Origin: an uncultured Acidobacteriia bacterium
Lineage (GTDB): Bacteria > Acidobacteriota > Terriglobia > Bryobacterales > Bryobacteraceae
Direction of reading: 5' to 3'
NCBI GenBank assembly: GCA_903925015.1
Contig: CAIYDY010000035.1
Coordinates: forward strand, 1-59,158
DNA length: 59,158 bases
The notes under the pieces are model-generated. The model searched no databases. It was not told where the DNA came from and saw only the letters and a program-made list of their open reading frames with translations. Numbering within the stretch: position 1 is the first letter of the stretch; each line of letters opens with the position of its first letter. Positions 1-59,158 of the stretch are shown piece by piece. A program made the position numbers and the translations under genes.

Positions 1-13
1 GCCGGTGCCTCCG

Positions 14-3000
14 TTAGAACGTGAATCGGAGCGATCCCTGCATGATGCGGGGCGAGCGCGTCGAGCTGACTTGCCCGAACAACGCATTCACCTGCTGGCC
101 GGTTGTCAGGTCATATCGCCCGGTGGCATTCAGGCCTGAGTACTGGGTATGGTTGAAGACGTTGTATGCCTCCCACCGGAGCGTCAGGAAGCGCTGCTCC
201 GACTTGAGGTTGAAACGCTTGTTGACCGACATGTCGTTGTTATTGACGCCCGGATTGCGCACCGAGTTCTTCGATGCGTTGCCCGGATCGCCCTTGCCCG
301 GAACGGCGAAGGCAGCCGGATTGAACCATGCGTAGAATGTGGAGCCGTTGGCGTTCGGGTTTCCAACAACGTTGAGGCGCTGGCCGTCCCCACCACCCGT
401 CAGATCCGTACCCTGGACAGTGCTGAACCCAACACTTAGCGGACTGCCGCTAACAAATTGACTGATGCCGCTCAACTGCCAGCCGTCGAACACCGTCTTC
501 ACGATGGCATTGTTGCCCATGTGCTTCGAGACGCTCGGTAAATTGTAGGAATAGTTGATGGAAACGTTGTGCGTCTGGTCGGCACCGTCGAAACCATAGG
601 ACCACGCGCGGAGCGGGCGGTAAATCGGGATGCCCGTGTAATCGAGGTACTTCGAATACGTATAGGAAAGCCCGAACTGGATGCCCGTCCGCATGCGGCG
701 GTTCAATGAGAACAGCAGCGCATGGTAGTTGGAGTTGTATGCGTCGTCAGTCCAGGATACGTTGTTGTATCCCGGATTGGGACGGAAGAAGTTGTCCGGA
801 AGCGGCTTTCCGGGAGAGGTCGAATCCTGCGTGTTGGCTGCAAAACGGGCTCCATAAGGAACCGTGTTCAGTGCCAAAGTCTGCTGGATATGCTGGCCCA
901 GCACGCCCAAGTACGAGGCATCGGCCACAAACCCGTGCGTCAAATCCTGCTGGATGCCAAACGTCACATTGTAGTTGTTCGGGGTCTTGTTGTTGATGTT
1001 GAAACCCTGGGTGTTGGAGGGCGAGAGCACGCCGGCCGTTTGGATGAACGTCCGCATGTCGCCGTAGTACGTGATCGGGGTCAGGATGGCTGGCGGGTTG
1101 TTCACCATGTTGCTCCACTTGCTGGTGCGGAGCGTGTAAAGAATTGCAGCGCCACCGCGAACCGCAGTCTTGCCGTTGCCGAAGACGTCATACGCAAACC
1201 CTAGGCGCGGGCCCCACAGGACGGGCGGCTGGTTGACGAAACCGCTCGGCACGTTGGTGCTCACTCCCGCCGTTACACCGCCCGAGGCCGGATTACCGCT
1301 GTTCGGAACGAACAGGCCGATGTAGGTTGCCGGAAGCAGGGCACCGTTCAACGGGTTCTGTGCCTGCCGCACTCCGCCGGAGATCACGGGTTGGTAGAGT
1401 GCTGGCGTTTCTTTGGCGTTGTACAGGTTGCGAGCCCAAACAGACTGCTCACCCACCCGGGCCGGATGCATTTCATTCGTCCAGCTCCAGCGGATACCGT
1501 AGTCCAGTGTCAGGCGCTTGTTGACCTTCCAGCTGTCCTGCGCGAACCACTCCACCTCGCTCTGCCGCATATTTGCGCCATAGCGTTGGTTGGATTCCGT
1601 GTAGCTGTTGAAAACACCCAGTGCCGCGTTGGAGAACGCATAGTTGGTATCGAGCGGGTTCGAGGTGTTCTTGCCGAAGTCGAAGGTGCCGCTGAACGTG
1701 CTCTGCTCGCCTTCGTACTCGCGGATCCGGTAGAAATCGCCACCGAATTTGAACAAGTGCTTGCCCTTGGTCCAGGAGATGCTGTCGTTGACGTTGAACG
1801 TGAAGTCCGTGCCGCCGGTCAGCAGCCGGCTGTCATAGCTGACGTTCGGAGCACTCGGCACGCCGCCGAACGAGTAGCGCGGGATATAGCCGTTCACATT
1901 CGCCTGGGGATACCACTGGCCCAGCGTGTAGCCGATCGAGGAGCGCAGAACCTTCTTGAGCTCGTCCGCGTCCGAGCCGTGGACGCCGTAGGGCTTCCAT
2001 GCCTCCCGGTTGTGTCGGCCGCCCACGTTGTATTCCATTACGACCGTCGGGCTGAAAACGTGTGTTCCAACCATGGCGACGCCCCACTCGGTGAAGCAGT
2101 AGCACTGTCCGAAGAAGCCGACCGGAGTGGATCCGCCAGCAACGGCGTAGCCTTCCTGCTGGGCAATCCAAGTCTTGCCCCGGAAGTAGATGTGGTCCTT
2201 GTCAGAAGGCACGTAGTCGATCTTGAACAACTGGCTGCGCTTGGGGTCCTTCTGGACTTCCTGGATCTGGTAGTTGTAGTTGCCGCCGGTGATCGCGCGG
2301 TTGTCAAAGTTCGGCAGCGGCAGAATGTTCATCAGCGCCTGCCCGTTGGCGTTGGTACGCGACTTCGGGATCACATTGCCGGGGAATTGGGCGCTGCCGT
2401 TGTAGGGATCGTTGATCGGGATCACCTTGCCGCTCACGTCCAGCGTCTGGGAGAAGTCGCCCGTGCGCTCCAAGGCCGAGGGCATCGTGTATTGGTTCAC
2501 CGAACCCGGAACTGCAATCAGCCATTGCTCCATGTTGTAGAAGCCAAAAAGCTTATTCCGGTCCCGGTTGAACTTTCCGGGGATGTAGATGGGGCCGCCG
2601 ATGGTGCCGCCGAGTGTATTGTAGCGGTACTCTGGACGCTTCACACCGTTCCGGTTGCTGAAGAAATCGTTGGCGTTGAAGGCTTCGTTGCGCACGTAGT
2701 AGTAGCCCGTGCCGTGGAAATCGCGTCCGCCGGACTTCGTCACCACCTGCATGATGGCTCCGCCGTTGCCGGCGTACTCGGCTTGGTAGCTATTCAGGAT
2801 GATTTTGACTTCGCCGATGGCGTCCAGCGTGGTGACGCTGGAGAAAACGTTCGGGGAGCCCTGGTCGTTGGAGACAACGCCGTCGACCGCCAGAATGTTG
2901 GTCCCCGACAACGTGCCGCCGATGCTCGGCGTGCCCGTGCCATACTGGCCGCCTACCGAATCCTGGTCCGATTGGTACTGGACGCCGGGAATGGTGCGCA

Positions 3001-3484
3001 GCATCGAGACGACGTCGCGGCCGCGGGCGGTAAGGGTTTCCAATTGGGTGGACGTCAGCGATGCGGAGTGTTCGGAACTGTCCGTCTGGACCTGTGTGCC
3101 TTGCGCCTCAACCGAGATGGTTTCGCTCACAGCGCCGATTTGCAGTTGGATCTCACCCAAATTGAGACGGTCGTTGGCGCTCAGGAGAATGCCCGTCCGC
3201 TCGGCGACCTTGAAGCCGCTGTGCTCAATCTTGAGCTTGTAGGTGTCCGGCGGAACCGCTACAAAGTTGAATGTTCCTGCGGCGTTGGATGTGGTGCTGG
3301 TGGCTTGGTTGGTCTTGTTGCTGGTGAGTGTTGCCGTTGCACCTGCGATAAATTGACCGGACGGATCTTGGACTGCTCCGGTGATAGTGCCATTGACGGA
3401 CATTTGAGCGGCAAGCGGCGCGAGGGACAGCACCGCGAGCATAGACGTGGCGAGAATGCGTCGTAGCGAAAGACTTTTGATCAT
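14..3484 (-). CDS. Oar-like TonB-dependent receptor with carboxypeptidase-regulatory-like domain
   Basis: A 1156-residue outer-membrane protein. Residues 1-27 form a signal peptide (basic start, hydrophobic core, ending LAPLAAQ). Residues about 28-115 are a carboxypeptidase-regulatory-like beta domain (GTITGAVQDPSGQFIAGA). A plug-like segment follows at about 125-250, and the rest is a long barrel with many aromatic beta strands ending in QGSLRFTF, as expected for an outer-membrane porin C-terminus. The size and domain order match the Oar-like receptors that are very numerous in Acidobacteriota; the substrate is unknown. The ATG at 3484 follows AAGGG. It lies 118 bp downstream of the DUF1501-type operon on the same strand and may be read through from it or have its own promoter. 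The family is secure; its cargo cannot be told from the sequence. Confidence 0.93.
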   Translation of the reverse strand: MIKSLSLRRILATSMLAVLSLAPLAAQMSVNGTITGAVQDPSGQFIAGATATLTSNKTNQATSTTSNAAGTFNFVAVPPDTYKLKIEHSGFKVAERTGILLSANDRLNLGEIQLQIGAVSETISVEAQGTQVQTDSSEHSASLTSTQLETLTARGRDVVSMLRTIPGVQYQSDQDSVGGQYGTGTPSIGGTLSGTNILAVDGVVSNDQGSPNVFSSVTTLDAIGEVKIILNSYQAEYAGNGGAIMQVVTKSGGRDFHGTGYYYVRNEAFNANDFFSNRNGVKRPEYRYNTLGGTIGGPIYIPGKFNRDRNKLFGFYNMEQWLIAVPGSVNQYTMPSALERTGDFSQTLDVSGKVIPINDPYNGSAQFPGNVIPKSRTNANGQALMNILPLPNFDNRAITGGNYNYQIQEVQKDPKRSQLFKIDYVPSDKDHIYFRGKTWIAQQEGYAVAGGSTPVGFFGQCYCFTEWGVAMVGTHVFSPTVVMEYNVGGRHNREAWKPYGVHGSDADELKKVLRSSIGYTLGQWYPQANVNGYIPRYSFGGVPSAPNVSYDSRLLTGGTDFTFNVNDSISWTKGKHLFKFGGDFYRIREYEGEQSTFSGTFDFGKNTSNPLDTNYAFSNAALGVFNSYTESNQRYGANMRQSEVEWFAQDSWKVNKRLTLDYGIRWSWTNEMHPARVGEQSVWARNLYNAKETPALYQPVISGGVRQAQNPLNGALLPATYIGLFVPNSGNPASGGVTAGVSTNVPSGFVNQPPVLWGPRLGFAYDVFGNGKTAVRGGAAILYTLRTSKWSNMVNNPPAILTPITYYGDMRTFIQTAGVLSPSNTQGFNINNKTPNNYNVTFGIQQDLTHGFVADASYLGVLGQHIQQTLALNTVPYGARFAANTQDSTSPGKPLPDNFFRPNPGYNNVSWTDDAYNSNYHALLFSLNRRMRTGIQFGLSYTYSKYLDYTGIPIYRPLRAWSYGFDGADQTHNVSINYSYNLPSVSKHMGNNAIVKTVFDGWQLSGISQFVSGSPLSVGFSTVQGTDLTGGGDGQRLNVVGNPNANGSTFYAWFNPAAFAVPGKGDPGNASKNSVRNPGVNNNDMSVNKRFNLKSEQRFLTLRWEAYNVFNHTQYSGLNATGRYDLTTGQQVNALFGQVSSTRSPRIMQGSLRFTF

Positions 3485-3602
3485 CTGGGACCCTTTGAGA
3501 ATTGCGGACTATGAGGCGGGAAGCCCCGGTTTACGAACCCTTAAGCTTCTGCGAATTTATCACTTCCGCGTGGCGAGGTCAAGCTAGTAAACGATTACGA
3601 GG

Positions 3603-4988
3603 TCACCGGGCAGCCGCTACGGGCTTGCCCTTTTCGTCCAGGAAGTGGACTTGCCCGGCGGAATCACCTGCCACCAGCGTCTTGCCATCCTGGCTGACCG
3701 CGACTTGGATCGGCAACGAGGACTCCTGCGGGATCGCCCGGATCTGGCTTCCGGTCGGATTCCACAATCGGAGCTGGCGGTCGCGTCCCGCGGTCAACAG
3801 GTCGCCGTTCGGTCCAAAAGCTGCGGACAACACACCATTGGGAAGAACGCCAAAAACTCCCTCCGGTCGTTTGGGCGGATGAGCGTTGTTCTTGATCACG
3901 GCTGGCCAGCCGTCGCTCGCATCCCACCAGATCAGGACGCCGTCCTCGCCGCCACTCGCAAGCATCTTTCCGTCAATGCGCCAAACCAGCGCCCGGACCG
4001 ACGCCTTGTGCTCCGCGAGCGTCAGTAGAATCGACCCGGCGTTTGCGTCCCACAGGTGGATCGCACCGGCACGGTCGGCGGATGCGAGCGTCTTGCCGTC
4101 GGGACTGAATGCCAGTGCGGTAATCCAGTCCGTGTGTCGGGCCAGCTTGTAGCGGAGCTTTCCGTCGGCCGTGTTGTAGACCTTAACGGACTTGCCCGAG
4201 CCACCCAGCGCGACCATCTGTTGATCCGGGCTGATGTCGGCAGCGAGAACAGCGTCCAGCTCGTCCCCGATCTTCGCGAGTCGCTTGCCGGTGTGTACGT
4301 CGTAAAGCACCGCGGACCCGGATTGGACGGGTTTACCACCCGCCACCATCAAGGTCCGTCCATCCGTGCTGAACCGGATGACATTCGGCTGACCTTCAGG
4401 AAATGGGATTTCGCCCAGAACGGTGCGGGTGTGGATGTCCAGAAACTGGACTCGCTGGTAGGCACCCACGGCCAGCAGCGGAGCCGTCGGACTGGCCGCC
4501 ATCGCAACCACCGGAAAAGGGTGCTTCTGGGTCGCCGCGGGCAGGACCGGGAAATTTTCCGGCATCGGAGGCGGGCCGTCGGTTTTGGCGACAACGACTG
4601 GGTGGAATCCGATATCGCGGTTGGCCGCCAACGATGCGCTCTTTTCCGTCTCGCGGAGTCCTGTTTGGATCCAGTCGCGGATCAGTTCGATCTTGGCTTG
4701 GGAGAGGGGGGCGTTCCGCAGTGGCATCCGCTTGTCCTCGTTTTCGTCCGTGATCGCGTTAAAAAGGATACTGGCGGAGGCGCGCCCGGCAACCAGGACC
4801 GCGCCGGCGCTGCCGCCCTTCACCGCCGTGTCATAGGAACCGAGGTTGATACCGGCCTTGGGCTCGTCCTCGCCATGGCACTTCATGCAGTGCTCGCGAA
4901 AGATGGGTTTGATTTGGTCGTCGTAGGTGATGACTGCGCCAGTGGCCGGAAACGCGGCCAAAATCAGGACCAAATTCAGTTTCCGCAT
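3603..4988 (-). CDS. exported WD40-repeat protein with N-terminal cytochrome c-type domain
   Basis: A 461-residue protein with a signal peptide (about 1-19) and then a short Planctomycete-type cytochrome domain. Its haem-binding motif CMKCH is at 34-38, and the segment [20 protein letters not shown] near 110 resembles the methionine-containing distal part of such domains. From about residue 140 to the end there are WD40 repeats (for example [24 protein letters not shown]), predicted to fold as a beta propeller. It is the last gene of a tight four-gene operon, one base after the DUF1549/DUF1553 gene. Proteins of this build accompany DUF1501/DUF1553 genes in Planctomycetota and Acidobacteriota, where their role is unproven. 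Periplasmic or surface location with covalent haem is inferred. Confidence 0.9.
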
Positions 4989-4989
4989 G

Positions 4990-7266
4990 TTAGTGGTTGA
5001 AAAGGAACTCGGTGGAGTCGATCAGGCTCCAGAAGATATCCTCGTAGGTTTTGCGGTTGGCCGGGTCCTGCTGGGCGATGGCCAGCATCGCCTTGCGCTC
5101 CTCGGGATCGGGTTTCCGTGACAGCGCGCGGATGTACAGCTCCTCGACAATCTCATCGGGGGACTTCTTTGCCGTCAGAAGATTTGGGATGACCTTGCCC
5201 TTGGTGATTTGGTCCTGAAGCGTGTCGCCCGCGATGAAATGCAGAGTTTGCGACAGCGTCGGTTCGAGGCGGGTGTCGCTGGCGGAGACGGTCGACCGGT
5301 CGGAGCGTCCAAACGTCTGGAAAAAGTTGTCGGTGAACGTATTCCCGGTAGTGTCGCCGGTGGTGCGTGGGTAATGCTGGATGGCTTTGACGCCTTTCGG
5401 GAACATGTTGAAGGTGCGGTCGCCGTCGGTCGCTTTCACGATGGCGTCGAGCAGGACATCGGCGCGGAGGCGGCGAAGTTGGGCTCGCGACGACTGGCGG
5501 GTGTCCCCGGTGTTGGTCGCATTCGGCTTGGCAGACAACTGGTACACCCGCGAAGTACAGATTTCACGGACGAGTGCCCGGAGGTCGAAGCCGCTCGACG
5601 CCAAGTGGGCGGCAAGGGCGTCCAGCAGCGCCTTGTTTGCCGGGGGATTGCTGATCCGCATATCGTCAACGGGCTCCACCAGGCCGCTTCCCATGTACTG
5701 GGCCCAGATCCGGTTGGCCAGATTGTGGGTAAACAGGTCGTTTTTCGGCGATGTGAGCCAGTCGGAAAGGGCTTGGCGCGGGTCGGTGCCCTTTGGCACG
5801 GGTGCTTCCCCGCCAAGGACCGTCGCGGGCATTGGGCGGTTATCGACGAGGTGTTTTGCCGGCTCCGCCGCCGGGTCGTTGTAGATGTAGAATTCCCGCG
5901 GCTCCGCGCCTTGTTTGCGCTTCAGGCCGTTGAAGAAGCTGACCCAGCCGTAGTAATCGTCCTGGGTCCAACGGTCGAACGGGTGGTTGTGGCACTCGGC
6001 GCACTGTATGCGGAGGCCGAGGAAAACTTGGGAAAAGTCGGACGCAAAAGCCTTGGGCGTGAACTTGGTGTTGTGCACCAACATCGTGTACAAGTTCGCA
6101 GGACCATCCGTGAGGTTGCTGCCGGTGCCGTTGATCTGGTCCGCGACGAACTCGTTGAGCGGCCGGTTGCGGGCGATTTGCCCCCGAATCCATTCGTGGT
6201 ACGATTCGGCGGCCTTGACGTCGGTTCCGGTTGGACCATACCCGCCGCCCTTAACGCGGAGCATTTCGGACCAAAGGTCGGTCCACAGGTCTGTAAAACC
6301 GTCGCTGGCGATTAAGCGGTCCACGAGTCTGGCCCGTTTGTCCGGGGCGGTGTCGGCCATGAAGTTCCGGTATTCGGCCACAGACGGGAGGGTTCCGGTC
6401 AGGTCCAGCGTCGCGCGCCGGAGAAAAGTCTCGTCGTCGCACAGTTGGGAGGGCAGGAGGCGGAGCTTCTGCAGCCTGTCGTAAACGATGCGGTCGAATT
6501 CGTTGTTCGCGGGCGGGTTGGTCCAGCGGTAGGTTGCGTCGTTCGGCGGCAGCACGATGATTTCCGAGCCGATGGTGAAGCGGCTGAATCGCGCAAAAAC
6601 AAACCCATCCCCCTTGGTGCCCGCAGTTAACAGCCCTGTTTTGTTGATGGTGGCCGTGGACGGGGTGTTGACCGAGAACAGTGCCAAGTCGGTGACGTCC
6701 CTGGTGGTGCCGTCCGAATAGCGGGCCGTGACCTTCATTTGCTGGGTTGGCTTGACCTTGACGGCGAGGGACTTGAAAACCATGTGGTCCGGGGACAAGG
6801 TGATTTCAACCGGCACCGGAACGGCGCCTGCGTCGTCGGGAGCCCCGGCCTCGATCCACCTCAGCAGGATTTGGTAGTAGGTGGAGTCCTTGGTGAACAG
6901 CCGTCCGCCTGTGTGCGGGACCTTCCCCTGGGCCTTCAGGAGGAGCAGGCTGTCCTCGGGAGCAGCGAGGTTGACCCGGCGACCGACATACTCCTGGGTA
7001 ATCCGGTAATAATCGCCCTTCGGGTCGTAGCCGAAAAGCGACAGCATGAATCCGTCCTTGCCCCTGGCCGACCCGTGGCAGGTGCCTTGGTTGCACCCGG
7101 CTCGGAAGAAGACCGGCATCACGTCCCGCCGGAACGACGGCGTGGCGGGGATGATTGGTTTCGGCGCGGATTTCGGAGCCGGTTTCGGCGTGGCCTTTGG
7201 TGTGGCACCGGGGAGAAGTTGAGTCGCCAAAAGCAGCACGAGTGCCTTGAAATTTGCTCGGGCCAT
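4990..7266 (-). CDS. DUF1549/DUF1553 domain protein with cytochrome-like motifs and Ig-like domain
   Basis: A 758-residue exported protein. A signal peptide (1-20) is followed by a Pro/Lys/Ala-rich linker (21-45). A cytochrome-like domain at about 45-150 carries CNQGTCH at 58-64, a C-x4-CH spacing rather than the standard C-x2-CH. A bacterial Ig-like domain lies at about 165-245 ([20 protein letters not shown]). DUF1549 spans about 262-450 ([18 protein letters not shown]) and includes a classical CAECH at 422-426. DUF1553 spans about 490-735 ([20 protein letters not shown]). This is the usual build of the large partner of DUF1501 proteins. It sits 2 bp after the pre-peptidase-domain gene. No biochemical function is established for the family; a role in redox or polymer handling outside the cytoplasm is only a guess. 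Confidence 0.92.
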
Positions 7267-7268
7267 GG

Positions 7269-9713
7269 TCAGTCCTTTGCGGCGGCAGTGGCCAATGCGG
7301 GATCGACGCGCAAAGTGCCCTTGCCGCTCCTCTGACGGATCTCTTGGCCACCTTGCTTGAAGACGATTTCACAGGTGACTTCGGTGTAGCGGCCGAGGAG
7401 TGCGTCGTCGGTGGCGGCGATATCGAATACCAGCGTCTTGTCTCCCGACTTCAGGTGCGGGGTGCCCACCACTGAGACGCCTTTCGGAAGTCCCAGCAGG
7501 ACGGCCCCGGCATCGCCCTCGAAGGGTTTCTTGTTGTCCACATCCCAAGTCACATGGGCTTGGCCGCGGCGCCGGACCGAGGCCGGTCGGTTCTTCAGCT
7601 CCACGTAAGGGTCCGCGACGCTGAGGTTGATGAAATCGGCGGCCGCCCGAATCCGCCCGCCTCCAATGTAGTAGGAACCGCCGGTGGTGTTGGCGGTGAG
7701 CGAAAGTGGCCAAGTACCCGGTTTTACATTCGTGTCGGCGGTGAGGTGCATCACGGATTCGTCCTTGCCTTCCGGGATGGTTACGGTCGGCTCGCACTGC
7801 ACGCCGGGCGGCATGTAGTCGCACTGGAATTCGACGGGGGCCGTGAACCCGGGTTTACGGGTCAACTTCACATTGAGGGCGAGCTGGCCGCTCTTGGAAA
7901 TCGGCAGTTGCGGGGCCTCGACATCGAAACGGAAAGGGGATTCCTCCGTGACCGCCAGCGCGTAGTGGTCGAGTGTGATGGCGTGCCAAGCGTGTCCGCC
8001 CGAGTGATTCAGAAAAGGAAAGGATTGCTGGGTATAGCTGACGAGGGCCGACTTGTCCGTTGGACGGACTGCGAGGCTGATCAGCGCCGTCTGGGGCTTG
8101 GTGTCTGCGTCCACGATGAATTCGGCCTGTACCTGTTTCGCACCCGCAGGAATCTTGGGGGCGAGCATTCGCACGCCCTTCGGAAGGCCCTCGGCCACCA
8201 GTTCGAGTTCGCCTTTGAAGCGGTTTCCCAACCCCTCGGCCAAGCTGACGGTTACGGTCCATCGGTTCCCCCGCGGGATGGCGATGCTGGTGAGACGCGG
8301 CGTCTCCACACTGTCTGTAACTTTGGCCTGGAGGTAGGTGCTGATCTCGTCCCGGACGGGCTCGATTTCGACCCGATAAACCGAGGTTGGGCTGGCGAAA
8401 CCGCGCATGTCGGAGATGGAAAGAATGTAGTCGCCGTCGGCCTTGGGTTCCCAGACGAAGGCGGGGTCCATCTGTTCGGGCCGTTGGATTTGCGCCGACA
8501 TCGCGTAGAGGCCGCGCGCGGCGAGAGTGGCATCGTCACCTTCAACTTCGATTTTTTCGTCGCCAGCCCGGCGGATCACCAGCCGAGCGTCCAGCGGGGA
8601 ACCGAGGGAGCGGGCGAATACCATCACGCGCCAACGTTGGCCCTTCTTGACGGCAACGCGGAATGTGTCGGTCTTGCCCGCAGTGGAAATAACGCCGTTC
8701 AGTGCCGCTGGAAGGGCGTCCACCCTGGTTTGGCCGCCATTTTCGAGTACGTTCGGGTAGGGGCTCAGGCGCATCGGAAGGGGCGACGGGGCATCGCCGA
8801 AATAAGCGAAGTCCGTCCCCGTGGCTGGGAGTTGGATGGCTTTCGTGAAAGGTCCGGAGGGGTCCCCGAGAAAAGTTGTGGTAAGCGCTTGTCCTGCGGG
8901 GCCCCCGGCGGGATAGGCAATTAGGGGCTTTCGGTTGTTGCCGATGTGGGCCAGGTAGTAAATATTGCTGCCGGTGCTGAAGATCCGCTGCTTCACCTCG
9001 ACGAAATAATCACCGTCGGAAGGCAGGATGGTGGAGAGGATGGGGTCCTGGAGATGGAGGGCGCTATCGTCGTTGGCGGCGATCTCGCGGCCGTCGGCGT
9101 CCAGAATGCGTGCAGCAAGGTCGAATTCGGATCCGCCGTAGAAGCGTTCCGAGAGGCGGACGGAATCGATTTCGACAGAAAGATGCTGGCCGGCGCGGCC
9201 CGGAACGCGGTAGATGTCCACGTCGGGCAATTGTCCGGAATCGATGCGTCCGAGGACCGACGTGTTCGCAGTGACCAGCTTGGCGGTCTTGAGGGAGTCG
9301 TTCGCGCCCTGTTTTTCCTCGCCCTCGGCCACTACCGGGAAGGCTGTGACCGCGAATGTGCTCAAGGTGGTCAGCTCGGTATCGGTACGGACCTTGAACG
9401 AGTGGAGTCCGACGGGCGCGTCGGGGGCAATCTCGAATCGGAGTTGGACCAAGTCCTGCACATAGCCGCCGTGGATGGTGTTCCTGGGTTTCGGTAGTGA
9501 GGGCAGCGGGGTGATGCCGATGCAGCGGATGCCCGGCTCAAAAAAGACAACCTCACGGGCATCCTTAATATAGGTGCCCTCCAAAGTCACATCGACGGTG
9601 GTTCCGCGCTGCGCGGCCCGTGGCGTGGCGAATTCGATGTGGTGGATCATCGGCTGTGCCGTTGCGGCTGCGGACGCCGCCAGCAGGAGGAGGTATGTGC
9701 GGGCTTGGCGCAT
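7269..9713 (-). CDS. pre-peptidase C-terminal (PPC) domain-containing exported protein
   Basis: An 814-residue protein with a signal peptide (MRQARTYLLLLAASAAATAQ) and a beta-rich body. An N-terminal module (about 20-120, PRAAQRGTTVDVTLEGTYI) resembles the Ig/IPT-like start of these proteins. PPC-like segments appear around 150-255 (DIYRVPGRAGQHLSVEIDS, SDGDYFVEVKQ) and 345-450 (TDTFRVAVKKGQRWRVMVF, DGDYILSISDMRGF). The C-terminal third is made of further beta-sandwich repeats (MPPGVQCEPTVTIPEGKDES) without a visible protease or hydrolase motif. It lies 3 bp after the DUF1501 gene and 2 bp before the DUF1549/DUF1553 gene. A structural or ligand-binding role outside the cytoplasm is likely; no catalytic role is supported. 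Confidence 0.88.
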   Translation of the reverse strand: MRQARTYLLLLAASAAATAQPMIHHIEFATPRAAQRGTTVDVTLEGTYIKDAREVVFFEPGIRCIGITPLPSLPKPRNTIHGGYVQDLVQLRFEIAPDAPVGLHSFKVRTDTELTTLSTFAVTAFPVVAEGEEKQGANDSLKTAKLVTANTSVLGRIDSGQLPDVDIYRVPGRAGQHLSVEIDSVRLSERFYGGSEFDLAARILDADGREIAANDDSALHLQDPILSTILPSDGDYFVEVKQRIFSTGSNIYYLAHIGNNRKPLIAYPAGGPAGQALTTTFLGDPSGPFTKAIQLPATGTDFAYFGDAPSPLPMRLSPYPNVLENGGQTRVDALPAALNGVISTAGKTDTFRVAVKKGQRWRVMVFARSLGSPLDARLVIRRAGDEKIEVEGDDATLAARGLYAMSAQIQRPEQMDPAFVWEPKADGDYILSISDMRGFASPTSVYRVEIEPVRDEISTYLQAKVTDSVETPRLTSIAIPRGNRWTVTVSLAEGLGNRFKGELELVAEGLPKGVRMLAPKIPAGAKQVQAEFIVDADTKPQTALISLAVRPTDKSALVSYTQQSFPFLNHSGGHAWHAITLDHYALAVTEESPFRFDVEAPQLPISKSGQLALNVKLTRKPGFTAPVEFQCDYMPPGVQCEPTVTIPEGKDESVMHLTADTNVKPGTWPLSLTANTTGGSYYIGGGRIRAAADFINLSVADPYVELKNRPASVRRRGQAHVTWDVDNKKPFEGDAGAVLLGLPKGVSVVGTPHLKSGDKTLVFDIAATDDALLGRYTEVTCEIVFKQGGQEIRQRSGKGTLRVDPALATAAAKD

Positions 9714-9716
9714 GGT

Positions 9717-11075
9717 TTAGCCCAACAGGGCGGAAACGACTTTTCCTCCGCCTCCGATTTCCACAGGCCGGGTGCCCATCGCCAACAGTTTGCGGGTCGA
9801 GTCGATCCCCAGTTGGTGGTATGCGGTGGCCAGGTAGTCTTCGACGGGGACTGCATCGCGGGCCGGTTCGGCCGCTGTTGAATCCGATGCCCCATAGATC
9901 TGGCCACGGGTCGTGCCGCCTCCAGCAATCAGCATCGAGTAGCAGCGGGCCCAGTGGTCGCGACCGTTGCCAGCGTTGATCTTGGGCGTGCGGCCAAACT
10001 CGGTCGTGACCATCACGAGCGTGCTGTCCAGCATGCCGCGCTCGTCCAAATCCGTGATCAGACCGGCGATTGCCTGGTCGAGCGGGGGCATCTGGCTGTT
10101 CGAAATATCCTTGATGGCGGTGTGCGCGTCCCACGAGCCGTAACTCACGGTGACAAAACGGACTCCGGCCTCAACCAGCCTTCGTGCCAGCAGCAGCCGC
10201 TCCGCAATGGCAGAGGGCTGTCCGTTTTTCAGCTTCTGGCCCTTGCCGTACAACTCGCGGGTCTTGTCGGTTTCGCCGTCGAGCGAGAACGCCTTGCGTG
10301 ATTTTTCGCTGGTCAGCAGCGAATAGGCGCTCTTGTTGAACTCGTCCATCGTGTTCAACTTGTCCGGATCGGCCTCCAAGCGGCGCATGTGCTGCTCGAC
10401 GATGTCGCGGGCGGTCCTGCGGCGTTCGAACTGTTCTAGGGAGACGCCGTTGGGGATGGAGAAGTCGCGGACCTTGAACGGGCCGTTCGCGCCGGGGTCG
10501 GCATTCAGCTGGAAGGCTCCATATTTCGAGCTGAGGAAGCCGGTGCCGCCCTCATAACCATTGAGCCGCGGTACGGCGACGTAGGGGGGGAGCCCGTTGC
10601 GGGGCCCGAAAAGATGGGAGACGACCGCGCCCATTTGGGGGTAGTCGAGGACCGTGGTTGGCGTGTAGGCGGTGAAAACCTGGTAGGTGGCGAGTTGGTG
10701 GTCCGGAATCTTGCCGACGATGGATCGGATGATGTTGATTTTGTCGGCGACCGCGGCCAGTTTCACGAAGTTTTCGCTGAAGACCTCCCCGCCCTTGGTC
10801 TTGACGATGCCGAGCGCACCACGGTACTCGCCGGGGGCCTCTGGCTTGGGGTCCCAGGATTCCTGGTGGGACATGCCGCCGGGCAGATGCAGGTGGATGA
10901 CGGATTTGGCCTTGCCCTCGGTGAAGGTGCCGGGGGCGGCGCTGGCGGCAGAAATGGCGGCTTGTGCCTCGAAGCGGAGGATATCCGGGATTCCGATGCC
11001 GAGCGCGGCACAGAATCCGACACGAATGGCGTCCCTGCGGGTGGCCGGGTTGTGGAGATGGGCCGACTGTTTCAT
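9717..11075 (-). CDS. DUF1501 domain protein with Tat signal
   Basis: A 452-residue protein of the DUF1501 family, which is related to the alkaline phosphatase/sulfatase fold. The N-terminus carries a twin-arginine-type signal (TRRDAIRVGFCAALGIG), suggesting export of a folded protein. The family start follows (AKSVIHLHLPGGMSHQESWD), as does the family segment near residue 325 (MLDSTLVMVTTEFGRTPKIN). I place the start at the ATG at 11075; an in-frame TTG at 11099 is possible but has no better ribosome site. It is the first gene of the operon running down to 3603. A weak extended -10 (TGATACAAT on the minus strand, about 11090-11098) lies just upstream of the ATG. Enzymatic activity is unproven for the family. 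Confidence 0.9.
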   Translation of the reverse strand: MKQSAHLHNPATRRDAIRVGFCAALGIGIPDILRFEAQAAISAASAAPGTFTEGKAKSVIHLHLPGGMSHQESWDPKPEAPGEYRGALGIVKTKGGEVFSENFVKLAAVADKINIIRSIVGKIPDHQLATYQVFTAYTPTTVLDYPQMGAVVSHLFGPRNGLPPYVAVPRLNGYEGGTGFLSSKYGAFQLNADPGANGPFKVRDFSIPNGVSLEQFERRRTARDIVEQHMRRLEADPDKLNTMDEFNKSAYSLLTSEKSRKAFSLDGETDKTRELYGKGQKLKNGQPSAIAERLLLARRLVEAGVRFVTVSYGSWDAHTAIKDISNSQMPPLDQAIAGLITDLDERGMLDSTLVMVTTEFGRTPKINAGNGRDHWARCYSMLIAGGGTTRGQIYGASDSTAAEPARDAVPVEDYLATAYHQLGIDSTRKLLAMGTRPVEIGGGGKVVSALLG

Positions 11076-11128
11076 TGCTCGCTGAAAGGATTGTATCAAG
11101 TTCGGACGGGGATCCAGTAAGATTTCAG

Positions 11129-11158
11129 TTGACGAAGTGGGTCGTATTTGGTTATTAT
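11129..11158 (+). promoter_or_regulatory. candidate sigma-70 promoter for the Lys-rich small protein
   Basis: TTGACG at 11129-11134 and TATTAT at 11153-11158 are separated by 18 bp, matching the -35 and -10 consensus at five of six positions each. Transcription would begin near 11165, giving a leader of about 108 nt before the ATG at 11273. Inferred from sequence only. Confidence 0.4.
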
Positions 11159-11272
11159 CCGAAAGATGCGGACGGACGCAGCACGTTCGGAAGGTCCATG
11201 CTCAGTTGACTTCGCGTGTTTTCTGAGTGGCGGCAACCCGTCAGTAATCAAATTTCACAGGAGATTAACAAC

Positions 11273-11410
11273 ATGAAAAAGCTCATCGCATTGACCATCG
11301 GCCTCGGCCTCGTGCTCGGCACCGTTTCCTTCGCCCAGGATGCAGACAAGAAGACCGAAAAGAAGAAGGGCAAGAAGAAGACCGAAGACAAGGGCGACAA
11401 GAAGATGTAA
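11273..11410 (+). CDS. tiny exported lysine-rich protein
   Basis: A 45-residue protein. Residues 1-22 are a clean signal peptide (MKKLIALTIGLGLVLGTVSF, then AQ). The mature part of about 23 residues is almost only Asp, Glu, Lys, Thr and Gly (TEKKKGKKKTEDKGDKKM). The ribosome site CAGGAG lies 9 nt before the ATG. The gene stands alone, with a candidate promoter upstream and a strong hairpin starting 6 nt after the stop, so it is a self-contained unit rather than chance reading. The highly basic mature peptide could bind acidic polysaccharide, nucleic acid or cell-wall polymer, but nothing in the sequence decides this. I do not recognise a named family. Confidence 0.75.
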   Translation: MKKLIALTIGLGLVLGTVSFAQDADKKTEKKKGKKKTEDKGDKKM

Positions 11411-11416
11411 TTTCCT

Positions 11417-11446
11417 GGGGCGGTCTCCGGTTCCGGAGACCGCCCC
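11417..11446 (+). terminator. strong hairpin terminator after the small protein
   Basis: A perfect 14-bp inverted repeat (GGGGCGGTCTCCGG and its complement) separated by TT begins 6 nt after the stop codon. The following T-tract is weak (TCGATTT). The very stable GC stem placed directly after a short gene makes transcription termination or mRNA end protection the likely role. Confidence 0.75.
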
Positions 11447-11511
11447 TCGATTTCGCAGCCCTCTACCATTCCTTCCTAATCGACTCCCGCTCGTAGTAGT
11501 ACCCTCCGCAT

Positions 11512-11540
11512 TTGACGCGTTCCCCCCTGCCTGTTACCAT
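11512..11540 (+). promoter_or_regulatory. candidate promoter for the polysaccharide locus
   Basis: TTGACG at 11512-11517 is followed after 17 bp by TACCAT at 11535-11540, preceded by TGT (an extended -10). It lies in the 214-bp gene-free stretch between the hairpin at 11446 and the first gene of the locus at 11661, giving a leader of roughly 115 nt. Sequence match only. Confidence 0.4.
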
Positions 11541-11660
11541 TGAATCAGTACTTTTCCGACCTTACTCCTTGGGTTAGGGGTTCAGAACGTCGGCGTGTTC
11601 CGCTTTCCGATTGGCTGCCGGAGCCGTTCCCATGTTTGTTGTATCGCCCTGCAACTTCTA

Positions 11661-12824
11661 ATGTCACGGATTCTTCTGTCCATACCCCATATGGGGGAAA
11701 CCGAACAGCGTTACGCCGATGAGGCGTTCTCCACGAACTGGGTTTCCACGGTGGGACCCAATTTGGGGGCCTTCGAAAAAGCGTTCTCCGACCGTATCGG
11801 CCTTCCTGCAGTTTGTCTGTCGAGTGGTACGGCCGCCATTCATCTTGGCCTGATCCTGCTGGGTGTAGGTCCGGGTGACGAGGTCTTCTGTTCCACGCTT
11901 ACGTTCGCCGCGTCGGCCAATCCGATTCGGTATCAAGGTGCAACTCCCGTTTTTATGGACAGCGACAGGGAGTCCTGGAATCTCGACCCGCAGCTGCTCA
12001 GTGATGTTTTGCGGACACGGGCCGCAACGAACCGGCTTCCCAAGGCACTCATTGTGGTGGACCTCTACGGCCAATCGGCGGATATGGACCCTATCTTGGA
12101 AATCTGCGGGAGGTACGGCGTTGCCGTGCTGGAAGACGCCGCGGAGGCGCTCGGCGCAACGTACAAAGGCCGGCCCGCTGGCAGCGCGGCTCCCGTTTCG
12201 GCATACTCCTTCAACGGAAACAAAATTATTACCACGGCAGGTGGCGGAATGCTCACGGCCCAGGATCAGGCGCTTGCGGACCGGGCTAGGTTTCTTGCCA
12301 CTCAGGCTCGCGATCCCGGGATTGCTTATGAACATTCGGTGACCGGTTACAACTACCGCATGAGCAATGTGTTGGCGGGCATCGGGCGGGGGCAGATGGA
12401 GGTCCTGGATCTTCGGGTCCAGCAGCGCAGGGCAATTGCCTTCCGCTACCGCGATGCCTTCGCCGACCTTCCCGGCATCTCCCTCATGCCCCAGGCCCGC
12501 TACGGTCTCCATACGAACTGGCTGAGTTGCTTCCTCGTGGATCCGGCCCAATTCGGTTGCACCCGCGACGGGTTGCTCCGGCACTTGGATTCGCGCGACA
12601 TCGAAGCCCGGCCTGTCTGGAAACCCATGCACCTGCAGGCACTATTCGCCGATTGCCAAGTCTACGGCGGGGACGTCGCCGCCGACCTGTTCCGGAACGG
12701 TCTTTGCCTCCCTAGCTCCAGCAACCTCGGCCTTTTGGACCAGGGCAGGGTGATCGACGCGGTTCGCGAGGCCGCCGGGGCTCCCGTGCTTTCCGAAGGG
12801 ATCGCGGAGGTGGTAGTTGCCTGA
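11661..12824 (+). CDS. PglE/EpsN-like sugar aminotransferase (DegT/DnrJ/EryC1/StrS family)
   Basis: A 387-residue PLP enzyme predicted to transfer an amino group to C4 of UDP-4-keto-6-deoxy-GlcNAc, the second step of bacillosamine synthesis. The start (MSRILLSIPHMGETEQRYAD) and the TNWVSTVGPNLGAFE segment closely follow Bacillus EpsN and Campylobacter PglE. The PLP lysine is K188 in SFNGNKIITTAGGGM, and VLEDAAEALGATYKGRPAGS and NYRMSNVLAGIG are further family motifs. I chose the ATG at 11661 because the 22 upstream in-frame codons do not resemble the family. It is the first gene of the polysaccharide locus, and the next gene is the matching PglF-like dehydratase. The exact substrate is inferred from homology and context. 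Confidence 0.88.
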   Translation: MSRILLSIPHMGETEQRYADEAFSTNWVSTVGPNLGAFEKAFSDRIGLPAVCLSSGTAAIHLGLILLGVGPGDEVFCSTLTFAASANPIRYQGATPVFMDSDRESWNLDPQLLSDVLRTRAATNRLPKALIVVDLYGQSADMDPILEICGRYGVAVLEDAAEALGATYKGRPAGSAAPVSAYSFNGNKIITTAGGGMLTAQDQALADRARFLATQARDPGIAYEHSVTGYNYRMSNVLAGIGRGQMEVLDLRVQQRRAIAFRYRDAFADLPGISLMPQARYGLHTNWLSCFLVDPAQFGCTRDGLLRHLDSRDIEARPVWKPMHLQALFADCQVYGGDVAADLFRNGLCLPSSSNLGLLDQGRVIDAVREAAGAPVLSEGIAEVVVA

Positions 12825-12867
12825 TTCTGCCCGACAGGCGCGCCGGCCCGTGCAGGGGAGTGCTCCG

Positions 12868-16671
<3,804 letters not shown>

Positions 16672-16675
<4 letters not shown>

Positions 16676-17844
16676 CCCCCGCCGCCCCGCCAACTTGGAA
16701 TTGGCCCCTCATGAGCGAGGGGATCACGGACGATGACCGCCGTGCCTTGGCAGGTTTCATCCTGGAGACCGACCGCCTCACCATGGGAGCCAAGGTGCGC
16801 GAATTCGAGGCGGCTTGGAGCGAGTGGCTCGGCTGCAAGTACTCAGTGATGGTCAATTCAGGCTCGTCGGCGAATCTTCTGCTGATAGCCGCGATGAAGG
16901 AACTCTACGGTACCTGCGCGGTCATCTGCCAAGCCGTTACATGGGCGACCAATGTATCCCCTGTGGTGCAGTGTGGGTTCGACCTGCACCTGATCGATGT
17001 CAGCCTCAAAAATTTCGGGCCGGATCCCGTGGAGCTGGATGCGATGTTGGGGCGCACCGGTGCCAAGATCGTTTTCCTGACCCATCTCCTTGGTTTTCCC
17101 GCAGTGACCCAGGCACTCCTCGATGTTTGCGCGAAACATGGTGCCATCCTGCTGGAAGATTGCTGCGAATCGCACGGGGCCTCGTTCGAAGGCAGGAGAG
17201 TAGGCACCTTCGGAGCGGGCGGCACCTTTAGTTTCTACTACGGCCACCACATGTCGACAATCGAAGGCGGCATGATTTCGACTGACCGGGAGGATGTTTA
17301 CGAACTCCTCCGGCTACTGCGGTCCCATGGACTGAGCCGCGAACTGCCAACCCCCCGGATTGTGGAAGGCGTGGATCCAAGATTCACCTTCCTACTTCAT
17401 GGCTACAATGTTCGCCCGACCGAGCCAAACGCTTTTCTGGGACTTCGCCAGTTGCCACGGCTTGATGGCGCTATCGAATGGCGGAACCGGAACTTGAGCA
17501 CATGGCTGGAAGCGCTCGATCCGGCAGTGTTCCATTTGGACTTTGATCTTTCCGGCATCAGCAGTTTCTCTTTTCCCTTGCTCTTGAAGCAGGGCGGTCC
17601 GGCGCGCCTCGCGGAAATGCGGGCGGTCCTGGACGGGTTGGGAGTCGAAAGCCGACCGGTCATTTCGGGCAATATTGCCCGCCAGCCGTTCTTGGCAAAC
17701 TTGAGTCCGAAACCGTACTTGCCGAACGCCGACTACATCCACGAGAGCGGAATGTACCTGGGCAACCATGCGAACGTGACCGAAGCCGGAATTCGCGCTG
17801 CGGCGGCGGCGCTGAATCTAGCCATGGCTTCCCAAGGGCTGTAA
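16672..17844 (+). CDS. ColD-like PLP sugar 3-dehydratase (His in place of the PLP lysine)
   Basis: A 390-residue member of the aspartate-aminotransferase fold of sugar-modifying enzymes. At the position of the usual PLP lysine it has His: FYYGHHMSTIEGGMIST, with HH at 192-193. This substitution defines ColD (GDP-4-keto-6-deoxy-D-mannose 3-dehydratase) and the related RfbH/E1 enzymes, which use pyridoxamine phosphate to remove the C3 hydroxyl instead of transaminating C4. Other segments recall ColD (LTMGAKVREFEAAW, LLEDCCESHGASFEG, LHGYNVRPTEPNAFLGLRQL, SRPVISGNIARQPF). No iron-sulfur cysteine cluster like that of RfbH is obvious. The start at 16672 overlaps the upstream stop by four bases. 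With gmd and a ColC/Fcl homologue next to it, a GDP-colitose-type 3,6-dideoxyhexose is the likely product. Confidence 0.82.
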
Positions 17845-17848
17845 TCCG

Positions 17849-18757
17849 ATGTCCAACCAGTCTGCACCCCCGGTGGTCCTCCATACCCGTCTTCCCGGAC
17901 GGGACTTGGGGCCGATCCGTTGGACCCGTGGAGCTCCAGGTTTGGGCAATCTCTTCTTTCCATGGGCCCGCTGCGTTGTTGCCGCGGAAGACCGCCGGCT
18001 CCCGATGCTTTGGCCCACATGGCCTCAAATTGCGCTTGGGCCGCTGAAACGCATGGAGCCGCCCCGCTTCTACACCGATGTTTTTATCCGCAGCGACCGC
18101 TACATCGGCGGGTCAAGCAAGCAGGAGATTCTCCGCGCGGCGCAGTCCGCACCCAGCAGGCTGGTTGAATTCGAAGGGATGGAAGGTTTGTTCGAGCCCA
18201 TCCTGGATCGGCACGAACTGGTGCGGGACCGCCTGCTGGAAATTGTCAATCCGCGTTGGATTCCAGAACCGCCCGCCGAACCGGTGATTGCTGTCCACGT
18301 GCGGCTCGGGGATTTCTCCAAGCCGAAAAGCGCGAAGGACTTGGACGCCAAGAACGGTAATGTGAATTTCCGGATGCCGATTGAGTGGTACATGCACGCG
18401 GTGCGGTTGCTGCGGACGGCATCTGGCGGAAAGCTGCAGGCCAAAGTCTATTCCGACGGCCCCGACAGCGAACTTGCGGGACTTCTGTCCATGCAGGGTG
18501 TTTCGCGTGCTCCCCGTCAGGCTCCGATGAAGGATCTAATCGCGCTATCACAGGCCTCCGCGCTTGTTGCCTCCGGTTCCACCTTCAGCATGTGGGCGTC
18601 CTACCTTGGACGGATGCCGGTTGTTTGGCATCCCGGGCAGCTGCGTCAACGCCTCTACCTTGATCACCCGGAGCTTGAGGCGGAAGTGGGGCAGGATTCC
18701 CGCCTGCCAGAGACGATGGCGGAAGCGGTCGCACGATTGTCCACGGGGGTGAATTAG
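17849..18757 (+). CDS. GT11-like (alpha-1,2-fucosyl/colitosyl) glycosyltransferase
   Basis: A 302-residue soluble protein that I assign with moderate confidence to the fucosyltransferase group with an HxRxGD-type donor motif: IAVHVRLGDFSKPKS near residue 150. Further matches are the KVYSDGPDSELAGLL segment near 210 and LIALSQASALVASGSTFSMW near 235, which correspond to the nucleotide-sugar-binding half of GT11 and related GT-B enzymes. It starts 4 nt after the ColD-like gene. That context supports transfer of a GDP-6-deoxy or 3,6-dideoxy sugar; characterised colitosyltransferases are GT11-like. The N-terminal half is not clearly recognisable to me, so donor and linkage remain inferred. Confidence 0.65.
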   Translation: MSNQSAPPVVLHTRLPGRDLGPIRWTRGAPGLGNLFFPWARCVVAAEDRRLPMLWPTWPQIALGPLKRMEPPRFYTDVFIRSDRYIGGSSKQEILRAAQSAPSRLVEFEGMEGLFEPILDRHELVRDRLLEIVNPRWIPEPPAEPVIAVHVRLGDFSKPKSAKDLDAKNGNVNFRMPIEWYMHAVRLLRTASGGKLQAKVYSDGPDSELAGLLSMQGVSRAPRQAPMKDLIALSQASALVASGSTFSMWASYLGRMPVVWHPGQLRQRLYLDHPELEAEVGQDSRLPETMAEAVARLSTGVN

Positions 18758-20290
18758 TTGCCAGCCCAGCCCAACCGCATGAAGCGTGTGCTCACGGGGA
18801 TTACCGCCGTGTGGGGAGGGCAACTTATCTCAATGGCGGAGGCTTTCGCCATTGTCCCAATCTATTTGGCCTACTGGTCCGCCGGACGTTACGGGGAATG
18901 GTTGGCCCTTTCGGCTTTGGTTGCCTACCTTGGCACCTTGGATTTCGGCATGAACATGGCTGGGGGAAATAAGCTCACCCAGCTTTACGCCAAGGGCGAT
19001 CTTGCTGAGTACGACCGTTACCAGCGCGCAGCCCTCTTTTTTTATATGGGTATCGCCGTCGTCGGCACAGCAGTGCTGGGCTTGCTGGCCGTGTTCTTAC
19101 CCATCTCGCAGCTCTTGGGTTTCCACGACACAACTCCGCGTGAAGCGGGACTGGTGACCTTCTTGCTCGGTTCTCAAGTGCTCTGGTCGCTGCCCGGCGG
19201 TCTGATCATGGGGATTTACAGGACGACCGGCGATTTGGCGACTTCGCAGTGGGTTCGCAACTCCACTAGCATTATCGGCATCGCGGCTAGTGCGGCCTGC
19301 CTGCTTTTTGGCGGGGGGATGGCAACGATGGCCACAGTTCAGTTGACCTGCCTTGCAATTGGGGTGACCGGCGTCCTGATCGATGTTCACCGTCGGTTTC
19401 CGGAATTGATGCCCAGCCTTTGGGGGGCCGACATGGTTTTAGTGCGGGAACTCGTGCGGCCAAGCGCCCTGTTCGGCATGATCATTTTGTCCGAGGCCGT
19501 GCGCCTGCAAGGCACGGTGCTCCTGATTTCCTCGTTGCTGGGTGGCCCGGCGGTAGCGCTTTTTGTCAGCTCCCGGACCCTGTGCAACGCTGTCCGCCAG
19601 TTGGCCGGCAATCTCCAATCCGCGTTCTGGCCTCATATTACGGCCTTGGATGCCCAAAAGCGTGAATCCACCATGCGGGACTTCCACAGGCTGTGGGTTC
19701 TGGGCAGTATCACATCCTGCGTTTGTGTTGCCGCCGCAATTTGGTTCGAGGGTACGGATGTGATCCGGGTGTGGACCCACGGAAAGTTGGTTGGTGACTC
19801 AAATTTGTTGCGTCTGCTTCTCTTGCAACTCGTCCTCCAATCCCCATGGCAGGCCAGTAGCTTGATCACTGCTGCATCGAGCAAGCACGACCGGTTGTCC
19901 TATTCGTATTTGGCTTCCAGCGCTACGGCCTTGCTGATCGCCGCGCTCACCTACTCCCGACTCGGGTTGATCGCCATTCCGGTCGGATCAATTTCTGCGG
20001 AGGCCATCTTCTGCTATCATTTCGTCACAGTCGATACCTGCAAGCGGATCGCCGAACAGTATTGGCCATTTGCGGCCCGGCAATGGTCGTTTCTGGGCTT
20101 GGTTTGGGGATTGGCGCTCTTGGCCGCATGGGGCATGCACATCGTCGCATTTGGTCCGTCGCCTTTCCGTTGGGCGGAGGTGGGGATCGCCTCGTCGACG
20201 GCAGCCGTTGCTGTCTTCTGGATCGTCGGACTAGGCGCTTCTGAGCGCAACATGATCAAAGGTTTGGCCGGAGTCGTCCGGGCTCGTTGA
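18758..20290 (+). CDS. Wzx-like polysaccharide flippase
   Basis: A 510-residue integral membrane protein with about 12-14 hydrophobic helices spread over its whole length, including LISMAEAFAIVPIYLAYWSAG near the start and several at the C-terminus. The helix layout fits the MOP superfamily of lipid-linked repeat-unit flippases. I use the TTG at 18758 because GGGGGTG lies at good spacing before it and it directly abuts the upstream stop; the ATG at 18779 lacks a ribosome site and would remove only seven residues. It is the only flippase candidate in the locus and would move the undecaprenyl-linked repeat unit to the periplasmic face. Confidence 0.82.
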   Translation: MPAQPNRMKRVLTGITAVWGGQLISMAEAFAIVPIYLAYWSAGRYGEWLALSALVAYLGTLDFGMNMAGGNKLTQLYAKGDLAEYDRYQRAALFFYMGIAVVGTAVLGLLAVFLPISQLLGFHDTTPREAGLVTFLLGSQVLWSLPGGLIMGIYRTTGDLATSQWVRNSTSIIGIAASAACLLFGGGMATMATVQLTCLAIGVTGVLIDVHRRFPELMPSLWGADMVLVRELVRPSALFGMIILSEAVRLQGTVLLISSLLGGPAVALFVSSRTLCNAVRQLAGNLQSAFWPHITALDAQKRESTMRDFHRLWVLGSITSCVCVAAAIWFEGTDVIRVWTHGKLVGDSNLLRLLLLQLVLQSPWQASSLITAASSKHDRLSYSYLASSATALLIAALTYSRLGLIAIPVGSISAEAIFCYHFVTVDTCKRIAEQYWPFAARQWSFLGLVWGLALLAAWGMHIVAFGPSPFRWAEVGIASSTAAVAVFWIVGLGASERNMIKGLAGVVRAR

Positions 20291-20295
20291 CTCTA

Positions 20296-21468
20296 ATGAA
20301 ACTAGCCGCCATCTACAGCCACCCAGTTCAATACACGGCCCCGCTTTTCCGCGAGTTGGCCAATCGTCCGGGCGTCGATCTAATGGTCTACTTCCTGAGC
20401 CGACACGGCTTGGAGGTGTCCTACGATCCGATGTTCGGTAAGGCATTCAAGTGGGACATTCCGCTTCTGGACGGCTATCCGCATCAGTTCGTGCCCAATG
20501 TCGGCAAGGACTCGGGTGTGGGGGGATTCTTCAAGTTGCGGAATCTCGCCCTCGTGGACAGACTCCGCCTGGCCCGGCACGATGCAGTCCTGATCCACGG
20601 GTATGAGCACTTCGCCAAGTGGCCAGCCTTTGCTGCTGCCAAAAGCGTTGGCACACGAATCGTATTCCATGGGGAATCGCACTTAAACGAGCCGAGAACC
20701 GCTCTGCGGACGGCAGTCAAATCCGTTCTGCTCCGCAGCCTTTTCCGTTCATTCGATGCTTTTGGTTACATCGGCACCCTGAACAGGGAATACTTCGAGC
20801 ACTACGGCGTCCCTGCAGACAAGCTCCATCTGACTCCGTACACTGTCGATAATGACTTCTTCGCCACCAAAGTTCGGGAGGCTAAGCCCCGGCGCGCCGA
20901 AATCCGGGCGATGCTCGGCATCACCGATTCAGCCCCGATCATCCTTTGGACGGCCAAATTGACGGAGGTCAAGCAGCCCGAACTCATGTTGCGCGCGTTT
21001 GCGAAGGTGCGCAGGGGACGACCTTGCCACATGCTCTTTGTGGGCGATGGCGCGCTCCGGCCCCGAATCGAAGCCTTGGTCGCAAGCGAAAATATTCCCG
21101 ACGTGAAAATTACCGGTTTCGTCAACCAGAGCCGGATTCCCGAAATGTATGCGGTGGGCGATATCTTCGCCATGCCCTCGTTGCGCGAGCCTTGGGGCCT
21201 ATCGGTGAACGAGGCGATGTCGGCTGGGCTCCCGGTCGTGGTGTCGGATCGCGTCGGCAGCTCGCTCGACCTTGTGGAGCAGGGCCGCAACGGCTTCATT
21301 GTTCCGTTCGACAGCGTGGACCCGCTCGCAACCAGACTGGACCAACTGGTAAAAGACGACGCCCTCCGCCAGTCATTTTCCAAACGGTCGCTGGAAATTA
21401 TTTCGCGCTGGTCTGTTCGGGAGACGGCTGACGGCATTCTGGCCGCCGCAAGGGGGGACGCCAAATGA
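20296..21468 (+). CDS. GT4-family glycosyltransferase
   Basis: A 390-residue GT-B enzyme. The N-terminal domain begins MKLAAIYSHPVQYTAPLFRE. The C-terminal donor-binding domain has IILWTAKLTEVKQPELMLRA near 218, CHMLFVGDGALRP near 250 and the GT4 motif SLREPWGLSVNEAMSAGLPV near 300, which includes the two conserved Glu of the E-x7-E type. No membrane segment is visible. The ATG at 20296 lies five nt after the flippase stop (20290). The stop overlaps the next start (ATGA), so the two GT4 genes are coupled. It is expected to add one sugar to the lipid-linked repeat unit in the cytoplasm; donor and acceptor are unknown. Confidence 0.9.
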   Translation: MKLAAIYSHPVQYTAPLFRELANRPGVDLMVYFLSRHGLEVSYDPMFGKAFKWDIPLLDGYPHQFVPNVGKDSGVGGFFKLRNLALVDRLRLARHDAVLIHGYEHFAKWPAFAAAKSVGTRIVFHGESHLNEPRTALRTAVKSVLLRSLFRSFDAFGYIGTLNREYFEHYGVPADKLHLTPYTVDNDFFATKVREAKPRRAEIRAMLGITDSAPIILWTAKLTEVKQPELMLRAFAKVRRGRPCHMLFVGDGALRPRIEALVASENIPDVKITGFVNQSRIPEMYAVGDIFAMPSLREPWGLSVNEAMSAGLPVVVSDRVGSSLDLVEQGRNGFIVPFDSVDPLATRLDQLVKDDALRQSFSKRSLEIISRWSVRETADGILAAARGDAK

Positions 21469-22634
21469 TCGAATCTGGACTGCCGCCGGTGACCGTGTCG
21501 GTAGGGGGCCGGTTCCACGCATTCGACCTCGCCAAGCAGTTGCACATCCGAGGGGCGTTGCACCGGTTGATCACGTCGTACCCCAAATTCAAGGTGCGGG
21601 AGTGGGGGATTCCGAACGACAAGGTTGCGAATATCCTCAGCCATGACATCCTATGCCGCGTGGCCTATCGGACCAGCCTGTTCCATTCCGTGAAGCGTGC
21701 GTGCCAGTATTCGTTGACCGCACGCTGGGGTCGGCTGGCGGCGGAGTTAGTTCCCGACGATGTCAAGCTTTTTGTCGGCTGGTCCAGCATGTCGATCGAG
21801 TCCATCCGCCGGGCCAAGAATCTGGGTGCGAAGACGATTGTGGAGCGCGGATCCACGCATATCAAATTCCAGGACAAGATACTGACCGAAGCCTATGAAG
21901 GGGCGGGGCTGAAGTGGGAAGGGATTCATCCGGGTTTGATCGAGCGCGAGATGCAAGAATATGCCGAGGCGGATCACATTGCCGTGCCGACGACGTTCGT
22001 CAGGGATTCATTTGCGCAGTACGGCATCCCAACTAGCAAAATTTTCGTGGTGCCCTATGGCTGTAGCCTTTCCGCGTTCCGACCTTCGCCGAAACGGGAC
22101 GATGTGTTCCGCGTCATCCACTGTGGCCAAATCAGCATCCGAAAGGGTGCGCATCTGTTGATTCAGGCCTTCAATGAACTCAAGTTGAAGAATGCGGAAC
22201 TCTGGCTGATTGGTGGGTTGAGTCCGGAGATTTCGACCGTTTTGGACCGCGTCGCAAATCCGGCCATCCAAGTGAAGGGACCGTTTCCGCAGACGCAGCT
22301 CGCACAGTATTATTCCCAAGGCTCCGTTTTCTGTATCCCCTCGTGGGAAGAGGGCTTGGCGATGGTGATACCGCAAGCCCTAAGTTGTGGTCTTCCAGTC
22401 GTGGCTACGTTTAACAGCGGCGCGCCTGAGCTGGTTCAAGACGGTCGAACTGGATTTCTGATTCCGGCTGGCAACGTCGAGGCAATCAAGGAGAAGCTGC
22501 TCCAGCTGTATGAAGATCGGGATCTGTTGGCCCAAATGGCAGCCAATGTCGCGGCAGGCGGAGAAATCGACCTGAGCTGGGACAGGTACGGCGCGAGCAT
22601 CGCAGGAGAGTATCTGAAGGTGGTGCGGGCATGA
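21465..22634 (+). CDS. GT4-family glycosyltransferase
   Basis: A 389-residue GT-B enzyme. The donor domain shows VIHCGQISIRKGAHLLIQAF near 218, AELWLIGGLSPE near 244 and SWEEGLAMVIPQALSCGLPV near 292, a typical GT4 acidic motif, followed by GAPELVQDGRTGFLIPAGN. The N-terminal part includes VERGSTHIKFQDKILTEAYE, a segment seen in some GT4 enzymes of surface-polysaccharide loci. It starts within the stop of the upstream GT4 gene. Its own stop overlaps the ATG of a 65-codon reading frame (22631-22828). The specific sugar cannot be told. Confidence 0.9.
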   Translation: MIESGLPPVTVSVGGRFHAFDLAKQLHIRGALHRLITSYPKFKVREWGIPNDKVANILSHDILCRVAYRTSLFHSVKRACQYSLTARWGRLAAELVPDDVKLFVGWSSMSIESIRRAKNLGAKTIVERGSTHIKFQDKILTEAYEGAGLKWEGIHPGLIEREMQEYAEADHIAVPTTFVRDSFAQYGIPTSKIFVVPYGCSLSAFRPSPKRDDVFRVIHCGQISIRKGAHLLIQAFNELKLKNAELWLIGGLSPEISTVLDRVANPAIQVKGPFPQTQLAQYYSQGSVFCIPSWEEGLAMVIPQALSCGLPVVATFNSGAPELVQDGRTGFLIPAGNVEAIKEKLLQLYEDRDLLAQMAANVAAGGEIDLSWDRYGASIAGEYLKVVRA

Positions 22635-22828
22635 CGGTCGGCCAGGGTGCCATCACGCCCCTTCAGTACCCCCTTTCCGGCCTTGGACATCAGGCCGGCC
22701 CTGCCATGGGTTTCGGTTTTGCGGCACGCGTCCTGCTTTGCTCCGACCTGTTCTCAAGACTCATCGAGGCGCGCACCGACGATGCCGGAAACGGTTTGTT
22801 CCGCGCAATTGGGGTAGTATCACGATGA
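22631..22828 (+). CDS. possible 65-residue protein coupled at both ends
   Basis: This frame fills the 190-bp gap between the GT4 gene and the methyltransferase gene. Its ATG overlaps the upstream stop by four bases (ATGA) and its stop overlaps the downstream start by four bases (ATGA), the same coupling used elsewhere in this operon. Most codons end in G or C, as in neighbouring genes. The protein (starting MTVGQGAITPLQYPLSGLGH and ending FRAIGVVSR) has no motif, signal peptide or clear membrane helix that I recognise. It may be a real small protein, a remnant, or only a frame that keeps ribosomes moving between its neighbours. Confidence 0.35.
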   Translation: MTVGQGAITPLQYPLSGLGHQAGPAMGFGFAARVLLCSDLFSRLIEARTDDAGNGLFRAIGVVSR

Positions 22829-23571
22829 GTCAGCACTGGAAAACCCGCCTTTACAACGCATACGTGACGACTGGCCAGGCCGGCAAGGGGACGGATTCCC
22901 GAAACTACCAAGGTGACCCCGCCAAACTCTTCCCTCCTGGAGGGGTTGCCCGGTTTGTCGCCAACCGGATTTCCAAGGATCGGGATATCTCGATCTTGGA
23001 TTTGGGCTGTGGCCATGGGGCCCTTCTGCACCACCTGCGACGGCTTGGTTACCGCAATCTCGCGGGGGTCGATACCTCCGCCGAACAGATCGCCATCGCC
23101 CACCAGACCGGTTTGGCCGTAGTCGAGGAAGGGGACATCGAATCGCATCTGGCCGCTTTGCCCGCTTCATCCGTGGATGTTGTCCTGCTCATCGACGTGA
23201 TTGAGCACATGGAGCCCCAGGAAATGTTCTCGGTCCTCGACGATGTCTACCGGGTACTCAAACGTGGCGGCCTTTGCATCGTCCACGCGCCCAACGCGGC
23301 CGGTATCAGCGGCATGGATGTCCGCTACGGGGATTTTACCCACGAACAGGCATTCACCAAGGGCTCAGCCTCCCAGGTGTTTTCGGCGGTCGGCTTTCGT
23401 CGCGTGCAGTGTTTTGAGGACGCACCCTCTGGAACCAGCGCCGTCGGATTGGCACGCCGCGCTGTTTGGGAGCTGGGTACCCTCCCCCGGCGCATCTTGA
23501 TGGCGGCCGAAACTGGTGCCGTGCGGGGCAGCGTACTAACTAGAAACCTCTTTGTGGAGGCTCTGAAGTAA
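22825..23571 (+). CDS. class I SAM-dependent methyltransferase
   Basis: A 248-residue protein. Motif I is ISILDLGCGHGALLHHLRRL near residue 53. The acidic residue after the second beta strand is in NLAGVDTSAEQIAIA. The post-I region is VDVVLLIDVIEHMEPQEMF, and VLKRGGLCIVHAPNAAG follows, as in class I Rossmann methyltransferases (Methyltransf_11/23 type). The ATG at 22825 is chosen because it begins MSQHWKTRLYNAYV and is coupled to the preceding small frame; an in-frame TTG at 22738 adds 29 unlikely residues. In this locus it probably methylates a sugar or caps the glycan; the target is unknown. The stop and the next start overlap as TAATG. Confidence 0.87.
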   Translation: MSQHWKTRLYNAYVTTGQAGKGTDSRNYQGDPAKLFPPGGVARFVANRISKDRDISILDLGCGHGALLHHLRRLGYRNLAGVDTSAEQIAIAHQTGLAVVEEGDIESHLAALPASSVDVVLLIDVIEHMEPQEMFSVLDDVYRVLKRGGLCIVHAPNAAGISGMDVRYGDFTHEQAFTKGSASQVFSAVGFRRVQCFEDAPSGTSAVGLARRAVWELGTLPRRILMAAETGAVRGSVLTRNLFVEALK

Positions 23572-24641
23572 TGCGCATCCTCTATGTCGGCGCAACTTTC
23601 CGAGGTTCCAACGGCACGAGTTGGCGTGACGGTTTCGCCCAGCTTGGCCATGACGTTCGGAGTGTGGACACCCATGCCATAGCACCATGGCCGACCCGGC
23701 TGGACCAGAAAATCCTTGCCCGGCTCCGAAAGCATCCAGGGACTCACATTGTGCGCGCGTTGAATCAGGCCATAACCAACGCAGTTCGCGAGTTCCGGCC
23801 CCACTTGGTTTTCCATGCGCAGGGCCGCTACGTGACCGCAGATACAGTCCGGGTTTGCCGCACCTTTGGTCCGACACTGGTCCACATGATCGACGACATG
23901 TTCAACCCGATCAACCAGTCGTCGACGTTTTTCGAATTGGTTCGGGAAGCCGATCTTGTACTCACGCCGAAGAGTTTCAATGTCCCGGAATTCCGTGCGG
24001 CCGGAGTTCGGAGGGTCGAATTCATAGCCCAGTCCTACGATCCGGCGATCCACTTCCGGGCTCCGCTGACGGAAGCCGAGCGCCGGGATTTCGGGTGTTC
24101 GGTGGCGTTCCTCGGAACGTTCCGACCGGAGAGGGCCGAGTTTCTTGAGGAAATGGTTCGCCGCTGCCCTCAATTGCAGACGCGGATTTGGGGTGGCTGG
24201 AACAACATGTCGAAACTCCAGTACCGCTGGCCGATCAACCGCTGGCCGGAACTGCGCCGCTCGGTCCGCTACCGCGAGTTGTGGTGTGCCGAGTACTCCA
24301 AGGCCATTCAGGCAGCCTCGATCGTTCTTGGTCTCTTGAACCACGCCAACCGGGACCTGCACACCGCGCGTAGTTTCGAAATTCCGGCTTGTGGCGGCTT
24401 CATGCTTGCCGAGCGCACCGACGAGCATCGGTCATTTTTTGAAGAGGACAAGGAAGCGGTCTATTTTTCCAGCATGGACGAACTGGTCGACAAGCTCCGC
24501 TTCTACTCGACCGACGAGTCCGCGCGGCAGAAAATCGCCCAAGCGGGTTATCTCCGCTGCGAAACGTCCGGCTACCAGTACTCGGACCGTGCCCGCACCG
24601 CGCTCGGTCTTGCGCTTGGGTTGCGGGAAGCTTCAAGATAG
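23571..24641 (+). CDS. CgeB-type glycosyltransferase
   Basis: A 356-residue GT-B-like protein of the CgeB / Glyco_trans_1_2 group. The start MRILYVGATFRGSNGTSWRD, the middle segment VHMIDDMFNPINQSSTFFEL, ADLVLTPKSFNVPEFRAAG near 130 and the C-terminal segment LHTARSFEIPACGGFMLAER, then EHRSFFEEDKEAVYFSSMDE, are typical of this group in surface-polysaccharide loci. Its ATG shares one base with the methyltransferase stop. It likely adds a sugar to the repeat unit; substrate unknown. Confidence 0.86.
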   Translation: MRILYVGATFRGSNGTSWRDGFAQLGHDVRSVDTHAIAPWPTRLDQKILARLRKHPGTHIVRALNQAITNAVREFRPHLVFHAQGRYVTADTVRVCRTFGPTLVHMIDDMFNPINQSSTFFELVREADLVLTPKSFNVPEFRAAGVRRVEFIAQSYDPAIHFRAPLTEAERRDFGCSVAFLGTFRPERAEFLEEMVRRCPQLQTRIWGGWNNMSKLQYRWPINRWPELRRSVRYRELWCAEYSKAIQAASIVLGLLNHANRDLHTARSFEIPACGGFMLAERTDEHRSFFEEDKEAVYFSSMDELVDKLRFYSTDESARQKIAQAGYLRCETSGYQYSDRARTALGLALGLREASR

Positions 24642-24651
24642 GAAATAGGAT

Positions 24652-26193
24652 ATGCAAACTGGTTCCAATTCAGCTACCGGTCTGGTGGTGTCGTCGGTCA
24701 TCGGGGCCCTGACGGTCGCGGTATTTTACACGACCAAGGAGGCGGTCGGCCTGCCGATCGCCAATGCCGCAATTGCTCTGGCCGTGTTTGTGCAAGGCCT
24801 TTTCGTTCTTCGTTTTGCGTGGAATCTGGAACTCGGCGGACGTCTGGCTATTCCGTTCGCTACCACCTTCCTGGGCATTCAGCATATCGCGTTTGGCTTG
24901 GGAGGCTTGTTCGTAACGTTTTTCAACGAGGGCTTCGACTATGAGAATGCCCAGGGTTTGTTCGACTGGGCACCAGCCACCACGCGCTGCCTGATTCTCC
25001 ACGGTCTCTCCATGAATGTCAGTCTTCTGGGCATTTGGTTGGCGTCCGCCCGTCTACGTGGGAATTCCGGACATCAGGGCGGGAGTTGGCGCACCGGAAT
25101 CACATGGGACTTTGTTGGGCCGCTTTGCATGGTGACCTTGGCGATGCACGGTCCCTGCTGGGTCCTGCCGGGATTGATAACCATGCCCGATCCAGTTCAA
25201 TATGTTGTCCAGTCGTTTGCTCCCTGTACCTTGGGTTCCTATTTGCTTTGGGGGTTGTCGTGGACCGATTGCCGCTCCAAGAACGTTTTCATCGCCTATA
25301 ACATCGCATTCGTGGTGCTGATGATGATTGAAGGTTCTCGTGGCATTTTCATGTACCCGATCCTGATGTTTTCCATTGGCTATCTGATCTCGGCGCCGCC
25401 GGGTTTCTTTCGCCTAAGCCCCGTTTTGAAATGGATGCCTCTGATTCTGCTTGTTTTTTGGGCCTTTCTTAAGACGGATGATCTCCGTACGCGTTTCGCC
25501 CGGGGGGCACCCACTGATTTTGCCGATGCCATGGAACGGCTGGACTTCATTTTTGGAAGTTCCGCGGACGACAGCGGCGCCGACTCCGGCCGAGGTGATG
25601 GCAGCGGGAGAGAGATGAACGGGATGTTTCGCATTGGCTCTCGGTTGTTCGAACTGTCGGCGGCGGATGTGACAGCCCGTACTCCTGAGGAATTCCCTTT
25701 CTGGGGCTGGACGGACGAGGATACCTCCATTCTGCTGACTGGCTTCGTCCCCCTGAAGCTGAACCCGAATGCCACAGCCAACACCAGCGGTACCGCCGGT
25801 GTGCTCTTTCTCCAGACCTATGGCTGGACACAGGTGGATCCAACGCAGGGAAATTCGATGCCCGCCACCGTCGTCGCCGATTCTTGGCGCCGCTTTGGCT
25901 GGCTGGGCGTTGTTCTGACCTACGTCATTTTGGCGTGGGTTTTCACCAAACTCAGCCTGTTGGGGGAGTTCACTGTCGGAGACGATTTCAAAGCCACATT
26001 CTTTACAGCCTTTACCTGTACCGCATTTCAATACACGACGGACATGACGACATTGGTTTCGTCAACACCGCGGAGAGTGGCGGTCACCGCCGCGTTTGCC
26101 CTGCTCGTTCAGTTCCTCGCTTCATTCCAGTCCCGCCGGAAACGCGCTTCGGCGAGACGGGTCTCCTGGCAAGCGGCCGGCTTGGTCAGATGA
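24652..26193 (+). CDS. multi-spanning membrane protein, candidate Wzy polymerase
   Basis: A 513-residue protein with about 10-12 hydrophobic helices and a large hydrophilic loop at about 285-390 containing acidic and Gly/Ser-rich sequence (DDSGADSGRGDGSGREMNG). Many helices plus one long periplasmic loop is the usual outline of O-antigen/exopolysaccharide polymerases, whose sequences are poorly conserved. The segment MMIEGSRGIFMYPILMFSIG near 225, with an Arg beside a helix, is compatible with this. AGGA lies just before the ATG at 24652. It is the last gene of the first plus-strand run and is followed at once by a perfect hairpin. The assignment rests on topology and position; no other polymerase candidate is present. 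Confidence 0.68.
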   Translation: MQTGSNSATGLVVSSVIGALTVAVFYTTKEAVGLPIANAAIALAVFVQGLFVLRFAWNLELGGRLAIPFATTFLGIQHIAFGLGGLFVTFFNEGFDYENAQGLFDWAPATTRCLILHGLSMNVSLLGIWLASARLRGNSGHQGGSWRTGITWDFVGPLCMVTLAMHGPCWVLPGLITMPDPVQYVVQSFAPCTLGSYLLWGLSWTDCRSKNVFIAYNIAFVVLMMIEGSRGIFMYPILMFSIGYLISAPPGFFRLSPVLKWMPLILLVFWAFLKTDDLRTRFARGAPTDFADAMERLDFIFGSSADDSGADSGRGDGSGREMNGMFRIGSRLFELSAADVTARTPEEFPFWGWTDEDTSILLTGFVPLKLNPNATANTSGTAGVLFLQTYGWTQVDPTQGNSMPATVVADSWRRFGWLGVVLTYVILAWVFTKLSLLGEFTVGDDFKATFFTAFTCTAFQYTTDMTTLVSSTPRRVAVTAAFALLVQFLASFQSRRKRASARRVSWQAAGLVR

Positions 26194-26223
26194 CGGTGCA
26201 CGGAAGCCCCACCCGTGCACCGT
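26193..26223 (+). terminator. perfect 11-bp hairpin at the end of the first gene run
   Basis: ACGGTGCACGG at 26193-26203 and its exact complement at 26213-26223 enclose a 9-nt loop. The left arm begins on the last base of the polymerase stop codon. No T-run follows, so it may terminate transcription with Rho or protect the mRNA end. Each arm also contains the palindrome GTGCAC. Confidence 0.5.
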
Positions 26224-26299
26224 ACAGACTTGCCATCCGTTGGCTTGGTTCGATGAACGCTGATTTCCCAGCCGAGCCCGAGGTGCTCCGAATCTCTCC

Positions 26300-26700
26300 A
26301 TATGCGGCATAGCAGGCATCTTTACCTACGCTGGTGAAGCCAACCCCGGCATTTCGCGCAAAGTCACCCTTATCCGCGACCATATGGCCACCCGAGGGCC
26401 CGATGGTGCTGGTCTCTGGACCTCCTCGGATGCGCGTGTGACCTTTGGACACCGCCGGCTCGCTATCATCGACCTCCGTGAGGAAGGTGCCCAGCCCATG
26501 GCCAACCGCTTCGGCGGCCTAACCATCGTCTTCAACGGCGAGATTTACAACTACCTCGAACTGAAATCCGAGCTCACTCGAAGGGCTACGTCTTTCAATC
26601 CGAAAGCGATACCGATGTGCTCTTGGCATGGGTGCCGAAGATCTGAATCAACCGCTTTGCGGGCACCGCCGCACCCATTTCGCCTTATGGGCAAGGCATT
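26300..26700 (+). pseudogene. decayed N-terminal part of an asparagine synthase (AsnB-like)
   Basis: Reading from ATA at 26300 gives ICGIAGIFTYAGEANPGISR, the glutamine-amidotransferase start of AsnB with the initiator ATG changed to ATA. The match goes on through HMATRGPDGAGLW, VTFGHRRLAIIDLREEGAQP and VFNGEIYNYLELKSELT. Near 26580 the frame shifts; KGYVFQSESDTDVLLAW continues in another frame, then a stop and further shifts occur (GAEDLN, NRFAGTAA, HFALW in mixed frames). Similarity ends at about 26700, where the IS21 remnant begins. The synthetase domain is absent. It is a diverged relative of the AsnB part of the intact fusion gene at 34808, not a recent copy. The end is approximate. Confidence 0.8.
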
Positions 26701-27346
26701 CCGCTGGCTGTCCGCCGGATCTTCTTCACCGCACTGGTCAGGTTGTCGTAGCCCAGCGTTCGGAACACTCCCGCGAAATAGGCGAAAGCGTGTTCGTGAC
26801 CTTTAAGAAAGGCCTGTTGCGTGGCGTTTGTGTAATCCCGGTGGAAGGCGTCGCCGGAACCCATGCTGCGCATGGCGAAGAGCTGAAGTTTTTCACCGCT
26901 TCGCCGCCCAGTTTCACAGTTGCTTCGAACCAGTCGATCTGCGCTTCCTGGCCCCACGCATCGGTCTGTGGCACGACGACTTCGCGGCCCTTCAGGCCGA
27001 GTTCGCGCTTGCGCTGCCCTACGTAGCGCCGGACGGTTGGTTCGCCGATGGGAAGCTCGGGATGCTCCGACCGAAGCCGCACCCAGATGCGATGCGCCGT
27101 TTGGCGCTGTTTGCGCGGGACCTGACGGTCTTCCTCCAGCATGCGGTGGATGTGTTCTTTGACCGCTCCCAGTTTCGGTTGTTCACGAACTATTTTCTTT
27201 CGGTCGGGCGGTATCGCGCTCCCGATCGCCTGCCGGACCATGCGCCGGTGAACACCGTACTTTACGGCAAGTCCCTGTATCGTCTCCCCGGCTGCGTGTC
27301 CCAGCCGGATCTGTTCGAATAGTTCCACTTTGACTCTCCTGTTCAT
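26700..27346 (-). pseudogene. istA: istA transposase fragment, frameshifted and truncated
   Basis: The ATG at 27346 opens an IstA start (MNRRVKVELFEQIRLGHAAG), a helix-turn-helix region (IQGLAVKYGVHRRMVRQAIG) and the beginning of the catalytic core ([20 protein letters not shown], with the first acidic residue in QIDW). Near 26890 the frame shifts; the family sequence continues in another frame as [20 protein letters not shown], then [20 protein letters not shown], and stops at about 26700. The rest of the catalytic domain is missing, so the element cannot make active transposase. Confidence 0.82.
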
Positions 27347-27377
27347 TCCGGAATCTTTTCATTGCGGGTTCTCAGGT

Positions 27378-27423
27378 GGGCCAAATCAAACGATCAAACT
27401 GGGCCAATTTAGATGATCGAACT
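27378..27423. repeat. two tandem 23-bp terminal repeats of the IS21 remnant
   Basis: The two units (27378-27400 and 27401-27423) both begin GGGCCAA and end GATC(A/G)AACT; 18 of 23 positions are identical. Multiple repeats at the ends are typical IS21 transposase-binding sites. Just outside, CAGTTG-TCAT-CAACTG (27424-27439) is a short palindrome near the element tip. Confidence 0.65.
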
Positions 27424-27650
27424 CAGTTGTCATCAACTGACCCACAGACGAACTTCACACTGCCGCGGATGTTGGATGCAACCCGCGTACCCGGCCACCT
27501 CAATATCTTCGTCCGCTCCCTCCCCGCGTTCACCCCAACACATTAACCGCTCCAGCCCCGAAAACGCCGCAACCGCCGTGTCCAATGTTTTCAGGGCCCC
27601 CGCCGAATTCCTGCGCAGAGTCGGCTTCGGTCAAAGGCGTGGTATTATTA

Positions 27651-28757
27651 ATGCCGGGGAATTTAAATCGCTTGGGAATTCTGCGGCTTCTCTTGGCAGT
27701 CTGTGTGTTATGTGCTCACTCGAGCCCAATTGCCGGTTTGGGCTGGCTGGATGGACCTACTGCCGTAGAGGCGTTTTTCTGCATATCTGGATTTTATATG
27801 CAGCTAGTTCTATCAACAAAGTATACGGAGTCGAAACTTGGCAAGACTTGGATCCAGCAGTTCTACAAGGCTCGCTACTTTCGCCTTTTGCCTACATATC
27901 TTTTTGCGAGTTTGATTACTGCGCTGTTCTCATCGCTATTTTGGCCCACTGGAGAGCTGATATCCGCTTGGCGGTATGTCTGCGCACTGCCCGGAACAGT
28001 CGGGAATTTTCTCTTTATCTCGTTCTTCTGCCTTACCAATGTCACGATCCTGGGGCAAGACGTGATGATGTTCGTGGCTGTTCACTCCGGCCAAATCCAC
28101 TGGTCAGCGAATTTCTGGAAATCAGCCTTTCCATTGTGGCAAGCCTTGACGCTCCCTCAGGCTTGGTCCCTTGGACTAGAACTCAATTGTTATATTCTCG
28201 CGCCTTACCTTTTGAAAGAACGCTCACGGCCGCTCTTAGTTGGGGCATGCTGCTGCCTAGCAGTTAAGCTAGCCCTATTTGGAGTATGGCATGTCCACGA
28301 TCCTTGGACGCGCAGATTTTTCCCTCTGGAGCTCGGATACTTTATCCTCGGAGCTTTGGCTTTCAGGTACCGTCACGTGCTCGGCAATCTTGTGCCGGAT
28401 CGCATTGCGAGCTTTGTCGTGTACCCTTTCGTTATAGCTTTTGCCTGCGCCGGAGCCGGCCGACTGCACAACCTCTACCCCGTAGTGCTCTCTGGCTTCT
28501 TGCCCCTGCTGTTTCGAACAACATCGACGGTTAGGTGGGATCGCTGGATTGGGGAGTTGTCTTACCCGTTCTATATATTTCATTATTTCTTGGTTGCATT
28601 CTCAAGGCTTGTTGTAGTCCCGAAGATTCATGCTCCCGAAACATCCGTAGTTTGGATCGCCTTGGTTCTCACTCTAATTGCATCGGTGTTTTCCATGACC
28701 TTAGAAAGTCACTTTATCGAGCCGTGGCGGGCGCGGTTTGCATCGCCATCCAAGTGA
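27651..28757 (+). CDS. acyltransferase 3 family membrane protein (sugar O-acyltransferase)
   Basis: A 368-residue membrane protein with about ten helices. The family start is LNRLGILRLLLAVCVLCAHS, where the His after the first helix (CAHS) fits the conserved histidine of acyltransferase-3 proteins. GPTAVEAFFCISGFYMQLV is the second conserved block, FYKARYFRLLPTYLFASL matches the R-x10-type motif after helix 2, and IGELSYPFYIFHYFLVAF is the C-terminal block. Such proteins add acetyl or other acyl groups to surface polysaccharides. The ATG at 27651 follows a TATTATTA tract without a clear ribosome site. The gene is visibly richer in A and T than its neighbours and lies next to the IS scar, suggesting a separate origin. 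The 27447-27650 stretch upstream holds nothing I recognise. Confidence 0.85.
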   Translation: MPGNLNRLGILRLLLAVCVLCAHSSPIAGLGWLDGPTAVEAFFCISGFYMQLVLSTKYTESKLGKTWIQQFYKARYFRLLPTYLFASLITALFSSLFWPTGELISAWRYVCALPGTVGNFLFISFFCLTNVTILGQDVMMFVAVHSGQIHWSANFWKSAFPLWQALTLPQAWSLGLELNCYILAPYLLKERSRPLLVGACCCLAVKLALFGVWHVHDPWTRRFFPLELGYFILGALAFRYRHVLGNLVPDRIASFVVYPFVIAFACAGAGRLHNLYPVVLSGFLPLLFRTTSTVRWDRWIGELSYPFYIFHYFLVAFSRLVVVPKIHAPETSVVWIALVLTLIASVFSMTLESHFIEPWRARFASPSK

Positions 28758-28881
28758 GCGGCGGGTGCCAATCAAACACGGGGAGCCAATCCGTCCCGAT
28801 GGATGCGCAGCCATTTGGACCTTTGGACGTTGATGTAGCTCGCGGAGCGGGCCCCGCATTTGCTCGAAATCCTCCAAATCA

Positions 28882-30045
28882 CTACCCGCAGGCAACTGCG
28901 CGAAACAGACTTCGGTTTTCAGCAACCACATCGCTCCTTCTGGAGAAATCCACCGCGAATTTGCGCGCGGCCGCGGAGGCCTCTTGAAATTCACCCAAAG
29001 TCATGTCGACATAGCGTTGAACCGCCATGCGGAAAATCTCGGGCTGTCCCAGTGGAATATTCCATCCAGCACCGGCCCCCTGTAAGCCCTGCCACGGTGT
29101 CTGGTCGCTCAGGATTACCGGGCAGCCAGCAGCCAGAGCCTCGCCGATGACGTAACCGTAGTTCTCCCCGAGCGTTGGAAACAGAAAAACGTGGTGTGCG
29201 GCAAAAATAGCGGGCACTTGGGCGTTGGCGACCTCGGGGCGTACTGTAACGGAGATATTCCCCGGCAATTGGGCGATAGCTTGGCGGCACTTCGAGAGAT
29301 AGACAGGATCCTCCGCCGGGCCGTACACGTTGAACTCCACATCGCCAATTACCCCTGAGAGTGCATGCAATGCTCCCAACAGATTCTTCTTCTCCACAAT
29401 TCTGGATAGGAAGACTACCCGGAGCGAACCTGGAATCTTATCGGTCCTCATTTCACAGGCGCTTACCGGAGAACCCGGCGCTGCTATCTCCATAGCCACC
29501 CGAACCTTCGCTTCCGTCCCAAACTCGCGATGAATGTCAGCCCGTTCGGACACGGTTGAGGCATGCCACACAACGCGGCGATAACTGGGGAGCAGGCCCG
29601 CGATCCCAATGAAGAGCCGTTTTCTCCGTGCCTTCAGTCCGACGGCCCCAAGAGAGAACTCGCCCCGGGGTGCAAGTACCACGGCGCGTTGGGCGTTGGT
29701 TCCAAGCAACCAGCCAAGCATGGGCACCATGGAAAACTGGCGGGCAAAAAAAGAATTTACGTACAGGCAGTCGGCTTCCTCACTTGACAATAAACGGAGA
29801 AGGGAATAGATGCCGAGCCGGTCGGGCGAAAGATATAGGACTCGTGCCCGTCCAACCGTGTTCCACTCATTCGGGACGATGCCGGGATAGGCTGAGATAT
29901 CTCCTTTGTCGCGGTCCAAAGTCACAATATCGAAACTGAATTCGTCTCCGAGCGCCTCGGTAAGGTAGCGGATGCTTTGGAGCGGGCCACCGGATCTGAC
30001 GCCCGGGAGGTAATAGTGCAGGAAGACAAGAATGCGGGGCTTCAT
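28882..30045 (-). CDS. GT4-family glycosyltransferase
   Basis: A 387-residue GT-B enzyme. The N-terminal domain starts MKPRILVFLHYYLPGVRSGG, with the Gly-rich acceptor-side loop SGGPLQSIRYLTEAL. The donor domain has LRVVFLSRIVEKKNLLGALH near 210, VEFNVYGPAEDPVYLSKC and the acidic motif FPTLGENYGYVIGEALAAGC near 308. It is on the minus strand, opposite to most of the locus, together with the next GT4 gene 10 bp upstream of its start. It converges with the acyltransferase gene across a 124-bp gap in which I see no gene. Donor unknown. Confidence 0.9.
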   Translation of the reverse strand: MKPRILVFLHYYLPGVRSGGPLQSIRYLTEALGDEFSFDIVTLDRDKGDISAYPGIVPNEWNTVGRARVLYLSPDRLGIYSLLRLLSSEEADCLYVNSFFARQFSMVPMLGWLLGTNAQRAVVLAPRGEFSLGAVGLKARRKRLFIGIAGLLPSYRRVVWHASTVSERADIHREFGTEAKVRVAMEIAAPGSPVSACEMRTDKIPGSLRVVFLSRIVEKKNLLGALHALSGVIGDVEFNVYGPAEDPVYLSKCRQAIAQLPGNISVTVRPEVANAQVPAIFAAHHVFLFPTLGENYGYVIGEALAAGCPVILSDQTPWQGLQGAGAGWNIPLGQPEIFRMAVQRYVDMTLGEFQEASAAARKFAVDFSRRSDVVAENRSLFRAVACG

Positions 30046-30055
30046 GGCTGGAGTG

Positions 30056-31189
30056 TCAACTCAATTCGCGATAAACATCTGCAAGTGCCTCCACCGCCAG
30101 ACTAGGTGAAAACTGTTTCGCGCGACTCAGCCCCCGGGCCCTCAGGTCGGAAGCGGTGTTTGGCACCGACAACACTTCGTACAAATGGGCGGAAATCAAG
30201 GCATGGTCGTCAGGGTTCTCCACCGTGAGGGCCGCATCCCCCACAACTTCGCGGAGGGAAGCCCTTGTACTGCTCACCACTGGACATCCACAGGCCATCG
30301 CCTCGATGGGAGGCCAGCCAAAGCCTTCAAAGTACGATGGAAACGCCAAGGCGTCGGCTGCATTGTAGATGTCCACCAAGTCCGCGGTTTCAACTGGAGG
30401 AATCACGTTTGCCAGACCTTCCAGTGACTCCGTCCGGATTGTGTCTGCCTCATCCGGGGTCAACGCGCCGTTGATCAGAAACAACCTCGCCCCTGGAAGC
30501 TTTTTGCGCAGGAGGGCGAACGCCCGGATGACGCCTATCCTATTTTTATACACGAGAGGTCTGCCCACATGGATGACGACCTTTTCGACTTCACCGAACC
30601 ATTTCCGCCTGGCCAACGCACGGCGCTCTTCGGAAAGACACTGGAATAGGGGATCCAAGTGATTGGGAATGACTGTAATGCGGCTGGCTGGATAACCTAA
30701 TTCCTTGACCACACAGTCCGCGGTGTAGCGGGAAACTGACACAATGTGGTCTAGTTTCAACAGCTCCCTGGTGTTTTCCCACACCAGAAGCCGTTGGCGC
30801 GAACGTCGGTTCCCCAACGGAAGGCGGCTGTGGACGGAGAGGTAGGCGGTCAGGTCATGGACCGTACCTAGCCTCCTCCCGCCCTTGAGGAACGCTGCGT
30901 ACCACAGTAAGCCTTGGTCGACGATGTGGAAGCAGTCGGCGGTCAGCCCCATAAGAGTCGCCGGCCACTGGATATAGTTTTCCGCCAAGGTCCGCGCGCG
31001 GCTCTGCCTCGGCAGTATAGTTCCCCGTTCGCCTTCAGGTCCGGGATGTCGCGCTGCCACGTTGACCCCCAACCTCGCCGGGAGATTGCCACGGTAGAAT
31101 TCGAAATACTTGGTTATGCTGTAGCTCTCGTGGGCCGGATGGGGCCCCAGCATCATATATTTCGCGCTCGCTAGGTTGTCCTGGCTCAT
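30056..31189 (-). CDS. GT4-family glycosyltransferase
   Basis: About 377 residues if started at the ATG at 31189 (MSQDNLASAKYMMLGPHP). A later start at 31156 (MMLGP) is equally possible; an in-frame ATG at 31318 would add 43 residues with no resemblance to the family. The donor domain has VEKVVIHVGRPLVYKNRIGV, LPGARLFLINGAL and the acidic motif ALAFPSYFEGFGWPPIEAMA, followed by CGCPVVSSTRASLREVVGDA, all typical of GT4. It is the first gene of a two-gene minus-strand unit that diverges from the aminotransferase at 31447. The intervening 257 bp should hold promoters for both directions, but I cannot point to convincing boxes. Confidence 0.86.
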   Translation of the reverse strand: MSQDNLASAKYMMLGPHPAHESYSITKYFEFYRGNLPARLGVNVAARHPGPEGERGTILPRQSRARTLAENYIQWPATLMGLTADCFHIVDQGLLWYAAFLKGGRRLGTVHDLTAYLSVHSRLPLGNRRSRQRLLVWENTRELLKLDHIVSVSRYTADCVVKELGYPASRITVIPNHLDPLFQCLSEERRALARRKWFGEVEKVVIHVGRPLVYKNRIGVIRAFALLRKKLPGARLFLINGALTPDEADTIRTESLEGLANVIPPVETADLVDIYNAADALAFPSYFEGFGWPPIEAMACGCPVVSSTRASLREVVGDAALTVENPDDHALISAHLYEVLSVPNTASDLRARGLSRAKQFSPSLAVEALADVYRELS

Positions 31190-31446
31190 GAAGCGGTTCT
31201 GCCCCGCAGCTGTCGCGAACGCAACGGGGCAACGGATATCCGCCCTTCCGCCCCGGACATACGGGACGTAGATCGCCCTGTCTGGTGGCAGGGACGGTGT
31301 CCCGACGGGTCGAAGCATCGTTGGAATGCCGGTATCATGGAGTTTTCGGGCCGAAGTTCAGCCTCCTCTAATTATGCTCTATCGCTGCTCGGTGCCAGCG
31401 GACATATTCTCCAGCCGGAACCTTCAAGAATCCGTCAATTCAACGA

Positions 31447-32598
31447 ATGCCTCTTCCCCAAATCCCACTTCTAAATGTCCGAGCCCAGACGGCGTCCATC
31501 CGGGCCGAAATCGACCAAGCCATCGCCCGTGTTCTCGACCATGGCCAATTCATCCTGGGCCCCGAGGTCCGTCAGCTGGAGGAACGCATCGCTGAATACT
31601 GTGGCACAAAGTTCGCCATCGCATGCGCCTCGGGAACGGATGCGATCCTGCTGCCCCTGATGGCACTCAACATCGGGCCCGGCGACCGGGTAGTGGTGCC
31701 GCCATTCACATTTTTCGCCACAGCCGGCTGCGTCTCCAGGCTTGGCGCCACCCCGGTCTTCGTGGATATCGAATACGGGACCTTCAACTTGGATCCAGTT
31801 TTACTTGGCCGCTACCTCGAATCGCTCCCACCGGCAGATTTGGCGACGGTCAAGGCGATCATCCCAGTCCATCTTTTCGGCCAGTGCGCCGACATGCCCG
31901 CGATCAACGAAATCGCTGGCCGGTTCAGTATCCCTGTGATCGAGGATGCTGCCCAGGCAATTGGGTCTGAATTTTCCGGGGCGCGCGCCGGCTCTATGGG
32001 TTGGTGCGGCACCCTCAGCTTCTTCCCCTCGAAGAATTTGGGCGGAATCGGCGACGGGGGGATGGTCACCACGAATGACCCCTCGCTTGACGCCCGTTTG
32101 CGCCTTCTGCGGGTCCATGGGAGCGGAGCAACCTATTTCCACGACGAGGTTGGAACCAACTCCCGGCTCGACACGCTCCAAGCTGCCGTGCTGCTGGCGA
32201 AATTGCCGCATCTGGAAGGATGGGCGGTCCGTCGTCAGGAAAACGCCGCAGCATACCGGGATGCCTTCAGCCGTCTCCTACCGGAAGGTGCCCTCACCGC
32301 GCCCATCGCCTTGCCCGACGCCACCCACGTTTACAACCAATTCACCATCCGGGTCAGGCAGCGCGACGAGGTGCGGCGCCGACTCGCAGAGATGAATGTG
32401 GCCAGCGCGGTTTACTACCCACTCCCGCTCCACCAGCAGAAGTGCTTCGAGCCCCTCGGGTACCGCGCAGGAGACTTTCCTGTGACTGAAACAGCCGCAA
32501 ACGAAGTGCTTTCCCTGCCAATCGACCCCGAACTGGGCCCGGACTCCATAGAAACCGTGGTGGAGCGCCTGGCGGTTGTCCTCCAGAGCCTGGCATAA
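31447..32598 (+). CDS. WbpE/WlbC-like sugar aminotransferase (DegT/DnrJ/EryC1/StrS family)
   Basis: A 383-residue PLP enzyme. The PLP lysine is K196 in LSFFPSKNLGGIGDGGMVTT. Other family blocks are DHGQFILGPEVRQLEERIAE, ACASGTDAILLPLMALNI, VIPVHLFGQCADM and VIEDAAQAIGSEFSGARAGS. Overall it resembles enzymes that transaminate the C3-keto group of UDP-amino-uronic acids (WbpE, WlbC) or dTDP-3-keto sugars (FdtB, QdtB). It starts a second plus-strand run that goes on with the fused oxidoreductase and the AsnB-heparinase gene. No partner dehydrogenase or acetyltransferase clearly fixes its substrate, so only amino-sugar formation is supported. Confidence 0.86.
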   Translation: MPLPQIPLLNVRAQTASIRAEIDQAIARVLDHGQFILGPEVRQLEERIAEYCGTKFAIACASGTDAILLPLMALNIGPGDRVVVPPFTFFATAGCVSRLGATPVFVDIEYGTFNLDPVLLGRYLESLPPADLATVKAIIPVHLFGQCADMPAINEIAGRFSIPVIEDAAQAIGSEFSGARAGSMGWCGTLSFFPSKNLGGIGDGGMVTTNDPSLDARLRLLRVHGSGATYFHDEVGTNSRLDTLQAAVLLAKLPHLEGWAVRRQENAAAYRDAFSRLLPEGALTAPIALPDATHVYNQFTIRVRQRDEVRRRLAEMNVASAVYYPLPLHQQKCFEPLGYRAGDFPVTETAANEVLSLPIDPELGPDSIETVVERLAVVLQSLA

Positions 32599-32663
32599 TG
32601 AAATAGGGGCTGTGGATTTCCCGGCTCGGCCACCCAACGCAGCAAGCCGTCCCATCGCTTCCC

Positions 32664-34802
32664 ATGAAACAAGTTATCCAAGACGTACGTACCGGCATCA
32701 CCGCCGTCAAGGAAATTCCGGATCCGGTTGTCGGACCCGGACAAGTACTCGTGGCTGAAATTGCCTCCGCGATTTCCGCTGGAACCGAGCGCTACGTGGT
32801 GGATCTTGCCCGAAAAAGCCTGCTAGGGAAGGCCCGGCAACGGCCTGCGGACGTGAAGCGTGTCCTGCAGAAAATGCAGCAGGAAGGCGTCATGGCCACC
32901 CTGACCCAGGTTTCGGCCAAGCTGAACGAGCCGATGCCGCTGGGATATTCGGCAGCAGGGATCGTTCTCGAATGCGGAGCCGGTGTGGAGGAGTTCAAGC
33001 CGGGCGACCGTGTCGCCATCGCCGCCCCCCATGCCGGAGTAGCCGCGGTTGGACGCAATCTGTGCGCCGCGATCCCCGATGGCGTTACGTTCCAGCAGGC
33101 GGCCTATACCTCGATCGCAGCAATCGGCCTTCAAGGAATCCGGTTGGCCCATCTGGGACTCGGCGATTCAGTTCTGGTGATCGGCCTCGGCTTGATCGGC
33201 CAGATGTGCGTCTGCATGCTCAAGGCTCAGGGCTGCCGAGTTTTCGGCACGGACTCCGACCCGGCCCGCTTGGAGCAGGCAAAGTCTCTCGGTGCCGACA
33301 TGGTGGCAACCGGTGCCCCGCTCCAAGCCGTGAAGGATTTCAGCAATTCGTTTGGCGTCGATGCCGTCATTCTGACCGCCGCCACCGACAGCAACGAGCC
33401 CATCGAGTTTGCCGCCGACGCTTGCCGACCCAAGGGCCGCATCGTGCTGGTCGGCGTGGTTGGACTCAACATTCCCCGTGCTCCATTCTTCCTGAAGGAG
33501 CTGGAATTCACCGTTTCCTCGTCGCTTGGCCCCGGCCGATCCGACCCCCAGTACGAGGAGAAAGGCATCGACTACCCCATCGGCCATGCGCGATGGACCG
33601 CCCAGCGCAACATGATGGCGGTTCTCGACCTCATGGCGGCTGGAAAGTTGCCGGTCGAGAAGCTGACGACGCACTCCTATCCGATCGACCGCGCGTCGCA
33701 AGCGTACGATTTGATCTTTGCCCGCACCGAGCCGTTTCTCGGTGTCGTAATCGAATACGGCGATCCCCAACCTCCCCGGCGTGTTGTCCGGCTGGCCACT
33801 GCCAGTGCTCCGGCAAGCTCCGGCAAGTTGGGTGTCAGTATGATCGGTGCCGGTAATTTCGTGCGCTTGGTCATGCTTCCATCGCTCAACAAAATGTCCG
33901 CCATCGAATGGCGCGGTATCTGTACCGCCAAGGGCATCTCCGCCGAGGCTGCCGGGAACCGCTTCGGCTTCCAATTTGCGTCCACGACCATCGACGAAAT
34001 CTGGAAGGATTCAGGCACCAACGCGGTATTCATCGGCACCCGCCACAATCTGCACGCCGAACTGGTCATAGCGGGACTTCGCGCAGGTAAGAACGTCTTC
34101 GTCGAAAAGCCGTTGTGCATCACCGAGGAGCAATTGGCGGAAATCGACGCCTGCGTGGCGGAGTTGGGACCGCGCTGTCCCATTCTGGCCGTTGGCTTCA
34201 ACCGGCGTTTTTCGATCGGCGTGGAAAAGATCAAGTCGTTTACCGGCTCCGTAAGTCCGTTGAATGTTGCCTACCGGTTTACGCCGGGCCCGATTCCCAA
34301 GACCCATTGGACCCAGGATATCGAAGTCGGCGGCGGACGAATCGTCGGCGAGGCATGCCACGCCATTGACGCCTGTGTCGCGCTCACCGGGTCGGTTCCG
34401 GTGAAGGTCTACGCCGAGTCGGTCGCGATGACCGGAGGGCTCGACATGACCGACGACCACGTCGTGATTACGATGCGGCACGCCAACGGGGCTGTCTCCT
34501 CGATCTCCTACCAGGCGGCGGGCGACCGCGGGTTCCCTCCGGAGCGGATTGAAGTGTTTGGCGGCAACCGGACTGCAACCCTCGACAACTGGAAGGAAGG
34601 GCAGTTGTGGTCGGGCGGCAACTGCAAGAAGTTCGACGGTGCCATGGACAAGGGCCACCAGGCAGGTTTCTCCTCTTTCCTCGCAGCCTGCCGCAAAGGC
34701 GGGGCTTGGCCGATTTCCTGGGAGGAACTCAGAGCCGTGACGTGGGCATCCTTGGCGGCTGTTAAGAGTCTACGGACCGGTGCCCCGGTCTCAGCGAGCT
34801 AA
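32664..34802 (+). CDS. bi-domain oxidoreductase: zinc-type alcohol dehydrogenase fused to Gfo/Idh/MocA
   Basis: A 712-residue fusion. Residues about 1-365 form a medium-chain dehydrogenase with a GroES-like start, PLGYSAAGIVLECGAGVEEF near 91, FKPGDRVAIAAPHA near 110, and a Rossmann motif VLVIGLGLIGQMCVCMLKAQ near 170. Residues about 388-712 form a Gfo/Idh/MocA domain with SMIGAGNFVRLVMLPSL near 391, the EKP motif in AGKNVFVEKPLCITEEQL near 480, and GGRIVGEACHAIDACVALTG near 555. This architecture is known in exopolysaccharide loci, often beside heparinase-like genes, as it is here. The reaction is not established; oxidation or epimerisation of a nucleotide-linked or glycan-bound sugar is plausible. 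The stop lies 5 nt before the AsnB-heparinase start. Confidence 0.88.
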   Translation: MKQVIQDVRTGITAVKEIPDPVVGPGQVLVAEIASAISAGTERYVVDLARKSLLGKARQRPADVKRVLQKMQQEGVMATLTQVSAKLNEPMPLGYSAAGIVLECGAGVEEFKPGDRVAIAAPHAGVAAVGRNLCAAIPDGVTFQQAAYTSIAAIGLQGIRLAHLGLGDSVLVIGLGLIGQMCVCMLKAQGCRVFGTDSDPARLEQAKSLGADMVATGAPLQAVKDFSNSFGVDAVILTAATDSNEPIEFAADACRPKGRIVLVGVVGLNIPRAPFFLKELEFTVSSSLGPGRSDPQYEEKGIDYPIGHARWTAQRNMMAVLDLMAAGKLPVEKLTTHSYPIDRASQAYDLIFARTEPFLGVVIEYGDPQPPRRVVRLATASAPASSGKLGVSMIGAGNFVRLVMLPSLNKMSAIEWRGICTAKGISAEAAGNRFGFQFASTTIDEIWKDSGTNAVFIGTRHNLHAELVIAGLRAGKNVFVEKPLCITEEQLAEIDACVAELGPRCPILAVGFNRRFSIGVEKIKSFTGSVSPLNVAYRFTPGPIPKTHWTQDIEVGGGRIVGEACHAIDACVALTGSVPVKVYAESVAMTGGLDMTDDHVVITMRHANGAVSSISYQAAGDRGFPPERIEVFGGNRTATLDNWKEGQLWSGGNCKKFDGAMDKGHQAGFSSFLAACRKGGAWPISWEELRAVTWASLAAVKSLRTGAPVSAS

Positions 34803-34807
34803 CACGA

Positions 34808-37800
34808 ATGTGCGGAATTGCGGGCATCTTCCATTACGCCGATCCAGACTGTCCTGTCGACCGCGGGCTCTTGGAGCGGATGACGCGCAGTCTCGCCCAT
34901 AGGGGCCCCGACGCCGAAGACTTCTACATTAACGGCAACGTCGGATTTGGCCACCGGCGCCTTTCCATCGTCGATCTTTCCCCGACCGGCGCACAGCCGA
35001 TGCCCAACGATGACCGGACCTCCTGGATCACCTACAACGGGGAGTTCTACAACCATCGGGACTTCCGCCCGCGTCTTGCAGCCAAAGGTGCCCGCTTTCG
35101 TGGTCCGTCCGACACGGAAACGCTGTTGCGGCTGATGGATCTGGAGGGCCCCGAGAGCCTTGCCCAGACTTCGGGAATCTTTGCCTTTGCCTTTTGGGAC
35201 CGCAAATCACAGACACTGACTCTTGGCCGCGACCATCTCGGTGTGAAGCAGTTGTACTTTCACGATGACGGTCGCCGCATCATCTTCGCCAGTGAAATCA
35301 AGGCGCTTCTCCATGACCCGACGGTTCCAAGGGAGATCGACCCCGAGGGCGTCAACCAATACATTCATTTCCACGCGCCGCTGTTTGAGCGGACCTTCTT
35401 CCGAGGGATCCACCAGATTCGGGCTGGCCAGTTTCTGCGCGTCCACCGTTCCGGTGTCAACGCAAAGTTCTATTGGTCCCTGACCGATTTCAATAAATCG
35501 TCAAGGCCCGAAAATGAGCAGATTGACGATCTGAAGAACCACCTGACCTTCATCGTTGGCCAACAGCTGATGTCCGATGTGCCGGTGGGCTCGTTCTTCA
35601 GCGGTGGCATCGATTCGAGCGCTGTTGCCGCGCACGCATCCATATCCGGCAAGCCGCCAATGTGTTTCGGCGTTCATTTCACGGATCAAGGTGTAACCGA
35701 TGAGCGGCCCTACCAGGAGGCGGCGGCGAAGGCGCTGGGCCTCGAACTCCATCTCATCACCATGGACGGGGAATCGTTTCCCGACGATTTCAGCCGCTTG
35801 ATGTACCACCAGGACCAACCGGTTCTGGGACCCGCGTTGTTTCCGATGGCAAAAGTGAGCGAACTTGCCGCGCGCCACGTGAAGGTATGTCTCGGAGGCC
35901 AGGCGGCGGACGAGGTTTTTGGTGGATATGCCCGGTATGCACTGGGACGTCCGCTGCAGGTCATCCGGTCGTGGTTTGCCGGGCGCCAGCGTTCGTCCGC
36001 AAGCGGTGACGGCACCCAGCCCCTCAAAGCTCCGGCAAGCGTCGGCGGCAATCTCTCGCGCCAGTTCGCCGAAGGTGGAACTTTGTTCCGGCTTGCCCGG
36101 AATGCGCGCTATCTGGCAAATTGGGAAGCCAGCTATTTCGAGCACTTCGCCAAAGTTCCCGAATCGGATTGGCAACGCCTGTTTGCGGCGCCGGAGTTTT
36201 GCAACCGCGACTACTGCCGCCAGATTTTTAACGAAACGGTCCACCGCTCCCCCGCAAAGGACCCGCTGGACAAGATCATGTTCTGGGACGTCCAGACCTA
36301 CATGACCGGCCTTTTCCAGCAGGATGACCGGATGAGCATGGCGTCCGGATTGGAATCCCGTGTGCCGTTTGCCGATCCCCGGCTGGTGCAGGCGGCGCTC
36401 CAAATCGACGGGGACTTGAAACTAAGGGGTGGCGCATCCAAATGGATCCTGCGCCAAGCTGTGGCCGACATCCTGCCTCCTCTGGTGCTCAACCGGCGCA
36501 AGGTGGGTTTCGATACCCCTGCGAACCGTTGGTTGCAAGGCCCGCACGCCGGATTTGCCAGGGAACTACTCCTTTCCACGCGGGCTCGCCAGCGCGGCCT
36601 CTGGGATTCGGCGGGGCTCGCCGATCTGCTGGATCACTCCAGCTCCGCTTCCTGGTTCGACATGATCTGGAAGGTTCTATCGATCGAGCAGTGGGCGACC
36701 ATCTTTCTTGACGAGGCTCCAGCCCAACTTTCCGATCGGGCTGCCATACAGCTGGTTACGCGCCCCGAAGGTAGGCAACATGTTGCCGCGGTCCCGTTGC
36801 CGGAACCTCCCATGCCCGTTGCCGAGCGCCTATCCCACATCGCAAGGGAATGCCGCGAGTTGGGTGTCAAGGGTACCTTGGCTCGCGGCATGTGGGAACT
36901 CAAGACCCGCAGCGGTATCCTCCGGGTCAAGCCCGCACCCGATCCCGGTCGGCAGTTTCCGGCACCATTCCTTCGGAGCCAGGACCGGCGCTTGCCGTTC
37001 ACGGCTGTCTCCGATGCGGTACCGGCAATTCGCAAGCTGCTCTCGGATTCCGACAGGCAGACCCTCGCCGATTTGGCTTCCGCCGCCACAAAGGGGCAAA
37101 TTCTGTGCTTCAGCCATTGGATGGCCGACTATGGCAACCCCATTGATTGGCATCGCGATCCCACCAATGGCCACCGGTGGGGGGCGGACACCCACTGGTC
37201 CAGCGTTTTGCGGGGTGCTCCCGAAGTCGATGTGAAGTTCGCCTGGGAAGCCGCGCGATTTCCGCATGCTTACCAAATGGCGCGTGCGGCAGCCTTGGAC
37301 CCGGGAATTGCGTCGATTTTGGCTAGTTCTTTCAAGTCCCAGGTTCGGCACTTCATTGCGTCAAATCCACCGGGTCTCGGGGTCCACTGGTTCTCCGGCC
37401 AGGAAGTTGCCTTGCGCGTCTTTTCGTGGCTATTCGGGATCCATGTCTTTTCGTCGATGGAGCTGCTCTCCGCGGACTTCTTAAAGGAGGTCGGCGAGAG
37501 CCTCATTGCCGCTGGAATCCACTTGGCGGACCACATCGAATATGCCCGCGATTCGGTGTACAACAACCATCTTCTGTCGGAAGCGCTCGGCCTCTATATC
37601 ATTGGCCGAATGTCTTCCGGTCCCCAGGCAAAGGCTTGGGCTGCAGAAGGCTTCCGACTCCTCGATCAGCAGGCCAATCAGCAGATTTATCCTGATGGCG
37701 GCTACATCCAGCAGGGCCATAATTACCATCGGGTCGCGCTGCAGCTCTATGTTCTGGCTTGGTCTTTCGCGAAGGCCAATGGCGACGACGTTCCGAAGTC

Positions 37801-38929
37801 ATGGCTTTCTGCGCTGGAGCGTTCCCTGGATTTCCTTCTCGCGCACCAAAACGAGTCCGACGGGGCGCTCCCGAATTATGGAGCCAACGACGGTTCCCTT
37901 CCAATTCTGCTTGCCCAGGCAGAGCTTCCTGATTTCCGGCCGATTCTCCAAACAATTAGCTGCATCGTTCGCCAAGAGCGCGTTTATGGGCTCGGCCCAT
38001 GGGACGAAATGGCGATCTGGTTTGTCGGCCCGCAGATCCTCGACTACCCGCTGAAGCAGCGACCGTCTGTCTCCGTGTCGTTCCAACACACCGGCTATCA
38101 TGTCCTGCGTGGGACCGACCCGACCCACTTCGCCGCCTTTCGCTGCGGCACCATTCTCGACCGGTTCTCGCAGATTGACATGCTCCATTTGGACGTCTGG
38201 TGGCGCGGCCAAAACATGCTGATCGATCCCGGGAGCTATCGTTACAACGGCGCTCCGCTGTGGCACAACCACTTCCTGCGCACCGAGAGTCACAATACTC
38301 TCATGGTGGACGGTCGGGATCAGATGCTCCACTTCCGCCAGTTCAAAACACTGTATTGGACGGAGGCAAAGCTGCTCTGCTTTGAGGCCTCAGTGAACTG
38401 GACACTTGCCGAGGGCGAGCACTACGGCTACAAGCGGAACCGCGACTGTACCCACCGCCGTGCCGTGCTGATGGCGAACGATGGCATCTGGATTGTGGTG
38501 GACACTGTGATTGGCGAAGGTGACCATTCCGCTCGCCTCCATTGGCTGGCCGGTGCTTATCCATACGAATTCGTTCCGTTCGACGCGCGCGTGACCCTGC
38601 AGACTCCGAACGGGCCTTTTTCTGTTTCCATCCTCGATATGGCAGGCCAGCCCTGTGCCGCAATGGATGTCGTCAGTGGGTCCAGCACTCCACCACGGGG
38701 CTGGCAGTCCCGCTTCTATGGCGTGAAATCGCCGTCGCCGTCCATCGCAGGGGTCATGGCCGGCCCCGCGCCGATTACAATGGTCACGGTCTTGTGCGGA
38801 GGAACTCCGGAGATTTCGGTCTCGGGCGGGCAATGGAGCGTCGGAAGCGAGGGCACGCGTGTCGGCTTCCGCATTCAGGATGGCCGTTTTGCCGGTATTG
38901 AAGTCCTCACCGGGGGGATTCCGTCTTGA
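34808..38929 (+). CDS. fusion of glutamine-dependent asparagine synthase (AsnB-like) and heparinase II/III-like module
   Basis: One uninterrupted 1373-residue frame. Residues 1 to about 210 are a class II glutamine amidotransferase, with nucleophile Cys2 in MCGIAGIF, SLAHRGPDAEDFYI, FGHRRLSIVDLSPTGAQPM and YNGEFYNHRDF. Residues about 235-630 are the ATP-binding synthetase domain, with SGGIDS at 265-270, CLGGQAADEVFGGYARYALG near 362 and MFWDVQTYMTGLFQQDDRMS near 487. After a linker (about 640-730), residues about 760-1080 form the alpha toroid of heparinase II/III proteins (SVYNNHLLSEALGLYIIG, YPDGGYIQQGHNYHRVALQL). Residues about 1095-1340 form the beta-sandwich half (QIDMLHLDVWWRGQNMLIDP, HNHFLRTESHNTLMVDGRDQ). 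Cys2 must be N-terminal, so there is no signal peptide and the lyase-like half should be cytoplasmic. It probably amidates a uronic acid in the glycan; the role of the second half is unknown. Confidence 0.9.
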   Translation: MCGIAGIFHYADPDCPVDRGLLERMTRSLAHRGPDAEDFYINGNVGFGHRRLSIVDLSPTGAQPMPNDDRTSWITYNGEFYNHRDFRPRLAAKGARFRGPSDTETLLRLMDLEGPESLAQTSGIFAFAFWDRKSQTLTLGRDHLGVKQLYFHDDGRRIIFASEIKALLHDPTVPREIDPEGVNQYIHFHAPLFERTFFRGIHQIRAGQFLRVHRSGVNAKFYWSLTDFNKSSRPENEQIDDLKNHLTFIVGQQLMSDVPVGSFFSGGIDSSAVAAHASISGKPPMCFGVHFTDQGVTDERPYQEAAAKALGLELHLITMDGESFPDDFSRLMYHQDQPVLGPALFPMAKVSELAARHVKVCLGGQAADEVFGGYARYALGRPLQVIRSWFAGRQRSSASGDGTQPLKAPASVGGNLSRQFAEGGTLFRLARNARYLANWEASYFEHFAKVPESDWQRLFAAPEFCNRDYCRQIFNETVHRSPAKDPLDKIMFWDVQTYMTGLFQQDDRMSMASGLESRVPFADPRLVQAALQIDGDLKLRGGASKWILRQAVADILPPLVLNRRKVGFDTPANRWLQGPHAGFARELLLSTRARQRGLWDSAGLADLLDHSSSASWFDMIWKVLSIEQWATIFLDEAPAQLSDRAAIQLVTRPEGRQHVAAVPLPEPPMPVAERLSHIARECRELGVKGTLARGMWELKTRSGILRVKPAPDPGRQFPAPFLRSQDRRLPFTAVSDAVPAIRKLLSDSDRQTLADLASAATKGQILCFSHWMADYGNPIDWHRDPTNGHRWGADTHWSSVLRGAPEVDVKFAWEAARFPHAYQMARAAALDPGIASILASSFKSQVRHFIASNPPGLGVHWFSGQEVALRVFSWLFGIHVFSSMELLSADFLKEVGESLIAAGIHLADHIEYARDSVYNNHLLSEALGLYIIGRMSSGPQAKAWAAEGFRLLDQQANQQIYPDGGYIQQGHNYHRVALQLYVLAWSFAKANGDDVPKSWLSALERSLDFLLAHQNESDGALPNYGANDGSLPILLAQAELPDFRPILQTISCIVRQERVYGLGPWDEMAIWFVGPQILDYPLKQRPSVSVSFQHTGYHVLRGTDPTHFAAFRCGTILDRFSQIDMLHLDVWWRGQNMLIDPGSYRYNGAPLWHNHFLRTESHNTLMVDGRDQMLHFRQFKTLYWTEAKLLCFEASVNWTLAEGEHYGYKRNRDCTHRRAVLMANDGIWIVVDTVIGEGDHSARLHWLAGAYPYEFVPFDARVTLQTPNGPFSVSILDMAGQPCAAMDVVSGSSTPPRGWQSRFYGVKSPSPSIAGVMAGPAPITMVTVLCGGTPEISVSGGQWSVGSEGTRVGFRIQDGRFAGIEVLTGGIPS

Positions 38930-40179
38930 AAATCCTCGTTGTCCACCAGTACTACCTGATGCCCGGCATGTTCGGCGGCTCGCGCTTCAACGAGATGACC
39001 CGGATGTGGTCCGAGCGTGGCCACCAAGTCACCGTCATCGCCGGGACCGTGGACCACGGCACCGGGCAATCGCCGGAGCGCTACCGGGGCAAGTGGGTGA
39101 CAAAGGAAATGGACGGTCCGGTGACCGTCCTTCGGAGCCACGTCCCGGATACCTACGGCAAGAGCTACGCCGGCCGGATGTGGGCCTTCTTCGGCTTCAC
39201 CTTATCCGCTGCTTCCGCCGCTTTCAAGGCGGAGCGACCGGATGTTGTGGTGGCCACCTCGCCGCCCCTGATTGCCGTCATCCCGGGCTGGGTTGCCGCT
39301 CGGCTGGCGCATCGGGGTGTACCGTGGATCTTCGAAATGCGCGACCTGTGGCCGGAAAGCGCGGTCACAACCGGCGTACTCCGCGCCACGGCCCCGCTGA
39401 CCAGGATCCTTTATGCGCTGGAAAAGATGGCGTGCAGGAGCGCGGACATGGTCAACGTCCTGACCCCTGCGTTCCAAGAGGACATCGAGCGTCGGGGCCT
39501 CGCAACTGCCGACAAGATCTGCTTCGTGCCCAACGGGGCCGATTTGGAAATGTTCGTGCCCGGACCGCGCAACAACTCCATCCGCGCCGAATTCGGCTGG
39601 GGCGATCGTTTCGTCGCCATGTACGCCGGTGCACACAGCCTCGCCAACGCCGTTTCCCAACTTTTGGATACGGCGGAGCTTCTCCGCGACCGTCCCGATA
39701 TCTTGATCGCCTGTGTCGGCGACGGACCCCTGAGGGCATCCCTGGCGGCGGACGCCGAAAAGCGCGGCCTCACCAACATCGTCTTCCACGGCCCCCAGCC
39801 GAAGACCCGCATGCCGGAAATCGTCAATGCCTGCGATCTCGGCTTGGCCGTCCTCCAGAACAACCCGACGTTCCGCACCGTCTACCCCAACAAGGTTTTC
39901 GACTACATGGCCTGCGCGAAACCAGCGCTGCTGGCCATCGACGGCGTAGCCCGAAAGCTAGTCTGCGACGAGGCCAAGGCCGGTATTTTCGCCGAGCCGG
40001 AAAATCCCGCAGCCATCGCGGCCGCCATCCTCGCCATGGCCGACGATCCTGCAAAGTGCGCGGAAATGGGTCGGAGCGGTCGCGCATGGGTAGTAGCCAA
40101 CGCCGGACGCGATGCCTTGGCAGACCGGTACCTGGACATCATGCGGAAGCTAGTCGACCGCAAATCCGCCAAACGCTGA
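38926..40179 (+). CDS. WbuB-like GT4 glycosyltransferase
   Basis: A 417-residue GT-B enzyme. The start MKILVVHQYYLMPGMFGGSR and segments VVVATSPPLIAVIPGWVAAR, WIFEMRDLWPESAVTTGVLR and ICFVPNGADLEMFVPG match the WbuB group, whose studied members transfer N-acetyl-fucosamine-like sugars early in repeat-unit assembly. The donor side has MYAGAHSLANAVSQLLDTAE, VFHGPQPKTRMPEIVNACDL and VYPNKVFDYMACAKPALLAI. The TTG start at 38926 overlaps the upstream stop (TTGA). Two bases after its stop comes the initiating PglC-like transferase, so it may add the second sugar. The donor is inferred from family only. Confidence 0.9.
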   Translation: MKILVVHQYYLMPGMFGGSRFNEMTRMWSERGHQVTVIAGTVDHGTGQSPERYRGKWVTKEMDGPVTVLRSHVPDTYGKSYAGRMWAFFGFTLSAASAAFKAERPDVVVATSPPLIAVIPGWVAARLAHRGVPWIFEMRDLWPESAVTTGVLRATAPLTRILYALEKMACRSADMVNVLTPAFQEDIERRGLATADKICFVPNGADLEMFVPGPRNNSIRAEFGWGDRFVAMYAGAHSLANAVSQLLDTAELLRDRPDILIACVGDGPLRASLAADAEKRGLTNIVFHGPQPKTRMPEIVNACDLGLAVLQNNPTFRTVYPNKVFDYMACAKPALLAIDGVARKLVCDEAKAGIFAEPENPAAIAAAILAMADDPAKCAEMGRSGRAWVVANAGRDALADRYLDIMRKLVDRKSAKR

Positions 40180-40181
40180 CC

Positions 40182-40820
40182 ATGTTCTACCGGAATCTTC
40201 TCAAGCCCGTGATCGACGCGGTTCTGGCTGGAGTCGGCCTTTTGATTCTCTCTCCGGTTCTGCTCGTCCTCGTCTTTATGATCCGGTCCCGGATGGGGAC
40301 GCCCGTGATCTTCCGCCAAGTCCGGGCTGGTCTGAACGGCCAACTATTCGGCTTCCGCAAGTTCCGCAGTATGACGCAGGAACGCGGGCCGGACGGCGAA
40401 CTGCTGCCGGACGAGGTCCGTCTTACGGCTTTCGGCAAGTTCCTGCGCTCCACCAGCTTGGACGAGCTGCCGCAGCTGTTGAACGTGCTTACCGGCGACA
40501 TGAGCCTGGTGGGTCCACGGCCGCTCCTGCCCGAGTACCTGCCGCGATACTCGGCGTTCCAGCGGCGCCGGCATGAGGTTCGGCCGGGAATCACTGGTTG
40601 GGCGCAGGTGAAAGGTCGCAACTCCCTCACATGGGAGGAAAAATTCCAACTCGACGTCTGGTACGTCGATAACCAGAGCCTGTGGCTGGACCTCAAGATT
40701 CTCGTCCTTACCGTGGTTGCAGTCTTCGGTCGGCGCGACATCAGCCGGGCGGGCCATGCCACGGCGCCAGTGTTCATGGGTAGTGGCGCTATTGAAAGCA
40801 GCAACAAGGAATCCTCATGA
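40182..40820 (+). CDS. PglC/WcaJ-type initiating phosphoglycosyl transferase
   Basis: A 212-residue monotopic phosphoglycosyl transferase. A basic start and one re-entrant hydrophobic helix (about 8-34, DAVLAGVGLLILSPVLLVLV) are followed by GTPVIFRQVRAGLNGQLFGF, FRKFRSMT, the catalytic Asp-Glu pair in STSLDELPQLLNVLTGDMSL, the VGPRPLLPEY motif and RPGITGWAQVKGRNSLTWEE. The short length without extra N-terminal helices matches PglC and EpsL rather than full-length WcaJ. It is expected to move di-N-acetylbacillosamine-1-phosphate, or a similar amino sugar, to undecaprenyl phosphate. The ATG at 40182 is two nt after the WbuB-like stop, and its stop overlaps the PglD-like start (ATGA). Confidence 0.93.
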   Translation: MFYRNLLKPVIDAVLAGVGLLILSPVLLVLVFMIRSRMGTPVIFRQVRAGLNGQLFGFRKFRSMTQERGPDGELLPDEVRLTAFGKFLRSTSLDELPQLLNVLTGDMSLVGPRPLLPEYLPRYSAFQRRRHEVRPGITGWAQVKGRNSLTWEEKFQLDVWYVDNQSLWLDLKILVLTVVAVFGRRDISRAGHATAPVFMGSGAIESSNKESS

Positions 40821-41458
40821 AGAAATGTTTGATCGTCGGTGCCGGGGGACTGGGCCGCGAAGTTTTGAGCTGGGCGCTCCACGCCGTCGGGGCCGATTGG
40901 CGGGTCGAGGGATTTCTCGACGGCAATCCCAAGGCGTTGGAAGGAAAGAACGTGCCCTATCCGGTGCTCGGTGCGCCCGATTCCTGGGTTCCAGCCGAAG
41001 ATGAGGTCTTCCTCGCCGCCATCGGCGATCCGAAGGCCCGTTTGCGCGTCTGTGGCGGATTGTCCGACCGAGGGGCCCGGTTCCTGACTCTGGTCCATCC
41101 CACCGCCGTGCTCGGGATGAACGTGGATCTGGGCGAGGGCACCATCGTCGCCCCCATGGCTGTGATTACCGCGAATTCCAAAATCGAGCGTTTTGTGCTG
41201 GTGAACGTGGGTGTATGCATTGGCCACGATACCTTCATCGGCGAAGGCACCACTGTTAGCCCCCACGCCGATATTTTGGGGAACGCCTCCATCGGGCGGG
41301 CGTGCTACCTCGGGAGCCACGCCTGTATTCTGCCTTCCATGCAGGTGGGCGACAACGCCGTCGTTGGTGCGGGCTCCGCTGTTCTGCGCGCCGTCGCCCC
41401 GTCGACAACGGTACTCGGAGTTCCCGCGCAGGTGTTGATCCCCCGGAAGCAGGTCTGA
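40817..41458 (+). CDS. PglD/NeuD-like sugar O/N-acetyltransferase
   Basis: A 213-residue protein. Its N-terminal Rossmann-like sugar-binding domain starts KKCLIVGAGGLGREVLSWAL. A left-handed beta helix with hexapeptide repeats follows from about 95, with the catalytic His in NVGVCIGHDTFIGEGTTVSP and the end AVAPSTTVLGVPAQVLI. PglD acetylates the C4 amine of UDP-4-amino-4,6-dideoxy-GlcNAc; the needed precursor enzymes are the first two genes of the locus, about 28 kb away. It is coupled to the PglC-like gene by a four-base overlap, the pairing expected for making and loading bacillosamine. O-acetylation of another sugar cannot be excluded. Confidence 0.88.
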   Translation: MKKCLIVGAGGLGREVLSWALHAVGADWRVEGFLDGNPKALEGKNVPYPVLGAPDSWVPAEDEVFLAAIGDPKARLRVCGGLSDRGARFLTLVHPTAVLGMNVDLGEGTIVAPMAVITANSKIERFVLVNVGVCIGHDTFIGEGTTVSPHADILGNASIGRACYLGSHACILPSMQVGDNAVVGAGSAVLRAVAPSTTVLGVPAQVLIPRKQV

Positions 41459-41459
41459 T

Positions 41460-42806
41460 TTGAAACTGGACAAGACCAGCGTCAACGCGATTCCGAGTGC
41501 TTGCGAGATTCTGGAATCCGGTTTTGCCCGTCTGCCGGACTTTGATCCGGCGATTTCCGGGGCTGATCGCATGGCCGCCGTACTTGCGGAAGCCGCGCTC
41601 CGGTTGCAGGACAACTTTCCTTACTTCCATCCCCTCTACGCGGGCCAGATGTTGAAACCGCCACATCCCGTGGCACATGCCGCCTATTCTTTGGCGATGT
41701 GGATCAACCCGAACAACCACGCACTGGACGGTGGCCGCGCCAGTTCCGCCATGGAGAAGGAGGCCGTGACCGAAATTGCCGCGATGTTCGGATGGAGCGA
41801 GTATTTGGCCCATCTCACCGGTGGTGGCACCATGGCGAACTTGGAGGCCCTCTGGGTTGCATCCCGCTTGCATCCAGGGCGCAAAGTGCTTGCTTCGGCC
41901 CAAGCCCACTACACGCACGAACGCATTTCCGGGGTCCTGGGGATTCCGTTTGAAAAGGTTTCTGTCGATTCCCAAGGGCGGATGGACATGGCGGCCTTGG
42001 AATCCAATCTGGCCGGGGGCGATGTTGGAACCGTTGTAGCGACCTTGGGAACAACCGGGTTGGGTGCCGTGGATCCGCTTCCCCCCATCCTCGCCCTGCG
42101 GGAAAAATACGGCTTCCGCGTGCATGTCGATGCAGCCTACGGCGGATATTTCCGGCTTGCCTCCAACCTCGCGGCCCCCGCGACCGCCGCTTTTGCACGA
42201 ATCACCGAAGCGGATTCCATTGTGGTCGACCCCCACAAACACGGACTCCAGCCCTACGGCTGCGGGTGCATCCTGTTCCGCGACCCGGGGACCGGAGTCC
42301 TCTACAAACACGATTCCCCGTACACGTACTTTTCGTCCAAGGTACTGCATTTGGGCGAGATCAGCCTCGAATGCTCCCGCCCCGGTGCCGCGGCCGTCGC
42401 GCTCTGGGCGACACAACGTTTGTTGCCTTTGGAGCGGGGCGGGGAATTCGCCTCGGGACTGGAAGCGTCGCGCCGAGCTGCCTTGCGGTTGGCCGACCTC
42501 CTCAGCACCGATGACCGCTTTGTGGTTCCAACCGTCCCCGAACTGGACATTGTCGTCTGGGCCGTCCGTGCTGGGAGCGCCTCGGAAGCGTCCGTGAAAT
42601 CCCAGCAGATTTTCGACCGCGCCGCGAAGGAGGATCTTCACCTTGCCCTGATCCAGCTGCCCGTCGAATTCTTCACGGACTGTTGGCCGGAGTTGGTGAA
42701 GGACCGCCCCACGGTGCTCTGTCTCCGTTCCGTTCTGATGAAGCCGGAACATCTCGCATGGCTGGACCGGATTTACGCCGGAATTTCGGCGGCGTACTCC
42801 GATTAA
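41460..42806 (+). CDS. PLP-dependent group II amino-acid decarboxylase-like protein
   Basis: A 448-residue fold-type I PLP enzyme of the glutamate/tyrosine/aspartate decarboxylase group. It has HLTGGGTMANLEALWVASRL near 119, the pyridoxal-stacking region ASAQAHYTHERISGVLGIPF, ATLGTTGLGAVDPLPPI near 195, FRVHVDAAYGGYFRLAS near 220, and the PLP lysine K260 in VDPHKHGLQPYGCG. The start is TTG at 41460, one nt after the PglD-like stop. Substrate is unknown. Its position at the end of the polysaccharide locus could mean it supplies an amine that decorates the glycan, or it may simply be a neighbour. It converges with the DinB-like gene across 10 bp. Confidence 0.85.
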   Translation: MKLDKTSVNAIPSACEILESGFARLPDFDPAISGADRMAAVLAEAALRLQDNFPYFHPLYAGQMLKPPHPVAHAAYSLAMWINPNNHALDGGRASSAMEKEAVTEIAAMFGWSEYLAHLTGGGTMANLEALWVASRLHPGRKVLASAQAHYTHERISGVLGIPFEKVSVDSQGRMDMAALESNLAGGDVGTVVATLGTTGLGAVDPLPPILALREKYGFRVHVDAAYGGYFRLASNLAAPATAAFARITEADSIVVDPHKHGLQPYGCGCILFRDPGTGVLYKHDSPYTYFSSKVLHLGEISLECSRPGAAAVALWATQRLLPLERGGEFASGLEASRRAALRLADLLSTDDRFVVPTVPELDIVVWAVRAGSASEASVKSQQIFDRAAKEDLHLALIQLPVEFFTDCWPELVKDRPTVLCLRSVLMKPEHLAWLDRIYAGISAAYSD

Positions 42807-42816
42807 TCCGTCTGGG

Positions 42817-43317
42817 CTAGCCGCCCATCGATTCATCGGCGGATGGGCCGTACATCCCCGGAATCGCCACGTCCAGCATCCGCAGATAGACGCCCAGCTG
42901 CGCCCGGTGGTGGACCAGGTGGTTCATGATCGTGCCCCGCATCACCGCCTCGCGCGGCATTGAAAAGACCGTTTCGCCAGCCCACTTGAACGTCCAAGTT
43001 TTGGCCCAGTCCTCGTCCGTGGCCGCTTCGATCTTGGGCCGCGCACCTGCGGCGGATTCGTCCAGCAGTTTGATCAGCTCCTCCCGCGAGCCCGCGAACT
43101 TCGGCTTGAAGTCCGGGGTCAGGTCCAAAACCTCCAAGTCCAGTGTGTAGTTGGTCCATGAGGGCAACTCGGCAACGTGTGTCGCCAACCGTCCAAGCTT
43201 CATGGATTTCGGATGCGGTTGGTACTCCAGTTGGTCGTCCGGAATGCATGCCAGGAGCTTCCGGGTGTTCTTCACTTCTTCGTCGAATTCGGGCAGTAGT
43301 CTTTCGCTGAATGTCAT
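42817..43317 (-). CDS. DinB-family four-helix protein
   Basis: A 166-residue protein. LGRLATHVAELPSWTNYTL and MNHLVHHRAQLGVYLRML carry the spaced histidines (near 47, 133 and 137) that form the metal site in the DinB/YfiT family. The function of most members is unknown; some are thiol-dependent transferases. The ATG at 43317 is preceded by GGAGGA at good spacing, which decides the start; the frame stays open upstream but runs through the regulatory region and into the next gene. It is divergent from a WYL-type regulator, a frequent pairing, with a perfect palindrome between them. Confidence 0.88.
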   Translation of the reverse strand: MTFSERLLPEFDEEVKNTRKLLACIPDDQLEYQPHPKSMKLGRLATHVAELPSWTNYTLDLEVLDLTPDFKPKFAGSREELIKLLDESAAGARPKIEAATDEDWAKTWTFKWAGETVFSMPREAVMRGTIMNHLVHHRAQLGVYLRMLDVAIPGMYGPSADESMGG

Positions 43318-43380
43318 AGTCTTCCTCCGGGGCGGTCCGCAAGTTGCTGTTGTGCCGCCCACAGATGGAGAATACCGGCT

Positions 43381-43405
43381 ATTGCGGACATCTTCTGTCC
43401 GCAAT
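43381..43405. promoter_or_regulatory. perfect palindromic operator between the DinB-like gene and the WYL regulator
   Basis: ATTGCGGACA and its exact reverse complement TGTCCGCAAT are separated by TCTTC. The palindrome lies 64 bp upstream of the DinB-like ATG and 20 bp upstream of the regulator ATG, inside the only shared promoter region. This is where a WYL/HTH regulator would bind to control both genes. Binding is inferred. Confidence 0.7.
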
Positions 43406-43425
43406 GAATGCCAAACTGGTATGGA

Positions 43426-44388
43426 ATGTTGGACACCTCGGCCCGGTTGCTCCAGTTGCTGGCACTGCTTCAATCGCAGCGTTACTGGTCGGGCTGCGAC
43501 CTTTCCCAACGGCTGGACGTGACGCCCCGCACCTTGCGCCGCGATATCGACCGTCTGCGCAGCCTCGGGTATCCTGTCAACGCCACTTCGGGTGCGGGAG
43601 GCGGCTACCAACTGGGGGCAGGTGCCAATCTGCCACCGCTTCTGCTGGATGACGATGAGGCCGTTGCGGTTGCCGTGGGACTCCGTACCGCCGCCAGCGG
43701 CACCGTCAACGGCATTGAGGAAGCCTCCGTCCGGGCGCTAGCCAAAGTCCAACAGGTTCTCCCTGTGCGGTTGCGCCAGCGCGTTGCAGCTCTGCAATCG
43801 TTCATACTCCCTCTTGGAAGCAGTGGTCCGAACATCGATTCGGAACTGCTTTCGACCCTGGCCGCCACCTGCCGTGATCACATCACGCTCCAGTTCGACT
43901 ACTTGGACCGGGACAAGGTGTCCAGTTCGCGCAACGTGGAACCGCATCGCCTGGTCCACACGGGTCGGCGCTGGTACTTGGTGGCGTGGGATTCGGACCG
44001 CGCGGATTGGCGCACCTTCCGGTTGGACCGGATTCAGACCGGAATTGTGCAGGGCCGCTCGTTTCCGGTGCGCCAACCGCCCGAAGGGGGTTTTGTTGCC
44101 TATGCCACTAGGAGCGTGGCCTATTCGCCGCAGGATTTCCGCGCCCGCGTCGTGCTTCTGGGGTCGGCCGCGGAGGTTGCCGAGCGTTTGCCGCCGGAGT
44201 TCGGCACTCTCGAAGCCATTGACGCAACGTCCTGCATTTTGGAGACTGGTGCCAGCTCTCTTGACTCCCTATCCGTGTACTTGGCCTTGCTGGGGATGGA
44301 ATTTCAGGTCCTGGAGCCGCCGGAGCTGATTGAACGGATCCGTTGGTTGGGCGAACGTTTTGTGCGGGCGACTCGTACCAATCCTTAG
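43426..44388 (+). CDS. YafY-type transcriptional regulator (HTH + WYL domain)
   Basis: A 320-residue regulator. An N-terminal winged helix (about 1-65) contains SGCDLSQRLDVTPRTLRRDI and DRLRSLGYPVNATSGAGGGY. A WYL domain follows at about 140-215, with PHRLVHTGRRWYLVAWDSDR, where RRWYLVA is the WYL signature, and DWRTFRLDRI. A C-terminal WCX-like extension (about 225-315) completes the usual build. The ATG at 43426 gives MLDTSARLLQLLALL, the normal family start. It diverges from the DinB-like gene and probably controls it and itself through the palindrome at 43381-43405; the inducing ligand is unknown. Confidence 0.9.
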   Translation: MLDTSARLLQLLALLQSQRYWSGCDLSQRLDVTPRTLRRDIDRLRSLGYPVNATSGAGGGYQLGAGANLPPLLLDDDEAVAVAVGLRTAASGTVNGIEEASVRALAKVQQVLPVRLRQRVAALQSFILPLGSSGPNIDSELLSTLAATCRDHITLQFDYLDRDKVSSSRNVEPHRLVHTGRRWYLVAWDSDRADWRTFRLDRIQTGIVQGRSFPVRQPPEGGFVAYATRSVAYSPQDFRARVVLLGSAAEVAERLPPEFGTLEAIDATSCILETGASSLDSLSVYLALLGMEFQVLEPPELIERIRWLGERFVRATRTNP

Positions 44389-44392
44389 ACAC

Positions 44393-45145
44393 ATGACTCC
44401 GATTGCAGCCCCATCCCAGGTTCGCCAATTTGTGGGCGAGTGGGCCGTCACGCTGGTGATGCTCCTGTTCGGGACCACGACGCTGGTTCAAGCTTTCGTC
44501 ATCCCCACCGGGTCGATGGCAAGCTCCCTGCTGGTGGGTGACCACCTTCTGGTCGACAAGTTGATCTATGCCCCTGCCGGCCCGGTAACCAAGCACCTGC
44601 TCCCCTATCGCGATGTGCGCCGGGGCGACGTCATCGTCTTTCGCTATCCCCTCGACTTGAAGCAGACATACGTCAAGCGCGCCATCGGTTTGCCGGGTGA
44701 CCGGGTTCGTTTGGAAAACAAGCGACTGGTTCTCAACGGCGTTGCCATGGACGAGCCTTACACGCAGCATGCCCAAGGCGACCCGGTGCCTTATCGCGAT
44801 ACGTTTCCGTCGAACGCGGCGATGCTCCGATTGCGCCCCGAAGCGGTCGGCATGCTGGAAAAGTACGTGGTGAACGGAGAACTTGTGGTCCCGCCGGGAT
44901 CCGTCTTCGCAATGGGCGACAACCGGGAAAACTCGGACGACAGCCGCTTCTGGGGCTTGGTGTCGCGGGAGAACATCGTGGGGACGCCGGTGCTTGTCTA
45001 TTGGTCCTACGATGCCTCCACCGAGGAGCTAAGTGCACCCGGACTCGGCTTGGAGCACGTCTTCGACATCACGATGCACTTTTTCACGAAAACGCGCTGG
45101 TCAAGGTCCCTACAGCTGGTGCACAGCTACCCGCTGCAGCGCTGA
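44393..45145 (+). CDS. lepB: signal peptidase I
   Basis: A 250-residue type I signal peptidase. One N-terminal membrane helix (about 17-37) leads into the catalytic Ser41 in IPTGSMASSLLVGDHLLVDK. The catalytic Lys95 is in YVKRAIGLPGDRV, and the later S26 motif is VFAMGDNRENSDDSRFWG. The enzyme cleaves Sec and Tat signal peptides on the outer face of the inner membrane; many of the exported proteins in this window would be substrates. The ATG at 44393 lies 4 nt after the regulator stop. Its 3' end overlaps the convergent small membrane-protein gene by 36 bp. Confidence 0.94.
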   Translation: MTPIAAPSQVRQFVGEWAVTLVMLLFGTTTLVQAFVIPTGSMASSLLVGDHLLVDKLIYAPAGPVTKHLLPYRDVRRGDVIVFRYPLDLKQTYVKRAIGLPGDRVRLENKRLVLNGVAMDEPYTQHAQGDPVPYRDTFPSNAAMLRLRPEAVGMLEKYVVNGELVVPPGSVFAMGDNRENSDDSRFWGLVSRENIVGTPVLVYWSYDASTEELSAPGLGLEHVFDITMHFFTKTRWSRSLQLVHSYPLQR

Positions 45146-45505
45146 AAAATCGTCGTCTGACTGGCGAACACGCGCTGGCCTGCCCAGCGAGGTGCGGGGT
45201 GTTTGGGCCTTCCCCGCATAGTGCTGCTCGGCCAAATTGCCCAACGAAATGATAAACACGACCGCAACGATTGAATTGGCCACTTGGCCGATCACCGGCA
45301 TGGCGTGAAGGAAACTGGCAAGTCCCTTGAGGAATGCACTGATCGTCAGCAGTGGAACTAACAAGCCGAGGAAGGTCATTAGGTCGAACGCGTTGTGGTT
45401 GTCCATGATTTTGTAGAGCATGAACATTTCCATAGGTATCAGCAGGAACGTGCCGCCTGGAATGAAACCAATCAGGGCACCTATCACAGCGCAAATCGTG
45501 ATCAA
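45110..45505 (-). CDS. small membrane protein of unknown function
   Basis: A 131-residue protein with about three hydrophobic segments (about 2-30, 42-60 and 70-93), including IGALIGFIPGGTFLLIPMEM and VIGQVANSIVAVVFIISLGN, and a polar tail. The start is TTG at 45505, chosen because AAGGAGAG lies six nt upstream; an ATG in another frame nearby leads to no family-like protein. The Gly/Pro-rich hydrophobic pattern recalls DUF697-like proteins, but I cannot confirm that. Its last 36 bp run antisense to the end of lepB, so either this tail is unusual or the protein has been extended at its C-terminus. Confidence 0.6.
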   Translation of the reverse strand: MITICAVIGALIGFIPGGTFLLIPMEMFMLYKIMDNHNAFDLMTFLGLLVPLLTISAFLKGLASFLHAMPVIGQVANSIVAVVFIISLGNLAEQHYAGKAQTPRTSLGRPARVRQSDDDFSALQRVAVHQL

Positions 45506-45532
45506 AAGCCATCTCTCCTTTTTATTTGGCGA

Positions 45533-46144
45533 TTACCCCAAATCCGCACCACCCATATTATCCAGGCTGCGCCACAAATACCAGCAGGCCACCGTCCGGT
45601 GCGGGGCCCAGGGGGCCGCGATCCTCTCCATCTCGTCCGGTTTCGGAAGGTCGGTCAGATCATATGCCCGCTTCATCGCCGTTCGGATTCCCAGATCCGC
45701 AGTGGGCAGTACATCGGGACGCTTCAACGCAAACATCAGGAACATTTGGACGGTCCAGACGCCGATTCCCTTCACTGCGGTCAAATGCTTGATGACCGAG
45801 TCGTCGTCCATGTCCGGCAAGGTTTCGAAGACCACTGAACCGTCATGCGTCTTTACCGCGAGGTCCCGGACATAGGACGACTTCTGCCCCGAAAGGCCGA
45901 TTTCCCGCAATTTCTCAGGTGTCAGCGCCAAAATTCCGCCCGGTGTCATGTTCTCCTCCCCCGCAGCGGCCTGCAAACGTCCGAAGATGGTCGACGACGC
46001 CTTTCCGTTCAACTGCTGCGAAACAATCGATCGGACCAGCGTCTCGAACGTCGGCGCGCGGTAGCGGATGCCGTAGTCGCCCCAATGTTCAATAATGGCT
46101 GCAAGGGCCGGGTCTTTTTTGAGATGCTGGAGTGGAGTGGACAT
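45533..46144 (-). CDS. AlkA-like DNA-3-methyladenine glycosylase (HhH-GPD)
   Basis: A 203-residue base-excision repair enzyme. FETLVRSIVSQQLNGKASST near 33 is the typical glycosylase start. The helix-hairpin-helix is LTAVKGIGVWTVQMFLMFAL near 121, and the catalytic Asp is D150 in LPTADLGIR, followed by the family end WAPHRTVACWYLWRSLDN. There are no four-cysteine cluster residues, so it is the AlkA rather than the Nth/MutY type. The ATG at 46144 gives the natural length; upstream in-frame codons overlap the divergent VWFA gene. Only 66 bp separate the two divergent starts. It likely removes alkylated bases. Confidence 0.92.
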   Translation of the reverse strand: MSTPLQHLKKDPALAAIIEHWGDYGIRYRAPTFETLVRSIVSQQLNGKASSTIFGRLQAAAGEENMTPGGILALTPEKLREIGLSGQKSSYVRDLAVKTHDGSVVFETLPDMDDDSVIKHLTAVKGIGVWTVQMFLMFALKRPDVLPTADLGIRTAMKRAYDLTDLPKPDEMERIAAPWAPHRTVACWYLWRSLDNMGGADLG

Positions 46145-46210
46145 GAGTCTGTCGAAACACTTTGGTGCAGGCACGCGTCCCAGAAGCGGAACAGCTGTTC
46201 CTTCCATGTT

Positions 46211-47215
46211 ATGAGAAAATCCGTCCGTCTGCCCGCCATCTTGACCGCGATTGCGCTGCCGCTTCTGGCCGCCTACGCGGTCGCCCAGCAAAATCCACCC
46301 CAGAAGCCGGAAGAGGACTTGGGCGATGCGATCAAGGTGGATGTCGATGTCGTCAATCTGTACTGCTCAGTCCGCAGCAAGCAGGGCGGGTTGGTCAACA
46401 CGCTCAACAAGGAGGATTTCGACCTCTCCGAGGACGCCAAGCACCAGACCATCAAATATTTCTCCCGCGAAACCGATATCCCGCTGACGCTCGGCCTTCT
46501 GGTGGACGTCTCGGGGAGCCAGCAGAATCTGATCGAGGTGGAGCGCCGGGCCGCCAGTTCATTCTTCGACTCTGTACTGAAGAAGAAGGACGTTGCATTT
46601 CTGATCAGCTTCGGGGCCGATTCGGAACTCCTCCAGGACCTGACCGGCTCACCGCGCCTGCTCCAGGATGGACTCAAGCGGCTGAAGCTGAACGCGGGTT
46701 TCTCCGGGCTCAACTCCGGTCCGGTGCCCACTATGAACCACCAACGCGGCACGGTTCTCTACGATGCCGTCTACGTGGCTGCCAATGACATGCTGGCCCA
46801 CGAAGTAGGCCGGAAAGCCATCGTCATAATCACCGACGGCGATGACCAGGGCAGCAAACTGCGCGAACGCGATGCGATCGAGGCCGCCCAGAAGGCCGAT
46901 GCCATCATCTACGGCATCCTCTACGTCGACCGCCAATTCTACGGCGGTTTCAACATGAGCTCGGGCGGTGCGGGCGTGCTCAAACACATGGCCGAGGAGA
47001 CCGGCGGACACATGTTCGAGGTGGACCGCAAGAACTCGCTCGAACGGATCTTTGAGCAAATCCAGCAGGAAATGCGGACCCAGTACCTGATCGGCTACAC
47101 GCCGACCAACAGCCAGAAGGACGGCTCCTTCCGCAAAATCGACCTCAAGGCGAATAACAAGGATTTGAAAGTGCAGGTCCGCAAGGGCTACTACGCACTG
47201 CCGAACGCGCGATGA
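46211..47215 (+). CDS. VWFA-related Acidobacterial-type exported protein
   Basis: A 334-residue protein with a signal peptide (1 to about 26, ending AAYAVAQ). A short beta domain follows (VDVDVVNLYCSVRSKQGGLV, LNKEDFDLSEDAKHQTIKYF), then a von Willebrand A domain with the metal site DVSGSQQ near 98 and VIITDGDD near 210. The end RTQYLIGYTPTNSQKDGSF, then VRKGYYAL, is the hallmark of the VWFA-related family enriched in Acidobacteriota. The function is unknown; protein or ligand binding outside the cytoplasm is expected. The stop overlaps the start of the GNAT gene (ATGA). Confidence 0.92.
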   Translation: MRKSVRLPAILTAIALPLLAAYAVAQQNPPQKPEEDLGDAIKVDVDVVNLYCSVRSKQGGLVNTLNKEDFDLSEDAKHQTIKYFSRETDIPLTLGLLVDVSGSQQNLIEVERRAASSFFDSVLKKKDVAFLISFGADSELLQDLTGSPRLLQDGLKRLKLNAGFSGLNSGPVPTMNHQRGTVLYDAVYVAANDMLAHEVGRKAIVIITDGDDQGSKLRERDAIEAAQKADAIIYGILYVDRQFYGGFNMSSGGAGVLKHMAEETGGHMFEVDRKNSLERIFEQIQQEMRTQYLIGYTPTNSQKDGSFRKIDLKANNKDLKVQVRKGYYALPNAR

Positions 47216-47700
47216 CAAAACAAACCCAGACCGTCGTCCGGGCGACAGCCGACGACGTTTCCGTGATTTTGCAAATGATCCGGGGCTTGGCCGACTATGA
47301 AAAGCTGAGCCACTTGGTGGAGGCCACCGAGGAAAAACTTCGGGAGACGCTTTTCGGCGACCGGCCCGGTGCCGAGGTGCTTCTAGGCTTTCTGGACGGC
47401 AATTGCGAGGGCTTCGCGCTTTTCTTCCCCAACTACTCCACGTTCCTGGCCAAGCCGGGCATCTACTTGGAGGATCTGTATGTCAATCCCGGCGCGCGCG
47501 GCAAGGGGTTGGGCCTGGCACTGCTGCGGGAGCTCGCCCGGCTGGCAGTCGAACGCGGGTCCGGACGGGTGGAATGGTCGGTCCTCGACTGGAACGAGCC
47601 ATCGATAGGCTTCTACAAGAAGCTGGGTGCGGTGCCGATGGACGAATGGACCGTGTTCCGTCTGACTGGCGAGGCACTTACCAAGCTCGGATCGAAATAA
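47212..47700 (+). CDS. GNAT-family N-acetyltransferase (SSAT-like)
   Basis: A 162-residue acetyltransferase. GIYLEDLYVNPGARGKGLGL and ALLRELARLAVERG contain the acetyl-CoA P-loop (R/Q-x-x-G-x-G/A type), and VEWSVLDWNEPSIGFYKKLG with AVPMDEWTVFRL matches the C-terminal part of diamine N-acetyltransferase (SSAT)-like proteins. The start MTKQTQTVVRATADDVSVIL overlaps the VWFA stop by four bases, so the two are co-translated, although a functional link is not evident. The exact amine substrate is unknown. Confidence 0.92.
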   Translation: MTKQTQTVVRATADDVSVILQMIRGLADYEKLSHLVEATEEKLRETLFGDRPGAEVLLGFLDGNCEGFALFFPNYSTFLAKPGIYLEDLYVNPGARGKGLGLALLRELARLAVERGSGRVEWSVLDWNEPSIGFYKKLGAVPMDEWTVFRLTGEALTKLGSK

Positions 47701-47772
47701 GTTCACCACCTTGTCAAAAACTTCGGGTTCGTTTTCGCCCTGCCGGTTGGAATCATTCCATCGGAGGAAATC

Positions 47773-48420
47773 ATGCGAAGCTTGTCCCGTCTTTTGCCCC
47801 TCGTCTTGGCCGCCACCTGCGCCCGCCAACTTGATGCGGGATGGATTGAAGTTTACGGCGACGTCGTTCCAAGCCCCAGTTACCTTCAAGAACTGGCTGG
47901 AGACTACATTTGGACCGGGTTCCCAACCGGCTTGGAGGCCGTTGGAGCCTTCTCGATCGTAGGGTAGCGCGAAGCGTCACAAACAACCCGACCGGATACA
48001 TCCACGCCCACGCCGGGCTTCCACTATGAATTCTCGGAGCATTTCTACTTGTATGGCGGGTACTACCAGTTGCAGTCGTCCAGCCCGATTCAGTTTGAAG
48101 GGGACGGCGGCGACGGCTATCTGACATCCAGTCTCCTGACCTCCCAGATTTTCGATGCCTCCGGCAGCGATCCCGTGTCTACTCCCGTGACGGCGGGCGG
48201 CTTGGGTTTTGCTCCCGGCTTCTGCCCGGTCGCCGATTGCGCAATCCGGAGTTTCGCCCGGCGACACCTTGGATGTTGGGTTCAACTACGGAAACTCCAG
48301 TCTGATCCAGACTCCGGAGTCGGGGGCCAACAGCCTGTTCCTTTTGACCTTGTTTCTGTTGGTGCTGGCGCTCGCTGAAGTGCGTCTCCGGCCGATTTCT
48401 TCGCTTCGCCGAGCCAAGTC
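47773..48420 (+). pseudogene. decayed exported protein gene with PEP-CTERM-like end
   Basis: A ribosome site (GGAGGAAATC) and ATG at 47773 open a signal peptide (MRSLSRLLPLVLAATCARQL) and GWIEVYGDVVPSPSYLQELA. A stop follows at 47965. Coding-like sequence continues in other frames: VTNNPTGYIHAHAG, then FHYEFSEHFYLYGGYYQLQS and GYLTSSLLTSQIFDASGSDP in the first frame, then after about 48205 SPGDTLDVGFNYGNSSLIQ and TPESGANSLFLLTLFLLVLA. The final Pro-Glu-Ser, hydrophobic helix and Arg tail resemble a PEP-CTERM sorting signal. At least one stop and two frameshifts disable it. No exosortase is seen in this window. The end is approximate, and sequence errors could mimic part of the damage. Confidence 0.65.
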
Positions 48421-48482
48421 GGAACCCTGTTGTGATCCGGGGCCGCGAGCATCTCTGTCGACACCCCCTATACTCGAAACGT

Positions 48483-49304
48483 ATGCCCGGCATCCTCTAC
48501 GTTGTTTCCACTCCGATTGGCAATTTGGAGGACATCACCTACCGAGCGGTCCGATTGCTGAAGGAAGTCGACTGGATCGCGTGTGAGGATACCCGAAACA
48601 CCGGCCACCTGTTGCACCACTACGGAATCCGCACCAAGATGGTGAGCTATCACGAGCACAATGAAGCCGAACGGGCGCAAGAGTTGTTCTCCCGCCTTCG
48701 CGGAGGCGAAAAAGGTGCGCTGGTGTCCGACGCCGGCACTCCCTTGATCTCCGACCCCGGCTTCCGGATCGTGCGCGGCGCGCTGGAGGCCGGCATCAAA
48801 GTGGAGCCGGTGCCGGGTGCGTCGGCAATTTTGGCCGGGCTGGCGGTCTCCGGCCTCCCCACCGACCAATTCCATTTCGCGGGCTTCCTGCCGCCGAAAC
48901 AGGGTGCGCGCACCCGTGTCCTCGAATCGTTGCGCGGCGAGGAGGCGACGCTCGTGTTCTACGAAACGCCGCACCGGATTCTGGAAGCTCTTTCGGACGT
49001 CGGCGCAGTGATGGGGGTGCGCGAAATCGTGGTGGCGCGCGAGTTGACGAAACTGCACGAGGAGGTCCTGCGCGGGCCGGCCGAAGAGATCCGTGCGATT
49101 TTAGCAGGCCGAGATTCCGTCCGAGGGGAGTTCGTGGTGCTTATTTCAAAAGCCACCGAGGCCGACAACGGCGGACTGACCCCCGAGGAGGCCATCTTCC
49201 GTCTGGTGCAGGCCGGTGTTCCGAAGATGGACGCGATCAAGACCGTGGCCAAGGAACGTGGGCTGAACAAACGGGATGTCTACAGGTTGGTCAGCGGGGA
49301 CTGA
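48483..49304 (+). CDS. rsmI: 16S rRNA (cytidine1402-2'-O)-methyltransferase
   Basis: A 273-residue tetrapyrrole-methylase-fold enzyme. GILYVVSTPIGNLEDITYRA at the start, DWIACEDTRNTGHLLHHYGI, GALVSDAGTPLISDPGFRIV, VPGASAILAGLAVSGLPTDQ and LVFYETPHRILEAL are the ordered RsmI signatures. The C-terminal LNKRDVYRLV end fits the family's helix-turn-helix-like tail. It methylates the ribose of C1402 in the 30S decoding centre using SAM. The ATG at 48483 gives the standard length; upstream in-frame codons belong to the decayed gene region. It converges with the GT2 gene with a single base between stops. Confidence 0.96.
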   Translation: MPGILYVVSTPIGNLEDITYRAVRLLKEVDWIACEDTRNTGHLLHHYGIRTKMVSYHEHNEAERAQELFSRLRGGEKGALVSDAGTPLISDPGFRIVRGALEAGIKVEPVPGASAILAGLAVSGLPTDQFHFAGFLPPKQGARTRVLESLRGEEATLVFYETPHRILEALSDVGAVMGVREIVVARELTKLHEEVLRGPAEEIRAILAGRDSVRGEFVVLISKATEADNGGLTPEEAIFRLVQAGVPKMDAIKTVAKERGLNKRDVYRLVSGD

Positions 49305-49305
49305 T

Positions 49306-50013
49306 TCAGTTTGACCGCATCCAGCCCCGCCCCAACCGGTAGCGCAGCAGCGTCCACAGAGCTTCAAAACCGTCGCGTGCGCGGATTTTCTTGCCATCCG
49401 CGATGCCACGGCCGTTGTAGCTCACCGGCACCTCATGGATGCGGTACCCCAGTCGGCGCGCCTTGGCCGTGACCTCCGGGCAGAATTCGAATCGGCGGCA
49501 TTGCAGCTTCATCCGGCGCAGGACCTCGACCCGGAACGCTTTGTACGCTGTCGCCTCGTCCGTGAGGCTGGCTCCGTACAGGACGTTCGCAGCCAGTGTC
49601 AGGAACTTGTTGGCGAAAAGGTTCAGAGCCTTCATGCCAGCGGGTTTGCCTAGGAAGCGCGAGCCGTAGACCACATCCGCCTGTCCGTCCAGAATTGGTT
49701 GGACGATGGCGGCGTAGTCGTTCGGGTCGTACTCCAGGTCGCCGTCCTGGATCAGGATCACGTCACCGGTGGCCTTGGCCAGGCCGATGCGGATGGCCGT
49801 TCCTTTGCCGAAATTGAGCACGGAGTGGTGGACGACCAGCATCGGTTCTTTATATTCGGACACCAGCGCCGTGGTGCCATCAGTCGAGCCGTCATCCACA
49901 ATCACGATTTCCTTCGAGCAACCCTCCGGCAACTGGGCGGCCCGGACCCGTTCGAAGACTTGGTGCAGGGTTCGAAACTCGTTGTAGACGGGAATGATGA
50001 TGGAGACCTTCAT
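49306..50013 (-). CDS. GT2-family glycosyltransferase (dolichyl-phosphate mannose synthase-like)
   Basis: A 235-residue GT-A enzyme. MKVSIIIPVYNEFRTLHQVF, EIVIVDDGSTDGTTALV (donor-binding Asp), GKGTAIRIGLAKATGDVILI, QDGDLEYDPNDYAAIVQPIL (DxD-like metal site) and VYGSRFLG follow the polyprenyl-phosphate mannosyl/glucosyl synthase pattern. There is no C-terminal membrane helix. The ATG at 50013 overlaps the stop of the upstream multi-spanning protein gene, so the two are coupled: this enzyme may make a lipid-linked sugar that the membrane partner uses. A longer in-frame reading continues upstream through that gene but is a shadow. Confidence 0.9.
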   Translation of the reverse strand: MKVSIIIPVYNEFRTLHQVFERVRAAQLPEGCSKEIVIVDDGSTDGTTALVSEYKEPMLVVHHSVLNFGKGTAIRIGLAKATGDVILIQDGDLEYDPNDYAAIVQPILDGQADVVYGSRFLGKPAGMKALNLFANKFLTLAANVLYGASLTDEATAYKAFRVEVLRRMKLQCRRFEFCPEVTAKARRLGYRIHEVPVSYNGRGIADGKKIRARDGFEALWTLLRYRLGRGWMRSN

Positions 50014-51509
50014 TGGACCCGGCCCCTGTACAGAAGTGCCAGGCACAGAAGCGGAATCGCCAAAGTGGCGGCGATCCATGCGATTCCCCCTGCCGCCGGA
50101 AGTTCCACGCGTGCCATTGCCGCGAAGAACACACCCCCGTCGGCATGGTTCCGCTCCACTAGTCCCGCATAGTAGGGAAGGAGCAGGGCCATGGCCCCGT
50201 AGAGATCGAGGGTCGCCAAGAGTGCCACCAATGCGGCCAACCAACGCCTCAAACCTGATGCAAGAATAGTGGCCAGCAAGGGCGAAATCGCCCACAGGTA
50301 CCAGCCCGGTACGTTGTCCAAATGGTGGACAACGTGGTCGACCATCACCCCGTAGGCCAGCGCCAGCGAAAACCAAACCAGGACGAGCAAAGCGATCCCG
50401 GGATTCCGGCGTTGCCGGTATGCCGCAATGCAGAAGCCGGCTAGGGCCGTCAAATTCGTCACGACATACAGCCATGATTTCAGGGTCAGGAAGCTCCAAG
50501 CGCCGAACCACGTGAACGATTTTGCGATGACATAGGCCGCACTGAACCAGTGGACGTGAACCAGCGCTTGGGCAAGCTCGGCGGGCGACGCGTGCTCCAG
50601 CCAGCCGCTCAGGGTGTAGCCCATCGCCAAGTTGCGGGCATACCACCAACAGGACAAAACGATTGCAAGGGCGAGGGCGCGGGCAGTGGGCTTCCAGTCG
50701 GATCGCCTTTGCAGGACGGCATGGGAAACAAGGGCTGGAATCAGTATCAGAAGGTAGGCTTTCGCCAGCAGGCATGCCCCCAGCGTTGTGCCGACCAGAG
50801 CCCAATGCGAACGCCGCAGCAGCAACAGGAAGAGTAGGGCCACCAAAGGAATCGCGACAGCGTCGTTGGCTACACGGCTGGTATCGATGGCAAATCCGGG
50901 TGCCACTGCGATCAGCGCCGAACAAAACAAAGACAGTGGTTCCGGCAGCAGGAGCCGGGCGGCTAGCCAAGTTAGCGGGATGGCAGTGGAAGCCAGCAGC
51001 ATGCTCAGGAGCCGGGCCATCAGAACGCGGTCGGCAATGTTCCAATCGCTTGCGAGTCGGATTGCAGGGGCGATCAACCAGTAGTAGAGCGGCGGCTGTT
51101 GGGCCTCGTAGGAGGCTTGGGGGCGTCGCGACGGGAGTGCTGCGAGCGATGGGGGTAGGGAATCCAGCTTCCGAATCCGCTCCGCCCGCACGGCTTCGGG
51201 CAGAGCCCACCATTCGGAGTGCGTCAGGTACGGGGGCCCGATCCAGTCGAGTTCCTTCGGCAACGGGGCCAAACGCATCGATTCGTCAATTTCGCGGGAG
51301 ATTGAATCGGTCTGGGTGGGGAGCCTGCCGGTGTTGTTCCAGTGCTGGATCCACGCGAAGTGGGCGTATTCGTCCCAGCCCTCCCACAGGGGCAGCATCT
51401 GGCAGTAGAACGCCCCCCGGACGAGGAACAGCGCCCACAGGGCGCACAGGACCCACGTGTGGAACCGGCGTGATTCCGCGGAGGTGTGGATTTTGGACTC
51501 GCCCGGCAA
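50010..51509 (-). CDS. multi-spanning GT39/DUF2142-like membrane protein
   Basis: A 499-residue protein with about 11-12 hydrophobic helices. After the first helix comes a periplasmic loop with the acidic segment LPLWEGWDEYAHFAWIQHWN, matching the Asp/Glu pair expected in the first loop of GT-C transferases. Next is YEAQQPPLYYWLIAPAIRLA, the PPLYY motif usual in GT39/DUF2142-type proteins. It is coupled to the downstream GT2 gene by a four-base overlap. A role in transferring a polyprenyl-linked sugar to a surface acceptor is likely by analogy; the acceptor is unknown. It is divergent from the kinase gene across 147 bp. Confidence 0.85.
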   Translation of the reverse strand: MPGESKIHTSAESRRFHTWVLCALWALFLVRGAFYCQMLPLWEGWDEYAHFAWIQHWNNTGRLPTQTDSISREIDESMRLAPLPKELDWIGPPYLTHSEWWALPEAVRAERIRKLDSLPPSLAALPSRRPQASYEAQQPPLYYWLIAPAIRLASDWNIADRVLMARLLSMLLASTAIPLTWLAARLLLPEPLSLFCSALIAVAPGFAIDTSRVANDAVAIPLVALLFLLLLRRSHWALVGTTLGACLLAKAYLLILIPALVSHAVLQRRSDWKPTARALALAIVLSCWWYARNLAMGYTLSGWLEHASPAELAQALVHVHWFSAAYVIAKSFTWFGAWSFLTLKSWLYVVTNLTALAGFCIAAYRQRRNPGIALLVLVWFSLALAYGVMVDHVVHHLDNVPGWYLWAISPLLATILASGLRRWLAALVALLATLDLYGAMALLLPYYAGLVERNHADGGVFFAAMARVELPAAGGIAWIAATLAIPLLCLALLYRGRVQ

Positions 51510-51656
51510 GCCTCTCCATTATTGCCTGTCGCGTCGGGCGGCACTGTTCGCGTGCGCCTGCGGGCCCACCGCCCGACTGTAACTCGATTGACACCATTTG
51601 TGGCAAGATCCAAGCTAGAATAAGCCAGTTGTCTAGTTGATATCGGGGATGGTCCC

Positions 51657-53978
51657 ATGAAAATCGGCGATAGGGTCTACGGTTACGAACTGATTGGCCA
51701 GATTCCAGGTGGCGGCATGGCCGAGGTTTGGAAAGCACGTCACCACGGTGGCAACATCTATGCCTTGAAGTTCCTCAAAGAGGAAAACCGGGGAAACCCG
51801 GAGCTGAAGAAGCGTCTCCAGCGGGAGCACGACATTCAATGCCGTCGGCTGCACCCAAACATCGTGGAGGCAATCAGCGACTTTCCGTCCCCTCCAGGTC
51901 TGGCAATGGTGTTCGTACCCGGCCGCGACTTGGCGCAGCTGATTCGCGACGACCGCAGCTCACTGACACCCGACCGGATCATATCAATATCGCGGGACGT
52001 TTTGGGGGCGCTTGGGGCAGCGCATGAGGCAGGAATCTACCACCGCGACGTGAAGCCCTCCAACATCCTGATCGAGGAATGTACTGGAAGAGCACTGCTC
52101 ACAGATTTCGGAATCGCGGCGGTGGAGGGTGGGGAGGGACTAACCCAAGGGGCTCCGTGGGGTAGCCCGGCTTATATGAGCCCCGAACAGACGCGCGGCT
52201 TGAAAGTGGATGGACGTACCGACATCTACTCCTTCGGTTGCGTCCTGTACGAAATGCTCACCGGGGTGACGCCCTTCCACGGTTCGACGGATCTTGCCCT
52301 CGCACACCAGAATGATCACGCTCAAGTGCCTAGCAGACGAGTCGCAGGCGCACCCCGGGCGTTCAACGAAGTGGTCATGGCATGCCTGAACAAGGACCCG
52401 GAAGCAAGGCCGGAGAGCTGCGCCGCACTTGCCGCTCGCCTTGCTTCACTAGGAGGCCAGCCACAGCCTCCCCAGCCGCCTGATACTCCGCCTATTCGGC
52501 GGCCTGATCCGCCACAGCCTCCCCAGCCGCCTGATACTCCGCCTACTTGGAGGCTGGATCCGCCAAAGCCACCGCCACCCCGGCCTTGGATAAAGATTGC
52601 CCTATTGGTAATTCTCTTCCTCGTGACTTCCGGATACCTCTGGTCGATGTCCCAGCCCATCCGGATCCGCATGTTCGGTTCTTCATCGGTCGGCGACGAA
52701 CTAGGACCGGGCCTAGCCAAAGCCTATCTGAATTCGCCCAAAATAGGTGGCTCGAACGCGGTCTGCAAGGATGTGAAGCTCCCCTACAAGGGCCAGTCCG
52801 TCGATATGAAGGAGTGCACGGCGGAATATCCCATCTACCAACGTTTCTACCGCCGCCCGCGAACGGTTGAAATTTACAGCCACGAAACCGCGATCGCGTT
52901 CGAATGCCTTGCTGCCAGGACGTGCGACATCGGCATGGCCTCGCGAAGGATGACAATGGGTGATCGTCAGAACAATGCCGGGCTCGAGGACCTGTTTGCC
53001 CGGACCAGCGAACACGTCATCGGCTTGGACGGCGTCGCCATTGTCTTGCCCATGGGAGTACTACCGCCAAACATGACCATCGACGACGCAAGACGGGTAT
53101 TTTGCCAAGTGGCATGGCCGATTTCCTCATGGTCGGAATTTCCCGGCCTCTACGGGCCGATCATTCGTGTCATCCGCAACGAGGGCTCCGGCACCAGGGA
53201 CTTCTTCGACCAACGTGTCTGCGGTGGGTCGAAGAAGAACCCCAAGCTTGTGCGGCTTTCAGCGTCCTACGAACTGAAGAGTTCTGAATTGGTCGCCAAG
53301 GTCAAGGAAGTTCGCGGCTCCGTCGGTTTCGTCAGCTCTTCATTGGCCGCGGGCGTTGCCGCAGTCGCTTTGGCTGCAAACCCGGGCGCACCGTATTGGG
53401 AGCCCACTGCCGAGAACATCAAACTCGAACGGTACCCGTTGACCCGCCGCCTCTACCTGTACAACAATTCCGAGACCCTTGCCGCTGCCCGCGACCTGAT
53501 CGAGTTTGCGTCGTCGGAGGCCGGTCAGGATGCCGCAAAGGCCAATCATTTTGTGCCCTTAACTGCCGAGGCTGGGGAAATCAGGATCTCGCCGTATGAA
53601 CCAGCCGATTTGCGGGAACTTGCATCCGGTGCACGCGAGTTGGATCTCAGTTTCCGCTTTGAGAGCGGTCGTTCGTCGCCAACACTCGACTCCTTCGCCC
53701 GCGACAACATCGACCGCGTAAAAGATTACGCGCTCAAACATCCAAAGAGCCAGTTCATCGTGCTGGGCTTTACGGACAACCAGCCTTCGCGCAGGGCGGG
53801 CATGGATGATTCGACGCTTTCCCAGCAACGGGCCGACGCCGTGGCGGAGGAAATGCGTTCACGTGCCGGAATAGAGCCGATCTTGGTCAAGGGGTACGGT
53901 GCCCACATGCCAGTCAACCCGGCGAACACACCCGAGGCCCGCCAGGAAAATCGGCGTGCGGTCGTCTGGGTGCGCTAG
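51657..53978 (+). CDS. membrane Ser/Thr protein kinase with PstS-like binding domain and OmpA-like C-terminus
   Basis: A 773-residue protein. Residues 1 to about 265 are a Hanks-type kinase: glycine loop IPGGGMAEVWKA at 16-27, ATP-anchoring K38, catalytic HRDVKPSN from H129, DFG from D150, SPAYMSPEQTRG and DIYSFGCVLYEMLTG. A Pro-rich linker with two 17-residue repeats (about 269-302) leads to one membrane helix (about 310-331). The outer part first has a PstS-like periplasmic binding domain (about 335-640; YSHETAIAFECLAARTCDIG, RNEGSGTRDFF near 507 and GSVGFVSS). The end (about 660-773) is OmpA-like, with GFTDNQPSRRAG, LSQQRADAVAEEM and NTPEARQENRRAVVWV. The order suggests a kinase that senses a bound ligand such as phosphate and may anchor to peptidoglycan. 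Ligand and targets are unknown. Confidence 0.9.
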   Translation: MKIGDRVYGYELIGQIPGGGMAEVWKARHHGGNIYALKFLKEENRGNPELKKRLQREHDIQCRRLHPNIVEAISDFPSPPGLAMVFVPGRDLAQLIRDDRSSLTPDRIISISRDVLGALGAAHEAGIYHRDVKPSNILIEECTGRALLTDFGIAAVEGGEGLTQGAPWGSPAYMSPEQTRGLKVDGRTDIYSFGCVLYEMLTGVTPFHGSTDLALAHQNDHAQVPSRRVAGAPRAFNEVVMACLNKDPEARPESCAALAARLASLGGQPQPPQPPDTPPIRRPDPPQPPQPPDTPPTWRLDPPKPPPPRPWIKIALLVILFLVTSGYLWSMSQPIRIRMFGSSSVGDELGPGLAKAYLNSPKIGGSNAVCKDVKLPYKGQSVDMKECTAEYPIYQRFYRRPRTVEIYSHETAIAFECLAARTCDIGMASRRMTMGDRQNNAGLEDLFARTSEHVIGLDGVAIVLPMGVLPPNMTIDDARRVFCQVAWPISSWSEFPGLYGPIIRVIRNEGSGTRDFFDQRVCGGSKKNPKLVRLSASYELKSSELVAKVKEVRGSVGFVSSSLAAGVAAVALAANPGAPYWEPTAENIKLERYPLTRRLYLYNNSETLAAARDLIEFASSEAGQDAAKANHFVPLTAEAGEIRISPYEPADLRELASGARELDLSFRFESGRSSPTLDSFARDNIDRVKDYALKHPKSQFIVLGFTDNQPSRRAGMDDSTLSQQRADAVAEEMRSRAGIEPILVKGYGAHMPVNPANTPEARQENRRAVVWVR
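52461..52562 (+). repeat. two tandem 51-bp repeats coding a proline-rich linker
   Basis: Units 52461-52511 and 52512-52562 agree at 46 of 51 positions; the first 34 bases are identical. They encode two 17-residue Pro-rich units (PQPPQPPDTPP core) in the linker between kinase domain and membrane helix. Such in-frame repeats can change linker length by slippage. Confidence 0.85.
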
Positions 53979-53994
53979 CTGGTAGCCTGACGGG

Positions 53995-54393
53995 ATGAAG
54001 CTCCTTCTCCCTCTTCTGATGGCCGCCATGGCCTGGGCGCAAGCCCCCGTCAGCACCAAAACCGCCGAACATTACACCTGGGGTGGTTGCTGCGACGGCT
54101 GGTATCTGGTCAAGAACGACAAATTGAACGTCATCCAGGAGCGCATGCCGCCGGGGACCAGCGAAACGCTCCACCGCCACCTCAAGGCGCAACAGTTCTT
54201 CTTCGTCCTGAAAGGCGAGGCGACGGTCGAAGTCAACGGCAAGGCCGTCAAACTTGGGCCCGGCCAAGGCCTGTTGGTTCCGCCCGGCACCGCGCATCGG
54301 ATGCGCAATACATCCGGCGAGCCATTGGAGTTCACCGTCACCTCCGAGCCACCCAGCCATGACGACCGCGAGGAAATTCCGCAATCCAAATGA
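53995..54393 (+). CDS. exported cupin-domain protein
   Basis: A 132-residue protein with a signal peptide (MKLLLPLLMAAMAWAQ) and one cupin barrel. The first cupin motif is in GTSETLHRHLKAQQFFFVLK, where HRH and a Gln replace the common HxH...E pattern, followed by GEATVEVNG. The second is GPGQGLLVPPGTAHRMRNTS with its conserved His. A metal site with fewer canonical ligands is therefore likely (the usual Glu is Gln). It could bind a small molecule outside the cytoplasm; no enzyme role is clear. It lies 16 nt after the kinase stop on the same strand, and 27 bp before the Sel1 gene. Confidence 0.87.
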   Translation: MKLLLPLLMAAMAWAQAPVSTKTAEHYTWGGCCDGWYLVKNDKLNVIQERMPPGTSETLHRHLKAQQFFFVLKGEATVEVNGKAVKLGPGQGLLVPPGTAHRMRNTSGEPLEFTVTSEPPSHDDREEIPQSK

Positions 54394-54420
54394 AGTTGGA
54401 TGTAAAGTATGGGTAGCGCC

Positions 54421-54897
54421 ATGCGAAGAGCCTCTCTAGTTTTGTTCGTCGGAACCATGCTGTCGGCAATCGCCACCTTCGCCCAGCCGATCCCGCAGCC
54501 GCCCGGAGCCCCTCCGCAGAAGCCCCTCCGCGAACGGCTACTTGAACGCGCGCTCAAAGGAGATTCCGAGGCCCAGTTCGATCTTGGAAAGAACTACGAG
54601 GCTGGTCGCATTGGCCTTCCCAAGGATTTTGCCCAAGCCGAGCATTGGTACCGGCTGGCCGCCGAGCAGGGCGACCCGTTCGCCCAAGCGAGCCTCGGCA
54701 TTCTACTCGGATTCGGCAAAGGCATTCCGAAGAACGAGGTCCAGGCTCTGATGTGGTACGAAGTCGCCGTCGCCCGCTCCAAAGGCGGCGACAGGGATAC
54801 TATTGTCGAGATGCGCGACGACCTCGCCGCACGCATGTCTCCCAAGGCCGTGGCCGAGGCACGTCAAATGGCTCAAATCTGGGTCCCCAAAAAGTAG
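54421..54897 (+). CDS. exported Sel1-repeat protein
   Basis: About 158 residues starting at the ATG at 54421; an in-frame ATG at 54409 would add four residues. A signal peptide (MRRASLVLFVGTMLSAIATF, then AQ) and a Pro-rich stretch are followed by Sel1-like alpha-alpha repeats: GDSEAQFDLGKNYEAGRIGL, then DFAQAEHWYRLAAEQGDPFA, then QASLGILLGFGKGIPKNEVQ, then ALMWYEVAVARSKGGDRDT. Such repeats mediate protein-protein contacts. The partner is unknown; it sits between a cupin and an Oar-like receptor, all in one direction. Confidence 0.87.
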   Translation: MRRASLVLFVGTMLSAIATFAQPIPQPPGAPPQKPLRERLLERALKGDSEAQFDLGKNYEAGRIGLPKDFAQAEHWYRLAAEQGDPFAQASLGILLGFGKGIPKNEVQALMWYEVAVARSKGGDRDTIVEMRDDLAARMSPKAVAEARQMAQIWVPKK

Positions 54898-54959
54898 CGG
54901 GTCAAAAAGATTCGGGAACTTCCGAACGAATCCGCCGCGAATAGCGTCAGATTCAGAAG

Positions 54960-57900
54960 ATGACATACCGGCTAGTTTTGTTTTCCCTGCTGGCCGCATC
55001 CGGCCTTTTCGCTGCAGCCCAGAAGGGCACCGTGCGATTTGGCGGGCTCCCCGTCCCCGGCGCGACCGTCACCGCCTCCAAAGACGACAAGAAAATCTCC
55101 ACCGTGACCGGCGTGGACGGCACCTACAACTTCCCCGATCTTGCCGACGGCGAATGGGCGATCCGCGTGGAGATGCTTGGTTTCGAGCCCGGCGAGAAGA
55201 AGTTTTCCGTTACCGGGGAAACGCAGCCGCAGGATATCGACATGAAAGTCATGTCGTTCGACGCCATCAAGGCGACCACGACGATGCTGCCTCCTCCGCC
55301 CCCGCCTGTTGCTGCACCTCCCCTGCCAACCTCCCTGAACGCCGCGAATGCCAAGAAAAAAGGAAAACCGGCACCCGCGGCCAACGCGGCGAATCCCGGC
55401 TTCCAGCGCACCGAGGCCAACGCGGTTCCCGGCGGCGACCGCAACGCGGACAACGGCCCCACCGAAGCATCCAACCAATCCGCAGCCGACTCCTTCGCCA
55501 TCAACGGCAGTTCGAACAACGCGGCGGCATCGAATTTCGGAACCTCCGCCGCTTTCGGGAACAGCCGTCGCGGACCGGGCTCGCTCTACACAGGCAACTT
55601 CGGCTTCAACCTCGGCAATTCGGCGCTGGACGCCCGCTCCTACTCGCTCACCGGGCAGGACACCCCAAAACCCGCCTACAACCACCTGCAGGGCTCGGCC
55701 TCGTTTGGCGGACCGCTGCGCATCCCGCATCTGATCAACAACAAGCAACCGGCGCAGTTTTTCATCACGTACCAATTGCAGCGCAACCGCAACGCGAATG
55801 TGACGACGACCCGCGTCCCCACCGCCGCCGAGCGCGCCGGACAGCTTGCATCCGGCACGATTCCGGCCAGTCTGCTCAGTCCCCAGGCACTGGCGCTGCT
55901 GAAGTTCTACCCGATGCCGAATTTCGATGCCAACGCCCGTTACAACTACCAGGCCGGGCTGACCAGCTACCAGGACGCGGACATCGTTTCGGGACGCCTC
56001 TCCAAGACCGTCTCGAAGCGCGACCAAGTCTTCGGCACGTTCAGCTACCAGAACATCCGCACCTCCAACACCAACATCTTCGCCTTCCACGACCAAATCG
56101 AAATCCACAATTTCGACGTGACCGCCAGCATCTCCCACCGTTTCAACAACCGGATCTTCGGCAGCGGCAAGGCGCAGTACAACACTTCATCGACCCGCGT
56201 GACTCCGAATTTCGCCAACAAGCAGAACGTTTCGGGCGACATCGGCATCACGGGCAACCTGCAGGATCCGCTCAACTACGGCCCGCCGTCCCTGAATTTC
56301 TCCAGTGGCATCGCGTCACTCTACGATGCGCAGGCGTCCTTCAACCGTTCGCCCACGCTGGCGCTCTCGGGCAACATCTACTGGAACCACACCCCGCACA
56401 ATTTCACGTTCGGCGGCGACTACAAGCACCAACAGTTCAATAGCCTGGGCCAGCAGAACCCGCGCGGCAGCTTCACGTTCACCGGCGCGGCGGCGGGCTC
56501 GGACTTGGCGGATTTCCTCACCGGCGTGCCCGATACCAGTTCCATTGCCTACGGCAACGCTGACAAATACTTCCGGTCCTCTGTGTACGATCTCTATTTC
56601 ACCGATGATTGGCGCGTGGCCCCCGGCCTCACCCTCAATCTCGGGGCGCGGTGGGAGTACAATTCGCCCATCACGGAACTGAGGGGGCGCTTGGTGAATC
56701 TCGACATCGCGTCCGGTTTCAAGGCCGTGGCACCGGTGATCGGCAACCAGCCGACGGGCTCGCTCACGGGCAACAAATTCGCGTCGTCCCTGGTCAGCCC
56801 GGACAAGAGCGGGCTGCAGCCGAGGCTTGCGGCATCGTGGCGTCCGATTGCGGGTTCTTCGCTGGTGGTTCGGGCCGGGTACGGCATGAACTACAACACG
56901 TCGATCTACCAGGCGATTGCCACCCAGATGGCGCAACAATCGCCGCTATCGCGCAGTTTCAGCGTGCAAAACACCACCGGCAACCCGCTGACCTTGGCCA
57001 ACGGGTTCCGCCAGTCCTCGGCGATTACGGCCAACACGTTCGCCATCGACCCGAATTTCAAGGTTGGCTACGTGCACACCTGGTCCCTCTCGGTGCAACG
57101 CGACCTGCCGGGAGCACTGGTGGCCACGGTGAATTACCTTGGCATCCTGGGCCGGAAGGCGCAACAGGCGTCGCTACCCAATACCTATCCGACAGGTGCC
57201 ACGAATCCGTGCCCGAGCTGCCCCTCCGGTTTCACCTACCTGAGTTCCGACGGCAGTTCGTCGCGCGAGTCGCTCCAAATGCAGCTGCGGCGCCGGTTGC
57301 GGAGCGGTTTGACCTCCACCCTGCAATACACTTACGCCAAAGCGATTGACAATGCCTCATTGGGCGGTCGGAATGGCGGTGGCGGCGCCTATGGGCTGAT
57401 TGCGCAGAACTGGCTGAACTTGGCGGCGGAACGCGGCCTTTCGAATTTCGACCAGCGGCATGTGATGTCACTCTCCACGCAGTACACCACCGGAATGGGC
57501 GTGGCTGGCGGGACGCTTTTGGCTGGCTGGCGAGGCACGGCATTCAAGGATTGGACCGTCTCCACCAACATCAGCGCCGGGACCGGCACCCCGCAGACTC
57601 CTGTCTACATTTCAGCGGTGGCGGGCACCGGCGTCACGGGGACCCTCCGGCCCGACTACACCGGGGCGTCCATCTACAGCGCGCCGTCCGGCCTCTTCCT
57701 GAATCCCGCTGCCTTCCGCGCACCTGCCGCCGGACAGTGGGGGAATACGGGACGCAACACCATCACCGGGCCGGGCCAGTTCTCCATGGGTGCCTCGATG
57801 ACCCGGACCTTCCGCGTACGGGACCGGATCAATATGGATGTCCGGCTCGATTCCAACAACGTTCTGAACCACGTGAATTATTCGTCGTGGGTCACTACTC

Positions 57901-57980
57901 TATCCAGCCCCCAGTTCGGCCTGCCGTCCTCGGCCAGCCAGATGCGCACGGCGCAAGCTTCCGTAAGGTTGAGGTTCTAA
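54960..57980 (+). CDS. Oar-like TonB-dependent receptor
   Basis: A 1006-residue outer-membrane protein. A signal peptide (MTYRLVLFSLLAASGLFAAA) is followed by a carboxypeptidase-regulatory-like domain (about 22-100; GTVRFGGLPVPGATVTASKD, TGVDGTYNFPDLADGEWAIR). A low-complexity Pro/Ala/Asn-rich stretch (about 105-180) comes next, then a plug-like region (ADSFAINGSSNN onward) and a large beta barrel ending QASVRLRF with terminal Phe. It resembles the receptor at 14-3484 in architecture but not closely in sequence. It lies 4 bp before the next VWFA gene. Substrate unknown. Confidence 0.92.
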   Translation: MTYRLVLFSLLAASGLFAAAQKGTVRFGGLPVPGATVTASKDDKKISTVTGVDGTYNFPDLADGEWAIRVEMLGFEPGEKKFSVTGETQPQDIDMKVMSFDAIKATTTMLPPPPPPVAAPPLPTSLNAANAKKKGKPAPAANAANPGFQRTEANAVPGGDRNADNGPTEASNQSAADSFAINGSSNNAAASNFGTSAAFGNSRRGPGSLYTGNFGFNLGNSALDARSYSLTGQDTPKPAYNHLQGSASFGGPLRIPHLINNKQPAQFFITYQLQRNRNANVTTTRVPTAAERAGQLASGTIPASLLSPQALALLKFYPMPNFDANARYNYQAGLTSYQDADIVSGRLSKTVSKRDQVFGTFSYQNIRTSNTNIFAFHDQIEIHNFDVTASISHRFNNRIFGSGKAQYNTSSTRVTPNFANKQNVSGDIGITGNLQDPLNYGPPSLNFSSGIASLYDAQASFNRSPTLALSGNIYWNHTPHNFTFGGDYKHQQFNSLGQQNPRGSFTFTGAAAGSDLADFLTGVPDTSSIAYGNADKYFRSSVYDLYFTDDWRVAPGLTLNLGARWEYNSPITELRGRLVNLDIASGFKAVAPVIGNQPTGSLTGNKFASSLVSPDKSGLQPRLAASWRPIAGSSLVVRAGYGMNYNTSIYQAIATQMAQQSPLSRSFSVQNTTGNPLTLANGFRQSSAITANTFAIDPNFKVGYVHTWSLSVQRDLPGALVATVNYLGILGRKAQQASLPNTYPTGATNPCPSCPSGFTYLSSDGSSSRESLQMQLRRRLRSGLTSTLQYTYAKAIDNASLGGRNGGGGAYGLIAQNWLNLAAERGLSNFDQRHVMSLSTQYTTGMGVAGGTLLAGWRGTAFKDWTVSTNISAGTGTPQTPVYISAVAGTGVTGTLRPDYTGASIYSAPSGLFLNPAAFRAPAAGQWGNTGRNTITGPGQFSMGASMTRTFRVRDRINMDVRLDSNNVLNHVNYSSWVTTLSSPQFGLPSSASQMRTAQASVRLRF

Positions 57981-57984
57981 TCGA

Positions 57985-59158
57985 ATGCGTAGATTTGTCG
58001 CCACCGTTCTCACTTGCAGCCTGTTGCTGACGGCCCAGCAGCCCGCGCCGAAACCTGCCCAACCGCCTGTCCAGGCTCCGGCGGAAGAAGGTCTGGTCAC
58101 CTTCAAGACCAACACCCAGCTGGTGGTGGAAACAGTCATCGTCAAGGACAAGAATGGCAAGGCGATAGAAAACCTGACTGCGAAAGATTTTACGGTCACC
58201 GAGGACGGCGTGGTCCAAACGCTCCAGTTCTGCGATTTCCAGAAGCTGGACGACCTGGCCCCTCCCACCCCAGTGCCTGCCGATGCGCCGGTCGCGCCCG
58301 TGGTTCGCGGCCAGATCACGCCCGAGCCCGCCGGACAGGTCCGCTACCAGGACCGTCGTCTGGTGGCCATGTACTTCGACATGTCCGCCATGCCGGTGCC
58401 GGACCAGATCCGGTCCCTCGCCGCCGCCATCAAGTTCGTCAACCAGCAGATCAAGCCCGCTGATCTGGTCGCCATCATGGCCTATACCGGTGCCGGCGTC
58501 AAGGTTTTGAACGACTTCACGGCCAACAAGGTGGAACTGTTGAAATCCATCCAGACTCTGACCCCCGGCGAGGGACAGGGTTTTGATGAGAATTCCAACG
58601 ATGATTCCAGCGCCGACGCCGGGACCGCATTCGGCCAGGACGATTCCGAATTCAACATCTTCAACACCGACCGCCAGTTGGCCGCCCTCCAGACCGCCGT
58701 CAAGATGCTCGGTGTGCTGAACGAAAAGAAATCGCTCGTCTATTTCGCCAGCGGGTTGCGCCTCAACGGCACCAACAATGGCGCGCAATTGCAGGCGACA
58801 ACGAACGCCGCGGTTCGGGCCAACGTTTCCTTCTTCCCCATCGATGCGCGCGGCTTGGTCGCGATGGCCCCGCTGGGCGATGCGACGGTGGGCTCCCCCG
58901 GCGGCGTCGGGATGTACTCGGGTGCCTCCGCTGGAGCCATGTCGGCCAATTTCCAGCGTTCGCAGGACACGCTCTACGCACTCGCCGCCGATACCGGGGG
59001 GAAAGCGATGCTGGATAGCAACGACCTCGCTGCGGGCGTCGTGCAGGCCGAACAGGCCATCTCCAGCTATTACATCCTCGGGTACTACACCACCAAGCCC
59101 GCACTCGACGGCAAATTCCGTCGCGTGAAAATCACCTACAACGGCGATCCCTCAGCCA
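57985..59158 (+). CDS. VWFA-related Acidobacterial-type exported protein (partial, cut by window end)
   Basis: 391 codons are visible before the window ends, with no stop. A signal peptide (MRRFVATVLTCSLLLTAQ) and a Pro/Ala-rich stretch lead to the family's first domain (TNTQLVVETVIVKDKNGKAI, ENLTAKDFTVTEDGVVQTLQ). A von Willebrand A-like domain follows from about 125 (RRLVAMYFDMSAMP in place of the usual DxSxS metal site, so the site is changed), then KSLVYFASGL, and the terminal ISSYYILGYYTTKPALDGKF expected near the C-terminus. It starts 4 nt after the receptor stop and is probably co-transcribed with it. The function is unknown. Confidence 0.9.
   Translation, partial: MRRFVATVLTCSLLLTAQQPAPKPAQPPVQAPAEEGLVTFKTNTQLVVETVIVKDKNGKAIENLTAKDFTVTEDGVVQTLQFCDFQKLDDLAPPTPVPADAPVAPVVRGQITPEPAGQVRYQDRRLVAMYFDMSAMPVPDQIRSLAAAIKFVNQQIKPADLVAIMAYTGAGVKVLNDFTANKVELLKSIQTLTPGEGQGFDENSNDDSSADAGTAFGQDDSEFNIFNTDRQLAALQTAVKMLGVLNEKKSLVYFASGLRLNGTNNGAQLQATTNAAVRANVSFFPIDARGLVAMAPLGDATVGSPGGVGMYSGASAGAMSANFQRSQDTLYALAADTGGKAMLDSNDLAAGVVQAEQAISSYYILGYYTTKPALDGKFRRVKITYNGDPSA

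Follow-up and report, generated by a model that had tools for sequence, protein, structure and literature searches.

The window, i.e. the whole stretch of 59,158 nucleotides analysed here, contains at 34808–38929 on the forward strand one ATG-to-stop frame of 1373 amino acids with no internal stops, encoding a complete AsnB (with Cys2 and SGGIDS), a linker and a Hepar_II_III_N plus Hepar_II_III_C module, in this order. All Pfam matches exceeded their cut-offs (GATase_7, residues 49–168; Asn_synthase, 244–630; Hepar_II_III_N, 773–1012; Hepar_II_III_C, 1086–1249), which confirms the single frame joining AsnB to a heparinase II/III-like module described in the initial annotation. A bi-domain oxidoreductase gene lies directly upstream, and genes for a WbuB-like GT4 glycosyltransferase and an initiating sugar transferase follow. 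The genes and features are:

12817..14757, + strand: Polysacc_synt_2 nucleotide-sugar dehydratase-like protein
31447..32598, + strand: DegT-family sugar aminotransferase
32664..34802, + strand: bi-domain oxidoreductase (MDR alcohol dehydrogenase plus Gfo/Idh/MocA) of ZbdP-like architecture, 5 bp upstream of the fusion
34808..38929, + strand: AsnB–heparinase fusion gene, 1373 aa, a single frame, with five more full-length fusions elsewhere
34808..36715, + strand: AsnB half, residues 1–636, with Cys2, the SGGIDS PP-loop and Gln365 (Glu in E. coli AsnB)
36716..36829, + strand: linker, residues 637–674, of low conservation in the alignments
36830..38926, + strand: heparinase II/III-like half, residues 675–1373 (PF16889, PF07940; aligned to heparinase III, 5JMD and 4MMH)
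37565..37570, + strand: Asn920-His921, Asn920 aligning with heparinase III Asn240; invariant in 12 of 12 rows
37724..37726, + strand: Tyr973, aligning with heparinase III Tyr294; invariant in 12 of 12 rows
38165..38167, + strand: Phe1120 in DRFSQIDMLHLD, aligned in place of heparinase III His424, which is lost
38291..38293, + strand: His1162 of an HNT motif, kept in the alignments
38926..40179, + strand: WbuB-like GT4 glycosyltransferase, overlapping the fusion stop by 4 bp
40182..40820, + strand: initiating bacterial sugar transferase (PF02397)
40817..41458, + strand: PglD-like hexapeptide acetyltransferase

The AsnB half, with its SGGIDS ATP-binding motif, scored 432.6 bits against TIGR01536 (cut-off 267.1), and all six full fusions start with MCG, which places the Cys2 nucleophile. 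All six also carry Gln365 at a position where Glu is seen in the alignment for E. coli AsnB, presumably Glu348. This position is Glu or Asp in the seven standalone AsnB proteins caught by a motif scan and Met in one Streptomyces AsnB; judged from these sequences, Glu is not universal there. The heparinase-like half scored 60.9 bits (PF16889) and 100.8 bits (PF07940). Its description as a full toroid plus sandwich is based on these domain matches and on the alignment to heparinase III; a single-sequence fold of the fusion gave a mean pLDDT of 35.6, too low for fold comparison. The start of a standalone relative, L079, matches fusion residue ~672. An internal start in the linker (Met669) has a counterpart in one further fusion (L047) and none in the other four (L048, L050, L051, L052). 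Separate translation of the heparinase half is therefore disfavoured, and one single polypeptide is the simplest reading.

When the architecture was searched for across genomes, as had been suggested initially, the full fusion was found in six of 237 genomes of one acidobacterial family, the genome of the window included, and a partial copy in one more (E 1e-30, up to four candidates scored in each genome). The further whole-genome profile searches scored two to four candidates per genome, so that misses are possible. The five other full fusions are single open frames of 1369 (G015), 1377 (G018), 1369 (G007), 1363 (G156) and 1367 (G077) codons; G077, whose heparinase half is 44% identical to that of the window, is an assembly of only 4 contigs. 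A search of genome contigs added solely the partial copy (G013), which is 94% identical and ends at 404 aa by the contig end, and a search of viral contigs found no relatives. For the AsnB half, no close standalone relative, and hence no nearest unfused source, was found in 296 other genomes (E 1e-150, two to four candidates per genome scored). A frameshift or an assembly join in the linker, which the initial annotation had considered as a source of the long frame, is contradicted by this recurrence and was rejected, because six full-length fusions occur in six separate assemblies at 42–82% identity (halves compared separately).

The locus is one of polysaccharide (repeat-unit) assembly, and this context, assumed from the beginning, is supported by the neighbours of the fusion gene, i.e. 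the oxidoreductase, the WbuB-like GT4 and the initiating sugar transferase. The bi-domain oxidoreductase adjoins the fusion in four of the six full-length loci (the window, L047, L048 and L050) and is absent beside it in the fetched loci L051 and L052. Of 16 loci fetched from the clade lacking the His, 14 contain a WbuB-like GT4 gene (tblastn, E 1e-15), compared with none of 14 fetched acidobacterial loci in which the HxH histidines are kept. In L078, a heparinase is joined to both a GT4 and a sugar transferase, a triple fusion distinct from the AsnB one. A whole-genome search with PF00984 returned two UDP-sugar dehydrogenases, both on other contigs and none in the window; neither the window nor the stretches fetched for the six further fusion loci showed a wecC homolog (0/7), and a wecB homolog was found in only two of the seven (L048, L050). 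The uronic acid substrate initially proposed is thus left unproven.

Lyases use an Asn/Tyr/His triad (PMC12088678, Table 4), of which two-thirds are kept: Asn920 and Tyr973 are present, and the counterpart of His424 is Phe1120. All 16 clade members read have one of two residues here: Phe in the seven fused rows and in L079, and Pro in L078, L080–L084, L104 and L109. Five residues, Asn920, His921, Tyr973, Asp1140 and His1162, do not vary over 12 aligned rows, the most distant of which is 27% identical to the window, and neither does a further set beside the lost His (Arg1119, Asp1124, Asp1129). Loss of the key Tyr and His residues, which the initial annotation had regarded as reducing this half to an inert tail, was found for the His and not for the catalytic Tyr. 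An inert, decayed tail is disfavoured, since active-site-like residues remain invariant. Two tyrosines (1144 and 1146) lie near the third place of a DS-epi1-type triad, each a candidate counterpart of DS-epi1 Tyr473; Tyr1144 is Phe in two fusions. HxHxD is kept in the heparinase-like partners of Parabacteroides and Streptomyces sp. KN37, and loss of the His is therefore no mark of the whole gene neighbourhood.

With AsnB at the N-terminus, the heparinase module is by construction without an export signal, as had been claimed; this was read from the ORF. That a signal-less heparinase-like fold is unusual, as the claim implied, was not borne out. Standalone relatives in similar loci, read by eye, start without an obvious signal peptide, and for P. 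aeruginosa PA14 HepP, PSORTb is reported to have found no export signal, the authors leaving the location open (PMC5732420). A signal-less lyase-like fold in polysaccharide-assembly loci is thus already known; for its fusion to AsnB no earlier report was found in the open-licence literature.

We tentatively favour, as one possibility among several, a bifunctional cytoplasmic enzyme of repeat-unit assembly, by which a carrier-linked sugar acid would be epimerised at C5 and then amidated. The loss of a key catalytic residue is a hint that, within the cell, the sugar is remodelled or held by the second half and not cleaved, and by analogy with DS-epi1, C5-epimerisation seems more likely than cleavage. 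The sugar acid serving as substrate would belong to an intermediate linked to undecaprenyl (or to a nucleotide). A Tyr/His pair of the heparinase-like half would exchange the proton at C5, as proposed for DS-epi1 on a similar fold; the AsnB half would next amidate the carboxylate, and amidation, by lowering C5 acidity, would lock the product in its epimerised form. The oxidoreductase encoded next door may work on this sugar too, via a keto intermediate. Counted in support are conservation of the fusion across species, recurrence of the three activities unfused, the WbuB-like GT4 in most fetched loci of the clade lacking the His, the triple fusion L078, loss of the His while Asn, His, Tyr and the HNT His are kept in 12 sequences, and the DS-epi1 precedent. 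Counted against are the reported activity of PA14 HepP, an unfused protein with a like neighbour, on heparin plates, the HxHxD of heparinase-like partners in other such neighbourhoods, the two competing candidates for Tyr473, the dehydrogenase lacking in the window, the absence of wecC and scarcity of wecB in the fetched fusion loci, the absence of wecC in the Streptomyces triplet stretches and the oxidoreductase missing in two fusion loci. Coupled amidation and processing or recognition, as suggested initially, fits the recurrent AsnB/heparinase/oxidoreductase neighbourhoods, while the chemistry is what we infer; a tested enzyme activity was found for no clade member in the open-licence literature.

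The heparinase-like half might instead be a true, if altered, lyase acting by beta-elimination, with a cytoplasmic role in trimming or proofreading repeat units; a different residue would then replace the lost His. Asn920 and Tyr973 are kept, the invariant Arg1119, Asp1124 and Asp1129 could compensate, and heparin plates were reportedly cleared by recombinant PA14 HepP (PMC5732420), an observation in favour of lyase chemistry and against an epimerase. We nevertheless consider this unlikely: in PL35 lyases the His is one of a trio of residues, each of whose Ala mutants was devoid of activity towards CS-C (PMC12088678), the clade uniformly has Phe or Pro in its place, and a lyase within an assembly pathway would destroy its own product.

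Loss of the catalytic His would also be expected of a non-catalytic glycan-binding module presenting the lipid-linked sugar acid to the AsnB half, as would its being joined directly to AsnB here and, in L078, to GT4 and sugar transferase; however, the five residues invariant from Asn920 to His1162 are seemingly more than binding needs, and we regard such a module as somewhat improbable. More doubtful still is a chance fusion of neighbouring genes with two independent, uncoupled activities. AsnB directly adjoins an unfused same-strand heparinase gene in four of 14 standalone loci of the same family (14 of 36 unfused places were taken with flanks, picked by score and size of the surrounding contig), where loss of one stop codon could fuse them. 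In trees excluding the partial copy F_L049, moreover, L079, which has no AsnB, nests weakly among the fused rows, and with an AU p of 0.088 for the fused rows held together, these sequences neither demonstrate nor reject one origin. Yet the fusion has persisted through a long divergence, the heparinase half falling to 42% identity, and the AsnB and heparinase-like gene pair occurs unfused in Streptomyces too.

The proposed bifunctional epimerase–amidotransferase could be part of a wider scheme. Sphingobium AntQ-1 and Parabacteroides have oxidoreductase–heparinase pairs with wecB/wecC nearby, and Streptomyces HUAS 15-9 has an oxidoreductase–asnB pair with wecB/wecC. A speculative and rather improbable extension is that this cross-phylum set, at times with AsnB, makes L-configured sugar acids from D-ManNAcA. 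ManNAcA would be formed by wecB/wecC, and the later steps might follow its transfer to the lipid carrier; inversion of C5 would fall to the heparinase-fold protein and that of C3, via a 3-keto sugar, to the two-domain oxidoreductase, and AsnB would amidate and thereby fix the product, the window enzyme fusing two of the steps. Since D-manno inverted at C3 and C5 is L-galacto, L-GalNAcA or its amide would result, in keeping with the PA14-type (O10) O-antigen, which presumably contains L-GalNAcA. The fusion acts as a Rosetta stone: through it, amidation by AsnB is tied to the heparinase-like proteins encoded in polysaccharide loci. These proteins carry the annotation of degradative lyases, and their role looks unsettled. 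Should they prove to be epimerases or modules that present the substrate, a recurrent annotation would be wrong, the PA14 phenotypes of hepP could be reinterpreted as defects of the O-antigen, and bacteria would have a concrete candidate route to amidated sugar acids of L configuration.

Among known systems, the fusion shares with AsnB and the polysaccharide-locus amidotransferases (TIGR01536; WbpS-type) the full glutamine-hydrolysing architecture, and differs by its second enzyme-family module and by Gln365. Among solved structures, the heparinase half is matched best by PL12 heparinase III (5JMD, profile E 4.1e-35; 4MMH), with which it shares the triad Asn and Tyr; the fusion differs by Phe at the His424 place, by having no export signal and by the attached AsnB. 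On a Streptomyces sp. KN37 plasmid (L110), asnB, bi-domain oxidoreductase and alginate-lyase-family genes, matching the fusion's activities, stand side by side in a polysaccharide locus; in contrast to the fusion, these are three separate genes, the heparinase-like protein keeping HxHxD. This order was also found by tblastn in the related Streptomyces NBC_01450 and NBC_01483; none of the three triplet stretches showed a wecC homolog. In the PA14 zbdP-hepP operon (PA14_23420-23430), both genes of which are listed under O-antigen biosynthesis (PMC5732420; PMC4198096), ZbdP combines MDR and Gfo/Idh/MocA parts, and its gene immediately precedes that of HepP, a heparinase II/III protein in which no export signal was detected; the window likewise has such an oxidoreductase gene directly upstream of the fusion. 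Compared by description, HepP (1653 bp, ~550 aa) is not described as AsnB-fused. Human dermatan sulfate epimerase 1 offers a heparinase-like fold serving polysaccharide biosynthesis by C5 epimerisation, with a proposed triad of His205/Tyr261/Tyr473 and His450 only water-bridged to the carboxylate (PMC8006597). DS-epi1 acts on polymer in the Golgi lumen and was not among the six matches listed at E up to 10 in the solved-structure profile search with the heparinase half; His921 and Tyr973 are candidate matches to its residues.

The initial annotation had described an asparagine synthase (AsnB) and a heparinase II/III-like module in a single frame, and this was borne out: the window gene encodes a protein with four Pfam domains that scores 432.6 bits against NCBIfam TIGR01536 (cut-off 267.1). 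Its features are:

34808-38929, + strand: AsnB-heparinase fusion gene, one open frame, 1373 aa
Residues 49-168 of the fusion: GATase_7 (Pfam)
Residues 244-630: Asn_synthase (Pfam)
Residues 773-1012: Hepar_II_III_N (Pfam)
Residues 1086-1249: Hepar_II_III_C (Pfam)

L079, a relative that stands alone (681 aa, 45% BLAST identity), begins at a position equivalent to about residue 672 of the fusion, which indicates that two whole proteins have been joined. The linker, at about residues 637–674, is poorly conserved, and Met669 has no counterpart in the fusion loci L048, L050, L051 and L052. Gln365 (window 35900-35902) is Gln in all six full fusions; the position, after a conserved Gly, is Glu in E. 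coli AsnB and Glu or Asp in the seven standalone AsnB proteins caught by a motif scan (7/7).

The search for this architecture in other genomes, proposed in the same annotation, showed that it recurs in several. With the heparinase half, some match was obtained in 13 of the 19 genomes of the genus, its own included; full fusions are present in G000, G007, G015 and G018, and a copy in G013 (94% identical over 403 residues) ends at the contig end. The family search (237 genomes) returned two more full fusions, both from other genera (G156 and G077), giving six full fusions and one cut copy. No further AsnB fusion appeared in the class (399 genomes) or phylum (396 genomes) samples at E 1e-90 among the best-scoring candidates per genome. 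Identity to the window is 61–82% for the AsnB half and, in full copies, 42–66% for the linker plus heparinase half. The fusion is a real, conserved joining of two known neighbours. The class and phylum samples did bring up a different arrangement, in one assembly of another acidobacterial family (G475; L078 9274-13293), where a 1339-aa frame begins with the heparinase-like module and continues into a WbuB-like GT4 and then an initiating sugar transferase.

A bi-domain oxidoreductase of 712 aa (MDR alcohol dehydrogenase plus Gfo/Idh/MocA) lies 5 bp upstream of the window fusion, and a GT4, a PF02397 initiating sugar transferase and a PglD-like acetyltransferase lie downstream. Scanning of window ORFs recognised no flippase or polymerase family; two of these ORFs, 18758-20290 and 24652-26193, had no Pfam match at all. 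In four of the six full-length loci (window, L047, L048, L050) the oxidoreductase stands next to the fusion; L051 and L052 lack it within the sequence fetched, and both contain a MurJ-type flippase. Since L052 also encodes a Wzy_C protein, a Wzz/kinase-like protein and an export protein, this locus at least belongs to the Wzx/Wzy type. The remnant of a second AsnB is located at window 26300-26599: an N-terminal amidotransferase part matches the fusion at 40%, but the three forward frames that were read show no recognisable synthetase part beyond it.

Unfused modules occur on plasmids. Seven plasmid records matched the oxidoreductase at E 1e-60. A heparinase-like gene adjoins it in five (Sphingobium AntQ-1, Parabacteroides, Streptomyces KN37, NBC_01450 and NBC_01483) and asnB in four (the three related Streptomyces and HUAS 15-9), all three genes being together in KN37, NBC_01450 and NBC_01483; neither partner was seen in the Thalassospira stretch. 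Both wecB and wecC (ManNAcA formation) are encoded close by in Sphingobium AntQ-1, Parabacteroides and HUAS 15-9. Sphingobium CFD-2 and an E. coli plasmid also have them, near heparinase genes beside which no oxidoreductase is annotated. Searches for a wecC homolog were negative in the Streptomyces stretches with the three genes together, in the window and in the fetched sequence of the other six fusion loci. Plasmid arrangements are:

L110 2684-8803 (Streptomyces plasmid): asnB, bi-domain oxidoreductase and alginate-lyase-family gene as neighbours
L112 3694-9222 (Streptomyces plasmid, HUAS 15-9): wecC, oxidoreductase, asnB; no heparinase/lyase-like gene in the stretch
L107 93-9688 (E. coli IncC plasmid): O-antigen-like set of wecB-like, wecC-like, three unnamed genes, heparinase (GHAHAD), wbuB, galF

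For heparinase III (4MMH), the catalytic residues listed in Table 4 of PMC12088678 are Asn240, Tyr294 and His424; PL35 enzymes with alanine substitutions in the equivalent triad lose all activity towards CS-C (PMC12088678). In two alignments these residues correspond to Asn920, Tyr973 and Phe1120 of the fusion; positions were counted along the alignment, the chain numbering differing from that of the paper by a constant 24. Of the Tyr and His named in the initial annotation as key to the lyase fold, the Tyr is thus kept but the His is lost. The place of His424 is taken by Phe in 7/7 fused rows and L079, and by Pro in L078, L080-L084, L104 and L109. Both histidines of HxH are kept in the 14 other acidobacterial rows (14/14), followed by Asp in 12 (all except L058 and L062), and also in the E. 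coli plasmid, Parabacteroides, Streptomyces KN37 and Shinella proteins. A 29-row tree, in which S_L105 and N_L104 were flagged as long rows, splits the two motif classes at 100/100 support. Twelve rows of the His-less clade agree at every one of residues 920, 921, 973, 1119, 1124, 1129, 1140, 1146, 1162 and 1163. The heparinase-like half thus has little of the look of a decayed tail, yet its site is not that of a canonical lyase either.

A WbuB-like GT4 (E 1e-15) was detected in 14 of 16 His-less loci (all except L080 and L081) and in 0 of the 14 acidobacterial loci with HxH. Of the plasmid loci read as HxH, two gave a match, L107 (the source of the query) and L111, and two gave none, L105 and L110; L108, also in the database, is not counted here. 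AsnB lies within the fetched stretch in 9/14 acidobacterial HxH loci (blastp, window AsnB query) or 10/14 (tblastn, Streptomyces AsnB query), and directly adjoins the same-strand heparinase gene in four (L054, L055, L056, L058). In L053, a 1142-aa open frame (11651-15079) matches AsnB over residues 515-1131 only; its N-terminal half may be a spurious extension.

The fusion is one conserved polypeptide in a polysaccharide-assembly locus, with amidotransferase motifs present and the lyase His lost. Its heparinase-like half may perform C5 proton chemistry (epimerisation) on a sugar acid, which the AsnB half would then amidate, an order taken from chemical reasoning and not from data. This putative epimerase role is suggested by analogy with human dermatan sulfate epimerase 1, which has a heparinase-like fold with a proposed triad His205/Tyr261/Tyr473 and a His450 only water-bridged to the carboxylate; the authors of that work remark that minor changes in the active site may be enough to make an epimerase out of a lyase (PMC8006597). 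Several observations count against it. Heparin plates are cleared by recombinant HepP, the heparinase II/III protein of Pseudomonas aeruginosa PA14 (PMC5732420), and HxHxD is kept in the heparinase-like partners of Parabacteroides and Streptomyces KN37. The third triad residue, at the place of Tyr473, has two candidates (Tyr1144 and Tyr1146), and no sugar dehydrogenase was found in the window, PF00984 occurring twice in the genome, both on other contigs.

The PA14 zbdP-hepP genes form the same pair as in the window, an MDR plus Gfo/Idh/MocA protein followed by a heparinase II/III protein (PMC5732420), and both are placed under O-antigen biosynthesis (PMC4198096). Without hepP, pellicles appeared late, there was less biofilm and fewer worms were killed; the zbdP mutant made biofilm and killed the majority of worms (PMC5732420). 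PSORTb detected no export signal in HepP (PMC5732420), which does not support the initial annotation's view that a signal-less heparinase-like protein is unusual in such loci. A literature search over open-licence papers found no published description of an AsnB-heparinase fusion. Compared with zbdP-hepP, the AsnB fusion appears to be the new element, attached to a lyase-like partner already known in polysaccharide loci.
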